A DNA stretch of 57,167 nt, taken from Acidimicrobiia bacterium (GTDB lineage: Bacteria > Actinomycetota > Acidimicrobiia > Spongiisociales > Spongiisociaceae). Shown here piece after piece: positions 1-57,167 of this stretch (position 1 is its first letter; every line of letters starts with the position of its first letter). The translations under genes and the position numbers were made by a program. The notes under the pieces are model-generated. The model worked only from the letters and a program-made list of their open reading frames with translations. It did no database searches and was not told where the DNA came from. The stretch spans positions 1 through 57,167 of the forward strand of contig VXMP01000037.1 in NCBI GenBank assembly GCA_009841075.1, in the 5' to 3' direction.

Positions 1-1
1 C

Positions 2-454
2 CCCCTTCCCTGGCGTTTCCCGCCCCGCAACCGGATCATCTCCGGCATCGCCCATGCCCTGATAGTGGTGGAAGCCGGGGTTAAAGGTGGAGCCTTGGTC
101 ACCGCCCGTATCGCCCTCGATCAAAATCGGGATATCTTCGCCACCCCCGGTGACGTGGGCCGGGCCAGCTCCATGGGATGCAATCTGCTGATCAGAGACG
201 GTGCCCATCCCGTATTGGACGCCGATGACCTGCTCGAATGCCTGGAGCTGGCCATTGGTCCTCCGCCCCGGGCGCAAAACGGGTCGGCACCGTCCGCTAT
301 AAAGGAGTCGGCGGTGTCGGTGGAGCAGTTCGTGGCTTCTTTGAGCGAAGACCCCATCAAGGGGATGGCCGAAATGGGACGCCTGATCGCCCAAGGACAG
401 GTTTCGATCGACTCCTATGGAATGGTGGTCCGGGCGGGAGGTGGGGGCCAATAG
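2..454 (+). CDS. dprA: DNA-processing protein DprA, C-terminal part (5' end outside window)
   Basis: This is the C-terminal end of DprA/Smf, which binds single-stranded DNA and loads RecA during natural transformation. The reading frame is open from base 2. It shows the family's Rossmann-like hallmark: FPPRNRIISGIAHALIVVEA, followed by GGALVTAR and then FATPGDVG. In DprA proteins these parts form the DNA-binding face. The frame stops at 452-454. After the Rossmann fold there is a tail of about 60 residues that I do not clearly recognise as the usual winged-helix domain. The N-terminal half lies upstream of the window. The next gene follows on the same strand almost without a gap. Confidence 0.9.
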   Translation, partial: PLPWRFPPRNRIISGIAHALIVVEAGVKGGALVTARIALDQNRDIFATPGDVGRASSMGCNLLIRDGAHPVLDADDLLECLELAIGPPPRAQNGSAPSAIKESAVSVEQFVASLSEDPIKGMAEMGRLIAQGQVSIDSYGMVVRAGGGGQ

Positions 455-467
455 CTACCCTGGGTTC

Positions 468-1211
468 ATGCAGATGATCGTGCTCGGATCCAACGGCACC
501 TACCCCACGGCCGGTCGCCCCGCTTCGGGATACCTGGTATCCGATGCGAAGACCCGTCTGTGGATGGAGGCCGGACCCGGCACCTATCTGGCCCTTTGCA
601 ACGAAATGGATCCCACCGAAATCGACGGGGTAATCCTCTCCCATCGACACCCCGATCACTGTTCCGATTTCTTCGCCCTGTACCATGCCCTGGCCTACGG
701 GCCGAATAGCGGGAAACCGGTTCCGGTGGTGTGTCCGCCGGATCTTGCCGAGGCCCTATCCGCCTTCCTGCACGACCCGCCCACCCTTGGATCCGTTTTC
801 CGATTCATCCCCTCCACCGGCGGCGATACGGTCCGATTGGGAACGATGGAGATATCATTGGCCCTCTCCAACCATCCTCCCCCTACCCTGGCACCACGGA
901 TAACGGTGAACGGACGATCCCTCACCTACACGGCCGACACCGGCCCCAGCGAGGCTCTAACCGAACACGCTACAGGATCAAATGTTTTGCTGGCCGAGGC
1001 AGGTAGCGGCGGCGGAAGCTCCGGTCGGCCCTATCCTTATCACCTGACCGGATCCGAAGCAGGCCTCATGGCAGCGGCCGCAGGCGTAGGCCGGCTGGTG
1101 TTGACCCATATACCGGCCTACGTCGACCCCGAACAGGTGTTGCAAGAGGCGGAAGCGGAGTTCAAAGGCCGGGTGACCTTGGCCGTACCCGGGACTCGAA
1201 TAGCAGTCTGA
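468..1211 (+). CDS. Metallo-beta-lactamase-fold hydrolase (Rv1339-like)
   Basis: This is a metal-dependent hydrolase of the MBL/RNase Z-like fold, about 247 residues. The motif SHRHPDHCSDF supplies the HxHxDH zinc ligands. Further ligands are likely the His in LSNHPPP, the Asp in YTADTG and the His in VLTHIPAY. The order MBL hydrolase - rph - rdgB is the conserved actinobacterial arrangement seen around M. tuberculosis Rv1339-rphA-Rv1341. Rv1339 has been reported as an atypical cAMP phosphodiesterase, so a cyclic-nucleotide or RNA phosphodiester substrate is possible; this is inference from family and position. I chose ATG 468 because the fold begins at IVLGSNGTYP. An in-frame ATG at 417 would overlap dprA, and ATG 474 is also possible. 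Confidence 0.85.
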   Translation: MQMIVLGSNGTYPTAGRPASGYLVSDAKTRLWMEAGPGTYLALCNEMDPTEIDGVILSHRHPDHCSDFFALYHALAYGPNSGKPVPVVCPPDLAEALSAFLHDPPTLGSVFRFIPSTGGDTVRLGTMEISLALSNHPPPTLAPRITVNGRSLTYTADTGPSEALTEHATGSNVLLAEAGSGGGSSGRPYPYHLTGSEAGLMAAAAGVGRLVLTHIPAYVDPEQVLQEAEAEFKGRVTLAVPGTRIAV

Positions 1212-1220
1212 GAAGGTGAA

Positions 1221-1940
1221 TTGTCAAAAATGGAAGGTTGGCGAGGCCGAGAGGCGGATCAGCTAAGGCCGATCCGGATAGTACGAGGCTATACCGACAC
1301 CACTCCCGGATCGGTCCTGATCGAAATGGGTCGCACCCGGGTGCTGGCCACCGCCTCGGTCACCGATTCGGTGCCGCGGTGGATGAAAAGGAGTGGACGG
1401 GGATGGGTAACCGGCGAGTACGCCATGCTACCCGGTTCGGGTCATAATCGCATCCCCCGCAGCGCCTACAACTCAGGACGCCCCAAGGAAATATCTCGTC
1501 TGATCGGACGGAGCCTGCGCGCCGTGGTGGATCTGAACCGGCTGGACGAGATAACCGTCAACGTGGACTGCGACGTCATCCAGGCCGATGGCGGCACCCG
1601 TACCGCGGCTATCAACGCCGGCTGGGTAGCCCTCCACGACGCCCTGCAATGGGCGGAAGATAAAGGAAAGGCGGATAAGGGTTCCCTGCTGGATCGGGTG
1701 GCCGCCATCTCGGTTGGTCTGGTGAAAGGCCAAGCCCTACTGGATCTGGATTACCGAGACGATATGGCGGCCTCGGTGGATCTGAACGTGGTCATGACCG
1801 GACGAGGTCTGATGGTGGAGGTTCAGGGCGCGGCCGAGCAGCTTCCCTTTAGCCGAGCTGAGCTGGACGAGCTGTTGAACCTGGCCGAACCGGGCATCGA
1901 AGCCATCGGTGACCTGCAGGAACAGGCCATCTCGGAGTGA
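1221..1940 (+). CDS. rph: Ribonuclease PH
   Basis: This is a phosphate-dependent 3'-5' exoribonuclease that trims tRNA 3' ends; the protein works as a hexamer. The 239-residue length is standard. Recognisable family segments are RPIRIVRGYTDTTPGSVLIE near the N-terminus, GEYAMLPGSGHNRIPR (the RNA/phosphate-binding part), and DCDVIQADGGTRTAAINAGW around residue 115. The start is TTG 1221, seven bases after a GAAGG ribosome-binding site at 1212; ATG 1230 is a less well spaced alternative. The stop codon overlaps the GTG start of rdgB by four bases, so the two are probably translationally coupled. Confidence 0.95.
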   Translation: MSKMEGWRGREADQLRPIRIVRGYTDTTPGSVLIEMGRTRVLATASVTDSVPRWMKRSGRGWVTGEYAMLPGSGHNRIPRSAYNSGRPKEISRLIGRSLRAVVDLNRLDEITVNVDCDVIQADGGTRTAAINAGWVALHDALQWAEDKGKADKGSLLDRVAAISVGLVKGQALLDLDYRDDMAASVDLNVVMTGRGLMVEVQGAAEQLPFSRAELDELLNLAEPGIEAIGDLQEQAISE

Positions 1941-2533
1941 GCCGAGGGCTGGGCCGGGTGGTGGTGGCCTCCAAAAATCCGGACAAGGTGGCCGAACTCG
2001 AATCCCTCCTGGTCCGATACCGGCTGGTGGAGGAGGTGATCCGGGGGCGGGAATGGCCGGATGTTGTAGAGGATGCCCCCACTCTCACCGGAAACGCCCT
2101 GCTCAAGGCCCGACAGGTCTGGGAAAGCACCGGGTTTCCGGTGGTGGCCGACGATACCGGTCTGGAGGTACGGGCCTTGGACGGGGCACCAGGGGTGCTG
2201 ACCGCCCGCTACGCCGGACCGGACGCCACCTACCGATCGAACCGGGAAGCACTGCTGACCGCCCTCATCGGTATAGAGGATCGAAGGGCCTGCTTCAGAA
2301 CGGTCGTGGTAGCCATTACCGCTGCCGGCCAAACGGTGTTAGCCGAAGGTGTGCTCGAGGGTGAGATCACCTGGGCGGCGCGAGGATCCGGCGGGTTCGG
2401 CTACGACCCGGTTTTTGAGATGCAAGGACGTACCCTGGCGGAGATGAGCCCCGACGAAAAGGAACAGATCAGCCACCGGGCGCGGGCCGTAGCAGCCCTG
2501 GCCGATGCCCTCCGCAACCTGCCCGAGAATTGA
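1937..2533 (+). CDS. rdgB: dITP/XTP pyrophosphatase (RdgB/HAM1 family)
   Basis: This enzyme hydrolyses non-canonical purine nucleoside triphosphates (dITP, XTP) to monophosphates and so keeps them out of DNA. At 198 residues it has the normal family length. VVASKNPDKVAELE near the N-terminus is the SxNxxK nucleotide-binding motif. DDTGLEVRALDGAPGV carries the acidic catalytic residues, and GGFGYDPVFEM is the C-terminal substrate-specificity loop. The start is GTG 1937, which overlaps the rph stop. It closes a conserved housekeeping cluster and is followed by a convergent gene. Confidence 0.95.
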   Translation: MSRGLGRVVVASKNPDKVAELESLLVRYRLVEEVIRGREWPDVVEDAPTLTGNALLKARQVWESTGFPVVADDTGLEVRALDGAPGVLTARYAGPDATYRSNREALLTALIGIEDRRACFRTVVVAITAAGQTVLAEGVLEGEITWAARGSGGFGYDPVFEMQGRTLAEMSPDEKEQISHRARAVAALADALRNLPEN

Positions 2534-2570
2534 CCCGACCTTGCTTTCGGCTACCGATCCGAGGGGTTTT

Positions 2571-3149
2571 TCAGCGGCGAGCCTTCATCTTTGCCACCAC
2601 CCCGCCGATGGTGGCGGAAAAGACCTCCAAGGCTATTCCGCTGATCTCTTCCGAGCAGTCGGCAGCCGCAAAGGTAAGCGGCTCGGCCAGGCTTGCCCAG
2701 TGTGGGGCCAGGGTGTTAGGTCCGGTAATCCCCCCTTTTCCCACATCGGATGCCACATAGAGGGTGGTGGTTACGCCGGAGTTGATGATGCGGATAGTGC
2801 ACATCTCGCAAGGTTCGAGGGAGGTAACCAGGGTATGCCCGCGTAGGTCTCCTCCACCCTGGCGGCTGTCCTCATAGATATTGAGGGCCGACATCTCGGC
2901 GTGCAGATCGCTACGAAACCGAGGGGCCAGCATCCGGTTATGGTCGGAAACCAGCACCTTCCGGCCGGGATCGAGGATCACACACCCCACTCCGGCGTTG
3001 CCTTCCAGCCCGGCGTCAATCGCCTCCTTGATGGCTAGTCGAGACACATCGTCGTCCGGATACCGATCGACCATCGATCCGAGTTCGTAGCCGAGTTCAA
3101 GCAGACGGTTACGGGTCGGGGCGGTGATGTTAGCCTTGGGTTGACTCAT
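2571..3149 (-). CDS. Zinc-dependent nucleoside/cytidylate deaminase-like protein
   Basis: This 192-residue protein has the cytidine/deoxycytidylate deaminase zinc fold. HAEMSALN gives the zinc His and the proton-shuttle Glu; SLEPCEMC gives the two zinc Cys residues. It resembles general nucleobase or nucleoside deaminases, but the substrate cannot be read from the sequence. The start is ATG 3149, preceded by a GGAG site eight bases upstream; an upstream in-frame start at 3182 lacks such a site. It is divergent from the amidohydrolase operon that begins at 3299, with about 150 bases between the two starts, so it may feed that pathway by deaminating a cyclic amidine or pyrimidine. That link is inference. 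Confidence 0.8.
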   Translation of the reverse strand: MSQPKANITAPTRNRLLELGYELGSMVDRYPDDDVSRLAIKEAIDAGLEGNAGVGCVILDPGRKVLVSDHNRMLAPRFRSDLHAEMSALNIYEDSRQGGGDLRGHTLVTSLEPCEMCTIRIINSGVTTTLYVASDVGKGGITGPNTLAPHWASLAEPLTFAAADCSEEISGIALEVFSATIGGVVAKMKARR

Positions 3150-3269
3150 GTAGCTCACTCCATCCGAATTTAAGGCGGGCACCTAGAGGTTGCCGGTCCG
3201 ATTCGGATTGTAGTGAAGGGTCGCTAATCCTTATCGGGTTGGTAGCCGGGCTGCCCACCCGTCCTGTAG

Positions 3270-3285
3270 TCGATTAAGAAATCGA
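3270..3285. promoter_or_regulatory. Short inverted repeat upstream of the amidohydrolase operon
   Basis: TCGATT and AATCGA are separated by four bases and end 13 bases before the ATG at 3299, in the divergent region between the deaminase and the amidohydrolase operon. The position would suit a repressor operator or a translational hairpin. The arms are short, so chance is a real alternative. Confidence 0.2.
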
Positions 3286-3298
3286 GGTTGGTAAAAAA

Positions 3299-4909
3299 AT
3301 GGCACGACAACCGCTCGACCTGGCGGTAATAAACGGAACGGTGGTCTTAGGAGGGGGGCGCTATCGGGTGGCGGTAGGCATCAAAGACGGAAAAGTGGCC
3401 ATGCTGGCCCCCGAAGAGCTACTGCCCGCAGCGCAGCGCACGATCGACGCCCGCGGGAACTACGTACTCCCTGGTGTGGTGGACTCCGAAGCCCATCCGG
3501 GATGCTACGTCCCGTTCGACTACGACATGAAGACCGAATCAAGGGCCGCGGCCACTGCCGGTATAACCACCTGGGGGATCCAGGCACCCACCACCCGGCT
3601 CGGAACCAAGCCCTTCAAGGAAGTGGTAGCCCGGTCCGATGTGGTGTCTTTCAACCAGTCCTTCCCTTCGGGGCGGGATGTGATCAACCAACACAGCCAT
3701 GTGGACGCCTACCTGACCTACATGCTGGAAACCGATGAGCACGCCCGTGAAATACCCCAATACGCCGAGGAACACGGGGTCACTTCCTACAAGCTCTATC
3801 TCCAGACCCGGTCCATGAAGGGAATGGCTGACGATGACGACACCAACTGGCCCTCCCGTCGGGCCGGACTCGGCACCGGAATCGACGACGGCACCGTCTA
3901 TCTGGTGATGGAGGAGGTAGGGCATCTCGGCTATCCGGGCATCGTCCACATCCATCCGGAGAACTGGGAAATCGGACGAATTTTCGAGGACCGCCTTCGC
4001 CACAGCGGGAGGACCGATTTCGGTGCCTGGACGGATCGCTCGCCCGATTTCCTGGAAGCCCACCACGTCCGTTCCTATGCCTATCTGGCTATGCAAACCC
4101 CCGGCCATGTACCCCTCTACCTACAGCATTGCACTACCCAACTTTCGTTCGAGGAAGTGACCCGGGCTCGGGCGGAAGGACTGGAGCTCTACGCCCAGAC
4201 CGGCCCTCCCTGGCTATGGGCGCAACCCGAATACGGTTGGCGGATCAACGTCCCGCTCCGCCGCCGGGACAACATCGAGGCGCTCTGGGTAGCGCTGGCC
4301 GAAGGCATCGTCGACGTGGTCGGGTCGGACCACGTGGTCGGCTGGGAGCCCGCCGCCTATGAGGAGATGTTCAACCCGGTGATCTGGGATTGCCGGACCG
4401 GGTTCTCCCGGGTGGAGCTGTTTTTGCCGGTGATGCTGTCCGAAGGGGTCAATAAGGGCCGGATCAGCCTGGAAAGGGCGGTCCAGGTCAGCTGCGAGAA
4501 TCCGGCCAAGACCTCCGGCCTCTGGGGTCGCAAGGGCTCGCTGCTCCCGGGTTTCGACGCCGACCTGGTGATAATCGACCTGGGTAGAGAGGTGAAGGTG
4601 GGTAAGGAACACATCAACACCCGTTCGGGCTGGTCGATCATGGAAGGCCACACCTTCACCGGCTGGCCGATCATGACCATCCTGCGGGGCGAGGTCAGCG
4701 CCGAATGGGCAGACGACTCGCCCGGGATGCGCCCGGTCGGAGAGCCTCGGGGCGAATATCTGGCCCGTAAGCTCCGCCCCAAGCATCAGGTCATCGACTC
4801 GAACAGTCCGGCTCGGATAGCACCCACCCACCGTTGGCTGGCCGATGACTTCGCCCGCCCCGGGTTCGCCCCTGAGACCACCAGGTACGACCGTCCGATG
4901 GGCGGCTGA
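3299..4909 (+). CDS. Hydantoinase/dihydropyrimidinase-like amidohydrolase with altered metal motif
   Basis: This 536-residue protein belongs to the cyclic-amidase branch of the amidohydrolase superfamily (dihydropyrimidinase, hydantoinase, allantoinase, dihydroorotase). These enzymes open cyclic amides with a binuclear metal site. The likely carbamylated Lys is K165 (TSYKLYL). H217/H219 (VHIHPEN), H277 (LQHCTT) and D344 (VGSDH) match the other ligand positions. The first motif, normally DxHxH, reads D62-S-E64-A-H66, so the first His is replaced by Glu. This could mean a mononuclear or otherwise altered site. ATG 3299 follows a GAGG site. It is the first gene of a four-gene operon with gaps of two to five bases. 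The substrate is unknown. Confidence 0.8.
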   Translation: MARQPLDLAVINGTVVLGGGRYRVAVGIKDGKVAMLAPEELLPAAQRTIDARGNYVLPGVVDSEAHPGCYVPFDYDMKTESRAAATAGITTWGIQAPTTRLGTKPFKEVVARSDVVSFNQSFPSGRDVINQHSHVDAYLTYMLETDEHAREIPQYAEEHGVTSYKLYLQTRSMKGMADDDDTNWPSRRAGLGTGIDDGTVYLVMEEVGHLGYPGIVHIHPENWEIGRIFEDRLRHSGRTDFGAWTDRSPDFLEAHHVRSYAYLAMQTPGHVPLYLQHCTTQLSFEEVTRARAEGLELYAQTGPPWLWAQPEYGWRINVPLRRRDNIEALWVALAEGIVDVVGSDHVVGWEPAAYEEMFNPVIWDCRTGFSRVELFLPVMLSEGVNKGRISLERAVQVSCENPAKTSGLWGRKGSLLPGFDADLVIIDLGREVKVGKEHINTRSGWSIMEGHTFTGWPIMTILRGEVSAEWADDSPGMRPVGEPRGEYLARKLRPKHQVIDSNSPARIAPTHRWLADDFARPGFAPETTRYDRPMGG

Positions 4910-4911
4910 AG

Positions 4912-5655
4912 ATGGCCATCTGGGACGACGTTCTCACCGAAACCGATCGACAGGTCTTCGCCGCCGCCGGTTGGGGCAGGCGGGCGGGCTACGGGGAACG
5001 GCCCGCCATCATGGTCATAGACGTCAACTACAACTTCTGTGGCGACCGGGCCGAACCCATCCTGGAGTCGATAGAACGATGGCGCTACGCCTGCGGCCCG
5101 GAAGCCTGGGAGCGAGGCATACCGGCCATCCAAGCCATCCTGGAAGTAGCCCGGGCCAAACGACTACCGGTGATCTACACCACCAACCCCCGCCGACCGG
5201 ACGGCTTCGACCTGGGTATCTGGTCGCTGAAGAGCACCCGGGCCGAGGACGAGGTTGACGTCATGGGACACAAGGGCAACGAGATAGTCGCCGAGGTGGC
5301 ACCGCTGCCGAACGATCTGTTCATCGAGAAACGCAAGCCCTCGGCCTTCTTCGGAACCCCGCTGGCCAGCCATCTCACCATGATGCGGGCCGACTCGCTG
5401 ATAGTTACCGGCACCACCACCAGCGGATGCGTCCGGGCCAGCGCCGTAGACGCCCTCTCCTATGATTTCAAGGTGACCATCCCCCACGAGGCGGTGTTCG
5501 ATCGGGGAGAGGTTTCCCACAAGATCGCCCTATTCGACCTGCATATGAAGTATGTGGACGTCACCGACCTGGAGGACGTGCTGACCTATCTGCGTGGGGT
5601 TCCGGAAGGGTTGTTCGACCACACCTATCCGCCCGCGGCGGAGGCAAGGAGATGA
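4912..5655 (+). CDS. Cysteine hydrolase, isochorismatase/N-carbamoylsarcosine amidase family
   Basis: This is a 247-residue isochorismatase-fold cysteine hydrolase. The catalytic triad is visible as D37 (MVIDVN), a Lys at about 142 (EKRKPS) and C173 (TTTSGCVRAS). Sequence style is closest to N-carbamoylsarcosine amidohydrolase and related N-carbamoyl or amide hydrolases, which release CO2 and ammonia from N-carbamoyl amino acids. This fits the neighbouring gene: a cyclic amidase opening a hydantoin or pyrimidine ring would deliver an N-carbamoyl product. The ATG lies two bases after the previous stop codon, and the next gene starts five bases after this stop. The exact substrate is inference. 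Confidence 0.82.
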   Translation: MAIWDDVLTETDRQVFAAAGWGRRAGYGERPAIMVIDVNYNFCGDRAEPILESIERWRYACGPEAWERGIPAIQAILEVARAKRLPVIYTTNPRRPDGFDLGIWSLKSTRAEDEVDVMGHKGNEIVAEVAPLPNDLFIEKRKPSAFFGTPLASHLTMMRADSLIVTGTTTSGCVRASAVDALSYDFKVTIPHEAVFDRGEVSHKIALFDLHMKYVDVTDLEDVLTYLRGVPEGLFDHTYPPAAEARR

Positions 5656-5659
5656 CCTG

Positions 5660-6241
5660 GTGAGCCTGGATTTCCCGATTCGCAAAATGATCCACCTGGT
5701 AGAGGAGGAACGCAGTCGAGAGGGGATCAAAGCAGATCCCCCGCTGCGTAAGGCGGTCGTGGCGGCCGTTATCCATAATCCTTATGCCGGGCGGTATCAT
5801 GCCGACCTTTCGGAAGGGGTGGAGTTTTCGGTAGGTCTGGGCCGGATCATGGGGGAGATGGCCCTCGAAACCCTGGGCGAGCCGATCCTTTCCTACGGCA
5901 AGGGCGGAATTGCCGGCATAGACGGATCGCAGGAGCATGCGGTTATGTTCTTGTCCACCGCCTTCGCCAATCCCTTGCGCCAGGCCATGGGAGGAGGGGT
6001 GGCCTGGATGTCTTCGGCCACCATCGTCGCCGTGGCCGGAACCCCGATCACCCTTCCTTTAGCACACAAGGACGCCCTTTACGTTCGCGACAACTACGAC
6101 GCCATCACCCTTCATCCAGGCGATGCTCCCCGTCCCGATGAGGTTCTGGTGGCCGTGGCGGTAGCCAACCGGGGGAGGCCCAACGCTCGGATGGGAGGCC
6201 TGGCCGCCTCCGATGTGGAGGGCGTGGACGGGCTCCGCTGA
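5660..6241 (+). CDS. AmS-family (amino acid synthesis family) protein
   Basis: This 193-residue protein belongs to the AmS family (Pfam 'amino acid synthesis protein', PF06684), whose enzymatic role is not established. Supporting segments are AAVIHNPYAGRY, SYGKGGIAGIDGSQEHA, MGGGVAWMSSATIVA and GTPITLPLAHKDALYVRDNY, which are typical of the family. Members often sit beside amidohydrolases in catabolic operons, as here. I use GTG 5660, preceded by AGGAG at 5647-5651; an earlier in-frame start at 5594 would overlap the preceding gene by about 60 bases. The next gene starts four bases downstream. Confidence 0.78.
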   Translation: MSLDFPIRKMIHLVEEERSREGIKADPPLRKAVVAAVIHNPYAGRYHADLSEGVEFSVGLGRIMGEMALETLGEPILSYGKGGIAGIDGSQEHAVMFLSTAFANPLRQAMGGGVAWMSSATIVAVAGTPITLPLAHKDALYVRDNYDAITLHPGDAPRPDEVLVAVAVANRGRPNARMGGLAASDVEGVDGLR

Positions 6242-6244
6242 GCC

Positions 6245-7444
6245 GTGCCTGATCCCCGACGGGTCGGCATAATCAACATCGGTACCCTGGTTACCGGTGA
6301 CCTGGATCGGCCGGTTCTGGATGACGCCGACTCTTTGTTTATCGAAGCCGGGCGGATAGCCGCGGTCGGTGGTCCACTGTGCGAAGACGATGTGGATCAG
6401 CTCATAGACGCGGCAGGTGCCACCGTCGGGCCGGGGCTGATCGACTCGCACTGCCATGTGGTTATCGGTGATTTCACCCCTCGCCAAAACGTGGTCGGCT
6501 TCCTTAGTTCCTATGTCCATGGGGGCATCACCCAGGTGATTTCTCCCGGCGAGATCCACGCTCCCGGTCGGCCTCACGACGCCGACGGGGTGGTGGCCTT
6601 GGCAGTGTTCGCCCAGCGCTCCTGGACCAACTATCGGCCCAACGGGATGAAGGTAAACGGGGGAGCGGTGGTGTTGGAACCAACCCTTCGACCCTCCCAT
6701 TTCCGCTATCTGGCCGACCAAGGGGTTCGGCTGGCCAAGTTCGGTTTCGGGCTTTACGAGGATCCGGCTGACGGGCTACCCCAGGTTGAGGCCGCCCAGG
6801 AGGTGGGTATCAAGGTGATGTGCCACTCCGGCGGGGCTTCGATCCCCGGCTCCAAACCGATAACCGCCCGGCATCTGATGCTGCTCAAACCGGATGTGTG
6901 CGGTCACATCAACGGAGGCCCTTCCTCTCTGGATGATGACGGGGTGGCGGAAATCGTCACCGACACAGATCTGGTATTGCAGATCGTCCAGGCGGGCAAC
7001 CTGAGGAGCGCCATCAGGATCGTTGACCTGGTACTCCAAGTCGGTGCCGAGCAGAGGGTGATAATCGGTTCCGACACCCCGACCGGAACCGGGGTGATGC
7101 CGCTGGGGGTGATCAAAACCATGGCCGAGCTGTCCTCACTGACCGAGGCCGACCCGGCGGTGGTATGGGCCTGGGCTTCGGGAGTGGTCGCCGATGTATA
7201 CGACCTGGAGGCCGGCAAGGTGGAGGTGGGCCGACCGGCGGACCTGATCATCGCCGACGCCCCCTGGGGATCCTATGGGGGTGATGCCCTGGGTGCCCTG
7301 GCCCGTGGGGATATCCCCGGCATAAGCTGCGTTCTCGTTGACGGGCGGATCCGGGCGCTGCGGAGCCGTAACACCCCGGCCGCCGCCCGCCTGGCCGTGG
7401 TAACGCCGGAAGTAGGGGAGCTGCCCGGTTCAAGCCATGTCTAG
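6245..7444 (+). CDS. Enamidase-like amidohydrolase
   Basis: This 399-residue amidohydrolase resembles enamidase, which opens the ring of 6-oxo-tetrahydronicotinate in nicotinate fermentation. The metal motif is canonical here: D67-S-H69-C-H71 in PGLIDSHCHVV. Other likely ligands or catalytic residues are E172 in the GLYEDP segment, H194 (VMCHSGG), H221 (CGHINGG) and the Asp in IIGSDTPTG. The C-terminal beta-sandwich half reads KVEVGRPADLIIADAP. The start is GTG 6245. It ends the operon. Having two different ring-opening amidohydrolases, an N-carbamoyl hydrolase and an AmS protein together suggests degradation of an N-heterocycle that I cannot name. Confidence 0.8.
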   Translation: MPDPRRVGIINIGTLVTGDLDRPVLDDADSLFIEAGRIAAVGGPLCEDDVDQLIDAAGATVGPGLIDSHCHVVIGDFTPRQNVVGFLSSYVHGGITQVISPGEIHAPGRPHDADGVVALAVFAQRSWTNYRPNGMKVNGGAVVLEPTLRPSHFRYLADQGVRLAKFGFGLYEDPADGLPQVEAAQEVGIKVMCHSGGASIPGSKPITARHLMLLKPDVCGHINGGPSSLDDDGVAEIVTDTDLVLQIVQAGNLRSAIRIVDLVLQVGAEQRVIIGSDTPTGTGVMPLGVIKTMAELSSLTEADPAVVWAWASGVVADVYDLEAGKVEVGRPADLIIADAPWGSYGGDALGALARGDIPGISCVLVDGRIRALRSRNTPAAARLAVVTPEVGELPGSSHV

Positions 7445-7534
7445 CGTTAGAAGTGGTTTGGGAGCTTGCTGCCCTTCAAACTCGATATTTCCGGTTTAAG
7501 ATTAGATTATTGGTGCTTTTGCATCCCTAAGTGG

Positions 7535-7553
7535 TATCCTCTACAGTAGGATA
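7535..7553. promoter_or_regulatory. Inverted repeat upstream of the tandem HEPN genes
   Basis: TATCCT and AGGATA face each other across seven bases, about 30 bases upstream of the first HEPN-like start. The left arm also resembles a -10 box. It could be an operator, but no matching second copy was found before the second gene. Confidence 0.25.
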
Positions 7554-7584
7554 AGTTCAGTTGGCCTTGAAAAAAGGAGCAGAC

Positions 7585-7953
7585 ATGAAAACGTTGACGT
7601 ATAGGGATGCGGCCTGGGAGTTGTTAGATCAGGCGGTTGAGGAAGTGGAGGCCGGGGATGGTCGGTTGGCATCTGAGAAGGGTTGGGGTGCGGCTGCGCA
7701 GATGGTGAAGGCGGTGGCCGAGAGTAGGGGCCGGCCACATGATACCCATACTTCATTGTTTAGAGTCATAGATAGTGTTGTTGAGGAGACGGATGATGAT
7801 TGGATATACGATGACTTTATGATAGCCAATTCTCTCCGTCAGAACTTCTATGAGAACCAGATGTCATCACCGAATGTTGTCCAGGGTCTGGAATATGTGA
7901 CCAGACTTTTGAAGAGGTTGGATGCGCCGGATGTGTGGGGAGGTGGGGTATGA
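7585..7953 (+). CDS. PaREP1/HEPN-like protein, copy 1
   Basis: This 122-residue alpha-helical protein resembles the PaREP1 family, a HEPN-type fold known mainly from archaea. The helix AAWELLDQAVEEVEAGD followed by ASEKGWGAAAQMVKAVAES is the family signature. HEPN ribonucleases use an Rx4-6H motif; R48 with H55 (or H52) in SRGRPHDTH fits. I chose ATG 7585 because GGAG lies eight bases upstream; a TTG at 7561 would add eight residues. The second copy overlaps its stop codon. No nucleotidyltransferase partner (as in MNT-HEPN toxin-antitoxin pairs) is adjacent. Codon use is visibly more AT-rich than in the neighbours, which may signal transfer. Confidence 0.7.
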   Translation: MKTLTYRDAAWELLDQAVEEVEAGDGRLASEKGWGAAAQMVKAVAESRGRPHDTHTSLFRVIDSVVEETDDDWIYDDFMIANSLRQNFYENQMSSPNVVQGLEYVTRLLKRLDAPDVWGGGV

Positions 7954-8312
7954 GGACGTTGACGTATAGGGATGCGGCTTGGGAGTTGTTAGATCAGGCG
8001 GTTGAGGAGGTGGAGGAGGGGGATTGTCGGCAGGCGTCTGAGAAGGGTTGGGGTGCGGTGGCGCAGATGGTGAAGGCGGTGGCCGAGAGCAGGGGTTGGC
8101 CACATGATACCCATACGGCACTGTTTAGAGTCATAGATGGTCTTGTTGAGGAGACAGACGATAATCTGATCTATAATTACTTTTTGGTAGCGAACTCTCT
8201 TCATCAGAACTTCTATGAGAACCAGATGGCATCACCGAATGTTGTTCGGGGTTTGGAACGAGTGGCTCGACTCTTAGGCCGATTGGATGCTCCAGATGTG
8301 TTGGGAGTTTAG
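7950..8312 (+). CDS. PaREP1/HEPN-like protein, copy 2
   Basis: This 120-residue paralog of the preceding gene is identical at roughly four of five positions by eye. It keeps the helical core AAWELLDQAVEEVEEGD and the SRGWPHDTH segment with the candidate Rx6H residues. Its ATG overlaps the TGA of copy 1 (ATGA), so the two are co-translated, and a heteromer is plausible. Changes cluster around residues 64-80 (DDNLIYNYFLVAN versus DDDWIYDDFMIAN). Its TAG stop overlaps the TAA of the convergent menA gene. The long near-identical DNA shows a direct tandem duplication. Function is not known. Confidence 0.7.
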   Translation: MRTLTYRDAAWELLDQAVEEVEEGDCRQASEKGWGAVAQMVKAVAESRGWPHDTHTALFRVIDGLVEETDDNLIYNYFLVANSLHQNFYENQMASPNVVRGLERVARLLGRLDAPDVLGV

Positions 8313-9202
8313 CCGAGGGCGGCACCCAAACCTAGGCCTACTCCCATCAGGAAGTGAAGCCGGGCGGTGTTTTCCAGTACCCGGATGAGAGCCGGGCCGT
8401 CGTCGGCGGAGGCCGAACGGACGGTTCGGATCAGCGGTATCGCCATAGGTGCCGACAACAGGGCCAGCCCGGTCCAGGGTGGGGTAAACCCCAGCGCTGC
8501 CCATATCGCCACCAAGCCGAAGGCCCCACCAATCAGGGCGGTATAGAGCAGACGGGTTCCGGGTCGTCCCAGCAGAACCGCCAGGGTTCGCTTGCCTACC
8601 GCGGCGTCGGTGTCGATGTCCCGCAGGTTGTTAACCACCAAAATTGCCGTGACCGTGAACCCGACCGGAAGAGCTAGCAACCAGGCCTCGGCCGGGCCGG
8701 TTCCGTCATGGGCGAAGCGGCTTCCCACCGTAGCCATCAGTCCGAAGAACACGAACACCGAAACCTCTCCCCAGCCTCGATAGCCGTAAGGGACAGGCCC
8801 TCCCGTGTAGGTGAGGGCGGCGATGATGGCTGCCACTCCCACCGCCAACAACCACCAAGTGGTGATAGCCGCTATATAAAAACCGCATATAGAGGCGATC
8901 CCGAGCGTCACCACCACCCCGATCCAGACCGAGCGGGCCGGAAGAAGCCCGGCGGCCACCACCCGGGTGGGCCCTATCCTGGAATCCGAGTCCGCTCCCC
9001 GGCGGGCATCGGAGGCGTCGTTGGCGAAGTTGACGGCCACCTGAAGTGCCAGTGCGCAAACCAGCGCCGCCGCCAGCGCATCTGCTCTGAACACCTGGTC
9101 GCCGATTGCCGATCCGGTGCCCACTATGACCGGCGCAATGGCCGCCCAGAGGGTTCGGGGTCGGGCAGCCAGCACCCACGGGTTGACAGATGGGTTGGTC
9201 AT
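8309..9202 (-). CDS. menA: 1,4-dihydroxy-2-naphthoate polyprenyltransferase (UbiA family)
   Basis: This is an integral membrane prenyltransferase that attaches a polyprenyl chain to 1,4-dihydroxy-2-naphthoate in menaquinone synthesis. The 297 residues contain about eight to nine hydrophobic segments. The first aspartate-rich motif is NFANDASDARRGADSD; the second is NNLRDIDTDAAVGKRTLAV. Both bind the Mg2+-diphosphate of the isoprenoid donor. The N-terminus PWVLAARPRTLWAAIAPV is typical of MenA. The start is ATG 9202, only 20 bases from the divergent arfB-like gene. No other men genes are visible in the window. Confidence 0.9.
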   Translation of the reverse strand: MTNPSVNPWVLAARPRTLWAAIAPVIVGTGSAIGDQVFRADALAAALVCALALQVAVNFANDASDARRGADSDSRIGPTRVVAAGLLPARSVWIGVVVTLGIASICGFYIAAITTWWLLAVGVAAIIAALTYTGGPVPYGYRGWGEVSVFVFFGLMATVGSRFAHDGTGPAEAWLLALPVGFTVTAILVVNNLRDIDTDAAVGKRTLAVLLGRPGTRLLYTALIGGAFGLVAIWAALGFTPPWTGLALLSAPMAIPLIRTVRSASADDGPALIRVLENTARLHFLMGVGLGLGAALG

Positions 9203-9222
9203 CCGGTTAGTTTGGTAGAAAT

Positions 9223-9672
9223 ATGGTCAAGAATTCCAATCATCCTCTCAAGCTCCGGCGGGGCCAGGTTATACCGGCCGCCGAGCTGCGATGGGATTTC
9301 GGCCCCTCTTCCGGTCCGGGCGGACAGCACGTCAACCGTTCCAACACCCGGGTCGGGCTTACCCTGTCGGTCATCAAATCCGCCGCATTTACCGATCAGG
9401 AGAAGGAGCGCATCGAGCGTCGCTTGGGTTCCAGGATGCGCTCGGGGACTCTTCGGGTGGTGGCCGACGATCACCGCTCCCAGTGGCGCAACCGCCAGGA
9501 TGCCCGCCGGCGGATGGCTGCCCTGCTTGATATGGCTCTCTCGCCCGAGCCTCCCGTCCGGCGGGCGACCCAACCGAGCCGGGCGGCCCGCCGCAACCGG
9601 ATGGAGGCCAAGCGCCGCCGCTCGGAGACCAAACGGCTGCGTCGCCCACCCGGCCGCAACGAAGACGACTAA
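9223..9672 (+). CDS. arfB: ArfB/YaeJ-like peptidyl-tRNA hydrolase, ribosome rescue factor
   Basis: This 149-residue release-factor-domain protein rescues stalled ribosomes by hydrolysing peptidyl-tRNA. SSGPGGQHVNRSNTRV carries the catalytic GGQ motif. The C-terminal tail is very rich in Arg and Lys (RRNRMEAKRRRSETKRLRR), matching the ArfB tail that enters the empty mRNA channel. There is no codon-recognition domain, unlike RF1 and RF2. ATG 9223 is used. Its TAA stop overlaps the stop of the convergent helicase gene by three bases. Confidence 0.88.
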   Translation: MVKNSNHPLKLRRGQVIPAAELRWDFGPSSGPGGQHVNRSNTRVGLTLSVIKSAAFTDQEKERIERRLGSRMRSGTLRVVADDHRSQWRNRQDARRRMAALLDMALSPEPPVRRATQPSRAARRNRMEAKRRRSETKRLRRPPGRNEDD

Positions 9673-12600
9673 CCAGGCGGGTCGAACCCCATCGAACAGA
9701 TCACCCGGGGTTCGCTTCGAGGTCGAGAGGGGTCCGGCAACCTACACAACATCTGCTCTTTGTAGAGGTCGACGATTCGGGCGGCCAGGCCGGATTGACT
9801 GTTCGACCGCAGCTCGATGGACAGAAGTTGGGCGGCCCGATCCATCAGTGGGAACCTACGCAGCTGCTCCAAGGCCTGGTCAAGGTCTTCCGGAGACACA
9901 TACAGCTCAAGTTGGGGCTGAGAGGAGTAATCCTTGAGCTTCTCATAGCAGCGCCCGCGGATGCCGATGGGGACGACCGCCGTCTTGTCAGGCGGAGAGG
10001 TTATCGGCCCCTCGAAGGCTTGGGCCACCAGCTCAAGATGGTCGGAACGAGGTGGGGCGGGAGGTGTCTCCGGCTCGCATCGGGTGATCCGCAGCGCCTC
10101 CTGAGGGCTGATCCGGCGGGCCTTCCCGTTTTCCGACACCACCACGAACGTGTCGGAGCCAGTAACGGTCTGGGTATGCACCACCACTCCCGAGAGAGCC
10201 CGAACCGTTTCTTCTTGCTCCGGGCGGAGGGTGGCGTAGACCACGTTGGGCAGATTCTCCACCTGCTTGGCCAGCTCCGGATGATCTTCTTCTGCCTGCC
10301 GCCAGATTTCGTAGGCCATCGAAGCCGGATCGACATCTTCGGAGGGAGCATGGTCCCATTCGGAGAGCTCGGTGAAAATACCCTTCACTGCTTCCTGTTC
10401 TTTGTCGTCTCCGAAGAACTGCTCATCCGAGCCCAGTAGGCGGGCGTTATCCCCCAGGCGGTCTCGGATGCGCTTGCGCAGGGTGATCTTTTCCTCCACC
10501 CGGTCGGCGGGCAGCAGGCTGTAGAGGAGCACCTTTTCGGATTGCTGGCCGATGCGGTCCACCCGTCCGGCCCGTTGCACCAGCTTGATGATGGCCCAGG
10601 GCAGGTCGTAGTTAACCACGATGCGGGCGTCCTGCAGGTTCTGCCCCTCGGAGAGCACATCGGTCGAGACCAGTACCTGTAGCTCCTCTTCTACCTCATC
10701 CAGCACGAACGGATGGGTGCCGGGGGAGAAGCGGCGGGCCAGCATGGTGGCGTTGCCATCCTGTCCGGTTACCCGGGCCACCCGTTCGATGTTCCGTTCC
10801 TCCAGAGCACGGGAGACGTAGTCGGCAGTGTCGCTATATTCGGTGAACACCAGCACCTTCTCGCCGGGATGGGTTTCCTGGATCAGTTTGACCAGGGTGT
10901 TGATCTTGCCGTCCTTAGTCTGGTCCCAGTTCCCGAAGCGTTCCAGCAGGCTGTCGATCACCCGAATGTCGTGGGCCAGGTCCTGGGCGAAACGACTGTC
11001 AAGATGTCGGGTGGGGAGCCATCTCAGCTTGCTGGGCGGCTTTTCCTGGAGCTTGCGATAGGCCTCGGCGGGTTGGTAGTCCACGCCGACGTTGTCGAAA
11101 TGGCCTCGAAACAAACCGTCGTCTTCGGTGCCCAGGTCCGAATCCCAGACCGCCTTCTGGATGTCGCCGATCGGCACCGGTAGGCCCGATTCCATGGCGT
11201 AAAGGGTGACCCGATCCCGCAGCTGATGCCGTTTCAGGGTTAGGAGAAAGGCCGGACCCGAGGAGGTGAGCCGCTTATACATCATGATCCGGTTGAAACC
11301 GGCTACCGATCCCCCGGCGAGCTTCAGGTCCTCCAGCAGTTTTTCTCCCTCTTGGTCGGCCGGTTCAGCATCGGTCAGGTAGTTGGCGAAGGAGTAGCGG
11401 GGACGCTTCAGATCCCTCACCTGGTCCAGAGTTTGATCCGACATCATCCGGGCGGCCGGATCATCGTCATCGATTATCCGTTCGATCGGGTGGGCCTCCC
11501 GTTCGGGGAAGTAGAAGCGGTCGCGGTTCCGTTTTCCGAAGGTGAGATATTTGCGTTCTTGCTCGTCTTCCTCGGCGTAGTTGTCCTCGATGAAGCGGCG
11601 GGTGCGGCGGACCATGAACTGCGACATCAGGGTCTGCCAGTCCTCCAGTTCCTCCGATCGTCGGAAGGCGGCCAGCGAGGAGGTCAACCCCTCACAAGCG
11701 ATGGCAAACGGATCCTCGCCCGCCTTTTCGATGGCCTTTTCGGGGCGTATCCCCAGGTCCTGGTGGTCGTTGAGGAACAGCGAAAGCTGGCTGTCCAGGT
11801 CTTCGAGGCTCTTGTTGTAGGGGGTGGCCGACAGCAGCAGCACCCGTGATTCGTTGTTCTGGATGTATTTGGTGAGGGCCTGATGATCCTTTCGTTTGGG
11901 ATTACGGAGGTTGTGGGATTCGTCCACGATCAGCAGCCGATGCCTGGGCTTGGACGTCAGCTCCCTGGTGACCATCGACAGCGAAAGCACTTCGCCGTGT
12001 AGTCGGTACCGGTGTCGGTAGTCCTCCCACATCGGAACCAGGTTCTTGGGGCATACGATCAGGGTTTCCCAGCCCTGATCCTCTTGGAGTAGGCGGGCGA
12101 TAGCGGTGGCCACCATGGTCTTGCCCAGGCCTACCACGTCTCCGATCATCGCCCCGCCCTTGTCGATCACGATGCGGGCGGCGATCTTGACGGCCGCTTC
12201 CTGGAACTTGAGCAGTTGATCGGCCATGGAGGTGGGCAGCCCGAAACTGATCAGCCCCTCCCGAGCCTCTCTGGACAGGTGATAGGCCATCTTCAGGTGG
12301 ATCAGATAGGGGGGTAGCGGCTCTTCGCCCGCCCAGGAACGGTCCAAAATCTCGACCAGCTCCGGGTTGGCCTCCAGGGTGAACCGATCGCTCCAGAGCT
12401 TCTCGAACCAGTCGGCCAGGAGTTGGGTGGAGGTGATGTCGGTGACGTCCACGTTCAGCTCGCCTTTTTCGCGCAGGCCCGCTCCGGTGAGGTTGGATGA
12501 ACCCACATATCCGATGCGGGGTACCGGCTGGTCATCACGGTGGGCCAGGTAGAGCTTGGCGTGCAGGCGATGGGCCAGGCACATGCGCAGGTCCACCTCA

Positions 12601-12989
12601 CCTCGCTCGATCTGGCATTTCAGCAGCCGCAGCTGGTTTTCGTCAGATGGAGTGGGGATGCCCACCTCCAGTTGGGCACGGAACTCGGCCAGTGCCTCTT
12701 GCATGGCTTCCGAGACTGCGGCCCCGTCGACCGGAGGGGAAGGTCGGGTGCGCAGCAGGCGGCGCATCTCCCGTTGGGGATCCTCGGTACTTCCCACCAG
12801 CACACGGGCCTTGGTCCCGTCTTCTGCACCGGGCAGAGCAGATACAGAGTCTGAAATCAAGCCCCAACCCCGCAGGTTGAAATAACCCACCGCCGAGTCC
12901 AGGCTCCGTGAGGACCGGAGGGTCTGGAGCAGGGAGGCCTCCATCTGGTTGTCGGTGCCTTCAGACAGGTTGTCGAGGATGCGCGGCAT
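9669..12989 (-). CDS. SNF2-type helicase with N-terminal phospholipase-D-like domain
   Basis: This 1,106-residue protein joins a phospholipase-D-like N-terminal domain to a superfamily-2 (SNF2/HepA-like) helicase. In the N-domain, H143 and K145 (LHAKLYL) with S164/N166 (GSSNLTG) form one HKD-type half-site, usually nuclease-related. The helicase shows Walker A GLGKT (287-291), DESH (356-359), SATPYNKS (motif III), VLVFTEYSDTADYV (motif IV) and LVQRAGRVDRIGQ (motif VI). The C-terminal ~250 residues are not recognised. It starts six bases after the stop of the upstream methyltransferase, so the two form an operon. SNF2 helicase plus N6-adenine methyltransferase pairs are typical of phage-defence islands (for example DrmD/DrmMI in class 1 DISARM); other DISARM genes are absent here. 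Confidence 0.85.
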   Translation of the reverse strand: MPRILDNLSEGTDNQMEASLLQTLRSSRSLDSAVGYFNLRGWGLISDSVSALPGAEDGTKARVLVGSTEDPQREMRRLLRTRPSPPVDGAAVSEAMQEALAEFRAQLEVGIPTPSDENQLRLLKCQIERGEVDLRMCLAHRLHAKLYLAHRDDQPVPRIGYVGSSNLTGAGLREKGELNVDVTDITSTQLLADWFEKLWSDRFTLEANPELVEILDRSWAGEEPLPPYLIHLKMAYHLSREAREGLISFGLPTSMADQLLKFQEAAVKIAARIVIDKGGAMIGDVVGLGKTMVATAIARLLQEDQGWETLIVCPKNLVPMWEDYRHRYRLHGEVLSLSMVTRELTSKPRHRLLIVDESHNLRNPKRKDHQALTKYIQNNESRVLLLSATPYNKSLEDLDSQLSLFLNDHQDLGIRPEKAIEKAGEDPFAIACEGLTSSLAAFRRSEELEDWQTLMSQFMVRRTRRFIEDNYAEEDEQERKYLTFGKRNRDRFYFPEREAHPIERIIDDDDPAARMMSDQTLDQVRDLKRPRYSFANYLTDAEPADQEGEKLLEDLKLAGGSVAGFNRIMMYKRLTSSGPAFLLTLKRHQLRDRVTLYAMESGLPVPIGDIQKAVWDSDLGTEDDGLFRGHFDNVGVDYQPAEAYRKLQEKPPSKLRWLPTRHLDSRFAQDLAHDIRVIDSLLERFGNWDQTKDGKINTLVKLIQETHPGEKVLVFTEYSDTADYVSRALEERNIERVARVTGQDGNATMLARRFSPGTHPFVLDEVEEELQVLVSTDVLSEGQNLQDARIVVNYDLPWAIIKLVQRAGRVDRIGQQSEKVLLYSLLPADRVEEKITLRKRIRDRLGDNARLLGSDEQFFGDDKEQEAVKGIFTELSEWDHAPSEDVDPASMAYEIWRQAEEDHPELAKQVENLPNVVYATLRPEQEETVRALSGVVVHTQTVTGSDTFVVVSENGKARRISPQEALRITRCEPETPPAPPRSDHLELVAQAFEGPITSPPDKTAVVPIGIRGRCYEKLKDYSSQPQLELYVSPEDLDQALEQLRRFPLMDRAAQLLSIELRSNSQSGLAARIVDLYKEQMLCRLPDPSRPRSEPRVICSMGFDPPG

Positions 12990-12995
12990 CAGGGC

Positions 12996-14609
12996 TTATC
13001 CGCGGTTTCCGAAGGTCATGCGATCCCGCAGGTTGCCCGCCGCCTCATATTCCTCACGGGTGAGCCCCCAGGCCTGGGCCAGCAACCAATCCGCCTCGTC
13101 GGTGATGTAACGGAGCGGGCGCATGTTGTAGATACCCACCCTTTGGCCGGCGTTCAACTGCCAGATCAGATGATTGGGCATCTCGGTTTTCAGAAGTTCT
13201 GCCAGCTCCAGAATCCGATTTACTAGACTGACGAGTTCCATGTCAGACGGGGGGCTGGTAGCCAGACGTTCAATGTCACACGGGACTGCGGCTAGCACAG
13301 TCGGTGTGACATTGAACTCGTCACCGTAAATCAACCACCAGAGGTAGGCCCACCGTCCGGCCAGCACCATAAGGGCAATATCACGGTGGGTTGGTTGACT
13401 GAAATAAAAGCAGCCGAGATTAGGCGCAATGGGATTACCGGATTGGTCCAATACGGGTGGCGGGGTCTCATACACACCCAGCATGAAGTATCCAACCTTT
13501 CTGAATACAAGTTGGAATTCAGAACGGGAGATGATGCTGCTTCTAATGGGCTCGGCCTCTCTCACCAGTCGGTCAAACACATCAGATAAAGCCGAATCAA
13601 TAAACGGCCACTGGTAACTATTACAGCTATAGAACAAACTAATAGATGGTTTGGTATATTCCAACGAGTCGAACAGTCTCGTAAATCCTTGCTTATTCCA
13701 CCTCATTAATCGGGTGGTATGCAGACCGATACTCGAGTTGCCGGCCGATAGAAGAATCGTATTCCTTACCTTGGCGGACCCGGCAAAAAGGCTGTCGGGG
13801 CCTCGGGCGTAGGAGGAAATCCATAAAGCCGGGAAACGATTCTCCAGATAATGTCTGGCAGTCAAATACCGTGTGCTGAAACAGAGGTTGTGCATAACGA
13901 TCATGGCCATCCGACCCTGAGGGTTCAACAGGTTGGAAGCTCTTTCCACACACAACGCGTAGATGTTGGGGCATTTTTCGGTTTGATAGCCCATCCACCG
14001 GTATTCGGTAACGTTCCCTTTGTTGATATACGGTGGATTGCCGACTACCACGTCAAAGCCGCCTTGTTGCCAGACGGAGGGAAACTCGGCGAACCAGTGG
14101 AAGGGAGAATGCGATTTCTTCCAGTCATCGAAGGGCTGTGTTTCGGTACGCATCTTGTGTAGCGCGGCATCTGCCTGGTAGGTGGCGGCTTTTATCTGGG
14201 CTACCAGGCGCTGTTTACCGGCTACCTTTTCCGCGCCGGTTTGGGATATCTGGGCCTGGGCGAAGATTTCGTAGTCTGCGGCAGCCTGATTAGCGGCTTG
14301 CTCTGCTGCAAGAAGCCCTTCATGGGCCAGTAGAGAACTCTCAAATCGGCGGCGGGCGTCTTCCATATCGGCGATACCAACCAGTAGGTTGCCGGTTTTG
14401 ATGTTGAAGTCCAGGTCGGGGAGGGGTTCGATCTGGGAAACGTCTTCGAGCTGGGCGACCAACTTCAGGAACAGCCGGAGTCGGGCGATCTCCACCGCCT
14501 CGCCCATCAGGTCCAGACCGTATAGGTTGTTAAGACAGAGGGTTTTCAGCAGCCAATAGCGCTGGTTGGGGTGCTCTTGGGCCTCATCCAGGAATGCCGG
14601 CGGACCAAA
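12996..14609 (-). CDS. Eco57I-like N6-adenine DNA methyltransferase, C-terminal half (out of frame with N-half)
   Basis: This stretch encodes the last 537 residues of the methyltransferase whose N-terminal half is the next entry. It continues directly from the (CT)8 tract in a different frame and has no convincing start codon of its own. It carries the second catalytic motif, NPPYINKG (residues 728-731 of the reconstructed protein), which positions the target adenine. It also carries LCLNNLYGLDLMGEAVEIAR, the motif downstream of the SAM site, and a C-terminal target-recognition-like region. Removing one dinucleotide unit fuses it to the N-half to give 1,074 residues. As sequenced, catalysis would be lost because motif I and NPPY lie on separate polypeptides. 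Phase variation, recent decay or a sequencing error could explain this. Confidence 0.8.
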   Translation of the reverse strand, partial: FGPPAFLDEAQEHPNQRYWLLKTLCLNNLYGLDLMGEAVEIARLRLFLKLVAQLEDVSQIEPLPDLDFNIKTGNLLVGIADMEDARRRFESSLLAHEGLLAAEQAANQAAADYEIFAQAQISQTGAEKVAGKQRLVAQIKAATYQADAALHKMRTETQPFDDWKKSHSPFHWFAEFPSVWQQGGFDVVVGNPPYINKGNVTEYRWMGYQTEKCPNIYALCVERASNLLNPQGRMAMIVMHNLCFSTRYLTARHYLENRFPALWISSYARGPDSLFAGSAKVRNTILLSAGNSSIGLHTTRLMRWNKQGFTRLFDSLEYTKPSISLFYSCNSYQWPFIDSALSDVFDRLVREAEPIRSSIISRSEFQLVFRKVGYFMLGVYETPPPVLDQSGNPIAPNLGCFYFSQPTHRDIALMVLAGRWAYLWWLIYGDEFNVTPTVLAAVPCDIERLATSPPSDMELVSLVNRILELAELLKTEMPNHLIWQLNAGQRVGIYNMRPLRYITDEADWLLAQAWGLTREEYEAAGNLRDRMTFGNRG

Positions 14610-16222
14610 CTCTCTCTCTCTCTCTCGGAGATCTCTTCGGCTCGTTCGTATAGGGCGGTGTACATCGGTTCGAGCACGTCCAGGGCGGAGAGCAGGAACG
14701 CTCCCGATCCGCAGGTCGGGTCGCATACCTTTAGATCGCGCAGCACCTCGAACGCCACCGAACACTCGTCTGACCGCATCTGGCTGAAGTAGTCCTCCAT
14801 CAGGCCCACCAAATCCAGGTTGGCGGTGACCGCTTCATCAATGGTGGTCACCCCGCCGCCGTCCACCTCGGCCACCAGCTTGTGATAGCGCTCACGCCGG
14901 TGGGTCACATCGCACCAGCGTTCTCCAGGCAGGGCCAGGTCCAAGCCCTCGTCCGGGTAGGCGCTGGGCGGCAGGTCCCCCTCCGGTAGATCCCGGTCGA
15001 TCCCGTAGCCCAGGCTGTCGTGCAGGTATTGGTCGCCGGACCCTGGCAGCAGGATGCACGGGTCCTCCAAACCGGCCTCCACCATCCGGTCTACCACCGC
15101 CGGGATGATGGTGTAGGTGGTCATGTAGCCGGTGACATCCGGCTTGGTGTAGTAGGCACCTTTTTCTTTCTGGCCCTTTTCGGTGAAGTTGATGTACTGC
15201 TCGAAGATGAACCCCAAAATGTCCGGATTGATCTCGTTGTCCCTTCCGGAGGGGCGTTCGTCAAGATGCCAGCGCCAATCGTCGAAGAAACGGAAAATCT
15301 CCTCGAACACCGAGTCGCAGATCTGGATGTCATAGGTGCTCTCCAGGTGATGCTCTTCGAAAATGCCGCCGTCCACGTAGGGCACCTCCCCGATGATTTC
15401 GGCAATGCGAGGGTCGGACCAGTTTCGGACCGCGAGCGGAGCACCCAGGCCCTCATGGAACAACGGCAGCAGATACTCGCGGAAGAAGGCGTAGAACTCG
15501 TCCGGCCCGAAGGCTTCCCTCACCCTTTGCAATCCGGTTCCCAGGTAATGAAGGTCGCCGTTCATAAAACCCTTGCGCTGGATGAAATAGATGAACATGA
15601 GCCGGTTCAACAGGATGGAGGCATACCAGCGACGGTCGCGATCTTGCTGATCGGGAATGCCCTTGATCCGTTCGGTGAGCGACCGGTGATACTTCTGGAA
15701 CTCCTGGTAGAAGCGCTTGGTCACCCGGTCGACGTTGAACGACCGCCGCACCCTTTCCAGCACCTGCGGGCCGGTCAAGGATTGATGGTCTTTCAGGTCG
15801 AACCTGATCCCCTCCAGCCTCTGCAACAGGGCGTCGTTGGTACTCCCTCGTCGATAGTGGTGGTCAACCAGTCTCCAGCCCGATCCGGAGGGACGTTGCT
15901 CGGGCCAAAGCCATAGCTGTTCTGCTCCGGTATCGAATATCAGCAGCTGGTCGGATGCTCTTTGGCGTAGCTGCCTGGTTATTCGCCTCTGCCGGGCTCG
16001 GATCGGAATCTGCGCGCACTGAACCGCCCACACCATCACCCCTCGAAGCTCGGCCTCCCCACAGGCGAACAGGATTTCGGTGGGTTCCTCCTCGTCCGAC
16101 TCCAATTCGACCTGCCGTGAATCATCGGGCGGGTTGTCCCAGCCCAGCAGACGGAACAGAGCACCGAAATCGCCCTGGTCCAGATAGTGGCGAAAGTCTC
16201 CGTTGAGAGATGGTCTGGTCAT
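14546..16222 (-). CDS. Eco57I-like N6-adenine DNA methyltransferase, N-terminal half (frameshifted at (CT)8)
   Basis: The frame encodes 558 residues from ATG 16222. Residues 1-537 belong to a large class-I N6-adenine methyltransferase of the Eco57I/PglX type; the last 21 residues are read out of frame after the repeat. The SAM-binding motif I is DPTCGSGAFLL at residues 501-511. KGAYYTKPDVTGYM around residue 350 is the conserved segment found ahead of motif I in these enzymes. Further residues to about 330 are a helical N-terminal region without a clear nuclease motif. The gene is first in an operon with the helicase. Upstream is a 93-base gap to the EamA gene; no strong ribosome-binding site is visible there. 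Confidence 0.82.
   Translation of the reverse strand: MTRPSLNGDFRHYLDQGDFGALFRLLGWDNPPDDSRQVELESDEEEPTEILFACGEAELRGVMVWAVQCAQIPIRARQRRITRQLRQRASDQLLIFDTGAEQLWLWPEQRPSGSGWRLVDHHYRRGSTNDALLQRLEGIRFDLKDHQSLTGPQVLERVRRSFNVDRVTKRFYQEFQKYHRSLTERIKGIPDQQDRDRRWYASILLNRLMFIYFIQRKGFMNGDLHYLGTGLQRVREAFGPDEFYAFFREYLLPLFHEGLGAPLAVRNWSDPRIAEIIGEVPYVDGGIFEEHHLESTYDIQICDSVFEEIFRFFDDWRWHLDERPSGRDNEINPDILGFIFEQYINFTEKGQKEKGAYYTKPDVTGYMTTYTIIPAVVDRMVEAGLEDPCILLPGSGDQYLHDSLGYGIDRDLPEGDLPPSAYPDEGLDLALPGERWCDVTHRRERYHKLVAEVDGGGVTTIDEAVTANLDLVGLMEDYFSQMRSDECSVAFEVLRDLKVCDPTCGSGAFLLSALDVLEPMYTALYERAEEISERERESLVRRHSWMRPKSTPTSAIGC
14610..14626. repeat. (CT)8 dinucleotide tract inside the methyltransferase gene
   Basis: Seventeen bases of perfect CT repeat (GA on the coding strand) lie within the codons for ERERE. 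The frame changes exactly here: the upstream frame reads on into SLVRRHSW and then a stop, while the downstream frame begins FGPPAFLDEAQ. Losing one unit (two bases), or gaining two, restores the frame. Dinucleotide tracts in coding sequence are classic sites of slipped-strand mispairing. Confidence 0.9.
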
Positions 16223-16315
16223 TTGGCAAGCACTCTACCGAGCGGGTCGGACATTTTTCGAATTCTTGGGAGCAAGGGGTAGGGCAGTTGTCCGAGCAGT
16301 AGTGGTGACGGTGGT

Positions 16316-17245
16316 TCAGGTAGTAGGGGGAGGGCCCACCGGTGGCCCCTTCGGGATCGATCCGGCGGCCAGCATCCTCCTACCCGAGGCCGAGAGCAGG
16401 GCGGCCCCGATTCCCGCCAGCATTACCACCCCTCCGACCATATGTGCGGCGGTGATCGCCTCTCCCAGGACCAGCCAGGCCAGGGCACCGGCCAGGAACG
16501 GGATGGGCAGGTTGATCAGCGGTGGAATGTTGGCCGGAAGCCAGCGGATCGCCCAGATGAAAAGCAGCGCACCCAACCCGCTGGGCAACAACACGATTCC
16601 GGCCACGCTGAGCACATCCGCCCGGGTCATGTCCAGAAAGTCCTGTCCGGTCGCCAAGGCGAACAGGGTGACGAAAACCGTCCCGGAAGAAATCATGATC
16701 AGGTGCATGGGGAGGGTGTCAACCGTGCGGCGACCCGCCTTGGTGATCACCATCTGGATCGAGTAGAGGATGACCGAGACGCCCGCCATGGCCACCCCCA
16801 GGGGGTTACCTTCCGGGCCGGACGAGTCGCCGAGAATCACCACGATCGACCCCATGATCGCCACTATCGTCCACAGCCGGAACCGCATTCCGGGGCGTTC
16901 CCCGAATATAGGGATGGCCCAGAGTGCCACCAGAACCGGATTGATCTGGTAGATGAGGGTGGTTCCCGCGACCGAGGTGAGCTTGATCGCCTCGATGAAC
17001 AGCAGGGTGGCGATGCCGTTCAGGCAGCCGGCGATTATCGGCGGCCTCCAGCGTCTTCCGGTGGGCCATTGGACATTTCGGCCCCGTTTGAGCAAGGCCA
17101 TGCCGGCTACGGTGGCCAGGATGGTGAGCCAACCTCTCCAGAAGGCGAACACCGGTGCTGTAGCGGTGGAGGCGGCCACCAACACCGGCCCGACGCTGAA
17201 AGTCAGTACCGAGGTAGCGGCTGCCAGGAGAGGACGGCGATCCAT
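16316..17245 (-). CDS. DMT-superfamily transporter, EamA type
   Basis: This is a 309-residue inner-membrane protein with about ten hydrophobic segments in two repeated EamA halves. The first half contains VAGTTLIYQINPVLVALWAI, and the second contains PANIPPLINLPIPFLAGALAW followed by LGEAI, the family's internal repeat signature. Members export amino acids or small metabolites; the substrate cannot be predicted. ATG 17245 is used, with only a weak ribosome-binding site. It lies upstream of the methyltransferase on the same strand, 93 bases apart, and is probably not part of that cassette. Confidence 0.85.
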   Translation of the reverse strand: MDRRPLLAAATSVLTFSVGPVLVAASTATAPVFAFWRGWLTILATVAGMALLKRGRNVQWPTGRRWRPPIIAGCLNGIATLLFIEAIKLTSVAGTTLIYQINPVLVALWAIPIFGERPGMRFRLWTIVAIMGSIVVILGDSSGPEGNPLGVAMAGVSVILYSIQMVITKAGRRTVDTLPMHLIMISSGTVFVTLFALATGQDFLDMTRADVLSVAGIVLLPSGLGALLFIWAIRWLPANIPPLINLPIPFLAGALAWLVLGEAITAAHMVGGVVMLAGIGAALLSASGRRMLAAGSIPKGPPVGPPPTT

Positions 17246-17386
17246 ACGGGGTCAGCCCGAAGAAAGCGGGATAGGCGGCGGCACCCTGGTAGACAACCTC
17301 CCATAAACCGTGTCGGTGGAGTCTACCCCCGCCTACCTTCCACAGGCTATCTTCAAGAGAAGAGATGACCATATATAGGAGGGAAC

Positions 17387-17647
17387 ATGCCGGAGGTGGG
17401 TATCAGGGCACTTCGAGAAAATCTGAGCCGTTATATAAACCTGGTGAGGGAAGGGGAGGAGGTGGTGGTAACCGATCGCGGTAAGGCGGTGGTCCGAATA
17501 GTCCCTATTGACCAGCCCGGCCTGCTGGAGCGCCTTGTGGCCGAAGGAGTGGTTACCCCACCACTCAATAAGGAACGTAGGCTGCCGAGCAGACGGATCA
17601 TGCCCACTTCACCGGTATCTCCTTTGGTTGTCGAAGATCGCAGGTGA
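17387..17647 (+). CDS. Phd/YefM-family antitoxin (VapB-type)
   Basis: This 86-residue protein has the Phd/YefM fold: IRALRENLSRYINLVREGEE is the DNA-binding helix pair, and VVVTDRGKAVVRIVPID is the conserved strand segment. The C-terminal 30 residues would wrap and inhibit a partner toxin. RBS AGGAGG lies a few bases before ATG 17387. The gene normally forms an operon with a PIN-domain VapC toxin; here the toxin frame begins at an overlapping GTG (17644) but stops after 18 codons. The antitoxin may now act alone as a repressor or as an anti-addiction factor; that is inference. Confidence 0.85.
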   Translation: MPEVGIRALRENLSRYINLVREGEEVVVTDRGKAVVRIVPIDQPGLLERLVAEGVVTPPLNKERRLPSRRIMPTSPVSPLVVEDRR

Positions 17648-17700
17648 TCGCCTACTTTGACCACTCTGCATCCACACAGCTGATCGGTATGGGGTGGTAG
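17644..17700 (+). pseudogene. VapC (PIN-domain) toxin remnant
   Basis: A GTG start overlaps the antitoxin stop (GTGA) and encodes MIAYFDHSASTQLIGMGW before a TAG. The opening matches the start of PIN-domain toxins (MIAYFDxSAL), including the first catalytic Asp. None of the later acidic residues follows in any frame I could read, so the toxin has been deleted or replaced after its first strand. Confidence 0.6.
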
Positions 17701-18016
17701 ACCTGGCGGGTCGGCATAAGCCATCCCCGCCAGGAATTTGCCCCAACCTGGATGTCGCTTGAAAATGATTCACCCGTGTGGGTAGGTGTCTCACGCACGG
17801 TTGCGCATCCGGTTGTTCTACCAGTCAAAAAAGTTATTGACTCTAGGGAGGGTACACGATAAATCGGCTCGTCCGCGTACATGATCGGGAGCAATATTCC
17901 GAGAATCAAGGGCACGCAGCTGGTGGCACCGTTGTTCAGCCGGTAGGTGCCGGGGTGTTTACTTCCATGCCGACCTAAAAGGATGTTTCCGAAGTTAACC
18001 TCTCCGGACAGTACAT
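17701..18016. other. Non-coding stretch after the broken toxin
   Basis: These 316 bases lie between the VapC remnant and the stop of the coiled-coil gene. Only short unrelated frames are present, and the toxin frame itself stays open for about 54 codons after its TAG without PIN-like residues. I see no clear hairpin terminator, RNA or repeat. The stretch is probably the scar of the event that removed the toxin. Confidence 0.4.
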
Positions 18017-18475
18017 CTAGCTAGCTAGCGCTTCGGGTCGATCTTCAAACTTCTCAACGGTCTGTTCCTGGTCTGCAACCGGATGGGGTGGTTGGTCGAT
18101 ATGTCGGTCCAAGCGCGCCGAGAGGTTGTCGAATTTCTTGTCTACGGAGTCGAATCGTTGATCGGTTCGTTCCGAGAGCCGGTCAATTCGCTTGTCGACT
18201 CTTGCGAAACCCCTGTTCATATCCTTTTTCAAAGACTTAAAACGGGACTTCGTGTCCTCCTTGAGGTCGGATATGTCTTCCTTTAGGTCGTCCTTGAGGT
18301 CGGATATGTCGGACTGCAAGTCGTCCTTCAGACCGGATATGTCGGCCCTCATCTCCTTCTTAAAGTTGGACAGGTCGGCCTGCCGTTTTTTGTCCTGAGA
18401 CATCATGAGACCGATTATTGAGCTGTTGAAGGCGATAATCAGGGTGATTGTTCCGATGACCAATGTCAAGTCCAT
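18017..18475 (-). CDS. Small membrane-anchored coiled-coil protein with 11-residue repeats
   Basis: This 152-residue protein starts with one hydrophobic segment (LVIGTITLIIAFNSSIIGLMM) and is otherwise a charged helix. From about residue 42 it has repeats of eleven residues: ADISGLKDDLQ, SDISDLKDDLK, EDISDLKEDTK. Further on come FARVDKRIDRLSERTDQRFD-like heptads. Eleven-residue (hendecad) spacing predicts a long, nearly straight coiled coil held at the membrane by the N-terminus. ATG 18475 has AGGAG upstream; an earlier start at 18574 would add 33 residues before the membrane segment. It resembles small phage or host coiled-coil proteins in general. I do not recognise a specific family or function. 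Confidence 0.65.
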   Translation of the reverse strand: MDLTLVIGTITLIIAFNSSIIGLMMSQDKKRQADLSNFKKEMRADISGLKDDLQSDISDLKDDLKEDISDLKEDTKSRFKSLKKDMNRGFARVDKRIDRLSERTDQRFDSVDKKFDNLSARLDRHIDQPPHPVADQEQTVEKFEDRPEALAS

Positions 18476-18640
18476 AACTTCTCCTTTAGAGTAGTCCGGT
18501 TCCTCACGTAAGTCCAATCCTGTAGAGGGATTTGGTTGTCTATCAATGTATATATGAATATTTGAAGAGATCAAGAGGCTTGTGAGAGGGTTTGAGCAAT
18601 TTCTACCGGTTCAAGATCCCTAAGGGGTTTACCAGGCGGT

Positions 18641-19495
18641 TTATTGCCGAAAATCGCCTTCCGAAGCTCCCGGTGTGGGCAGGGGTAGCACCCCGTCCGA
18701 CCAATCTTCGTGTATCCAGGTGTGATCGGGATGAAAGTAGGGGCCACGGGCCCGTTCCTCGCCGACCAACTCACCGGCCAGGTAGTTGAGGAAGTACATG
18801 TTGGTGCCCGGACAAGCCACCGTGGAATGGAACCCTTGCGGTACCAGCGCCACGTCGCCGTCCTCGCACACCAGCACCTCTTCGAAATCCTTATCCTCCC
18901 GCCAGTTGCGATGCATGGCGAATCCCTGCGAAGGCTGAAGGCGGAAATAGTAGACCTCCTCCAAATAAGGAGACCCGGCGTAGCCGTCATGACAGTGGGG
19001 TGCCCAGCCCGACCAGCTGCCTCGGGGGGCGTGCCCTTCATACAGGATCAGGCGTTCGGCGGGGAGCGGGGCGGCCAGGATGTGGCTGATCTGTCGGTAG
19101 GAGCTGCCGCCGCCCCGCAGCTCAACCCGCATTTCTGACGGCTCGAACAGCCGCACCGGAAGTCCGCCTTCGGCCGGGGCACCTCCCACCGTGAAGAGGA
19201 ATCGCCCACGGGCGGTTACCGTCAGGCCTTGACCAGGCGGAACATACAAAACCGAAGGGATCTGGTCGAAAACCCCGCTTCGGGACAGGTCAATGTCGTC
19301 CCTACCCACCCGAACCGTTCCGGAGCCTTCGATCGGCACCACGGCGACCTCTCTTCCCTCCGGAGCAACATGAAACTGCTCGGCCGCCTCCAGGGCGACC
19401 AGCCTGAAGTCGAGGTAGGTCCAACCGGCCGATTCGGGCACCACCTTCAGCCGGACCGAGCCGTCCGACTCAGGCTTCAACAGAGACGAGGTCAT
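18641..19495 (-). CDS. iolB: 5-deoxy-glucuronate isomerase
   Basis: IolB converts 5-deoxy-D-glucuronate to 5-dehydro-2-deoxy-D-gluconate (DKG) in myo-inositol breakdown. The 284 residues form a double cupin. Metal-binding residues lie in the second half: HCHDGYAGSPYLEEVYYFR, then FAMHRNWREDKDFEE and ALVPQGFHSTVACPG. The N-terminal cupin includes the segment around EAAEQFHVAPEGREVAVVPI. It is the last gene of a minus-strand unit that begins at 25283 and follows the dehydrogenase at 19505 with a nine-base gap. Length and motifs match the family. Confidence 0.92.
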   Translation of the reverse strand: MTSSLLKPESDGSVRLKVVPESAGWTYLDFRLVALEAAEQFHVAPEGREVAVVPIEGSGTVRVGRDDIDLSRSGVFDQIPSVLYVPPGQGLTVTARGRFLFTVGGAPAEGGLPVRLFEPSEMRVELRGGGSSYRQISHILAAPLPAERLILYEGHAPRGSWSGWAPHCHDGYAGSPYLEEVYYFRLQPSQGFAMHRNWREDKDFEEVLVCEDGDVALVPQGFHSTVACPGTNMYFLNYLAGELVGEERARGPYFHPDHTWIHEDWSDGVLPLPTPGASEGDFRQ

Positions 19496-19504
19496 GGTGG
19501 GGGA

Positions 19505-20314
19505 TCAATCCTCGGCGGAGGGGTGCTCCACGGCCACGCAGCCGATCACCATCTGGTTGAAATCGACTGCCGATCCGGTCATCATCCCTGATTCTTCCGA
19601 CACCAGGAACGACACCGCCCGTGCCACTTCCGGCAGCTTGAGCAGCCTTCCGAAAGGCTGGGAGGCCTCGGCCTTCGGCAGCCAATCCTCGTCACCACCA
19701 TGGAAGCGGGTGCGGATGGAGTGCTCGCCCGGGCTGTCCATCCAGCCGATGTTCAGGGCGTTGACCCGAATCCGATCCCAGAGCACCGAGTTGGCCACGT
19801 TTTTGGTGAGGGTTACCAGGGCACCTTTGGTGGTGGCATAGACCGTCAGATAGGGGGGGCCGCCGTGGGACGCCACCGAAGCTATGTTGAGGATGGTTCC
19901 TGCAATGCCCTCCCGTCGCATCATGGCGATAGCCCCCTGCATCAGCAGGAACGGGGCCCGAAGGTTGACCGCCACCAAATGGTTGAACAGATCGACAGAA
20001 GTGTCTTCCAGGGTACCGCGATGCGAATCACCGGCCGAGTTGACCAGGATGTCGATCTTGCCGAACTCGCGGTCGGTCACCTCGATCAGGTTGCCGGCTG
20101 CGGCGGGCACGCCTAGGTCGGCGGGTTCGAACACGGTCCGACAGCCCAGATCGTTCAGTCGCTGCGCCACGGCCGCCCCTCGTTCGGTGTTTCGTCCGGT
20201 AACCACCAGGCCCGATAGGCCCTCTGCCACCAGCCGGTCGGAGATCGCCTCGCCCAGGCCCTGGGTACTCCCGGTTACCAGAGCCACCTTCCCGTCAAAT
20301 CGTCCCATTGCCAT
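19505..20314 (-). CDS. Short-chain dehydrogenase/reductase
   Basis: This is a classical SDR of 269 residues. TGSTQGLG (TGxxxGxG) binds NAD(P), LVNSAG is the NNAG-type motif, and the catalytic Ser and Tyr-Lys are in NIASVASHGG and YATTKGA. It lies between iolD and iolB with gaps of 14 and 9 bases, so it is probably an inositol-related oxidoreductase, perhaps acting on a stereoisomer of inositol or an inosose. The exact substrate is not evident. ATG 20314 has AAGGG upstream; ATG 20308 is also possible. Confidence 0.85.
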   Translation of the reverse strand: MAMGRFDGKVALVTGSTQGLGEAISDRLVAEGLSGLVVTGRNTERGAAVAQRLNDLGCRTVFEPADLGVPAAAGNLIEVTDREFGKIDILVNSAGDSHRGTLEDTSVDLFNHLVAVNLRAPFLLMQGAIAMMRREGIAGTILNIASVASHGGPPYLTVYATTKGALVTLTKNVANSVLWDRIRVNALNIGWMDSPGEHSIRTRFHGGDEDWLPKAEASQPFGRLLKLPEVARAVSFLVSEESGMMTGSAVDFNQMVIGCVAVEHPSAED

Positions 20315-20328
20315 ATAACCCTTTCTCT

Positions 20329-22173
20329 CTATATTCCGACTCGCTGATGTTTACGTTCGGCTTCCCAGGCCGCTCTCGCCACCCGAACCCCTTCACGATC
20401 GCTGACCTCGGGAATACCCACCTCCCACCAGGCACCTCCCTCCGTCCAGGTGTACTGGTCGATGTCCATGACTATCGCATAGCTCCGGTCGGCGGCCTTC
20501 GCCCTACGCCAGGCATCCGGCAGGTCCTCCAGCCGTTCCACCCGCTCGACTATGGCCCCCATCGACTCGGCGTGGGCGGCGAAATCCACCCGGAAATATT
20601 CTTTATGGCGGGTGGTGCGTAACAGGTTGTTGAACTCCGCCCCGCCCGTATTGACCTGGAGCCGGTTGATGACCGCATAGCCGCCGTTGTCCAGGATCAT
20701 GAAGATCACCTTGTGGCCACTCATCACGGTCGAATACACATCCGAGTTCATCATCAGATAGGAGCCATCCCCTACGAAGGCGATCACGTCGCCGTCCGGG
20801 CGGGCCATCTTGGCACCCCAGGCCCCGGCTACCTCGTACCCCATGGTGGAGTAGCCGTATTCGGAATCGAAGGTGTTAACCGCCTTGGAACGCCAGCCCA
20901 TGGTCAGCTCGCCCGGCAGCCCACCCGCAGCCGACAGGCAGTAGTCGTTGTCATCGCAGAGGTCGTTGATGATCTGGATCACCTGGGCATAGGCGGGACG
21001 TCCGGTGGTCTCCCTTTTCTTCCAGGAGTCCAGGTAGCGATGCCATTGGGTGATGTGGTTCTGGGCGTTTTGCAACCAGGAGGCGGGAGCGCGGTAGTCG
21101 TCCAGGAGATCGTCCAGCCCCTGAATCGAAACCCGGGCGTCTCCGATAACCGGAAGGGTCATCTGCTTGTGGGCGTCCCAGCCGGCGGTGTTTATAGAAA
21201 CGAACCGAACCTGTGGATTTTGGAAAACCGACCATGATCCGGTGGTGAAATCCTGGAGTCGGGTTCCCACCGCCAAAACCAGGTCGGCGTCTTCGGCTAC
21301 CGAGTTGGCGGCGGCCGATCCGGTCACCCCGATCGGGCCCGCGTAGTTGGGATGGTCGTGGACCAGCGTAGACTTACCGGCCACCGTCTCTACCACCGGA
21401 ATCCCGCGGCGCTCGGCGAATCGGGTCAGGGTTTCCACCGCACCTGAGTAGTGCACGCCGCCTCCGGCGATGATCATCGGGCTGCGGGCCTCGGATAGCG
21501 CTTGGGCGGCCCGTTCCAGGTCGCGAGGGTCCGGTCCCGGGCGGCGGATGTAATGAACCCTCCGGTCGAAGAAGGGGGCCGGATAGTCGTAGGCCTCGGC
21601 CTGGATGTCCTGCGGGAGGGCCAAAAAGGCCGGCCCCCGGGTGGCGGGATCCAGCATCACCGCCAATGCCTGGGGAAGGGACTGGACGATCTGCTCCGGA
21701 CGGCTGATCCGATCCCAGTATCTGGACACCGGACGGAAGGTGTCGCACACGGTGACGGTCGGATCACCGAACACCTCCACCTGCTGGAGCACCGGGTCGA
21801 CGATCCGATGCTGGAAGGTGTCGCCGGAGAGCAGTAGCAGCGGAAGGCGGTTGGCGTGGGCTACCGCCGCCGCGGTCACCATGTTGGTGCAGCCGGGGCC
21901 GATCGAGGAGGTGGCGATCATAATGCGCCGCCCTTTCATCGCCTTTCCGTAGGCCACCGCCGCCAGCGCCATCGACTGTTCATTGTGTCCCCGCCAGGTA
22001 GGGAGACGATCTTGCACCGGTTCCAGCGCCTCGGCCAGGCAGGTGACGTTGCCGTGACCGAAAATCCCGAAGGCTCCGGCGAAAACCGGTACCTCTTCGC
22101 CATCGACCGTTGTGTACTGGTTCAGCAGCCATTTGACGATGGCCTGGGCGGTGGTTAGACGGATGGTTTGCAT
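20329..22173 (-). CDS. iolD: 3D-(3,5/4)-trihydroxycyclohexane-1,2-dione hydrolase
   Basis: IolD is a thiamine-diphosphate enzyme that opens the inositol-derived ring to give 5-deoxy-glucuronate. The protein has 614 residues, as usual. The N-terminal pyrimidine-binding domain has GHNEQSMALAAVAYGKA with the catalytic Glu. The central domain is around PMIIAGGGVHYSGA. The C-terminal ThDP/Mg2+ motif is GDGSYLMMNSDVYSTV, ending near LDNGGYAVI. AGGAGG lies eleven bases before the ATG. Its position between a Gfo/Idh dehydrogenase and iolB supports the call. Confidence 0.93.
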   Translation of the reverse strand: MQTIRLTTAQAIVKWLLNQYTTVDGEEVPVFAGAFGIFGHGNVTCLAEALEPVQDRLPTWRGHNEQSMALAAVAYGKAMKGRRIMIATSSIGPGCTNMVTAAAVAHANRLPLLLLSGDTFQHRIVDPVLQQVEVFGDPTVTVCDTFRPVSRYWDRISRPEQIVQSLPQALAVMLDPATRGPAFLALPQDIQAEAYDYPAPFFDRRVHYIRRPGPDPRDLERAAQALSEARSPMIIAGGGVHYSGAVETLTRFAERRGIPVVETVAGKSTLVHDHPNYAGPIGVTGSAAANSVAEDADLVLAVGTRLQDFTTGSWSVFQNPQVRFVSINTAGWDAHKQMTLPVIGDARVSIQGLDDLLDDYRAPASWLQNAQNHITQWHRYLDSWKKRETTGRPAYAQVIQIINDLCDDNDYCLSAAGGLPGELTMGWRSKAVNTFDSEYGYSTMGYEVAGAWGAKMARPDGDVIAFVGDGSYLMMNSDVYSTVMSGHKVIFMILDNGGYAVINRLQVNTGGAEFNNLLRTTRHKEYFRVDFAAHAESMGAIVERVERLEDLPDAWRRAKAADRSYAIVMDIDQYTWTEGGAWWEVGIPEVSDREGVRVARAAWEAERKHQRVGI

Positions 22174-22188
22174 GGTTTTAGAACCTCC

Positions 22189-23364
22189 TCAGTCGATGCG
22201 CAATGATTCGACGGTTTCCCATTTATCCGACTTCCAGGACCGGATCATGGCCGCGGCTACCGAAGCGTTGGCAAGGGCGGCTTCGAAGCCCGGGTTATGT
22301 GGTCGACCGGCGGCCACCGAATCCAGGAACTCGTAGGCCTCGAAGATCTTCAGGTCCTCGAAGCCGATCGAGTTTCCTCCGCCCGGGACCAGATTGGCCT
22401 GACGATAGAAGGAGTCGCCCCCCAAAACCTCGATGAAACCGTCCTGGGGCTGTTCTTCCGGCAGGTAAAGTAGCAGCTGGTTGAGTTTCTCATGGTTCCA
22501 GGTGGCGGCACCTCGCGACCCGTTCAGCTCGAAAAACATCTGGCTTTGAGGCCCGAAGATGGAACGATCGGCCTCCAAGGTTCCTCGGGTGCCGTTGGCA
22601 AACTCCACCAGGGCACCCACGTAGTCTTCGTTGGTCACCTCACCGGTAGGGTCGTCGGGGGTTCCTCGGTCATAGTGGGTGCCGATGCCGGGCTGGGGTA
22701 GGGGGCGCTCCCGGACGAAGGTTTCCCTGGTCGCCACCACCCGCCTGATCGGGCCCACCAGAAAATGGGCCATGTCGATGGCGTGGGTCATAATGTCGCT
22801 GAGCGCTCCGTAACCCGCCTCGTCCTGGAGGAAACGCCAACTCAGTACCCCCAGACGGTCCCGCCCGTACATGGTGAAGAACCGCCCCCGGTAATGGGTG
22901 AGGGAACCGAATCGGCCTGCCTCGACCAGCTCTTTGGTGTAACGCACCAGCGGGGCCCACCGATAGTTGTAGCCGCATCCGCTGATGACTCCGGCCTTAC
23001 GTGCCGCCGCCTCGATGTGGGCGGTGGCGTCGGTCGAGATTCCCACCGGTTTTTCGCAGAAGATGTGCTTGCCGGCCGCCGCCGCCGCTTCCGCCACCTC
23101 CTGGTGCATGGTGTTGGGGGCGGTTATGTCGATTACGTCAATGTCGGGACGGTCGATGATTTCCCGCCAGTCCCTGGTACCGGTCTCGTAGCCGAAATCG
23201 TCCACCGCCTGGCTGATGCGATGGGGGATGGTGTCCGCTACCGCAGCCAATACCGGACGAAAGGGCGCATCCGGAAAGTAGAGAGGGATGGAGCGGTAGG
23301 AACGGGAATGGGCCTGGCCCATCCAGCCGAACCCGACCAACCCGATCCCTAGGGTTTTCTTCAC
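22189..23364 (-). CDS. Gfo/Idh/MocA oxidoreductase, inositol-type dehydrogenase
   Basis: This 391-residue NAD(P)-dependent dehydrogenase has the Rossmann motif GIGLVGFGWMGQAHSRSYR at the N-terminus and the EKP signature (KHIFCEKPVG) near residue 100. The His and Asp in SDIMTHAIDMAHFL are the likely catalytic pair. It is one of two Gfo/Idh members in the region; the other at 29090 looks like canonical iolG. This one may oxidise a different inositol isomer or a downstream keto-sugar. Its ATG overlaps the stop of the hydroxyacid dehydrogenase by four bases, so the two are co-translated. Confidence 0.85.
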   Translation of the reverse strand: MKKTLGIGLVGFGWMGQAHSRSYRSIPLYFPDAPFRPVLAAVADTIPHRISQAVDDFGYETGTRDWREIIDRPDIDVIDITAPNTMHQEVAEAAAAAGKHIFCEKPVGISTDATAHIEAAARKAGVISGCGYNYRWAPLVRYTKELVEAGRFGSLTHYRGRFFTMYGRDRLGVLSWRFLQDEAGYGALSDIMTHAIDMAHFLVGPIRRVVATRETFVRERPLPQPGIGTHYDRGTPDDPTGEVTNEDYVGALVEFANGTRGTLEADRSIFGPQSQMFFELNGSRGAATWNHEKLNQLLLYLPEEQPQDGFIEVLGGDSFYRQANLVPGGGNSIGFEDLKIFEAYEFLDSVAAGRPHNPGFEAALANASVAAAMIRSWKSDKWETVESLRID

Positions 23365-24335
23365 CGGTTTACTCGGTTTAGAACCCCTTCCCAGGCGGAC
23401 GGGTTGAGGAGGTGTGGAGGTCGCTTGCCGTCCAGAACCATCTGGGCCTGGTCGAGGGCGGTCTTGAAGATCCGTTGGCGGGATTCGGGCGTGGAGGACG
23501 CAATATGGGGGGTGACGATCACATCGGTCCGATGGAGAAGAGGATGGTCGGGGTCGAGGGGTTCCGGGTGGGTGACGTCTAGGCCGGCACCGAACAGATG
23601 GCCGCTGTCCAGGGCGGCGATCAGGGCTTCCTGGTCGACCAACCCGCCTCGGGCGGCGTTGACGAACACCGCTCCCCTTTTCATAGTGGCGAAGGCGGCG
23701 GCGTCGAACATGGAGGCGTTTTCGGGGCTCATCGGAATGTGAACCGATACCACGTGGCCGGCCGCCAACAGCTCGGGGAGGGTTTCGGCCCGACCCACAT
23801 CCTCCGGGAAGGCCTCAGCAGGTAGGTAGGGATCATAGGCCAGCACCTTCATGCCCAGGCCTTGGGCGGCGGTTCCTACTCGTCGGGCGATCCGTCCGAA
23901 ACCCACCAGCCCCAGGGTTTTACCGTCCAGTTCCATGGCGTTGTGCTTCGAGTAGTAGCCACCTGCCCCGGCTCGAAGTCGATAGCCGGACTCCTTTATC
24001 TTTTTGGCGACCGCCAGGATCAGGGCCACCGAATGCTCGGCGGTCGAGACCGTAGGCCCCTCCGGGACATTGCAGGCGGCGATGCCCCGGCGGGTGGCGG
24101 CCTCCAGATCAACCGAGTCGTAGCCGATACCGGTGCGGAACACACCCAGCAGCCGGGGGGCCTGATCGAACAGTTGATCGTTGTAGGCGAGCCGAGCGGC
24201 CAGGGCGGCCTGGGCGGTTTCGATCCCGGCCAGTGGGTCGTCATCCCGGCCCGGCCCCAGCATTTCCACCGAGGATGGGATCAACGGCAACAGGTCGGCT
24301 TCAACTTTGCGTTCGAACCAGATCCGGTAGGCCAA
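23361..24335 (-). CDS. D-2-hydroxyacid dehydrogenase (C-terminal-binding-protein-like)
   Basis: This 324-residue enzyme is of the D-isomer 2-hydroxyacid dehydrogenase family, which includes phosphoglycerate dehydrogenase and CtBP. The NAD-binding motif is LGLVGFGRIARRVG. The catalytic Arg lies in VNAARGGLVDQEALI, the Glu in DVTHPEPLD and the His in VTPHIASS. In this cluster it probably interconverts a 2-keto and 2-hydroxy acid derived from inositol or a related sugar acid. No such step exists in the classical iol pathway, which hints at an added side route. Confidence 0.85.
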   Translation of the reverse strand: MAYRIWFERKVEADLLPLIPSSVEMLGPGRDDDPLAGIETAQAALAARLAYNDQLFDQAPRLLGVFRTGIGYDSVDLEAATRRGIAACNVPEGPTVSTAEHSVALILAVAKKIKESGYRLRAGAGGYYSKHNAMELDGKTLGLVGFGRIARRVGTAAQGLGMKVLAYDPYLPAEAFPEDVGRAETLPELLAAGHVVSVHIPMSPENASMFDAAAFATMKRGAVFVNAARGGLVDQEALIAALDSGHLFGAGLDVTHPEPLDPDHPLLHRTDVIVTPHIASSTPESRQRIFKTALDQAQMVLDGKRPPHLLNPSAWEGVLNRVNR

Positions 24336-24398
24336 TTTTCTTTGTTCTCCTCAGATGCGGGTTTTAGATGGTAGTAGGAGGGTGCGATTTTGGTTTTC

Positions 24399-25283
24399 TT
24401 AGGCCGAGCCTGCGAAGGGGGTTTCCGGTCGCCCGGTTACTCCCGCGTCGATGACGAACAGGTCGCCCCGGTGGTCAGGAAGATCGGTACGACCGTCGGT
24501 GCGGAGGGAGGTCACATATAGGGTGGACAGGTCCGGGCCACCGAACGCCGGCATGGTGGGGGTGGAGGCGGGCAGATCATAACGGCGGTCCAAATGACCG
24601 TCGGGGGTGAAACGCAGTACCGCCCCTCCCGCCACCGCAGCAATCCAATAGCAACCTTCCGCGTCCACACAGGCCCCATCGGGTCGGCCGGGGTATCCGG
24701 AGAAATCCACGAACGGGGTTTCGTTGCGGGCCTGGCCGGTTTCCAGGTCGTAGTCGTATCGCCAGACCATATCCTGGAAGGTATCGGCCCAATACATGCG
24801 GTTCCGTTCGGGGTCGAAGGCCAGGCCGTTGGGTATACCCACCTCGGTTCGGATCACGGTGAATGATCCGCCGCCTTCGATACGGTATTGCCGGCCACTC
24901 GCCCGTCGGACGGCGGGCTGATCGTACATCGAACCCACCCAGAAACGTCCGGCCGGATCAGTTCTCCCGTCGTTCATCCGGTTACCGGTTCCCGCCTCTT
25001 CCAGCTCCACCCAGGGGGTGGCCAGGCCGCTATCCCAGTCGAACCGGATCAGATGATGGTCGGCGGCGATCAATAACCGCCCGGGACGGTCGGTAAGGAC
25101 TATGGCACCGGGACGCCAAGGACAGGGACGGGTTTCGTCCCTGTCGCTAGCCGGGTTATAGCGATGCACCTGTTTGCCTTCGATATCGGCCCAGTACAGC
25201 ACTTCTTCGTCAGGAGACCACAGCGGGGATTCCCCTAGCTCGGCCTGGGCGGGTACGGCTATTTCTACTTTGGATCGGGTCAT
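24399..25283 (-). CDS. SMP-30/gluconolactonase-family hydrolase
   Basis: This 294-residue protein is a six-bladed beta-propeller lactonase of the SMP-30/LRE family. AELGESPLWSPDEEVLYWAD gives the metal-binding Glu near residue 15. GNRMNDGRTDPAGRFWVGSM gives the Asn and Asp at the metal site, and GIPNGLAFDPERNRMYWAD gives the central Asn. It likely hydrolyses a sugar-acid lactone made by a neighbouring dehydrogenase. ATG 25283 (MTRSKVEIAV) is used; a start at 25343 would run into the divergent promoter region. It is the first gene of the minus-strand unit ending with iolB. Confidence 0.85.
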   Translation of the reverse strand: MTRSKVEIAVPAQAELGESPLWSPDEEVLYWADIEGKQVHRYNPASDRDETRPCPWRPGAIVLTDRPGRLLIAADHHLIRFDWDSGLATPWVELEEAGTGNRMNDGRTDPAGRFWVGSMYDQPAVRRASGRQYRIEGGGSFTVIRTEVGIPNGLAFDPERNRMYWADTFQDMVWRYDYDLETGQARNETPFVDFSGYPGRPDGACVDAEGCYWIAAVAGGAVLRFTPDGHLDRRYDLPASTPTMPAFGGPDLSTLYVTSLRTDGRTDLPDHRGDLFVIDAGVTGRPETPFAGSA

Positions 25284-25374
25284 GATTGTCCGTAGGTTCT
25301 GGAAGGTCGGCTTTGCGCCGGATTGTCGGGATATATTATGCACTTCTCAACAGGCTGCGATGGGGCGGGATCAG

Positions 25375-26265
25375 ATGGGCAGGAAGCCCTTACAGGACAG
25401 AATTGCCGGTGCGCCGATCACCTGGGGAGTAGATGGTGCCCCCGGGTGGGGGTTTCTCATGGATCGGAAGCGGGTCCTGGACGAAATGGCGAAGCTCGGC
25501 CTGAAAGCGACCGAATTAGGGCCGGACGGCTACCTTCCGACCGAACCCGCCGAACTCGACCCCCTACTTGAAGCCCATAACTTAAGTTTGGTGGGCGGGT
25601 TCGTTCCGGTGCGGCTATACCGTCCCGATCGGATAGATGCCGAACTTACCCAGGCCGCCCGAGCCGCCACCACCCTGTCTGAGGCCGGTGCCCAGACCTT
25701 TGTGCTCGGCCCCTCCTCGGTGCTCTCCGGATACGACACGCCGGTGGATCTGACCGACGAGGAATGGAAGGTGTTCGACCAGGGGCTGCGCCGTTTGATG
25801 GAGATCTGTTCCGAAAGGGGGTTGGTGACGGCGCTCCACTCCCATTGGGGAATGGTGGTGGACCGGCCCGAGCACATCGAACAGCTTCTGGAAATAAGCC
25901 AGGTGGATCTTTGTCTTGACACCGGCCATATCGCATTGTCGGGCGGAGACCCGTTGGAAGTGGCTCGGATGGCAGGCGACCGGGTGGCCCATGTCCATCT
26001 CAAAGACGTAGACGAGCGCCTCGCCGAAGAGGTAAGAGCCGGAGAACGTCCCTTCCGTCAGGCGGTCATAGACGGGTTGTTCAAACCTTTGGGCCAAGGT
26101 TATGTGGATGTGGCCGGACTGGTCAGATATCTGGAGGAGTCAGGCTATGGGGGCTGGTATGTGCTGGAGCAGGATCTGGCCCTAGACCATCCTCCTCCTC
26201 CGGGAGAGGGCCCGATTCGGAACGCCGAGGTCAGCCTGCGCTATCTGGCCGAAATAGGTCTTTAG
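25375..26265 (+). CDS. iolE: Inosose dehydratase-like TIM-barrel protein
   Basis: This 296-residue xylose-isomerase-like TIM barrel resembles IolE, which dehydrates 2-keto-myo-inositol. The opening IAGAPITWGVDGAPGWGF is typical of IolE-like proteins. The metal ligands appear in GLKATELGPDG (Glu), DLCLDTGHIAL (Asp, His), VAHVHLKDVD (His, Asp) and GWYVLEQD (Glu). IolO-type epimerases share this fold, so the name is by context. ATG 25375 has GGGCGGGA five bases upstream; ATG 25360 is an alternative. It is divergent from the SMP-30 gene across about 90 bases that hold an AT-rich TATATTAT. Confidence 0.8.
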   Translation: MGRKPLQDRIAGAPITWGVDGAPGWGFLMDRKRVLDEMAKLGLKATELGPDGYLPTEPAELDPLLEAHNLSLVGGFVPVRLYRPDRIDAELTQAARAATTLSEAGAQTFVLGPSSVLSGYDTPVDLTDEEWKVFDQGLRRLMEICSERGLVTALHSHWGMVVDRPEHIEQLLEISQVDLCLDTGHIALSGGDPLEVARMAGDRVAHVHLKDVDERLAEEVRAGERPFRQAVIDGLFKPLGQGYVDVAGLVRYLEESGYGGWYVLEQDLALDHPPPPGEGPIRNAEVSLRYLAEIGL

Positions 26266-26274
26266 TGCCCCGCC

Positions 26275-27438
26275 TCAGAAGGCGTTTTTCCAGATCGGTC
26301 GGCGCAGGATAACCGCCAAGACCAGGACGGCGGTAGCGGTGGCGGTGAGGAGAAAGAGGGTTCTGGGGCCGTAGGCATCGTATAGGGGTGCGGCGGCGAA
26401 GGCGCTCAGAGCCGCCATGGTCAGTCCGGTGGCTTCGATCATTCCCTGGGCTTCGGAGGCTTGTGAGGCAGGTGCCGACCGGGCTACGGCGGCCTGGCCG
26501 GGCAGGGTGACGAACGCCCAAATCCCGGAATGGAAGGCCCCGACCACCAGGAGAGGCAAAAAGGTGGACACCAGCCCATAACCGGCCAGGAACGGTAAAC
26601 CCAGCAGGGAGGCGACCAGGGCCAGACCGATCGGGTTGATCCGGTCCGCCAGCCGACCTCCTACCGGAATCAAAAGCATCGACGGAAGGGCGATCACCAC
26701 AAACCCGACCCCGATCATGAGAGGTCGGACACCGAGATCGGTCAGATATCGGGACCAGATGGTGTCGAACACCCCGATGTAGATCCAGTTGGAGGCGGCC
26801 ATAATCAGCCCGGAGAGAAAACCCTGTAGGGCGGTAAGTCCTCGGCGGGACAGCCGGGTAGTCACCACCTGACCTTCGCCGGGCTTCACCTTGGGCAGGA
26901 ACATAAGGGCCACCATCCCGAAAACAGCCGGGGTAATAAAAGGAAGCGTGGGTTCGATCTCGTACAGGAACCCTCCGAGCGGAGGGCCCAGCAGGATCCC
27001 CCCGTACATCACCATCAGGATGGCACCCAAGGCCCGTCCCGGCTGGTCGGGCTGCCAGCTCAGCATCACCCGTCTGGCAGCCGCCACCGCCGAGCCCTCG
27101 GCCAGACCCAGCAGCATACGGGCGGCGATCCACTGCCAAAGCTGATCGGCGAACACCATCCAGAGAAGGGCGACCACCACCAGGCCACAGCCCAGGCCGA
27201 TCAGACGGATCTCCCATCCTCGGTCGGCAAACGGTGCCAGGAAGAGGTTGCCGAACAGGCTCATCGCCAGAGGTAGTCCGGCCAGAAGGCCCAGCGACCA
27301 GGTGGGGAAGCCGAAGCGATCCTGGATGACCGCCAAAAGCGAGAACACCACCCCGATCCCCAACATCATGGTGGCGATGTAGGAAAGAAGGATGATCCGA
27401 GGAAGTCGATAGACGGAAGGGAGCCGTTGAGAAGGCAC
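26275..27438 (-). CDS. Major facilitator superfamily transporter
   Basis: This is a 387-residue inner-membrane transporter with about twelve hydrophobic segments. The MFS signature loop between helices 2 and 3 reads GNLFLAPFADRGWEIRLIG, repeated in the second half as GGRLADRINPIGLALVA. It is likely a proton-coupled carrier for a sugar, polyol or metabolite. The start is GTG 27438. It lies at the end of the second minus-strand unit of the inositol region and converges on iolE, with nine bases between the stops. The substrate is not evident. Confidence 0.85.
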   Translation of the reverse strand: MPSQRLPSVYRLPRIILLSYIATMMLGIGVVFSLLAVIQDRFGFPTWSLGLLAGLPLAMSLFGNLFLAPFADRGWEIRLIGLGCGLVVVALLWMVFADQLWQWIAARMLLGLAEGSAVAAARRVMLSWQPDQPGRALGAILMVMYGGILLGPPLGGFLYEIEPTLPFITPAVFGMVALMFLPKVKPGEGQVVTTRLSRRGLTALQGFLSGLIMAASNWIYIGVFDTIWSRYLTDLGVRPLMIGVGFVVIALPSMLLIPVGGRLADRINPIGLALVASLLGLPFLAGYGLVSTFLPLLVVGAFHSGIWAFVTLPGQAAVARSAPASQASEAQGMIEATGLTMAALSAFAAAPLYDAYGPRTLFLLTATATAVLVLAVILRRPIWKNAF

Positions 27439-27474
27439 GCCGCCTCATCCTAACGAATAAACGGAGTCGGCCGG

Positions 27475-28170
27475 CTAGGTGGGGCAGCGGCCCGAGTCGG
27501 AGACCGGAGTGGTGCTGGACTCGATCGAATCCAAGAAGATGTCTATCTCGGACGAAGCCGTGGCGTAGGTAACCTCGTCCAACCGGGCGGCTGCGTAGAC
27601 CACCCCCACCATTTGGTTCTGGTCGTTGAGTACCGGCCCTCCCGAGTAGCCGGATCCGGCTCGGGCTGTAACCCGGACATTTTGGCGACGGACGTCGCTT
27701 TGGTCGTCGTAGATGTTCCGACCCACGGCGATGATCGGCTCGGCATCGGTGAACTGGACCTCCGCCCGTTCGTGTTCGGCTCGGAGGCGGATCAGACGGC
27801 CTCCCTCACCGGTCACGGCCGGGGCGACGGTAAGAATAGGTCTTTTAACGGTCGGTGCCCTCAATAGGGCCAGGTCACGGTCGAAGTCGATGCCGACCAG
27901 CGTGGCCGGATACTGCACCCCGTCCTCGAAGGTGACGGTTAGGCCGCCGTCCGAGCCGGCCACATTGTGGGCGACGGTTATCAGGTAGTGGTCGTCGATC
28001 ATCACGGCAGATCCGACCATTTCACGGTCACAGACCAGCCCTCGGAGCTGGGCTACCGCATCAAAAGGGTCGGTGGCCACTTCCGGAGCGGGTGCATTTC
28101 CACAGGCACCGGCCAGAAGTGCCGCCGCCACCAAGAACCCGGCCCATTTATAAGAGGGCGTACTCCGCAC
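27475..28170 (-). CDS. Trypsin-like serine protease lipoprotein
   Basis: This 231-residue secreted protease has a lipoprotein signal peptide: FLVAAALLAGAC with Cys23 as the lipidated residue. The triad is complete: H68 (TVAHNV), D99 (DRDLALL) and S176 (GSGYSGGP), as in trypsin-like/S1C enzymes without PDZ domains. It would act outside the cytoplasmic membrane. I use GTG 28170, which places the signal peptide directly at the N-terminus and overlaps the RmlD-like gene by 23 bases; the frame is open further upstream but only through that gene. A role in the inositol region is not obvious. Confidence 0.8.
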   Translation of the reverse strand: MRSTPSYKWAGFLVAAALLAGACGNAPAPEVATDPFDAVAQLRGLVCDREMVGSAVMIDDHYLITVAHNVAGSDGGLTVTFEDGVQYPATLVGIDFDRDLALLRAPTVKRPILTVAPAVTGEGGRLIRLRAEHERAEVQFTDAEPIIAVGRNIYDDQSDVRRQNVRVTARAGSGYSGGPVLNDQNQMVGVVYAAARLDEVTYATASSEIDIFLDSIESSTTPVSDSGRCPT

Positions 28171-29080
28171 GGAACCGTTCCAATAGGGTTCGAATCGGGG
28201 TGGGGGAGTGTTCCAGCAGCTCCGAAGTCCTCGGGCGGGTGATGGTGGTGTCAAAAGGTATGGGGATACCTTCGAACAGGCTGCTATCGGGCGGCCCGCT
28301 TCGGAGCAGTCCCTCATCCAGGTCGAACACCTCGCAGGTGAGACGGGCCAAATCCATTCGTCCGATGCCCTCGGCACCACAACAGTGGAACACCCCGACC
28401 AGTCTACGGGTGCCGATATCGAGGATCAGGTCGGCGCTTTCGGAGGCCAGCGAAGGTGTGGCCACCATGTTGATGTCTGCGGATTCCCACACCGTGAAGG
28501 GCCGATCCTGCGCAAGGGCGTCCACGATCGAGGCCACGAAGTATCCATAGCCGGGGTCCTGCGCCCGAGGTGCCGACGATCGGGCCCTATGCACCCCGTT
28601 AACCCCCGAAACCCGGGCCACCGCCCCGTCCATCTCCAGCGCCACCATTTCGCTCGCCAGCTTCAAAACCCCGTATAGGTTGACCGGGTTGGGTGGGGTG
28701 GTCTCATCGGCACCGACCTGGGTGCCGTCGAACACCCAGTCGGTGGAGACCAGTATGTAGCCTGCTCCGGCGGCGGAGGCGGCTCGGGCGATGATGCGGG
28801 TCGCCTCGACGTAGGCCTGCCAGGCGGCCTCACGATGGCGGTATAGACCGGCCAGATCGTTCATGATGGCGCAGTGGATGATCAGGTCCGGGTCGAAATC
28901 GGATACGCTATGGCGCACCGCCTCGGGGTCGCACATGTCGATCCGATCAAGTTGATATGCCTCGTTACCTTCGGGTTGATAGGACCGGACGGTGGTTAGT
29001 ACCTCATGGCCACCCTCCACCGCTTGGGCGACCAGGTTGCTGCCGACAAAACCGGTTCCTCCGGTCATCCAGATCCGCAT
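28148..29080 (-). CDS. RmlD-like NAD-dependent epimerase/reductase
   Basis: This 310-residue extended SDR has the N-terminal GGTGFVGSNLV glycine motif and the YGVLKLASE Tyr-Lys pair. ILVSTDWVFDG is close to dTDP-4-dehydrorhamnose reductase (STDYVFDG). In this cluster it sits between iolG and the protease with a nine-base gap to iolG, so a role in sugar or polyol reduction is likely but not defined. No other dTDP-rhamnose genes are present, which argues against cell-wall rhamnose synthesis. Confidence 0.8.
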   Translation of the reverse strand: MRIWMTGGTGFVGSNLVAQAVEGGHEVLTTVRSYQPEGNEAYQLDRIDMCDPEAVRHSVSDFDPDLIIHCAIMNDLAGLYRHREAAWQAYVEATRIIARAASAAGAGYILVSTDWVFDGTQVGADETTPPNPVNLYGVLKLASEMVALEMDGAVARVSGVNGVHRARSSAPRAQDPGYGYFVASIVDALAQDRPFTVWESADINMVATPSLASESADLILDIGTRRLVGVFHCCGAEGIGRMDLARLTCEVFDLDEGLLRSGPPDSSLFEGIPIPFDTTITRPRTSELLEHSPTPIRTLLERFRAEYALL

Positions 29081-29089
29081 CTTCCGGCC

Positions 29090-30097
29090 CTAGCCGATCT
29101 GGGCGGTTCGGATCGGGCGGCCCTCCTGGATGGACTTCCAGGCGGCCTTACCGATGACCAGCGGGGCCCGCCCGTCATGGCCGTTCACCGGTGAGGGGCC
29201 TCCGCTAAGGACTCCCTCGGCGAAGGCTTCCCAACCGGCCAGGTAGCTGGGGATGTAGCGCTCGGTGAAGAAATAGGGGAGCGTGGCACCATGTGAGCCG
29301 GATTTGTCCCAAAGAACCGTGGTGGTCGCCCCCGGATTCTGCGACACTGCCATACCCTTCGAGCCGAAAGCCTCCACCCGCTGGTCGTAGCCGTAAACCG
29401 CCTGGCGGCTGTTGTCGATGGTGGTGATCGCCCCGTTCTCATGGGTTAGAACCACCACCGCCGTGTCGAGATCACCGGCCTCGCCGATGGCGGGATCCAC
29501 CCGCACTCCACCCTGGGCGTACACCTCGGCAACCTCGCTACCGGTCACGTAGCGGGCCATGTCGAAGTCGTGAATGGTCATGTCCAAAAAGATGCCTCCC
29601 GAAACCTTGACGTAGGAGATCGGCGGGGGAGCGGGATCACGGGAGGTAATACGGACCAGATGCACCTCCCCCAGCTCGCCGGCCGCTACCGCCTGGTGTA
29701 CCGCCCTATGGGAGGGGTCGAACCGGCGGTTGAACCCGATCTGAAGGTAGACGCCGGTTTCCTCGATGACGGCCAGCGCCCGGTCCACCTCCCCTAAATC
29801 ATGCGCGATGGGTTTCTCGCAGAAGATGGCCTTACCGGCTTGGGCCGCTCTGATCATCAGGTCGGGATGGGTGTCGGTGCTGGTACAGATCGCCACCGCC
29901 TCGATCTCGGGATCATCGAAGACGTCGTCCACCGAGTCGGCGACCTGGATCCCCATTCGTCGGCCGATTTCGGCGGCCTGAGGGGAGACGTCATATACGG
30001 CTTTAGGCCGGAGTCGATCCATTTGATACAGAAGCAGCTCGGCGTGTAATCGACCGATCCGGCCCATGCCGAGGATTCCGATGTTGATAACGTCCAT
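29090..30097 (-). CDS. iolG: Inositol 2-dehydrogenase
   Basis: IolG oxidises myo-inositol to 2-keto-myo-inositol with NAD+, the first step of catabolism. The 335 residues show INIGILGMGRIGRLHAE (Rossmann motif), KAIFCEKPIAHDL (EKP motif, Lys catalytic) and GGIFLDMTIHDFDMARYVTG (catalytic Asp and His). This last segment is the hallmark of true inositol dehydrogenases. The ATG directly follows the TAA of iolC. Because the adjacent genes are iolC and an ABC importer, import, oxidation and phosphorylation are encoded together. Confidence 0.9.
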   Translation of the reverse strand: MDVINIGILGMGRIGRLHAELLLYQMDRLRPKAVYDVSPQAAEIGRRMGIQVADSVDDVFDDPEIEAVAICTSTDTHPDLMIRAAQAGKAIFCEKPIAHDLGEVDRALAVIEETGVYLQIGFNRRFDPSHRAVHQAVAAGELGEVHLVRITSRDPAPPPISYVKVSGGIFLDMTIHDFDMARYVTGSEVAEVYAQGGVRVDPAIGEAGDLDTAVVVLTHENGAITTIDNSRQAVYGYDQRVEAFGSKGMAVSQNPGATTTVLWDKSGSHGATLPYFFTERYIPSYLAGWEAFAEGVLSGGPSPVNGHDGRAPLVIGKAAWKSIQEGRPIRTAQIG

Positions 30098-31114
30098 TTA
30101 TACGGATTTCTCCCTGCCCAGAATCAGGTTTTCGATATCGGAGAGGTTAGGCATGTCGTCGGCGCACATCAGTCGGGAGGCGATCACCGCACCGGCGGCG
30201 TTCCCGTAACGGGCGGCTTCGACCAGGGTACGACCTCTCAGTAGCTGATCGCAGAAGGCCCCGCCGAAGGCATCTCCCGACCCGAGACCGCACACCACCT
30301 CCACCGGGTAGGAGGGGATCAGGATACTGCGTCCGGTCCGTCTGGCCACCAGAACACCGGCCCCTCCCAGCTTGACGATTGCCGCCTCCAGGCCGTGGTC
30401 GTCCAGGAGCCGTTTGGCCGCCTCCTCGGGTTGGTCGGCACCCACGGCGATCCGACATTCCTCCCGGTTGCCGATGGCGATCGTGGCCTGTTCCAGCAGG
30501 GGTTTTATCCGGCGGGTTGCCTCGGCCTCGGAAGGCCAGAACATAGGTCGCCAGTCCAGGTCCACTATTACATGGGCCTTTCTATTCCGCTCCGACAACC
30601 ATCCCAGAACCGTGGACCGGCTGGGCTCGTCCGCCATGCGGGAGCCCGGAACCCACAAGATCCGTGCCCCCATCAGAACGTCCCGGTCCAGATCGTCCGG
30701 CTCAAGGTTCATATCCGGTGCCTTCGGCTCCCGGTAGAAAAAGATGTTGGGGTTTTCGGGCGTCGTCAGCTCCGCAAAAGCCAGCGGGGTTTGAAGCAGC
30801 GGATCGGTTCCCACGAAACGGGTGTCTACGCCGAAGGTGTGTTCCAAGGCCAGGCGGACATAGTTGCCGAACGGGTCGTCTCCTACCTTGGTGACCAAGG
30901 CCGCATGGGTTCCGAGCCGGGCGGCGGCTACGGCCACATTGGTGGCGGTTCCCCCGATCGACTTTCTGAAGGTGGTGACCGAGGGGATAGGAGTGTGAAG
31001 CTGCTCGGCGTACAGGTCGACGCTGACCCGCCCGATCGTTACCAGCCGAGGAAGGTCTCGGGCCGACTCCACCTGGGGTGAGGTCGGCCCGAAATCAGTG
31101 TTCTGTTCCGGCAA
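30098..31114 (-). CDS. iolC: 5-dehydro-2-deoxygluconokinase
   Basis: IolC phosphorylates DKG, the IolB product. This PfkB-family kinase has 338 residues. SIGGTATNVAVAAARLG is the first PfkB signature, and VCGLGSGDAFGGAFCDQLL is the second, with the catalytic Asp. VDLDWRPMFWPSEAEA is typical of IolC. A 20-residue N-terminal extension precedes the kinase fold. The gene is 12 bases downstream of the ABC ATPase. The product is normally cleaved by IolJ aldolase, which is not in this window. Confidence 0.92.
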   Translation of the reverse strand: MPEQNTDFGPTSPQVESARDLPRLVTIGRVSVDLYAEQLHTPIPSVTTFRKSIGGTATNVAVAAARLGTHAALVTKVGDDPFGNYVRLALEHTFGVDTRFVGTDPLLQTPLAFAELTTPENPNIFFYREPKAPDMNLEPDDLDRDVLMGARILWVPGSRMADEPSRSTVLGWLSERNRKAHVIVDLDWRPMFWPSEAEATRRIKPLLEQATIAIGNREECRIAVGADQPEEAAKRLLDDHGLEAAIVKLGGAGVLVARRTGRSILIPSYPVEVVCGLGSGDAFGGAFCDQLLRGRTLVEAARYGNAAGAVIASRLMCADDMPNLSDIENLILGREKSV

Positions 31115-31126
31115 GTTGTAAGTTGA

Positions 31127-31912
31127 TTAGCCGCCGATGGCCTTGCTCAGCTCATGCTGAAGAGCCTCAAGGTCGGCACCGCCCGCCATCAGCTGGGTTA
31201 GCTCCGGCTGGGTTAGCTCGGCCTTGGCGTAGTCGCCCAGCGACTGGCCTCGGTTGAGGATCATGAACCGGTCGCCTACCGGATAGGCATGGTGAGGGTT
31301 GTGGGTGATGAAAATCACACCCAATCCCCGGTTGCGGGCCTCGACAATGTACCGAAGTACCACGCCCGACTGCTTAACCCCCAAGGCGGAGGTGGGCTCG
31401 TCGAGGATTAGCACCTTGGCACCGAAATAGGCGGCCCGGGCGATGGCGACCGACTGGCGTTCGCCTCCCGACAGCGTACCGACCGACTGTTCGGTGTCGC
31501 GGATGTCGATGCCCATCTTGGCCAGCTCTTCTTTGGCGATGGAAGCGGCCTTTTCCCGGTCGATGACCTTCAGCGGACCCCATTTGGTGGGTTCCGCCCC
31601 TAGGAAGAAGTTCCTCCATACCGACATCAACGGCACCACCGCCAGGTCCTGGTACACGGTGGCTATTCCCAGGGCCAGGGCGTCACGAGGGGAATCGAAC
31701 GACACCTCCTCGCCCTCCACGAACAGCCGTCCTTCGCTCTGCTTGTGGGCACCGGCCAGGATCTTGATGAAAGTGGACTTGCCCGCTCCGTTGTCGCCCA
31801 GTACACAGGTGACTTCACCGGCCCGTACCGAGGTGGTGATGTCGCGCAGGGCGATGATGTTCCCGTAGAACTTGGAGATTCCTTCGATTTCGAGAAGTGC
31901 AGGTTCGCTCAT
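31127..31912 (-). CDS. Sugar ABC transporter ATP-binding protein (single ABC domain)
   Basis: This 261-residue ATPase energises import of a sugar or polyol, probably inositol. Walker A is GDNGAGKST, the signature is [14 protein letters not shown] and Walker B is [11 protein letters not shown]. Many ribose/xylose-type importers use an ATPase with two ABC domains; this is a single-domain form that would work as a dimer. The start overlaps the permease stop by four bases (ATGA). Confidence 0.9.
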
Positions 31913-33834
31913 GTGGATTTTTCCGCCCTTCCTCTGACGTAGTTGTTAACCATCACGGCCAGCAGCAGGATCACCCCCACAAAGAGGAACCTCCAGTCGG
32001 AGTTCCATCCCGCAAAGGGGATACCCTGGAAAGACATGGCCATGATCAGGGCACCGATGGCAGCCCCGGCCGCGGAACCGTATCCGCCGGTGAGCAGGTT
32101 TCCGCCCACTACGGCGGCGATGATGTAGAAGAACTCCTGACCGTCCCCTACGTTCGCCTGCACCGAGTTGAGTCGGAAGGCGATCAGCGTTCCGACCAGC
32201 CAGGAGGCACCGGACACCACCATGAACAGCTGGGTCTTGGTGCGGGCAGCCGGAACACCTACCTGTCGGGAGGCACCTTTGTTGCCTCCGACCGCGAAGG
32301 TCCAGCTGCCGAACTTGGTTCGCATCAGTATCCAGGTGGCTACCCCGGCGAATACGAAGAAGTAGAGGATCGAAATCCGGTAGGTGATTATGGCCCGTGA
32401 CTCGACGAGTTCGATGCTGGTAGCCCATAGCAGCTTGGTGGCTATGGCCATCAGGAACACGACAATGCCGGAGATCGAAACCAGCGTCCCGAAACGGTCG
32501 GCGGGCTCGTCGGCATGTCGTCTTTGATCAAAACTTATCCGCACTATGGCGATCGTCACCAGTAGCACGGCTGCGGCCATCATCCAGGCGAAGAACTCGG
32601 CCCGATATTTACGGGAGGCGGCTTCGGCCTGGATCACAAACCCGACCCCGGCTACCGAAAGGCCCGCCAGAGCGGTTAAAACGAACCGGTTGACGGGGGA
32701 GGTGTCCGACCTTTGGGCCGCCCCCAGCAGTATCAAAACCCCGACTATTACGCAGCCTCCGAACAGGATCGCCCTTAAACCCTGGACGGTGAGCAGCAAC
32801 CCCAGCACGTCGGTATTGGATGAATCCATGACCACGCCCAAGAGCGTCCCCACCACGATAAGTCCGATGCCGATCAGGGCTCGGCGGCCGTTTTGTCCGC
32901 CCATCGAGACCCCGCCGGATGATCCGGAGAAGGGTTCGAATCGCCAGGACGAGTAGCCGTATATGGCCAAGATTGCTCCGACGGCCATTACCAGGGCTCC
33001 GGTCCAGTTGTCGGCCACCCCGTCGGTTTGGGTCAGGTAGATCAACCCCCCGAACCCGGCTACCAGGCCGATAAGCAGGGCGAAAGCGGACCTAACCGAG
33101 GGCATACTTCCGGCTTCGGTCCGTCGCACCAGGCTTAACTCCATAAAGCCGACGACAATTGCGGTTGCGCCGATGGCGGCCAGCACGCCGAATACCAGGT
33201 CTCGGCCACCTAGGAACGAATCCCACAGATGATCGTTGCGGATCCAGACCGCCCCGAAAATGTTGACCCAGAAGTCGTAGTCGGGGGCATCGTCCAAGCC
33301 TTCCACGATGACTTTGTCCACGAACAGCTTCGAAAACCCCAGCTTGGCCCCTCTCAGGACGAAGAAGGTGCCGAGGGTGACTATGAAGCTCGGAAGTCCG
33401 GTTTTTTCTACCAGGGTCCCGTTGATCCAGCCCACCCCCATGGCGAACAGGAAGGTGATCGGGATGGCGACCGTCAACGGTAGGCCCAACCCGCCCAGCT
33501 CTCCGGTGTCTTTAACCAGCAGAACGACCAGCATGCCGGTTGCTCCGGTCATGGCACCGGAGGAAAGGTCGAATTCGCCTCCGATCATGAGCAGCGCCAC
33601 CGCGATGGCCATAATGCCGAGCGAGGTGGCAACGTCCAGGTAGTTGTTTATTCCGGCTGTGGTTCCGAAGACGTCGCTGACCGACCAGAAAAATATCCAG
33701 ATGGAGCCAGCACCTATCAGACCGCCGATCTCCGGTCTGGTAAGTAACCGTTGAATAGGCCCTCGATAGGCGAGACGTTCGTCAGCCTGAACAGCCGGCA
33801 CCGTGGGCGTTTCAGTAGACACCGCGGTCCTCAC
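31909..33834 (-). CDS. Sugar ABC transporter permease, unusually large (641 residues)
   Basis: This is a membrane permease of the RbsC/XylH type. The N-terminal part (about residues 30-175) has [17 protein letters not shown] and the segment [20 protein letters not shown], which are family hallmarks. The C-terminal part from about residue 480 has [15 protein letters not shown] and [20 protein letters not shown]. Family members are usually 320-430 residues. Here the two halves are separated by about 250-300 residues containing roughly seven to eight extra hydrophobic segments. The start is GTG 33834. It lies 161 bases after the binding-protein gene, with a terminator-like hairpin between. Confidence 0.82.
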
Positions 33835-33928
33835 TGTAAAAGCTCATCCGTAGTGACTCCTTTCGCTCCGGGATATATGCAGTGCTCAACTCTAAACGAT
33901 TAGGTATCGGCCCTGCCTTGGTAGAAGA

Positions 33929-33965
33929 AAAAGGGGGTCGGGCAATTAATACCCGACCCCCTTTT
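33929..33965. terminator. Perfect 14-bp stem-loop between binding-protein and permease genes
   Basis: The arms at 33929-33942 and 33952-33965 pair without mismatch (AAAAGGGGGTCGGG with its complement) around a nine-base AT-rich loop. It sits 30 bases after the binding-protein stop on the minus strand and has a U-rich 3' side there. It probably ends or attenuates most binding-protein transcripts, giving higher expression of the binding protein than of the permease and ATPase. Confidence 0.85.
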
Positions 33966-33995
33966 CAGGTCTAGTAGTTCTTGAGAGCTTCGGTC

Positions 33996-35027
33996 TTAGC
34001 GGGTTCCGGCTTCGACGAGAGCGGCTACTTCACCGACGTTGTCGGTGGTAACGAACCCTGGTCCGGTGAGGACGGGAAGCCCACCACCCACCGTGTTGAG
34101 GTTGGTGGCGTTGAGGAACAGGAACACCACGGTCAGGTAGCCCTGCAGGTATTGCTGCTGGTCGACCGTGAAGTGCACGTTTCCGGCGTCGATGGCGGAG
34201 ATCAGGTCTCCGGAAATGTCGAATCCGCCGATGAAGAGATCACGACCGGCCTGGTTACCGGCTTCTACGGCGCGAACGGCCACGTTCGGGCCCACGCCAA
34301 GCACACCATCAATGTCGGCGTCGGCTTGCAACGCGGCGGCGATGGTGTTGATCTGGGCCTCCGGCTCCGAGTCCAGCCCCACGAACTGGGTCACAACCTC
34401 ACCGTTGAAGGTTTCTTCCAGTCCCTGGCAGCGCTCTTCCAAACCGATGTTGCCCTGCTCCTGCTGGGCGCACAGCACCTTGCCGGCACCAAGGGCGTTG
34501 AAACGTTCTCCGGCACCGTTACCGGCCACGACCTCGGTCTGGCCGACATGGGTGATGGCACCTAGTTCTTTGAACTGATTGGAACCCGAGTTCAGGGTGA
34601 TAACCGGTATGCCGGCCGCAATGGCGGCTTCAACCTCGGGGCCGAGGGCTTCCGGGTTGGCCAGCGACACGCCGATGCCGTCCGAGCCGGAGGCTACGGC
34701 AGCCTGGACATCCTGGACCTGCTTTTCGGGATCGTTGCTGGAGGGGCTCCAGACCATCTCTACTCCGAGAGCGTCGGCCGCGTCCTGGGCACCACGCTTA
34801 ACGACCGACCAGAACACGCCGTCGTCAGAGTGGGTGACCATGTGGAAGGTGTAATCCATGCTCTGGGTGGGGGTGACTGCTTCGGTGGTAGCTGGCGCTT
34901 GGGTTCCTTGGGTAGTATCCGGTGCAGCGGTTGTCTCAGGCGTATCCGTGGTGTCATCATCGCCACCGCAGGCCGCTACGACCAGGGTTAGAGCGGCCAG
35001 CAATGCCACCCAACGCATCTTGATCAT
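33996..35027 (-). CDS. Sugar ABC transporter substrate-binding lipoprotein
   Basis: This 343-residue lipoprotein is of the type I periplasmic-binding fold (ribose/inositol-type). The signal peptide ends at LTLVVAACGG with the lipidated Cys. A Thr/Asp-rich linker of about 35 residues follows, as is common in actinobacterial lipoproteins. The binding fold begins at MDYTFHMVTHSDDGVFWSVV. DGIGVSLANPEAL and GIPVITLNSGSN are characteristic of this family. RBS AGGAGG lies before ATG 35027. As first gene of the transporter-iolC-iolG unit, it most likely binds myo-inositol; that is inference from context. Confidence 0.88.
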   Translation of the reverse strand: MIKMRWVALLAALTLVVAACGGDDDTTDTPETTAAPDTTQGTQAPATTEAVTPTQSMDYTFHMVTHSDDGVFWSVVKRGAQDAADALGVEMVWSPSSNDPEKQVQDVQAAVASGSDGIGVSLANPEALGPEVEAAIAAGIPVITLNSGSNQFKELGAITHVGQTEVVAGNGAGERFNALGAGKVLCAQQEQGNIGLEERCQGLEETFNGEVVTQFVGLDSEPEAQINTIAAALQADADIDGVLGVGPNVAVRAVEAGNQAGRDLFIGGFDISGDLISAIDAGNVHFTVDQQQYLQGYLTVVFLFLNATNLNTVGGGLPVLTGPGFVTTDNVGEVAALVEAGTR

Positions 35028-35100
35028 ATAACCTCCTCATAGGTTTTCTGTTTGGGATACTCGTTCAAACCGGGCCGGCCCTGATTGACCGGTGGGCGCT

Positions 35101-35186
35101 TGCATAAACCGTTTCAATCCGGACGGGATGAAGCGAATCTGCGTAGAACGAAACAACTACCCTAACAGGGCGGTTTCGTTTATGCA
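35101..35186. promoter_or_regulatory. Nested inverted repeats upstream of the inositol transporter operon
   Basis: The divergent region between 35028 and 35234 holds several paired sequences. TGCATAAAC at 35101 is mirrored by GTTTATGCA at 35178. AACGAAAC at 35147 is mirrored by GTTTCGTT at 35173, with CCCT/AGGG pairing between them. AAACCGTTT at 35106 resembles a LacI-type half-symmetric operator. A T-run follows. These are candidate binding sites for an inositol-responsive repressor; no regulator gene is visible in the window. Confidence 0.4.
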
Positions 35187-35234
35187 TATTGATTTTTTTC
35201 CGGCTCTCCGCCCAGTCCTTATAAAGTAGGGTAT

Positions 35235-35711
35235 ATGGATTCTATGGATCTGGAACGGTCGCTCGATCCCACACCTAGCGTTGAGTTTGCCATGGTGGCC
35301 GACGCGGTTCAGGCGGTGGGAGGGAAGCTCTATATTCTCGGAGGGGGATGGGAGCTGCTCTATGTGGAGTCTTTTCCGGCCCGCCACCCTTCCATCGGCA
35401 TCGGGATGCGGTTGCGGGTTCCCTGGCCTTATCAGGATTCGTTTCGGCTGTCGGTGGACCTCATGGATGAGGACGGCCGGAGCCTGCTGGGTAACAGTCG
35501 GTTTTCCCGAACTATCCGAGTGCGTCCACCGGCTCGGAGTATGCCAGGGGTGGAGATCGGCATGACCAGGGCTTTCACCTTCAATAACCTGGTCTTTCCG
35601 GAACCGGGCGGTTATGCGTTTCCAATTTATGTGGGCGATGAGGAGGTGTCGCGCATCCGGTTCCGGGTTCTGGAAAGGGTGCGTCGGGCACCACGTAGCG
35701 GGGGCGGCTAA
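35235..35711 (+). CDS. DUF6941-like conserved protein
   Basis: This 158-residue protein looks like the DUF6941 group of uncharacterised actinobacterial proteins. Typical elements are AMVADAVQAVGGKLYILGGGW near the N-terminus, MRLRVPWPYQDSFRLSVDLMDEDG in the middle and FPEPGGYAFPIYVGDEEVSRIRFRV at the end. The alternation of short hydrophobic strands suggests a small beta-sandwich. No catalytic motif or membrane segment is visible. ATG 35235 is used; ATG 35244 is possible. It converges on the aconitase X genes, with six bases between the stops. Function is unknown. Confidence 0.65.
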   Translation: MDSMDLERSLDPTPSVEFAMVADAVQAVGGKLYILGGGWELLYVESFPARHPSIGIGMRLRVPWPYQDSFRLSVDLMDEDGRSLLGNSRFSRTIRVRPPARSMPGVEIGMTRAFTFNNLVFPEPGGYAFPIYVGDEEVSRIRFRVLERVRRAPRSGGG

Positions 35712-35717
35712 AACAAC

Positions 35718-36128
35718 CTAGGACTGTTCGATAGTGCCGTCCCGGTAGACCCGGGTGGGGCGGTTGGTACTGAGCCGGTGGTAAACCGAATCGGCCACCA
35801 GAAGTGGGCAGGTGGTGTTCTCATACAGCTCCATTCCGGCCGCCACCCCTACCACCAGGATGGGGTCCACCTCCCTAAGGATCAGGGCGGAAGGTGCCGT
35901 TTGCAGCCGCATCGATTCGGCCAGGACGGCCGAACCTCCCGACGATCCTCGCCCATGCGGGAGGATCAGGATTCGTCCGGTAAGGCAGGTACCTCGCCGA
36001 GGATGGTTTCGATCAATGACGGTTCCGGTGACGGGATCGACTCCACCCCACCAGCTGAGTGGTTGATCGAGTACGAGGCTTGAACCCTGGGCCTCCCCCG
36101 GAATGATCGGGGTGGAACCATATCTCAC
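35718..36128 (-). CDS. Aconitase X swivel-domain (small) subunit
   Basis: This 136-residue protein is the swivelling domain of aconitase X (formerly DUF126). PLSWWGGVDPVTGTVIDRNHP, TGRILILPHGRGSSGGSAVL and LVVGVAAGMELYENTTCPL are typical. The subunit pairs with the catalytic subunit encoded just upstream; the starts and stops overlap by four bases. Known aconitase X enzymes dehydrate cis-3-hydroxy-L-proline in bacteria or 5-phosphomevalonate in archaea. The substrate here is not clear. Confidence 0.88.
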   Translation of the reverse strand: MRYGSTPIIPGEAQGSSLVLDQPLSWWGGVDPVTGTVIDRNHPRRGTCLTGRILILPHGRGSSGGSAVLAESMRLQTAPSALILREVDPILVVGVAAGMELYENTTCPLLVADSVYHRLSTNRPTRVYRDGTIEQS

Positions 36129-37378
36129 CAGTCAGGTTCCGCTTTGATAATCCTGCCCGCCACGGCGGACTCCACACAATCGGCGGTCGATCCGAAAACC
36201 ACCGCGACACCAAGGTTGCCCGGCGCATAGTAGGCCCATTTGGCCGAGTCGGTCATGGCAACACCTCCGGAGGGGATGATGGAGGTGACATAGGTGCAGG
36301 TGTCGGTGACGAAGGTCACCCCGACCTCTTCCAAGGTTTCGATCACCTCCGAAAGTGCAACCAGGGTATCCCTTCCGGTGTTCACATAGAGCTTCACTTC
36401 CGGATGGATTCGCCGTCCCCCCAGCAGGTTTTTAAGCCTGGTGATCTGGTGGGTCGAGTAATGCGGGGTTCCTAGATTTACGGTGTGCAGGGTGGTGGTT
36501 TCGATACTGGAAAGGGACCGATAGGCCTGTTTCATGACTTTGCCGGTGATCGTAACCCGCCGGAGGTTGGTTTGATCGGGGGCCACGCTCGCCAACGACG
36601 GGGCTTCGGGGGTGACCCCCACCATATGGAATAGGCCCACCGCTCCGGAGGTGGCCGCCGCCGCCCCCAGCACCTTGAGATGGTCTTCGTCGGCGGATTC
36701 GATGCCGGTTATTACCGGAACCTCTGATCCTGATTCTCTGCCGATCAGTATCCCGAGCACGGCGAAGAACTCCTCGGTTAGGGGTGGGGCCTGCACGGTG
36801 GGGGAAACGTCGAAATGAACTCCCGCCCGGCGATGTTCGTCCAGGTAAAGGCCGAACTCCGGTGCCCGCCCCGTGATAGCCGCCGCTATGTCGGCAAAGT
36901 CTCCGAAGCGGGGTGTTCTGGCCCCCAGCACCGAGTTGGCGAACACGATGGCGTTCGATTCGCCCCAGGCCACCCGTTCACCGAATCCGGGGCGGGAGGC
37001 CAGCTGATAAGGGGCGCAGGTCCAGGTAGGGGAGGCACCCATATCCAGGTAGGCCGAGGCGGTGGCACGTGCCCCCTTTCGGGTACGGTCATCACCCTGG
37101 AATAACTCCGGGTGGAGGAGATCAAGGGAAGAAACGTTGAGGGTGGTGGGTACCACAACCCGACCTCCCAGGTCTCGCAGCCGGCCGGCGAAGTCGAGGC
37201 TTGCCTCTCCGAGATACAAGGTGCCGTCGATGTGGGCACCGGAGATGTCGGTCATCCGCTCGGCACCGGTAGCCCGGGCCATGCAAACCAGGATCCTCAT
37301 GGCCATAGCCCGGGCCTCGCCGAGCTCTCCCCTGAGCATGGCCTGGTCTTCGGTGGTCAGTCGCGGGTCTCTGATCAT
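36125..37378 (-). CDS. Aconitase X catalytic (large) subunit
   Basis: This 417-residue protein is the large subunit of aconitase X (formerly DUF521). Typical segments are GAERMTDISGAHIDGTLYLG, GASPTWTCAPYQLASRPGFG (first conserved Cys), GESNAIVFANSVLGART and, near the C-terminus, VTFVTDTCTYVTSIIP with a further conserved Cys. These Cys residues bind iron or an Fe-S cluster in the family. ATG 37378 has GAGGGG upstream; GTG 37390 would add four residues but leaves no room for a ribosome-binding site. The operon contains only the two subunits. Confidence 0.88.
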   Translation of the reverse strand: MIRDPRLTTEDQAMLRGELGEARAMAMRILVCMARATGAERMTDISGAHIDGTLYLGEASLDFAGRLRDLGGRVVVPTTLNVSSLDLLHPELFQGDDRTRKGARATASAYLDMGASPTWTCAPYQLASRPGFGERVAWGESNAIVFANSVLGARTPRFGDFADIAAAITGRAPEFGLYLDEHRRAGVHFDVSPTVQAPPLTEEFFAVLGILIGRESGSEVPVITGIESADEDHLKVLGAAAATSGAVGLFHMVGVTPEAPSLASVAPDQTNLRRVTITGKVMKQAYRSLSSIETTTLHTVNLGTPHYSTHQITRLKNLLGGRRIHPEVKLYVNTGRDTLVALSEVIETLEEVGVTFVTDTCTYVTSIIPSGGVAMTDSAKWAYYAPGNLGVAVVFGSTADCVESAVAGRIIKAEPDW

Positions 37379-37542
37379 CTCGCCCCTCACCCTCCCAGGC
37401 TATCGCCAACCTTGGCTTGACAGTGTTATCAATAAACGTCTTGAAGCGTAGGTTCGTGGAAAAGGGGGACCTAAACATTGGCGCAAGAACTTCCCGAGAA
37501 CGCGAAAATCGCGGGCACGGCATTTCACTATTCTCAATAGAA

Positions 37543-38697
37543 ATGCCGCTTCCGCAATCGTTTCTCGATACCTTTGACCAACCATTCGGCTTCCTGGATT
37601 TTGCATCGGTAGGAGCCATGTCGATCCCGGCTCGGGCGGGAATAATCCAAATGGCGGAAGCCATGTCCGGTGCCGAGGGGAAGTTGATCAACCTGGTTAC
37701 GGACCGGTTCGACTCCTGCCGCCGCCGGGCGGCAAACCTGATCGGGGTGACACCGCAGCAGATAACCCTGGTTCCCAACACCTCGGCCGGTCTATTCGCC
37801 GCCGCGTTCGGTTTGTCCGGCGGGTCGGTGGTGGTGCCGGACACCGAGTTTCCGGCCAACCTCTACCCGTGGGTGCGGGCGGCGGAGGCCGGCCGGATAG
37901 AGCTGCGAACCATTCCGGTGCCGGAGGGTCGGTTGACGGCCGATCTGATAGCGCGCGAGGTGGATACCCGCACGCTGGCGGTGTCCCTCAGCCAGGTGGA
38001 CTACCGAACCGGTTTTCGATGCGACCTGGACGCCATGCGTGAAGCCGCCGGCGATGCCCTGCTGATCGTAGACGCAGTGCAGGCCGTAGGTGCCGTGAGA
38101 TCGGTACCGGGTCAAGCCGATCTGCTGGTGGCCGGTGGACATAAATGGCTTCGAGCCGGGGGAGGGGTCGGTCTAATGGCCGTGTCCGACCGGGCTCTGG
38201 AACGTCTGGAACCCACCTTGACCGGATGGTCGGGGGTGACCGAGCCGTTCGAGACCGACCCCCCGCTTCCGCATCCACCGTTGGAGGATGCCGGTAGGTT
38301 CGCCATGGGTACCCCTGGTTTGACCGCCCTGGCCGCCTTCGATCAAGCCCTCGAAATCCTGGAAGGCATCTCCGCAGAAGATTTAGAGGCCGCGGTACTG
38401 GCCCGATCCCGGGCGGTGGAAGAGGGCGCGCTCCAGGCCGGTGCCCAGGTAATGCGTCCCTGGAAATGCGATCGGGAGCGAAGCGGGATAGTCAGCTTCC
38501 GTCCGGCGGGCGAGCGGCCCGCACAAGCCTTTCGGCGGCTGGTAGAGGAGGGATTCTCTCTAACCGAACGGAACGGGATGCTAAGGGTGGCACCTCATGC
38601 GGGCACCCATCCCGACGCTCCGCAGGTCCTGGCCCAATTGTTGCGGAGGAAACGGCGGAAACGGATCTTCGGCCGTTTAAACAAAAAGCCGGCCTAA
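37543..38697 (+). CDS. Class V aminotransferase-fold PLP enzyme
   Basis: This 384-residue PLP enzyme belongs to the class V aminotransferase/cysteine desulfurase/isopenicillin-N-epimerase group. The Schiff-base Lys is in VAGGHKWLRAGGG. The PLP-binding Asp is in LLIVDAVQAVG, and FLDFASVGAMSIPARA opens the fold. The residue order LVPNTSAGLFAAAFGL is typical of kynureninase- or epimerase-like members. A specific substrate cannot be assigned. ATG 37543 is used because the fold starts there; upstream frame to 37417 lacks a recognised domain. It is divergent from the aconitase X genes. Confidence 0.82.
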   Translation: MPLPQSFLDTFDQPFGFLDFASVGAMSIPARAGIIQMAEAMSGAEGKLINLVTDRFDSCRRRAANLIGVTPQQITLVPNTSAGLFAAAFGLSGGSVVVPDTEFPANLYPWVRAAEAGRIELRTIPVPEGRLTADLIAREVDTRTLAVSLSQVDYRTGFRCDLDAMREAAGDALLIVDAVQAVGAVRSVPGQADLLVAGGHKWLRAGGGVGLMAVSDRALERLEPTLTGWSGVTEPFETDPPLPHPPLEDAGRFAMGTPGLTALAAFDQALEILEGISAEDLEAAVLARSRAVEEGALQAGAQVMRPWKCDRERSGIVSFRPAGERPAQAFRRLVEEGFSLTERNGMLRVAPHAGTHPDAPQVLAQLLRRKRRKRIFGRLNKKPA

Positions 38698-38704
38698 CAC
38701 TCCT

Positions 38705-38808
38705 AGGAGGGTGGCTGAAAAATGTCCATTTGGCCCGCCGACAGGAAACGAAACCACGGTTAGATGTAATTGCGGGCCAAGCATCCCCATCTTTTTCAGC
38801 ACCCTCCT
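38705..38808. repeat. MITE-like imperfect palindrome filling a convergent gap
   Basis: About 104 bases begin AGGAGGGTGGCTGAAAAA and end TTTTTCAGCACCCTCCT. The outer arms of 17-18 bases pair with one extra G on the left. TTGGCCCGC and GCGGGCCAA also pair further in. No transposase is encoded. The element occupies nearly the whole space between two convergent genes, and its right end supplies part of the TAG stop of the gene at 38807. It could be a miniature transposable element, a bidirectional terminator, or the first used as the second. Confidence 0.6.
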
Positions 38809-39259
38809 AAAGGTTTCCGGCTTCTTCTAGACGGCCCACCTCTCGGGCAGTTTCCTCCCCATCCCCGCCGAAGACAACGGAGGCCACCTCACCCACCGGA
38901 CCGGGCAGCTTCTCCGGATCGTTTTGAGTTCTGACCCAGATCACCCTTTTAACCCCGGCCTGGCGAACCGCCTCGGCCCACCCGGACATAACCCCTTCCG
39001 GATCAGTCACGAAGGAACGTACCCGTCCGTCACTGGCCGCTTCGGTGACCAGCACCGCACAGAAGCAGTAGAGGGCGGCAGCTTCAACATGTGAGTGGTC
39101 GGAAACGTCGCCGACCGCCACCTTCACCCCTTGTTTTTTCAGAGAGTCGGCGGCGGCTTCGTCGGTGATAAAGGCCCGCACCTCGGCGGCCTGCCGGCAT
39201 AGCAACGAGACCACCGCTTTTCCGACCTCGGTATCCGCCCCTACAACTATTACCGGCAT
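38807..39259 (-). CDS. Small NAD(P)-binding Rossmann-fold protein
   Basis: This 150-residue protein begins VIVVGADTEVGKAVVSLL, a GxxxxxG Rossmann motif as in NmrA-like or NAD(P)H-binding SDR proteins. GVKVAVGDVSDHSHVEAAA matches the second strand and the VxGDxxD segment of atypical SDRs. It is shorter than full family members (about 200-300 residues) and lacks the usual active-site Tyr-Lys, so it may be a redox sensor or a shortened gene. Its last codons lie inside the palindromic element. The ribosome-binding site before ATG 39259 is weak. Confidence 0.6.
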   Translation of the reverse strand: MPVIVVGADTEVGKAVVSLLCRQAAEVRAFITDEAAADSLKKQGVKVAVGDVSDHSHVEAAALYCFCAVLVTEAASDGRVRSFVTDPEGVMSGWAEAVRQAGVKRVIWVRTQNDPEKLPGPVGEVASVVFGGDGEETAREVGRLEEAGNL

Positions 39260-39441
39260 GGTTTATATCCAACTCTGTTGGCCGAGATACCCAAACTATA
39301 GGTATTGGCTTGGGTTGTGTATTATGCGAGATTCGGTTTGAGGTGCTCCCTCATGATTGAGACGGAGGGTAGTGCTTAGGTGCCCGATCCGATTTCCCTA
39401 GATGTCGCCGTTTTTCCTGATATGAATGGGGGAAAGTTTAG

Positions 39442-44005
<4,564 letters not shown>

Positions 44006-44013
<8 letters not shown>

Positions 44014-45469
44014 CATCCGAGGGTTCCTGAAGCACGACCGTCGGGGTCCCTCCCGCCGCCCGATAGGGCTAAGGGTGCTCGACTGGCGAGAGGTTTACGA
44101 GGATTTCCCGGAGGTTGACCTGCGTACCCAGGCCTCTCGCTGTATGGACTGCGGGATACCGTTCTGCAACGGAGGGTGTCCGCTGGGAAATCTCATCCCA
44201 GACTGGAATGATCTGGTGTATCGGGGTAACTGGCGACAAGCCATCGATCGTCTCCACGCCACCAACAACTTTCCCGAATTTACCGGACGGCTTTGTCCGG
44301 CACCGTGCGAAGCGGCCTGCGTGCTGGCTATCAATTCCGATCCGGTGACCATCGAGCAGATCGAGCTGGAAATCGCCGAGCGGGCCTGGTCGGAAGGCTG
44401 GGTCACGCCTCAGAAGCCGGACGCTTTAACCGGCCTTAAGGTGGCGGTGGTCGGATCCGGGCCCGCCGGTCTGGCGGCGGCGCAGCAGCTGACCCGGGTC
44501 GGTCACCAGGTCACCGTGTTCGAGCGGGACGACCGCATCGGCGGCTTGTTGCGTTACGGAATCCCCGACTTCAAGATGGAGAAAAGGTTTCTGGATCGCC
44601 GGATCGATCAGATGGAGCAGGAGGGCACCAGGTTCGAGGTGAACGCACCGGTAGGTATCAACCCGACCGCCGACCGACTCTTGGATGAACACGACGCCCT
44701 GATACTGGCCGCCGGTGCTACCCAACCCCGCGACCTTCCCCTCCCGGGCCGGAACCTGGAGGGCATCCATCAGGCCATGGATTACCTGACCCCTTCCAAT
44801 CGGGTTCAGGCGGGCGACCTGCCGGATACCCCTATTTCCGCCCACGGTAAGCGGGTGATAATCATCGGTGGCGGTGATACCGGGGCCGACTGTCTGGGAA
44901 CCGCCCATCGGCAAGGAGCGGAATCCATCCACCAATTCGAGATCCTGCCCAGGCCACCCGACCAGAGGGCGGACTCCACCCCCTGGCCCACCTGGCCGCT
45001 CATGTATCGGGTCTCCGCCGCCCACGAAGAGGGGGGCCTCCGGGAGTTCGCCATCAGCACCGAAGAGTTTGTAGGGGACTCGGAGCGCAGGGTTACCGGC
45101 TTGAAAACCCATCGGGTGAAAATGGCCTCCCAGAACGGTCGGATGTCCTTCGAGCGGATCGAAGGCTCGGAAGAGGACTATCCCGCCGACCTGGTTTTGC
45201 TGTCGCTGGGTTTCGTCGGCCCGGAACGTTCCCCCATGCTGGATCAGCTGGGCGTGGACCTGACCGAGCGGGGCAACGTGGCCCGAGACAGTCAATGGGC
45301 CACCAACGTGGACGGGGTTTTCGTGGCCGGGGATATGGGCCGAGGCCAGTCTTTGATCGTATGGGCTATCGCGGAGGGACGAAGCGCGGCGGCGGCAGTG
45401 GACCGCTACCTTATGGGGGCGACAGTTCTTCCTCAGGTGGTGACTCCGACCGACACCCCCTGGCGCTAG
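44006..45469 (+). CDS. gltD: Glutamate synthase small subunit
   Basis: GltD passes electrons from NADPH through FAD and two 4Fe-4S clusters to GltB. At 487 residues it has the normal length. The N-terminal Cys motifs are [17 protein letters not shown] and [14 protein letters not shown] is bound at [17 protein letters not shown] and NADPH at [17 protein letters not shown]. The C-terminal FAD contact is [20 protein letters not shown]. The ATG lies inside the end of gltB, showing translational coupling. The gene ends 12 bases before a small frame with a strong ribosome-binding site (see the next entry). Confidence 0.96.
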
Positions 45470-45878
45470 GAGGGTGAACTTTGTCGGTTATCTCTACCGA
45501 CCCTGATCCTGTGACTTCGTGGGTTTGCTGTGGGGTATCAAACGCCGGCCCCGGCCCGATGAGGGGTAATTCTCTTCTCAGGAAACCGCAGCACGGCATC
45601 CCACATCATGGAAGGTGACACTGCGTTTGTAGGCAGAAGGCGCGATATGGGGCCTTGCTATCAGAGCCGACTACACGGTAACGGTCAGCAACCTCTGCAC
45701 TTCAACCCGGCGGTCCGAATGGACCAATCCCAGGAGCCTGCAACGTTCCCACCCTTCGGAGTCGGCAGGCCGCCAGAGGGTCGGGACCCACGTGCCATCG
45801 TGCACCGCGGCCGTGGCCTTGTATTGGTCGGCTAGTAGTCGAATGGTGGAGTCTGTACAGTTGGATTGACTCATAGGT
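45470..45878. other. Gap after gltD with two doubtful small frames
   Basis: Two short frames deserve mention. A plus-strand frame, TTG 45481 to TGA 45618 (45 residues, starting MSVISTDPDP), has a perfect AGGAGG seven bases upstream, but part of that site lies in the gltD stop region and the peptide resembles nothing I know. A minus-strand frame, ATG 45874 to TAG 45671 (67 residues, containing HDGTWVPTLWRPADSEGW), has plausible composition but no ribosome-binding site and runs against the antitoxin promoter. No RNA gene or terminator is obvious. Confidence 0.25.
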
Positions 45879-46148
45879 ATGACTACAGATATACTGGCAT
45901 CCATGGCAAAGCGACTACAAGTTCTCCTAGACGAGGCCGAGTATCTTGAGATTCGGCGGGCGGCCGAGATGGAGCGGATGAGCATTGCCGAGTGGGTCCG
46001 CCAAACGTTGCGGGCCGCTCGGCGTGGCGAGGCGGAGAGGATGGAAACCAAGTTGCGGGCCTTGGCCGACGCGGTGGCGCATGACTTTCCGACGGGTGAC
46101 ATAGACGAGATGCTGGCCGACATAGAAGCGGGACGCACCCGCGCTTGA
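45879..46148 (+). CDS. vapB: Ribbon-helix-helix-type antitoxin (VapB-like)
   Basis: This protein is up to 89 residues. RLQVLLDEAEYLEIRRAAE, with the following EWVRQTLRAARR, is a ribbon-helix-helix DNA-binding fold. The C-terminal segment GDIDEMLADIEAGRTRA is the likely toxin-binding tail. ATG 45879 is given; ATG 45903 (MAKRLQVLL) starts closer to the fold and may be the true start. The TGA overlaps the toxin's TTG start by four bases, so the pair is co-translated. The antitoxin should repress its own promoter. Confidence 0.8.
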   Translation: MTTDILASMAKRLQVLLDEAEYLEIRRAAEMERMSIAEWVRQTLRAARRGEAERMETKLRALADAVAHDFPTGDIDEMLADIEAGRTRA

Positions 46149-46540
46149 TATTTGTAGACTCAAACATCCCGATGTACTTGGTGGGCGAGTCGTACCGGCA
46201 CAAGGATCGCTCACTGGTACTTGTCACCCGGCTGTTGAGAAACAAGGAACACTTGGTCACCGACATTGAGGTGTATCAAGAAATTCTGCATCGGTATACG
46301 GCGATCAACCGACCGGACGCCATAGACTCCGCTTTCGACGTCCTGGACGCGATTGTCGATGACGTGCTTGGGTTCGGTTTGCAGGAGATACGTGCTGCCA
46401 GGTCGATCATCGATTCAATTCCCGGCCTGTCCGCGCGGGATGCGCTTCATCTGGCTGTAATGCGTGGGGCTGGGATAACCCGGGTCCTGAGCTTCGACCG
46501 GGGCTTTGACAGATGCCCCGGGATCGAACGGATTAGTTGA
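46145..46540 (+). CDS. vapC: PIN-domain toxin (VapC-like ribonuclease)
   Basis: This 131-residue PIN-domain ribonuclease cleaves specific RNAs when its antitoxin is lost. The acidic Mg2+-binding residues are present: D5 (FVDSNI), E42 or E46 (IEVYQEI), D99 (SARDALHLA) and D118 (SFDRGFD). The TTG start overlaps the antitoxin stop. In contrast to the broken pair at 17.4 kb, this module looks intact and functional. Confidence 0.85.
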   Translation: MIFVDSNIPMYLVGESYRHKDRSLVLVTRLLRNKEHLVTDIEVYQEILHRYTAINRPDAIDSAFDVLDAIVDDVLGFGLQEIRAARSIIDSIPGLSARDALHLAVMRGAGITRVLSFDRGFDRCPGIERIS

Positions 46541-46778
46541 GGGCGCGAACGCTTTAGGGATGACAAAGAAGACCCTGCCCTCATATCTCGGTAAGACGTC
46601 TGGCTCGGATGTCTGAGGAAAAGCGAGCCGAGATACTGTCTCGGGTTCCTCCTGACCTCCCCATGAGATCGTCTCTCGGTTGTCTATCTCTGTTTCTTGA
46701 AATCGCCCTTCGGTCCAACCGAAGTCCTCAACTCCGCGCTCAAGCGCTACACAGAAGAAGACATACCCACAGGGGGGA
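46541..46778. other. Non-coding stretch after the toxin-antitoxin pair
   Basis: These 238 bases hold only weak frames, for example 46609-46800 on the plus strand, without a ribosome-binding site. A partly repeated motif, GACAAAGAAGACCC near 46563 and GACAAAGAAAACCC at 46777, is the only internal similarity. The second copy belongs to the terminator of the candidate small RNA. Confidence 0.35.
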
Positions 46779-46850
46779 CAAAGAAAACCCGGCCCCGTAG
46801 GGCCGGGTGGGTAATCGCCCCGCAGCTCGAAAGTCGACGAGCTTAGCGCC
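46779..46850 (-). ncRNA. Candidate small RNA with own promoter and terminator
   Basis: Read on the minus strand from about 46850, roughly 70 nucleotides contain a first hairpin (AGCTCG at 46838-46843 with CGAGCT at 46824-46829). A GC-rich terminator hairpin follows at 46787-46808 and then TTTTCTTTG. The upstream promoter entry gives the start. No protein frame fits inside. The next minus-strand gene is far away, so it is unlikely to be only a leader. It lies between vapC and sufB and could also act on the suf promoter region; that is speculation. The limits of the RNA are estimated. Confidence 0.45.
46787..46808 (-). terminator. Rho-independent terminator
   Basis: A nine-base-pair stem, ACCCGGCCC with GGGCCGGGT around a four-base loop, is followed on the minus strand by TTTTCTTT. 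The plus strand has no T-run after it, so the direction of use is minus. Confidence 0.75.
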
Positions 46851-46855
46851 CCGTC

Positions 46856-46885
46856 ATTGTGCACGAGTTTCTCGCTGATTGTCAA
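46856..46885 (-). promoter_or_regulatory. Sigma-70-type promoter on the minus strand
   Basis: TTGACA (46880-46885) and CACAAT (46856-46861) are separated by 18 bases. The -35 box is a perfect consensus, the best in the window. Transcription would start near 46850 and run into the terminator at 46787-46808. Confidence 0.5.
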
Positions 46886-47021
46886 GGGGGGTGACAGGTC
46901 TCACCAGACGGAGGGACGGCGGTACGCCCCGACTTCCGCCGGTAGCCGGCAGGCAAGGAGGTCTGAGCGCTCGAGTTGGTACCGCCAACCGGCTTTCCGC
47001 TCCTGAACCAACCTCGACTTG

Positions 47022-47051
47022 TTACAGGTTCCCTCCGGTACTTGGTATCCT
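47022..47051 (+). promoter_or_regulatory. Candidate promoter for sufB
   Basis: TTACAG (47022-47027) and TATCCT (47046-47051) are 18 bases apart and would start transcription about 45 bases before the sufB ATG. The -35 match is modest. No SufR-type repressor gene is adjacent. Confidence 0.3.
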
Positions 47052-47102
47052 CTTAGGAAAGATATTCCGGAGACCGAAACCACCGGCAGCGGAGGCCACA
47101 CT

Positions 47103-49736
47103 ATGACCGCAGTAGATATTGATCTTGGTGCCTACAAACTGGGATGGAGCGACCCTGAGGACGATTACGTCTTCAAACCCGAAAAGGGCCTCACGGAAGA
47201 CATCATCCGCGAGATGTCGTTCATCAAAGGCGAGCCGGAATGGATGCTCGATTTCCGCCTCCGCGCCTATCGGAGGTTTCTGAATCGACCGATGCCGACC
47301 TGGGGTGGTGGCGGGCTGCTCGACGAGATCGACTTCGACGACATCTACTACTACGTCAAGCCGGCCGAGGAGCAGGCCAAGGACTGGGACATGGTTCCCG
47401 AATCGATCAAGGACACCTACGAGAAGCTGGGCATCCCGGAGGCCGAACGGAAGTTCCTGGCCGGGGTAACCGCCCAGTATGAGTCGGAGGTGGTCTACCA
47501 CCGCAACCGTGAGGACCTGGAGGAAATGGGCGTCCTGTTCATGGACATGGACTCCGCCGTGCGCGAGCACCCCGAGCTGGTTCAAGAGCATTTCGGGACG
47601 GTGATCCCACCCAACGACAACAAGTTCGCCGCCCTCAACTCGGCGGTCTGGTCCGGAGGATCATTCATCTATGTACCGCCCGGAGTCCATGTAGACCAGC
47701 CGCTCCAGGCCTACTTCCGGATCAACTCGGAAAATATGGGACAGTTTGAGAGAACCCTGATCATCGTGGACGAGGGGGGGTTCTGCCATTACGTGGAGGG
47801 TTGTTCTGCACCGGTATATAGCACAGACTCCCTCCATTCGGCGGTGGTCGAGATAGTGGTCAAGCGGGGCGGACGGTGTCGTTACACCACCATCCAGAAC
47901 TGGTCCAACAACGTCTACAACCTGGTGACCAAGCGGGCCGCCGCCTATGCCGACGCCACCATGGAATGGGTCGACGGAAACCTGGGCTGCCTGGCCGAAG
48001 GTTCCCGCGTCACCACCCCGGGCGGTGTCAAGCCGATCGAGCTGGTCACGCCTGGAGAACAGGTGTTGTCCTATGACGAAGAGGCGGGCGAGCTTTGCTG
48101 GCGCACGGTCACCGCCAAGAAATACTCCGGTATGCAACCGGTGCGGGAGGTTCGGGTTGGTGCCCGTAGTCTGCGGGTGACCGATAACCATCCCTTCTAC
48201 TCTTTCACCTACGACCCCTCCCGTCCGAAGCAACTAGGTCGATACCGTCCGGGATATGTCCGTGCCGACCTACTCGACCAGGCCATCGTCCCGGTATCGA
48301 GCATCGACTACGGGGCACCCAGGAAGATCGAGCTGCCGGACACCATGACAGTTTTCCGGAGCCGCAACCAGGACAGTGACAGCCTCACGGCCGAGCGGGA
48401 ACGCCCGCTTCGGATATCGCCTGGAGACACCACCACCGACGAGCTCATGTGGTTGTTCGGACTGTTCACCGGAGACGGATCCATAGAGGTAGCCCCGTCT
48501 GACTCCGGCGGCATGAGGGGGGCGAAGGTGGGGTTCTCGGTTCCTCGCGACGACCGGGCCCGGGCCCGCCTGGTGGAGATCATGGAGGCGGTCATGCCCG
48601 ACACTGTGCCCACCGAGCGACGGGACGGGGTCACGCTCACCTGGAACAGTGCGGATCTGGCCGACCTGCTCATCGGCAACGGATTTGTGACCGGTGCCCG
48701 TAGCAAGCGGGTTCCCGAATGGGTTCTGGACCTGCCCGAGTCGCAACGCATCGCCTTCGTCGCCGGGTACCTCGACTCCGACGGATCGACCGCGAGGGCA
48801 CGGAGAGGTTTCTCCATCAAGTCGGTTAACCGTGAGCTGTTGGAGGACGTTTCCCACCTACTCACCAGCCTCGGGGTTCCGTCCCGCATCTACACGGAGG
48901 TCTACGAGCCCAAGACCGTGGTGGTAGTCGATCGCCCGGCGACTGCACGCGGTGCCCACCGGTTGGAGATCCCCGCCGACCCCCGCCTGACGGCTGCGGT
49001 GTCACCAGGACTACAGCAGGATTTGGGTCTCCAGACCGTCTCGAGCACCCGGCACTTTCGACAGGTAGGGCGGTCACAGATACAGCTTCCGGAGAGCGTC
49101 GAGAGCCGAACGGTGGATTCCGTACCGGCGGCTGAGGTGGTTCCCACCTGGGACATAGAGGTGGAAGGGACCGGCAACTTCGTTTCGGAAGGCTTTATCG
49201 TCCATAACTCCAAGCTAACCATGAAATATCCGGCCGTCTGGTTGATGGAACCCGGTGCCCATGGGGAGGTGCTTTCGATCGCCTTCGCCGGAGAAGGCCA
49301 GCACCAGGACACCGGTGCCAAGATGGTACATGTCGCCCCGGAGACCACCTCCACCATCCTTTCCAAGTCGATCACCAAAGGAGGAGGACGAGCCGGATAC
49401 CGAGGCTTGGTGCGGGTAGAACCGGGTGCCGAGAATGCCAAGTCGTTCGTCCGATGCGACGCCCTGATCCTCGACGACGAAAGCCGGTCCGACACCTACC
49501 CCTACATGGAGATAGAGGAGGCCGACACCGAAATCGGTCACGAGGCCACCGTATCCAAGGTGGGGGAGGAACAGCTTTTCTACCTGATGAGCCGAGGTTT
49601 GTCCGAGGATGAGGCCACCTCGATGGTAGTGGCGGGGTTCATTGAGCCGATCGTCAAAGAGCTTCCGATGGAGTACGCGGTGGAGATGAACCGGCTGATC
49701 GAGCTGAACATGGCCGAAGCGGGTGCGGTGGGTTAA
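47103..49736 (+). CDS. sufB: SufB Fe-S scaffold protein precursor containing an intein
   Basis: SufB is the scaffold subunit of the SufBCD complex that assembles Fe-S clusters. The precursor has 877 residues; removing the intein (residues 296-702) leaves 470, the normal SufB length. The extein parts join at EWVDGNLG and SKLTMKYPAVWLMEPGA, giving the usual family sequence. Extein signatures include GSFIYVPPGVHVD and FCHYVEGCSAP before the insertion, and SKVGEEQLFYLMSRGL after it. ATG 47103 has GGAGG seven bases upstream; a longer frame from 47019 lacks support. The partners sufD and sufC are 3.4 kb downstream, beyond three other genes. Confidence 0.96.
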   Translation: MTAVDIDLGAYKLGWSDPEDDYVFKPEKGLTEDIIREMSFIKGEPEWMLDFRLRAYRRFLNRPMPTWGGGGLLDEIDFDDIYYYVKPAEEQAKDWDMVPESIKDTYEKLGIPEAERKFLAGVTAQYESEVVYHRNREDLEEMGVLFMDMDSAVREHPELVQEHFGTVIPPNDNKFAALNSAVWSGGSFIYVPPGVHVDQPLQAYFRINSENMGQFERTLIIVDEGGFCHYVEGCSAPVYSTDSLHSAVVEIVVKRGGRCRYTTIQNWSNNVYNLVTKRAAAYADATMEWVDGNLGCLAEGSRVTTPGGVKPIELVTPGEQVLSYDEEAGELCWRTVTAKKYSGMQPVREVRVGARSLRVTDNHPFYSFTYDPSRPKQLGRYRPGYVRADLLDQAIVPVSSIDYGAPRKIELPDTMTVFRSRNQDSDSLTAERERPLRISPGDTTTDELMWLFGLFTGDGSIEVAPSDSGGMRGAKVGFSVPRDDRARARLVEIMEAVMPDTVPTERRDGVTLTWNSADLADLLIGNGFVTGARSKRVPEWVLDLPESQRIAFVAGYLDSDGSTARARRGFSIKSVNRELLEDVSHLLTSLGVPSRIYTEVYEPKTVVVVDRPATARGAHRLEIPADPRLTAAVSPGLQQDLGLQTVSSTRHFRQVGRSQIQLPESVESRTVDSVPAAEVVPTWDIEVEGTGNFVSEGFIVHNSKLTMKYPAVWLMEPGAHGEVLSIAFAGEGQHQDTGAKMVHVAPETTSTILSKSITKGGGRAGYRGLVRVEPGAENAKSFVRCDALILDDESRSDTYPYMEIEEADTEIGHEATVSKVGEEQLFYLMSRGLSEDEATSMVVAGFIEPIVKELPMEYAVEMNRLIELNMAEAGAVG
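47988..49208 (+). mobile_element. LAGLIDADG homing-endonuclease intein in sufB (407 residues)
   Basis: The splicing residues are all present: Cys1 (CLAEGSRV), the block B TDNH in RVTDNHPFYSF, block F PTWDIEVEGTGNFVSEG, and the C-terminal FIVHN followed by Ser of the extein. The two endonuclease motifs, WLFGLFTGDGS and FVAGYLDSDGS, keep their acidic residues, so the endonuclease may still be active. The insertion point, just before the SK of GSKLTMKYP, is in a conserved part of SufB where actinobacterial inteins are known. Base composition is close to the host, suggesting long residence or exchange among similar genomes. Confidence 0.93.
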
Positions 49737-49749
49737 ACGCCCGACCTTC

Positions 49750-50688
49750 TCACAGGTTGATCAGATACTTCAATCCGTGTGAGTTGCAAGGATGGCGCAG
49801 TTTGGCCAGCGCTCGGCGTTCGATCTGACGGACATGTTCTCGGGTTGCCCCCAGATCGGTAGCGATATCGGTTAGCGTCAAGGGCGGCTTCCCCTCCAAC
49901 CCGAATCGACCGATCAAAACCCTACGCTCCTCCTGGCTGAGCAGGCCCAGGGCTTCGTCGATTTTGGTCTGCCTTACCGAACGGGCGGCGTAGACGAACG
50001 GATCGGTGGCCGTCTTGTCCTCCACGAAATCGCCCAGCACCGCATCCCCGTCTTCGCTGATGGGACGGTCGATGGAGGTGGTGCTGAGGGGGGTGGACAG
50101 GGCTACCTTGACCTTATCGATCTCCAGCCCGCTGGCGGTCGCTATCTCTTCGGAGGTAGGCCGTCTTTGCAGCCTTTCGGTGAGGGTGTAGATCGTCTCG
50201 TTCACCGTTCTCACGATGTCGGCCAGGTGGACCGGTAGTCGAATGGTCCGGGATTGGTTACCCAAACCACGGGTTATGGCCTGGCGGATCCACCAGGTGG
50301 CATAGGTGGAGAACTTGAAACCCTTACGCCAATCGAATTTTTCCACCGCCCTTATCAGACCGAGGTTGCCCTCCTGTATCATGTCGATGAGGTCCATGCC
50401 TCGGCCGGCATAACGCTTGGCGATAGAAATCACCAGACGAAGGTTTGACTGGATGAAGACCTCTTTGGCCTTCTCGCCCTCCCTGACCCGCCGTCGTAGT
50501 GCAAGACGGCTGATAGGGTCTAGATTGACCGTGTTCTCCAGCTTTTCTTTGGCCTGCTTACCACGCTCGATCTTGAGGGCCAGGTCCACCTCGTCTTGGG
50601 CGGTCAGGAGAGGATGGTTGGAAACCTCGTCCAGATACATGTCTACCGCATCCATCGGAAGCGGTGTTGATCGGGCGGCTATGACCAC
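49750..50688 (-). CDS. RNA polymerase sigma-70 family factor (primary-like, short)
   Basis: This 312-residue sigma factor has region 1.2 (AVDMYLDEVSNHPLLTAQDE), region 2 (LRLVISIAKRYAGRGMDLID, then DMIQEGNLGLIRAVEKFDW and FSTYATWWIRQAI), region 3 and region 4 (LTDIATDLGATREHVRQIE). This matches the SigA/HrdB/SigB type without the long acidic N-terminal extension of the primary factor. It could be a group 2 sigma or a short SigA. GTG 50688 has GGAG nine bases upstream; ATG 50655 has none. It converges on sufB and is divergent from the DUF4015 gene. Confidence 0.9.
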   Translation of the reverse strand: MVIAARSTPLPMDAVDMYLDEVSNHPLLTAQDEVDLALKIERGKQAKEKLENTVNLDPISRLALRRRVREGEKAKEVFIQSNLRLVISIAKRYAGRGMDLIDMIQEGNLGLIRAVEKFDWRKGFKFSTYATWWIRQAITRGLGNQSRTIRLPVHLADIVRTVNETIYTLTERLQRRPTSEEIATASGLEIDKVKVALSTPLSTTSIDRPISEDGDAVLGDFVEDKTATDPFVYAARSVRQTKIDEALGLLSQEERRVLIGRFGLEGKPPLTLTDIATDLGATREHVRQIERRALAKLRHPCNSHGLKYLINL

Positions 50689-50835
50689 GCTTAACTACTC
50701 CAAATCAAACTCTACGGGATTTCAACGTATCACCAAGTTAACGATTTGGCAACAGGTAATTTAAAAATGGTGTCGTCTCTCCATTCAACCCGGAAACGGT
50801 ACCTAACCCGATGGAAGGCCGGTTCCATCCTGTCA

Positions 50836-52344
50836 ATGACGGGAGAGGCTGTCAAACGGGCGCGCTATTCAGCATTGATTGTCCTGTTCGCGCTGCTTTT
50901 AACCGCCTGCCTCGCCCAGTCGGTGGTAGTGGTCGGCGAGGCCCCTGTTCCGCCTCCATCCCAGATCCCAACCCTGGCCATCCGGGTCAGCGACGGCAAC
51001 GGCAATCCCATCGCCGGGGCTTGGGCCGATACCCGGTACGGAACGGAAAGCACCGACCAGGAAGGCGTTTTCCGCATGCGTTGGGAAGGAGAACCGGTTT
51101 CCGTGTCGGTGGAGGCACCGGGGTTCTTCCCCGGAGCCATCGCCGTGGAAGAGTTCCAGGACGACTATGTGGAGTTGGCTCTCCGACCGGTGGTCCTCAG
51201 AGGAGCGGTAATGGACAGACAAGGCTTCGGGTTGCCGGCCGCCTCGGTCTCGTTGGGCAACACCAAGGTAGTGACCGATGACCTGGGGCGTTTCGAGATA
51301 ACCCAGGCATCTCCGGGCATCATCAAGGTGGAACGTCCGGGCTGGGTCGGGACGGACGAAGACTGGGATGGTGAGGATTTGGTCAAGGAAATTGCGTTGG
51401 ACCCCCGCATCATCCGAGCCTTGCATATCGCCTACAACGTCTATCAGGATCCGGCCCTGTGGGACGAGCTCCTAACGGTGGCCGAAGAGACCGTGGTGAA
51501 CGCCTTCGTAATAGACGTCAAGGACGAGTCGGGTCATGTGCTGTACAACACCGGGGTTGAGCTGGCCCACGAGATCGGGGCGGTTAGCGCCATGTTCGAT
51601 ATCGACTCGGTAGTTGAGCAGATGACCGAACGAGACCTATACAAGATCGCTCGGATCGTGACCTTCCAGGACCCGATCGCCGCTCGAAAGGTCGAGGAAA
51701 TGGCCGTCTACGACACCGCGGCCGAGGGGCCGTACCAGAAACAGAATCAATATTTTCTGGATCCCACCGATCAGCAGGCCAGGGAGTACGGGTTGAGCAT
51801 GGCAGAGGACGCCTGTCGGGCCGGTTTCGATGAAATCCAGTTCGACTACATACGTTTCCCGGACGGATACCCGGCTACGGCGGTGTTCGACCTCGGGGAC
51901 TCGGAGGATATCCGCATTGGTGCCATCACCAGCTTCCTTGACGAGGCCACCGACCGGCTCCATCCGCTGGGATGTCTGGTCGGAGCCGACATCTTCGGGT
52001 TCATAACCTCGGTAGAGGGCGATGGAGGCATCGGACAGGAGCTCAACGCCCTTTCCACCACCACCGACGTGCTTTCGCCCATGGTCTACCCCAGCCACTA
52101 CTCGTCGGGCTGGTTCGGTTTTCGGGTACCCAACGATCACCCGGGCGAGGTGGTCGGTCAGGCCTTGGATGCCGGTCTCGGCCGGATGGAGGGCCAGGCG
52201 GTGATCCGTCCTTGGCTCCAGGATTTCTATTACACGCCGTCCCAGGTTCGGGAGCAGATCGAGGCGGCCGAAGCCCGATCGCTGGGTTGGATGCTCTGGA
52301 ACGCGGCCAGCCGATTCGAGCTGGAAGCCCTGGATCCGGCGTGA
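50836..52344 (+). CDS. DUF4015 putative glycoside hydrolase lipoprotein
   Basis: This is a secreted lipoprotein of about 502 residues. The signal peptide is ALIVLFALLLTAC with a lipobox Cys. Two carboxypeptidase-regulatory-like beta domains (around residues 45-110 and 115-190) precede a TIM-barrel DUF4015 domain, a putative glycoside hydrolase family. Barrel signatures are VNAFVIDVKDESG, GFDEIQFDYIRFP and VLSPMVYPSHY. It may act on cell-wall or exogenous polysaccharide; this is not proven. ATG 50836 gives the best signal peptide; ATG 50767 would extend it. The ribosome-binding site is weak. Confidence 0.8.
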   Translation: MTGEAVKRARYSALIVLFALLLTACLAQSVVVVGEAPVPPPSQIPTLAIRVSDGNGNPIAGAWADTRYGTESTDQEGVFRMRWEGEPVSVSVEAPGFFPGAIAVEEFQDDYVELALRPVVLRGAVMDRQGFGLPAASVSLGNTKVVTDDLGRFEITQASPGIIKVERPGWVGTDEDWDGEDLVKEIALDPRIIRALHIAYNVYQDPALWDELLTVAEETVVNAFVIDVKDESGHVLYNTGVELAHEIGAVSAMFDIDSVVEQMTERDLYKIARIVTFQDPIAARKVEEMAVYDTAAEGPYQKQNQYFLDPTDQQAREYGLSMAEDACRAGFDEIQFDYIRFPDGYPATAVFDLGDSEDIRIGAITSFLDEATDRLHPLGCLVGADIFGFITSVEGDGGIGQELNALSTTTDVLSPMVYPSHYSSGWFGFRVPNDHPGEVVGQALDAGLGRMEGQAVIRPWLQDFYYTPSQVREQIEAAEARSLGWMLWNAASRFELEALDPA

Positions 52345-52348
52345 AACG

Positions 52349-53053
52349 GTGACCGATTTTCCCGGGAACGGAGAGTTTCGGCGTCTCCAAACCGAACTTA
52401 TCGAATGTCGGCGGTGCCCACGCCTGGTGGAATGGCGGGAAGAGGTAGCGGTCAACAAACGGGCCGCCTACTCCGACCAGGATTATTGGGCCCGTCCGGT
52501 TCCGATGCTCGGCGACCCGAGTGCCCGTCTGCTGATCGTGGGTCTGGCACCCGGGGCACACGGATCGAACCGAACCGGCCAAATGTTTACCGGTGATCGC
52601 TCCGGCGAATGGTTGTTCAGGTCCCTACACGAAAAGGGGTTCGCCAATCAGCCCGTTACCAGGCGAAAAGACGACGGTATGCGGCTCCTCGACGCTGCGG
52701 TCACCTCGATCGTAAGATGCGCTCCCCCTCAGAACCGGCCTACCGCAGAGGAAAAGAAGAACTGTTCGGCGTGGATCGGCCGAGAACTGGACCTGTTTGA
52801 TCGGCTGGAGGTGGTGGTGGCTCTGGGCGGAATGGCCTTTGATCAGATCATCCGCCTCGGCCGCGGTAGGGGATGGACAATTCCGGTACCCAAGCCCCGG
52901 TTCTCCCACGGCGTAGAAGTGTACACCGGGGAAGGTTCCCCTTTGATAATCGGTTGTTATCACCCGTCCCAACAGAACACCTTCACCGGCAAGCTGACCC
53001 GAGAGATGCTCGATCAGGTCTTTGCCCGAGCCCGCGCTTTTCTCTCCGCCTGA
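52349..53053 (+). CDS. Uracil-DNA glycosylase, family 5 (UdgB type)
   Basis: This 234-residue Fe-S glycosylase removes uracil or other deaminated bases from DNA. Two N-terminal Cys (ECRRC, positions 20 and 23) and two later ones (IVRCAPPQN, KKNCSAW) form the 4Fe-4S site. The active-site motif is GLAPGAHGSNRTGQMFTGD, and the second motif is CYHPSQQNTFTGKL. This pairing is typical of family 5 (UDGb). GTG 52349 follows the preceding stop by four bases, so it may be co-transcribed with the DUF4015 gene. Confidence 0.9.
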   Translation: MTDFPGNGEFRRLQTELIECRRCPRLVEWREEVAVNKRAAYSDQDYWARPVPMLGDPSARLLIVGLAPGAHGSNRTGQMFTGDRSGEWLFRSLHEKGFANQPVTRRKDDGMRLLDAAVTSIVRCAPPQNRPTAEEKKNCSAWIGRELDLFDRLEVVVALGGMAFDQIIRLGRGRGWTIPVPKPRFSHGVEVYTGEGSPLIIGCYHPSQQNTFTGKLTREMLDQVFARARAFLSA

Positions 53054-53169
53054 TGGGCTCTTCGGATATCGACCTGGTATTTTCTTCGTCTTGGTAGATT
53101 AGGGGGATACCGATAGCATCCGAGTATCCTTTACCATCCTCCTCCCCTTTGATTCCGGAAGAAAAACCT

Positions 53170-54432
53170 GTGCCAGGAAACCCACTTGAAAGCTCCCGAC
53201 CCGCCGGTGCCGAACCGAGCTGGTTGACCGAGCAGCGCTCCCGTTTTCACCCGGCCTGGTCTGCCGCCGAACCACCACACCCCAAGGACGAAGACTGGAA
53301 ATATGTGGAGGTGGATTTCGCCCTGGAAGATTTCTCGCCGGTCTCTAAACCGTCCGATCCGCTGGAAAGGCACGAGTTCCTGAACGTTCTGGGCGAGGCT
53401 TCCGGTCGTCTGACCATGGTGGACGGGATCGTGACCGAGGTAGCCGGCGAAGAGGTGCGGGTCGAACCGGTAGTAGAGGATCAGGAGGGGCGTTTGGCAC
53501 CCTTCTACGGGGCCATGACCCCACCGGGCTTGGATATTTTCGCCGCCGCCAACCTTTCCTTCGGGCCGCCCGGCGCGGTGATAACCATCCCGGCAGGCCG
53601 CTATCAGGAAGCCCCGATCGTGATCGACGTGCAGGCGGTAGCGGAAGGGTCGGTCAGCTTTCCCCAGGTGACGTTGGTGGGAGAGGCCGGTTCTGAGGCC
53701 TCCGTGGTGTTGTTGTACCGGTCGACGGCGGGGGCCGATCTGCTCCTGTGCCCGATCGTGGAAACGCGGGTAGGTCAAGGGGCTCGCCTGGCGCTTACCG
53801 TGGTTCAGAACCTGTCCGGAGAGGCACGGATGGTGGGCCATCACCGATACGAGACAGCAAGAGACGCCGATCTTCGGATCGGTGAGATCGGGTTGGGCGG
53901 TCGGTTCGCCAGGCAACGGCAGGGTATCGTGCTGGCCGGCAAAGGGTCCTCTGTGCGGATGGGCGGCATCTACTTCGGCGACCGCTCCCAGGTGTTGGAC
54001 TATCGGATCAACGTCACCCACCGGGGCCCCCGCACCACTTCTGATATTTTCCTGAAAGGGGCGGTGGCAGGAACAGCCCAGGCGGTCTGGACCGGTCTGA
54101 TGAGAATAGAAAAGGAGGCAGTGGGAACCTCCGCCTTCGAGACCAACCGTAACCTGGTGCTATCAGACGGTGCCAAGATCAATTCCGTCCCCAACCTGGA
54201 GATCCTCACCGACGACCTCCAATGCGGACACGGATCATCGTCCGGCCCCATTGACGAACACCAGCTTTATTATCTTATGAGTCGAGGACTCCCCAGAGAT
54301 CGGGCCGAGCGGCTGCTGGTCAGGGGGTTCTTTGACGAGATACTGTCCGATCTGGCCAGCCCGGCCCTGGCCGCACCGTCTCGCCGCCGGGTGGCCGAAA
54401 AGTTTGCTTTCTCTCAACAAGGAGGGTCCTGA
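53170..54432 (+). CDS. sufD: SufD Fe-S assembly protein
   Basis: SufD partners SufB and SufC in Fe-S cluster assembly. The protein has about 420 residues with the SufBD beta-helix: DEDWKYVEVDFALEDF near the N-terminus, and at the C-terminus LQCGHGSSSGPIDEHQLYYL and MSRGLPRDRAERLLVRGFF, where the His lies in a metal- or cluster-related position. GTG 53170 has GGAAG nine bases upstream; a TTG at 53149 would add seven residues. The stop overlaps the Rieske gene start (TGATG). Confidence 0.93.
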   Translation: MPGNPLESSRPAGAEPSWLTEQRSRFHPAWSAAEPPHPKDEDWKYVEVDFALEDFSPVSKPSDPLERHEFLNVLGEASGRLTMVDGIVTEVAGEEVRVEPVVEDQEGRLAPFYGAMTPPGLDIFAAANLSFGPPGAVITIPAGRYQEAPIVIDVQAVAEGSVSFPQVTLVGEAGSEASVVLLYRSTAGADLLLCPIVETRVGQGARLALTVVQNLSGEARMVGHHRYETARDADLRIGEIGLGGRFARQRQGIVLAGKGSSVRMGGIYFGDRSQVLDYRINVTHRGPRTTSDIFLKGAVAGTAQAVWTGLMRIEKEAVGTSAFETNRNLVLSDGAKINSVPNLEILTDDLQCGHGSSSGPIDEHQLYYLMSRGLPRDRAERLLVRGFFDEILSDLASPALAAPSRRRVAEKFAFSQQGGS

Positions 54433-54743
54433 TGAGCTGGGAAGATATCGGATCTATTACCAAATTTCCGCCGGGTGCGACCCGAGTGGAACTAGGTGCC
54501 GAATCGTTGGCGCTGGTCCGCATCGGCGACGACCTCTATGCGATCGGGGATACCTGCAGCCATGCCCAGGCTTCCCTATCGGAGGGCGAGCTATGGGACT
54601 ATGCGCTTGAATGCCCCCTGCACGGGGCGGAGTTCGACGTTCGAACCGGAAAGCCCGGTTCCCTTCCGGCCACCCAACCGGTACCCACCTATGAGGTGCG
54701 GGTTGAGGGCGACCGGGTGATGATAAGAGCGGCGCAGGAGTAG
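54432..54743 (+). CDS. Rieske [2Fe-2S] ferredoxin-like protein in the SUF operon
   Basis: This 103-residue Rieske protein has C42-x-H44 (DTCSHAQA) and C61-x2-H64 (ECPLHGAEF), all four cluster ligands. It resembles the ferredoxin subunit of non-heme iron dioxygenases. In actinobacteria such a gene is often found between sufD and sufC; it may supply electrons or act as a test client for the assembly system. It overlaps sufD by one base, and sufC starts ten bases after its stop. Confidence 0.92.
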   Translation: MSWEDIGSITKFPPGATRVELGAESLALVRIGDDLYAIGDTCSHAQASLSEGELWDYALECPLHGAEFDVRTGKPGSLPATQPVPTYEVRVEGDRVMIRAAQE

Positions 54744-54753
54744 GGACCTGACC

Positions 54754-55560
54754 ATGCCATCTTCCGCCCTGTTTGTGCAAGGACTGCACGCCTCGATCGG
54801 CTCGGTCCCCATTCTCAAAGGGGTGGACCTGCAGGTTCCCTTCGGCGAGGTGCACGCCATCATGGGTCCCAACGGGTCGGGTAAGTCAACCCTATGCCAT
54901 GTTCTGGCCGGAAAACCCGGCTACGAGGTAACCGGCTCTATTGAGGTGGCCGGAAGCTCGGTGGATTCCCTGGACGTCCATCAGCGAGCCCAGGCCGGTC
55001 TTTTCCAGGCCCTTCAATATCCGGTCGAGATCCCGGGTCTGGAGTTGGAAGTGTTTTTGGAGGAGGCGGCCACCGCGCTGGGCGTCGATCCTCGGCAAGC
55101 CGCCGAGCGTATCTCCGCCCAGGCCAGACGCTTCGACATGGAGAGGTTTCTCGGTAGATCGGTGAACGGTGACCTCTCTGGTGGTGAGAAGAAGCGCTCC
55201 GAGGTGTTCCAGCTGGCGGTTCTGGAGCCGAAGGTCATGGTGCTGGACGAGATCGACTCGGGCCTGGACATCGACTCGGTGCGGGAAGTGGCGGAAGCGG
55301 TCAACGAGATGCGCACCGAGGACGTGGCGGTGCTGATGATCACCCACTACAGCCGGATTCTCAACTATGTTCGCCCGGATCGGGTTCATGTCCTGCTGAA
55401 TGGCGTGATCGTGGAATCCGGCGGACCGGAGCTGGCGGACGAGCTGGAGGAGGGCGGATATGCCGCCGTTCGGTCTCGGCTCGGAATCGCCGCTCCCAAG
55501 ACATCAGACCACACCCCCAAAGTGAGCGACCTGTTCACGGACACCCCCTTCGACCTCTAG
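54754..55560 (+). CDS. sufC: SufC ATPase
   Basis: SufC is the ABC-type ATPase that drives SufB-SufD rearrangement. The 268 residues contain Walker A GPNGSGKST, the signature segment NGDLSGGEKKRSEVFQ and Walker B VMVLDEIDSGLDIDSV. The last one is the SufC-specific form with DEIDSGLD. A C-terminal extension of about 20 residues ends at LFTDTPFDL. No sufS, sufU or sufT follows within the window; the next gene is a helicase. Confidence 0.95.
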   Translation: MPSSALFVQGLHASIGSVPILKGVDLQVPFGEVHAIMGPNGSGKSTLCHVLAGKPGYEVTGSIEVAGSSVDSLDVHQRAQAGLFQALQYPVEIPGLELEVFLEEAATALGVDPRQAAERISAQARRFDMERFLGRSVNGDLSGGEKKRSEVFQLAVLEPKVMVLDEIDSGLDIDSVREVAEAVNEMRTEDVAVLMITHYSRILNYVRPDRVHVLLNGVIVESGGPELADELEEGGYAAVRSRLGIAAPKTSDHTPKVSDLFTDTPFDL

Positions 55561-55609
55561 GATGCCCACCCTGGTCGGTCGGCCTTTTTCTGGCTTGGCT
55601 CTTTAGATC

Positions 55610-57167
55610 GTGTCCTTCCCCGGACCGGAACGGCTCGGACGAGGGGCGGTGATCCGACCGGGCCAACCCCACCCTTTCGAAGCCGAAGCCCATTTCAAGG
55701 TTGATTATGAGCTGATCGACTCGGCTGAGCGGCTGGCCGAGGTAGTGGACCGCATGCACCGCACCTGGCAGGGGCGCCGGCGGATGGTGGTGAAGCTTGA
55801 GGTGGACCAGCACCGGCTGCGCCAACCCCAGGTTATCAACCAACCGCTTTGGGAGCTGGGTGCCGATTTCACCCTGGTAAAGGAGCGACTCCACTTCCTG
55901 ATCTGGGCCAACAACTGGGACTGTCGGGACGGGAAGCCGATCTGGTGGTGGGGGAGGAAGGCCGCCAACCTGGGCGGTACGGTAAAGGGCTGGGCGGACA
56001 TTATCACAGCGGACGGATCCCACGTCTGGGTGGACGGAGGCCCTCGGGAACCGCTTGATCTGGAAGTGGTTTCGTCCGAATCTATTGAGGCGGGCCGTCT
56101 GGTCTTGCAGAGAAAACCGGACCGGGTTCTATCCCAAGACCTGGATCCTGCCCAGCTGGCGGCGGTCGAACATAGGAGTGGGCCTGCCCGGGTCATAGCC
56201 ACCGCCGGTTCCGGTAAGACCCGCACCCTCCTCGCCCGCCTGAGGTATCTGGTAGATAACTTGGGGGTGGAACCGGGTCTGATCACCGCGCTGGCCTATA
56301 ACAAACGGGCGGCAGATGAGATGAAACAGCGACTAGACCGCTCCGACCTACACATCAGAACCATCCATTCCTTGGGCTGGGCCATCGTCCGGGAGGTGCT
56401 GGATAATCCCACCTTGCTGGAAGAGCGAGGGGTTCGAGATATTTTGCGCCAGATGGTCCCGGATCAAAGGACTCCCAACAAGGACACCATAGGCTATTAC
56501 CTGGAGGCGCTGTCGGACACCCGGATGAAACTGTCCGATCCGACCGATACAGAAGACGAACGTTCGGACATACCGGGCTTCGCCAGGGTGTTCCACCGAT
56601 ACCGAGACCGGTTGAGGCGAGAAGGCCTGGCGGATTTTGACGAACAGGTCTACCTGGCGGTGGAGCTGCTGCTGGCCAGCCCCGAACTTCGAACCCGATG
56701 GCAGAGAAAATGTCGGCACCTGCTGGTGGACGAGTTCCAAGACCTCACCCCTATTTATCTGCTCCTACTGCGTATATTGGCCTCGCCTCGGCTCAACGTG
56801 TTCGGGGTGGGCGATGACGACCAAACCATCTATGGATACGCCGGTGCCGACCCGAAGTTCCTGATCCACTATGACCGTCTGTTTCCCGGTGCGGCCGAGT
56901 ATTCCCTGGACACCAACTATCGGTCGACCGCCCCGGCGGTCAAGGCGGCAAAATGCCTGGTAGAGCACAACCGGGAACGGGTTCCCAAGCAGCTGGTTCC
57001 CTCAACCGGGGCAGATGACCGTCCTGAGTGCTTCGATATCCAGGAGTGGCCGGACCGTGATATCACCGACAAAGCGGTCCAACAGATTCAGAAATGGCTG
57101 GATTCGGGCGGGTGGGCTTGGGACATTGCCTTGCTGACCAGGGTCAACTCCTCCCTACTGCCGGTGC
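55610..57167 (+). CDS. UvrD/Rep-type ATP-dependent helicase, N-terminal part (3' end outside window)
   Basis: The frame starts at GTG 55610 and runs to the window edge (at least 519 residues). Residues from about 185 are a superfamily-1 helicase: LSQDLDPAQLAAVEH, Walker A ATAGSGKTRTL with Lys at about 203, HLLVDEFQDLTPIYL (Walker B) and FGVGDDDQTIYGYAGAD. The first ~180 residues precede the helicase and are not recognised; they include HFLIWANNWDCRDGKPIWWW, a Trp-rich segment. The gene follows sufC by 49 bases. The C-terminal domain lies outside the window. Confidence 0.88.
   Translation, partial: MSFPGPERLGRGAVIRPGQPHPFEAEAHFKVDYELIDSAERLAEVVDRMHRTWQGRRRMVVKLEVDQHRLRQPQVINQPLWELGADFTLVKERLHFLIWANNWDCRDGKPIWWWGRKAANLGGTVKGWADIITADGSHVWVDGGPREPLDLEVVSSESIEAGRLVLQRKPDRVLSQDLDPAQLAAVEHRSGPARVIATAGSGKTRTLLARLRYLVDNLGVEPGLITALAYNKRAADEMKQRLDRSDLHIRTIHSLGWAIVREVLDNPTLLEERGVRDILRQMVPDQRTPNKDTIGYYLEALSDTRMKLSDPTDTEDERSDIPGFARVFHRYRDRLRREGLADFDEQVYLAVELLLASPELRTRWQRKCRHLLVDEFQDLTPIYLLLLRILASPRLNVFGVGDDDQTIYGYAGADPKFLIHYDRLFPGAAEYSLDTNYRSTAPAVKAAKCLVEHNRERVPKQLVPSTGADDRPECFDIQEWPDRDITDKAVQQIQKWLDSGGWAWDIALLTRVNSSLLPV

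What the first reader, a model, noticed from the sequence alone, without database searches (positions are those of the whole stretch)
2571..7444. Unassigned N-heterocycle degradation operon with divergent deaminase
A cyclic amidase, an N-carbamoylsarcosine-amidase-like hydrolase, an AmS-family protein and an enamidase-like hydrolase are packed with 2-5 base gaps, with a zinc deaminase divergent. The set would deaminate, open and decarbamoylate a ring, but it matches no complete pathway I know (creatinine, hydantoin, pyrimidine and nicotinate routes each explain only part). The AmS protein has no established reaction.
Basis: partly seen in the sequence, partly recalled or inferred. Interest (0 to 1): 0.55.

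Follow-up and report, generated by a model that had tools for sequence, protein, structure and literature searches.

The report
Probable 7-deazaguanine ring-degradation gene cluster
A conserved set of bacterial genes looks like a pathway that opens and dismantles the ring of 7-deazaguanine-type bases, a class of tRNA and antibiotic building blocks for which we found no described breakdown route; the same ring-opening enzymes also sit beside genes that make such bases in a few actinomycetes.

Summary
The five genes are real, packed as described and conserved: CSH follows HYD in 13 of 13 related loci, AAS follows CSH in 12, ENA is seen in 12. They are half of a set. In relatives the operon continues with DUF1989, an archaeosine-synthase-like protein (c6), a class II aldolase-type protein, an aminotransferase, an amidohydrolase (AMH2) and an amine oxidase; in the window's genome these lie on another contig near a second amidohydrolase, AMH1. 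The divergent deaminase is lineage-specific; AMH1 is in exactly the 13 of 59 relatives that have HYD. Two clues suggest the substrate. In five actinomycete genera HYD-CSH sit beside GTP cyclohydrolase I, QueD and QueE genes (the 7-carboxy-7-deazaguanine route), with AMH1 on the same contig; and c6 carries an archaeosine-synthase motif. Best explanation: a 7-deazaguanine is deaminated, ring-opened, decarbamoylated and decarboxylated, and the remaining pyrrolinone is opened by an enamidase homologue to 2-formylsuccinate. Every reaction is inferred; xanthine is the main rival substrate. Six degradation phrases were in no paper of the open-licence library.

The parts
2571..3182 (-). DEAM: cytidine-deaminase-fold zinc deaminase (PF00383), divergent; probably a lineage-specific accessory deaminase
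   Evidence: Pfam; zinc signature HAE ... PCEMC invariant in 7 aligned sequences; in 8 of 35 loci
3299..4909 (+). HYD: cyclic amidohydrolase (dihydropyrimidinase/hydantoinase superfamily) of a distinct subfamily with Glu64-x-His66 in place of His-x-His; proposed to open the ring of a 7-deazaxanthine
   Evidence: orthologues in 13 of 59 relatives; Glu64 in 36 of 36 subfamily members, His in 16 of 16 paralogues; Lys165, His219, His277 and Asp344 in 50 of 50 rows of at least 450 residues
4912..5655 (+). CSH: N-carbamoylsarcosine-amidohydrolase-like cysteine hydrolase; proposed ureidopyrrole amidohydrolase
   Evidence: Asp37, Lys140 and Cys173 in 36 of 36 rows, one of them (L016) a more distant 42% relative; follows HYD in 13 of 13 loci
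5660..6241 (+). AAS: PF06684 (DUF1185, 'amino acid synthesis') protein; proposed deiminase or tautomerase that feeds ENA
   Evidence: family alignments; separate AAS-ENA pair in a Streptomyces
6245..7444 (+). ENA: enamidase homologue; proposed opener of a 5-oxo-pyrroline-3-carboxylate ring
   Evidence: 2vun match E 1e-101, profile 398 bits; five of six enamidase metal ligands (list recalled) kept, Glu164 replaced by Lys165 in 25 of 25

Best explanation
The genes are half of a catabolic pathway for 7-deazaguanine-type bases, most simply 7-carboxy-7-deazaguanine (CDG) or compounds trimmed to it. SHOWN by sequence: the gene families, their conservation together, the split of the set over two contigs of this genome, and the linkage of HYD-CSH to CDG-type biosynthesis genes in other bacteria. 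INFERRED: every reaction. (1) A base or nucleoside enters through a PnrA-type or NMT1-type ABC transporter and its 7-side chain is trimmed to a carboxylate (aminotransferase, amine oxidase, aldehyde dehydrogenase, archaeosine-synthase-like c6; the least certain part). (2) AMH1, helped in this lineage by DEAM, hydrolyses the 2-amino group to give a 7-deazaxanthine. (3) HYD opens the pyrimidinedione ring to a 2-ureidopyrrole-3-carboxylate. (4) CSH removes the carbamoyl group as CO2 and NH3, leaving a 2-aminopyrrole. (5) The class II aldolase-type protein decarboxylates it. (6) DUF1989 and/or AAS replaces the amidine-like amino group by oxygen, giving 5-oxo-4,5-dihydro-1H-pyrrole-3-carboxylate, the five-membered homologue of the known enamidase substrate (recalled). 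(7) ENA opens this cyclic enamide to 2-formylsuccinate and NH3, and from there to succinate semialdehyde.
For: Linkage to CDG synthesis: in 5 of 35 HYD loci (Actinomadura, Marinitenerispora, Actinoplanes, Nonomuraea, Streptomyces) HYD-CSH lie beside GTP cyclohydrolase I, QueD-like and QueE-like genes with canonical motifs. Each of those 5 genomes has one strong QueE match (93-103 bits), and it is this one; 0 of 5 genomes of the catabolic type searched alongside has one. No strong QueC match in the 5 (two weak ones on other contigs), so that route would stop at CDG. AMH1 orthologues (63-77% to the query, itself one of them) are on the same contig as QueE in all 5, 4-9 kb away in three and 20-23 kb in two, and in exactly the 13 of 59 relatives that hold HYD. 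Second clue: all 20 c6 homologues found carry C-x3-KPY-x2-S-x2-H, and no other place in the 37 loci searched does; c6 hits the two NCBIfam archaeosine synthase alpha models at 1e-6 to 2e-6 and one orthologue passes the DUF5591 cut-off; its model (pLDDT 91.6) aligns best with AF0587 (Z 11.1 over 137 residues), which has the same motif. The rest of the set is in the same genome. ENA is a close enamidase relative. PnrA-type importers (5 loci) or NMT1-type binding proteins (2 loci) recur.
Against: No enzyme of this set was assayed. The five biosynthetic-type HYDs form one clade, so that linkage may be a single evolutionary event, and the product of that cluster is unknown to me. QueE, QueD and FolE matches there fall below their curated NCBIfam equivalog cut-offs. 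c6 similarity to archaeosine synthase is weak by sequence, Foldseek alone gave nothing at E <= 0.001, c6 is missing from L073 and its genome, and the other matches are tied with tubulins. The aminotransferase and amine oxidase are in only 11 and 9 of the 14 fully flanked catabolic loci. The best models for AMH2 are TRZ/ATZ-type aminohydrolases and its best solved relative a 5-methylthioadenosine deaminase, not guanine deaminases; AMH1 itself was not scanned. The proposed chemistry would work equally on xanthine. AAS and ENA also occur as a pair without HYD. ENA has Lys where the enamidase has its bridging Glu164.
Confidence: 0.55

Rival explanations
1. The same enzymes act on xanthine itself: a non-oxidative purine route with the chemistry of the purine-fermenting clostridia (xanthine to 4-ureido-5-imidazolecarboxylate, 4-amino-5-imidazolecarboxylate, 4-aminoimidazole, imidazolone, formiminoglycine; recalled, not from a call).
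For: The step order would be identical and the families fit; AMH2 is in the aminohydrolase group that includes 8-oxoguanine and guanine deaminases; PnrA-type importers recur.
Against: It does not explain why HYD-CSH-AMH1 accompany FolE-QueD-QueE nor the archaeosine-synthase-like c6. An enamidase-type enzyme suits a pyrrolinone better than an imidazolone (inference).
Confidence: 0.22
2. A pyrimidine, hydantoin or creatinine catabolic operon: HYD opens a dihydropyrimidine or hydantoin, CSH removes the carbamoyl group, and the deaminase acts on a cytosine- or creatinine-like precursor.
For: HYD is in the hydantoinase superfamily and CSH is close to N-carbamoylsarcosine amidohydrolases.
Against: HYD is far from the hydantoinase model (184 bits against a 393 cut-off) and lacks the first metal-site His; among the neighbours that were scanned no dihydropyrimidine dehydrogenase or creatinine-pathway gene was seen; ENA, DUF1989, c6 and the QueE linkage stay unexplained.
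Confidence: 0.1
3. A nicotinate- or pyridine-type route: ENA opens a six-membered oxo-tetrahydropyridine, and the other hydrolases serve side reactions.
For: ENA is a close relative of the Eubacterium barkeri enamidase; an AAS-ENA pair occurs without HYD.
Against: Among the neighbours that were scanned no nicotinate hydroxylase or 6-hydroxynicotinate reductase was seen; HYD and CSH have no role in that route (recalled); the bridging Glu164 is Lys in 25 of 25.
Confidence: 0.08

Closest known systems
Enamidase of Eubacterium barkeri (PDB 2vun; organism and pathway recalled)
   Same: ENA matches over nearly its whole length, 398 bits by profile; five of six metal-binding residues kept (ligand list recalled)
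   Different: Bridging Glu164 is Lys165 in 25 of 25; no nicotinate gene seen among the scanned neighbours; the proposed ring is five-membered
Clostridial xanthine amidohydrolase / ureidoimidazolecarboxylate / aminoimidazole pathway (recalled)
   Same: Proposed order of steps: open the pyrimidinedione, remove the carbamoyl group, decarboxylate, deiminate, open the five-membered ring
   Different: Proposed substrate is a 7-deazapurine (pyrrole instead of imidazole); no gene-level comparison was made here
N-carbamoylsarcosine amidohydrolase (PDB 26st, 1nba) of creatinine degradation
   Same: CSH matches at 113 and 105 bits; invariant Asp, Lys and Cys
   Different: Its partner here is a metal-dependent cyclic amidohydrolase, and no creatinine gene was seen among the scanned neighbours
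7-deazaguanine biosynthesis (FolE, QueD, QueE), also part of pyrrolopyrimidine antibiotic clusters such as tubercidin and huimycin (PMC6112128, PMC7439116: search listing with the start of the abstract only)
   Same: Five HYD loci hold FolE-QueD-QueE-like genes with canonical motifs
   Different: In the HYD loci they stand beside ring-opening hydrolases; the tubercidin and huimycin clusters were not compared gene by gene here
Archaeosine synthase core domain (DUF5591; AF0587, PDB 2q07)
   Same: c6 shares the C-x3-KPY-x2-S-x2-H motif and aligns with AF0587 at Z 11.1
   Different: c6 is a stand-alone protein of about 344 residues in bacteria; action on tRNA is not implied

Membership tests
Enamidase (2vun type) | Full-length sequence similarity | tested here: met
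   E 1e-101 with a single sequence; 398 bits over profile positions 3-381 of 395
Enamidase (2vun type) | Six metal ligands His67, His69, Glu164, His193, His221, Asp276 (list recalled) | tested here: not met
   Five kept; Glu164 is Lys165 in 25 of 25 ENA sequences of at least 300 residues. So it is called an enamidase homologue, not an enamidase
Dihydropyrimidinase / hydantoinase | His-x-His plus Lys, two His and Asp metal site (recalled) | tested here: not met
   His66, Lys165, His219, His277, Asp344 kept, but the first His is Glu64 in 36 of 36; NCBIfam cut-offs not reached
N-carbamoylsarcosine-amidohydrolase-like (isochorismatase superfamily) | Asp-Lys-Cys catalytic residues (recalled) | tested here: met
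   Asp37, Lys140 and Cys173 in 36 of 36; PF00857 99 bits against 27
PF06684 (AA_synth / DUF1185) | Pfam gathering score | tested here: met
   183 bits against 27
Archaeosine synthase (ArcS) core, c6 | DUF5591 gathering score | tested here: inconclusive
   25.4 and 25.0 bits for two orthologues, 27.8 for a third; cut-off 26
Archaeosine synthase (ArcS) core, c6 | PC-x3-KPY-x2-S-x2-H signature (recalled as the ArcS signature; present in AF0587) | tested here: met
   C-x3-KPY-x2-S-x2-H in all 20 c6 homologues; the leading Pro is Ala in one, L071
Archaeosine synthase (ArcS) | TGT-like and PUA domains, action on preQ0-tRNA (recalled) | not tested
   c6 is only about 344 residues, so a whole ArcS is not claimed; activity cannot be tested here
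[quoted passage not shown] GC-x3-C-x2-C radical SAM signature (recalled) | tested here: met
   Aligned in 5 of 5 loci
[quoted passage not shown]
   93-103 bits against 206 in 5 of 5 genomes; so called QueE-like. Of the 14 control genomes of that one search match and only 1 is over the cut-off
Any of the above | Catalytic activity on a 7-deazapurine | not testable with these tools
   Needs enzyme assays

The most novel reading that the evidence does not exclude
Bacteria have a dedicated, scattered pathway that takes apart the 7-deazaguanine ring itself (AMH1-HYD-CSH core, then an enamidase-type ring opening to 2-formylsuccinate). A group of actinomycetes has recruited the same three-enzyme core into a biosynthetic cluster, where it would turn CDG into an aminopyrrole dicarboxylate building block for an unknown natural product.
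Probability: 0.45. Interest if true: 0.85.

Novelty: new variant of a known kind. Interest (0 to 1): 0.72.

Why it matters
7-Deazaguanines (queuine, preQ0, preQ1, archaeosine, several antibiotics; recalled) are made by many bacteria, and six phrases for their degradation were in no paper of the library searched. A concrete gene set, with some carriers whose records are not MAGs, makes their breakdown directly testable. It would also give a reaction context to PF06684 (named 'amino acid synthesis', without a stated reaction in the passages read of PMC2954203), to a DUF1989 group, to a metal-site variant of the hydantoinase superfamily and to a stand-alone archaeosine-synthase-like protein, and it points to a biosynthetic cluster of unknown product.

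Tried and rejected
Chance packing of unrelated genes: rejected by conservation. Deaminase as a core enzyme: rejected as a universal part (8 of 35 loci). Deaminase structure: low confidence (pLDDT 52.6), so no fold search was made with it. c6 in viral contigs: 19 stretches matched a pattern, none was confirmed; in phage records three weak matches of 69 residues in Sulfolobus viruses, E 8e-4 to 2e-3. HYD on plasmids: no match at E <= 1e-60. Foldseek with c6: nothing at E <= 0.001; AF0587 emerged only in the second look. QueC in the five biosynthetic-type genomes: two weak matches on other contigs, one of them over Pfam's cut-off with its neighbours, none near the cluster.

Literature: PMC2954203 (two passages) suggests amino-acid metabolism and gives no reaction there; PMC11888242 (ten passages) and PMC6313347 (four passages) hold nothing on ring degradation in what I saw; six phrases for queuine, queuosine or deazapurine degradation or catabolism were in 0 papers; searches listed no paper whose title or abstract start describes such a pathway (listings only; some searches showed 20 of 7,274, 25 of 124, 12 of 25 and 12 of 33). 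Not held: (the main recent review of 7-deazaguanines). So novelty is provisional.

Rows dropped or to be read with care: L076 (HYD fragment) was left out of the tree; one search used HYD rows of at least 450 residues, which drops L076 and L063 (its HYD frame is interrupted), and ENA rows of at least 300, which drops the L071 fragment; L078 was too short for the HYD alignments. In the tree all HYD loci that are not of the biosynthetic type were labelled catabolic, including short contigs that show only part of the set. One AMH1 orthologue (G018) has a TGA inside its frame. The scan that found L045-L079 used the patterns DSEAHPGC or TTWGIQAP, so Glu64 is partly circular there; the 11 sequences of alignment A1, which came from the window and whole-genome searches and not from patterns, also all have it. 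The first c6 alignment had one row on the wrong strand and was replaced. Greedy ORF calls c17, c18, c25, c32, c36 and c50 had no Pfam match; c18 and c32 lie opposite AMH2 and c6 and all six were treated as spurious without further checks.
Full report
What is there. The five genes are at the stated place: DEAM 2571-3182 (-), HYD 3299-4909, CSH 4912-5655, AAS 5660-6241, ENA 6245-7444, with gaps of 2, 4 and 3 bases between the four co-directional genes. Pfam, NCBIfam and PDB searches give a zinc deaminase, a cyclic amidohydrolase, an N-carbamoylsarcosine-amidohydrolase-like enzyme, a PF06684 protein and a close homologue of enamidase 2vun.

Conservation. A search of 59 related genomes found HYD at 81-93% identity in 13; the next matches are at 35-36%. 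In the 13 loci CSH follows HYD in 13, AAS follows CSH in 12 (in L044 it is divergent upstream) and ENA is seen in 12 (in L037 the contig ends). DEAM is adjacent in 9 and about 2 kb away in one; L041 cannot tell.

The operon is longer. In relatives ENA is followed by DUF1989, an unnamed protein (c6), a class II aldolase/adducin-type protein, a class III aminotransferase, an amidohydrolase (AMH2) and an amine oxidase. In L044 ENA, DUF1989 and c6 are followed by a PnrA-type ABC importer. In the window's genome these genes are on contig C22: DUF1989, c6, aldolase-type, aminotransferase, AMH2, amine oxidase, and then AMH1 on the other strand. So this genome holds the set in two places.

Distribution. 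A scan of one genome per species (84,980 species) with the HYD alignment gave 35 loci in Actinomycetota, Chloroflexota, Alphaproteobacteria and Verrucomicrobiota. Of the 18 with at least 8 kb on both sides, 14 are of a catabolic type (ENA 14, DUF1989 14, AAS 13, c6 13, aldolase-type 13, aminotransferase 11, amine oxidase 9, QueE 0) and 4 are of a biosynthetic type (FolE, QueD, QueE 4 each; ENA, DUF1989, AAS, c6 and aldolase-type 0); a fifth biosynthetic-type locus, L058, has a shorter flank. A tree puts the five biosynthetic-type HYDs in one clade (100/97) inside the others, next to two catabolic ones.

The substrate clue from the biosynthetic type. In Actinomadura kijaniata, Marinitenerispora sediminis, Actinoplanes regularis, Nonomuraea deserti and Streptomyces sp. 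NBRC 109706, HYD-CSH are next to GTP cyclohydrolase I, a QueD-like and a QueE-like gene, with ATP-grasp ligases, a ketoacyl synthase III, an acyl-CoA dehydrogenase and an aminotransferase further on where the stretch held reaches them (Pfam was run on the Nonomuraea set and two Streptomyces genes). The motifs are canonical in 5 of 5, although the scores stay under the curated equivalog cut-offs. Each of these genomes has one strong QueE match, this one; 0 of 5 catabolic-type genomes searched alongside has one, some of these being MAGs. No strong QueC match was found, so the product of these three genes should be CDG (the FolE-QueD-QueE order is stated in PMC11888242, passages read). AMH1 orthologues (63-77%) are on the same contig as QueE in all 5, 4-9 kb away in three, 20-23 kb in Nonomuraea and Actinoplanes. 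c6 is absent from all 5 genomes and present in 4 of the 5 catabolic-type ones; ENA is strong in 5 of 5 catabolic-type genomes and in one biosynthetic-type genome, there in a separate AAS-ENA pair. The common core of both types is thus AMH1, HYD and CSH.

The substrate clue from c6. All 20 c6 homologues found carry C-x3-KPY-x2-S-x2-H. c6 matches the archaeosine synthase models at 1e-6 to 2e-6 and AF0587 by profile at 0.0018. Its model is confident (pLDDT 91.6). Foldseek alone found nothing at E <= 0.001, but the second look placed AF0587 first at Z 11.1 (2.6 A, 137 residues), well ahead of a uracil-DNA glycosylase at 5.3, which is tied with tubulins. That AF0587 and this motif belong to the archaeosine synthase core is recalled. 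c6 is rare, in 3 of 396 genomes of the phylum, the window's own among them. It also occurs without HYD in a Rhizobium plasmid next to an annotated '8-oxoguanine deaminase', an aminotransferase, an aldehyde dehydrogenase and a monooxygenase, and an Alphaproteobacterial HYD locus has a 73% identical copy of that deaminase.

AMH1 against HYD. AMH1 orthologues (67-78%) are in exactly the 13 of 59 relatives that hold HYD; the next matches are AMH2 at 45-51% and then 37%. In 10 of the 13 they lie on the HYD contig, about 8-21 kb away; in 3 they are on another contig; one (G018) has a TGA inside.

Active sites. HYD keeps the Lys, two His and Asp of the cyclic amidohydrolase metal site but has Glu64 for the first His in 36 of 36 members; 16 of 16 paralogues have His (partly circular, see Tried and rejected). 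ENA keeps five of six enamidase ligands, with Lys for Glu164 in 25 of 25. CSH keeps Asp37, Lys140 and Cys173 in 36 of 36.

Proposed working, all inferred. 7-Carboxy-7-deazaguanine is deaminated (AMH1, here also DEAM), the pyrimidinedione opened (HYD), the carbamoyl group removed (CSH), the carboxylate next to the amino group lost (aldolase-type), the amino group replaced by oxygen (DUF1989 or AAS), and the resulting 5-oxo-pyrroline-3-carboxylate opened by ENA to 2-formylsuccinate. That pyrrolinone is the five-membered homologue of 1,4,5,6-tetrahydro-6-oxonicotinate, the known enamidase substrate (recalled). Aminotransferase, amine oxidase, aldehyde dehydrogenase and c6 would bring side-chained bases such as preQ1 or queuine to that point; this part is the least certain. 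The clostridial xanthine route (recalled) uses the same order of steps on an imidazole and is both the mechanistic precedent and the chief rival.

Known or new. The families are known; the combination with the proposed substrate was not found in the library (listings only). The library holds open-licence PMC papers only, and the main recent review of 7-deazaguanines could not be read, so novelty is provisional.

Verdict. Observation confirmed; interpretation right in kind and incomplete in extent; the most likely function is 7-deazaguanine ring catabolism (0.55), with xanthine as main rival (0.22).

Noticed in passing
window 9669-16222 (-): An HKD+SNF2 helicase-like defence gene (PADLOC C3a139, 147 bits) beside a type IIG restriction-modification gene that lies in two overlapping frames (12996-14765 and 14546-16222), each matching one half of the same model.
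   Followed up: partly
window 7561-8312: Two tandem, very similar PaREP1 family genes directly downstream of ENA.
   Followed up: no
L087 3960-19320 (contig C22 of the same genome): A DNA methylase (N6_N4_Mtase, 10031-11122) lies between c6 and the aldolase-type gene; two PLP-dependent-enzyme genes and two carbon-nitrogen hydrolase genes are nearby.
   Followed up: no
L068 7400-11288: Type III CRISPR (Cmr) genes lie between ENA and DUF1989 in one relative.
   Followed up: no
L088 4950-22633 (Rhizobium sp. ACO-34A plasmid CP021373.1): c6 in a different catabolic-looking operon with HpaB-type monooxygenase, flavin reductase, amidase, deacetylase, arylmalonate-decarboxylase family, 8-oxoguanine deaminase, aminotransferase and aldehyde dehydrogenase, but without HYD: perhaps an oxidative variant.
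   Followed up: partly
L054 9199-10254, L057 6911-8299, L093 8589-9722: Histone-deacetylase-domain proteins recur near HYD or c6 in three loci.
   Followed up: no
L094 9458-11223: A separate AAS-ENA pair in Streptomyces sp. NBRC 109706; neighbours judged by eye only to be TRAP transporter genes and a TPP enzyme.
   Followed up: partly
L058, L060, L062, L077, L079: A conserved cluster with FolE-, QueD- and QueE-like genes, HYD, CSH and further biosynthetic genes in five actinomycete genera, product unknown to me.
   Followed up: partly
phage records OP999027.1, JQ287645.1, NC_020077.1: Weak 69-residue similarity of c6 to hypothetical proteins of Sulfolobus viruses, E 8e-4 to 2e-3.
   Followed up: no
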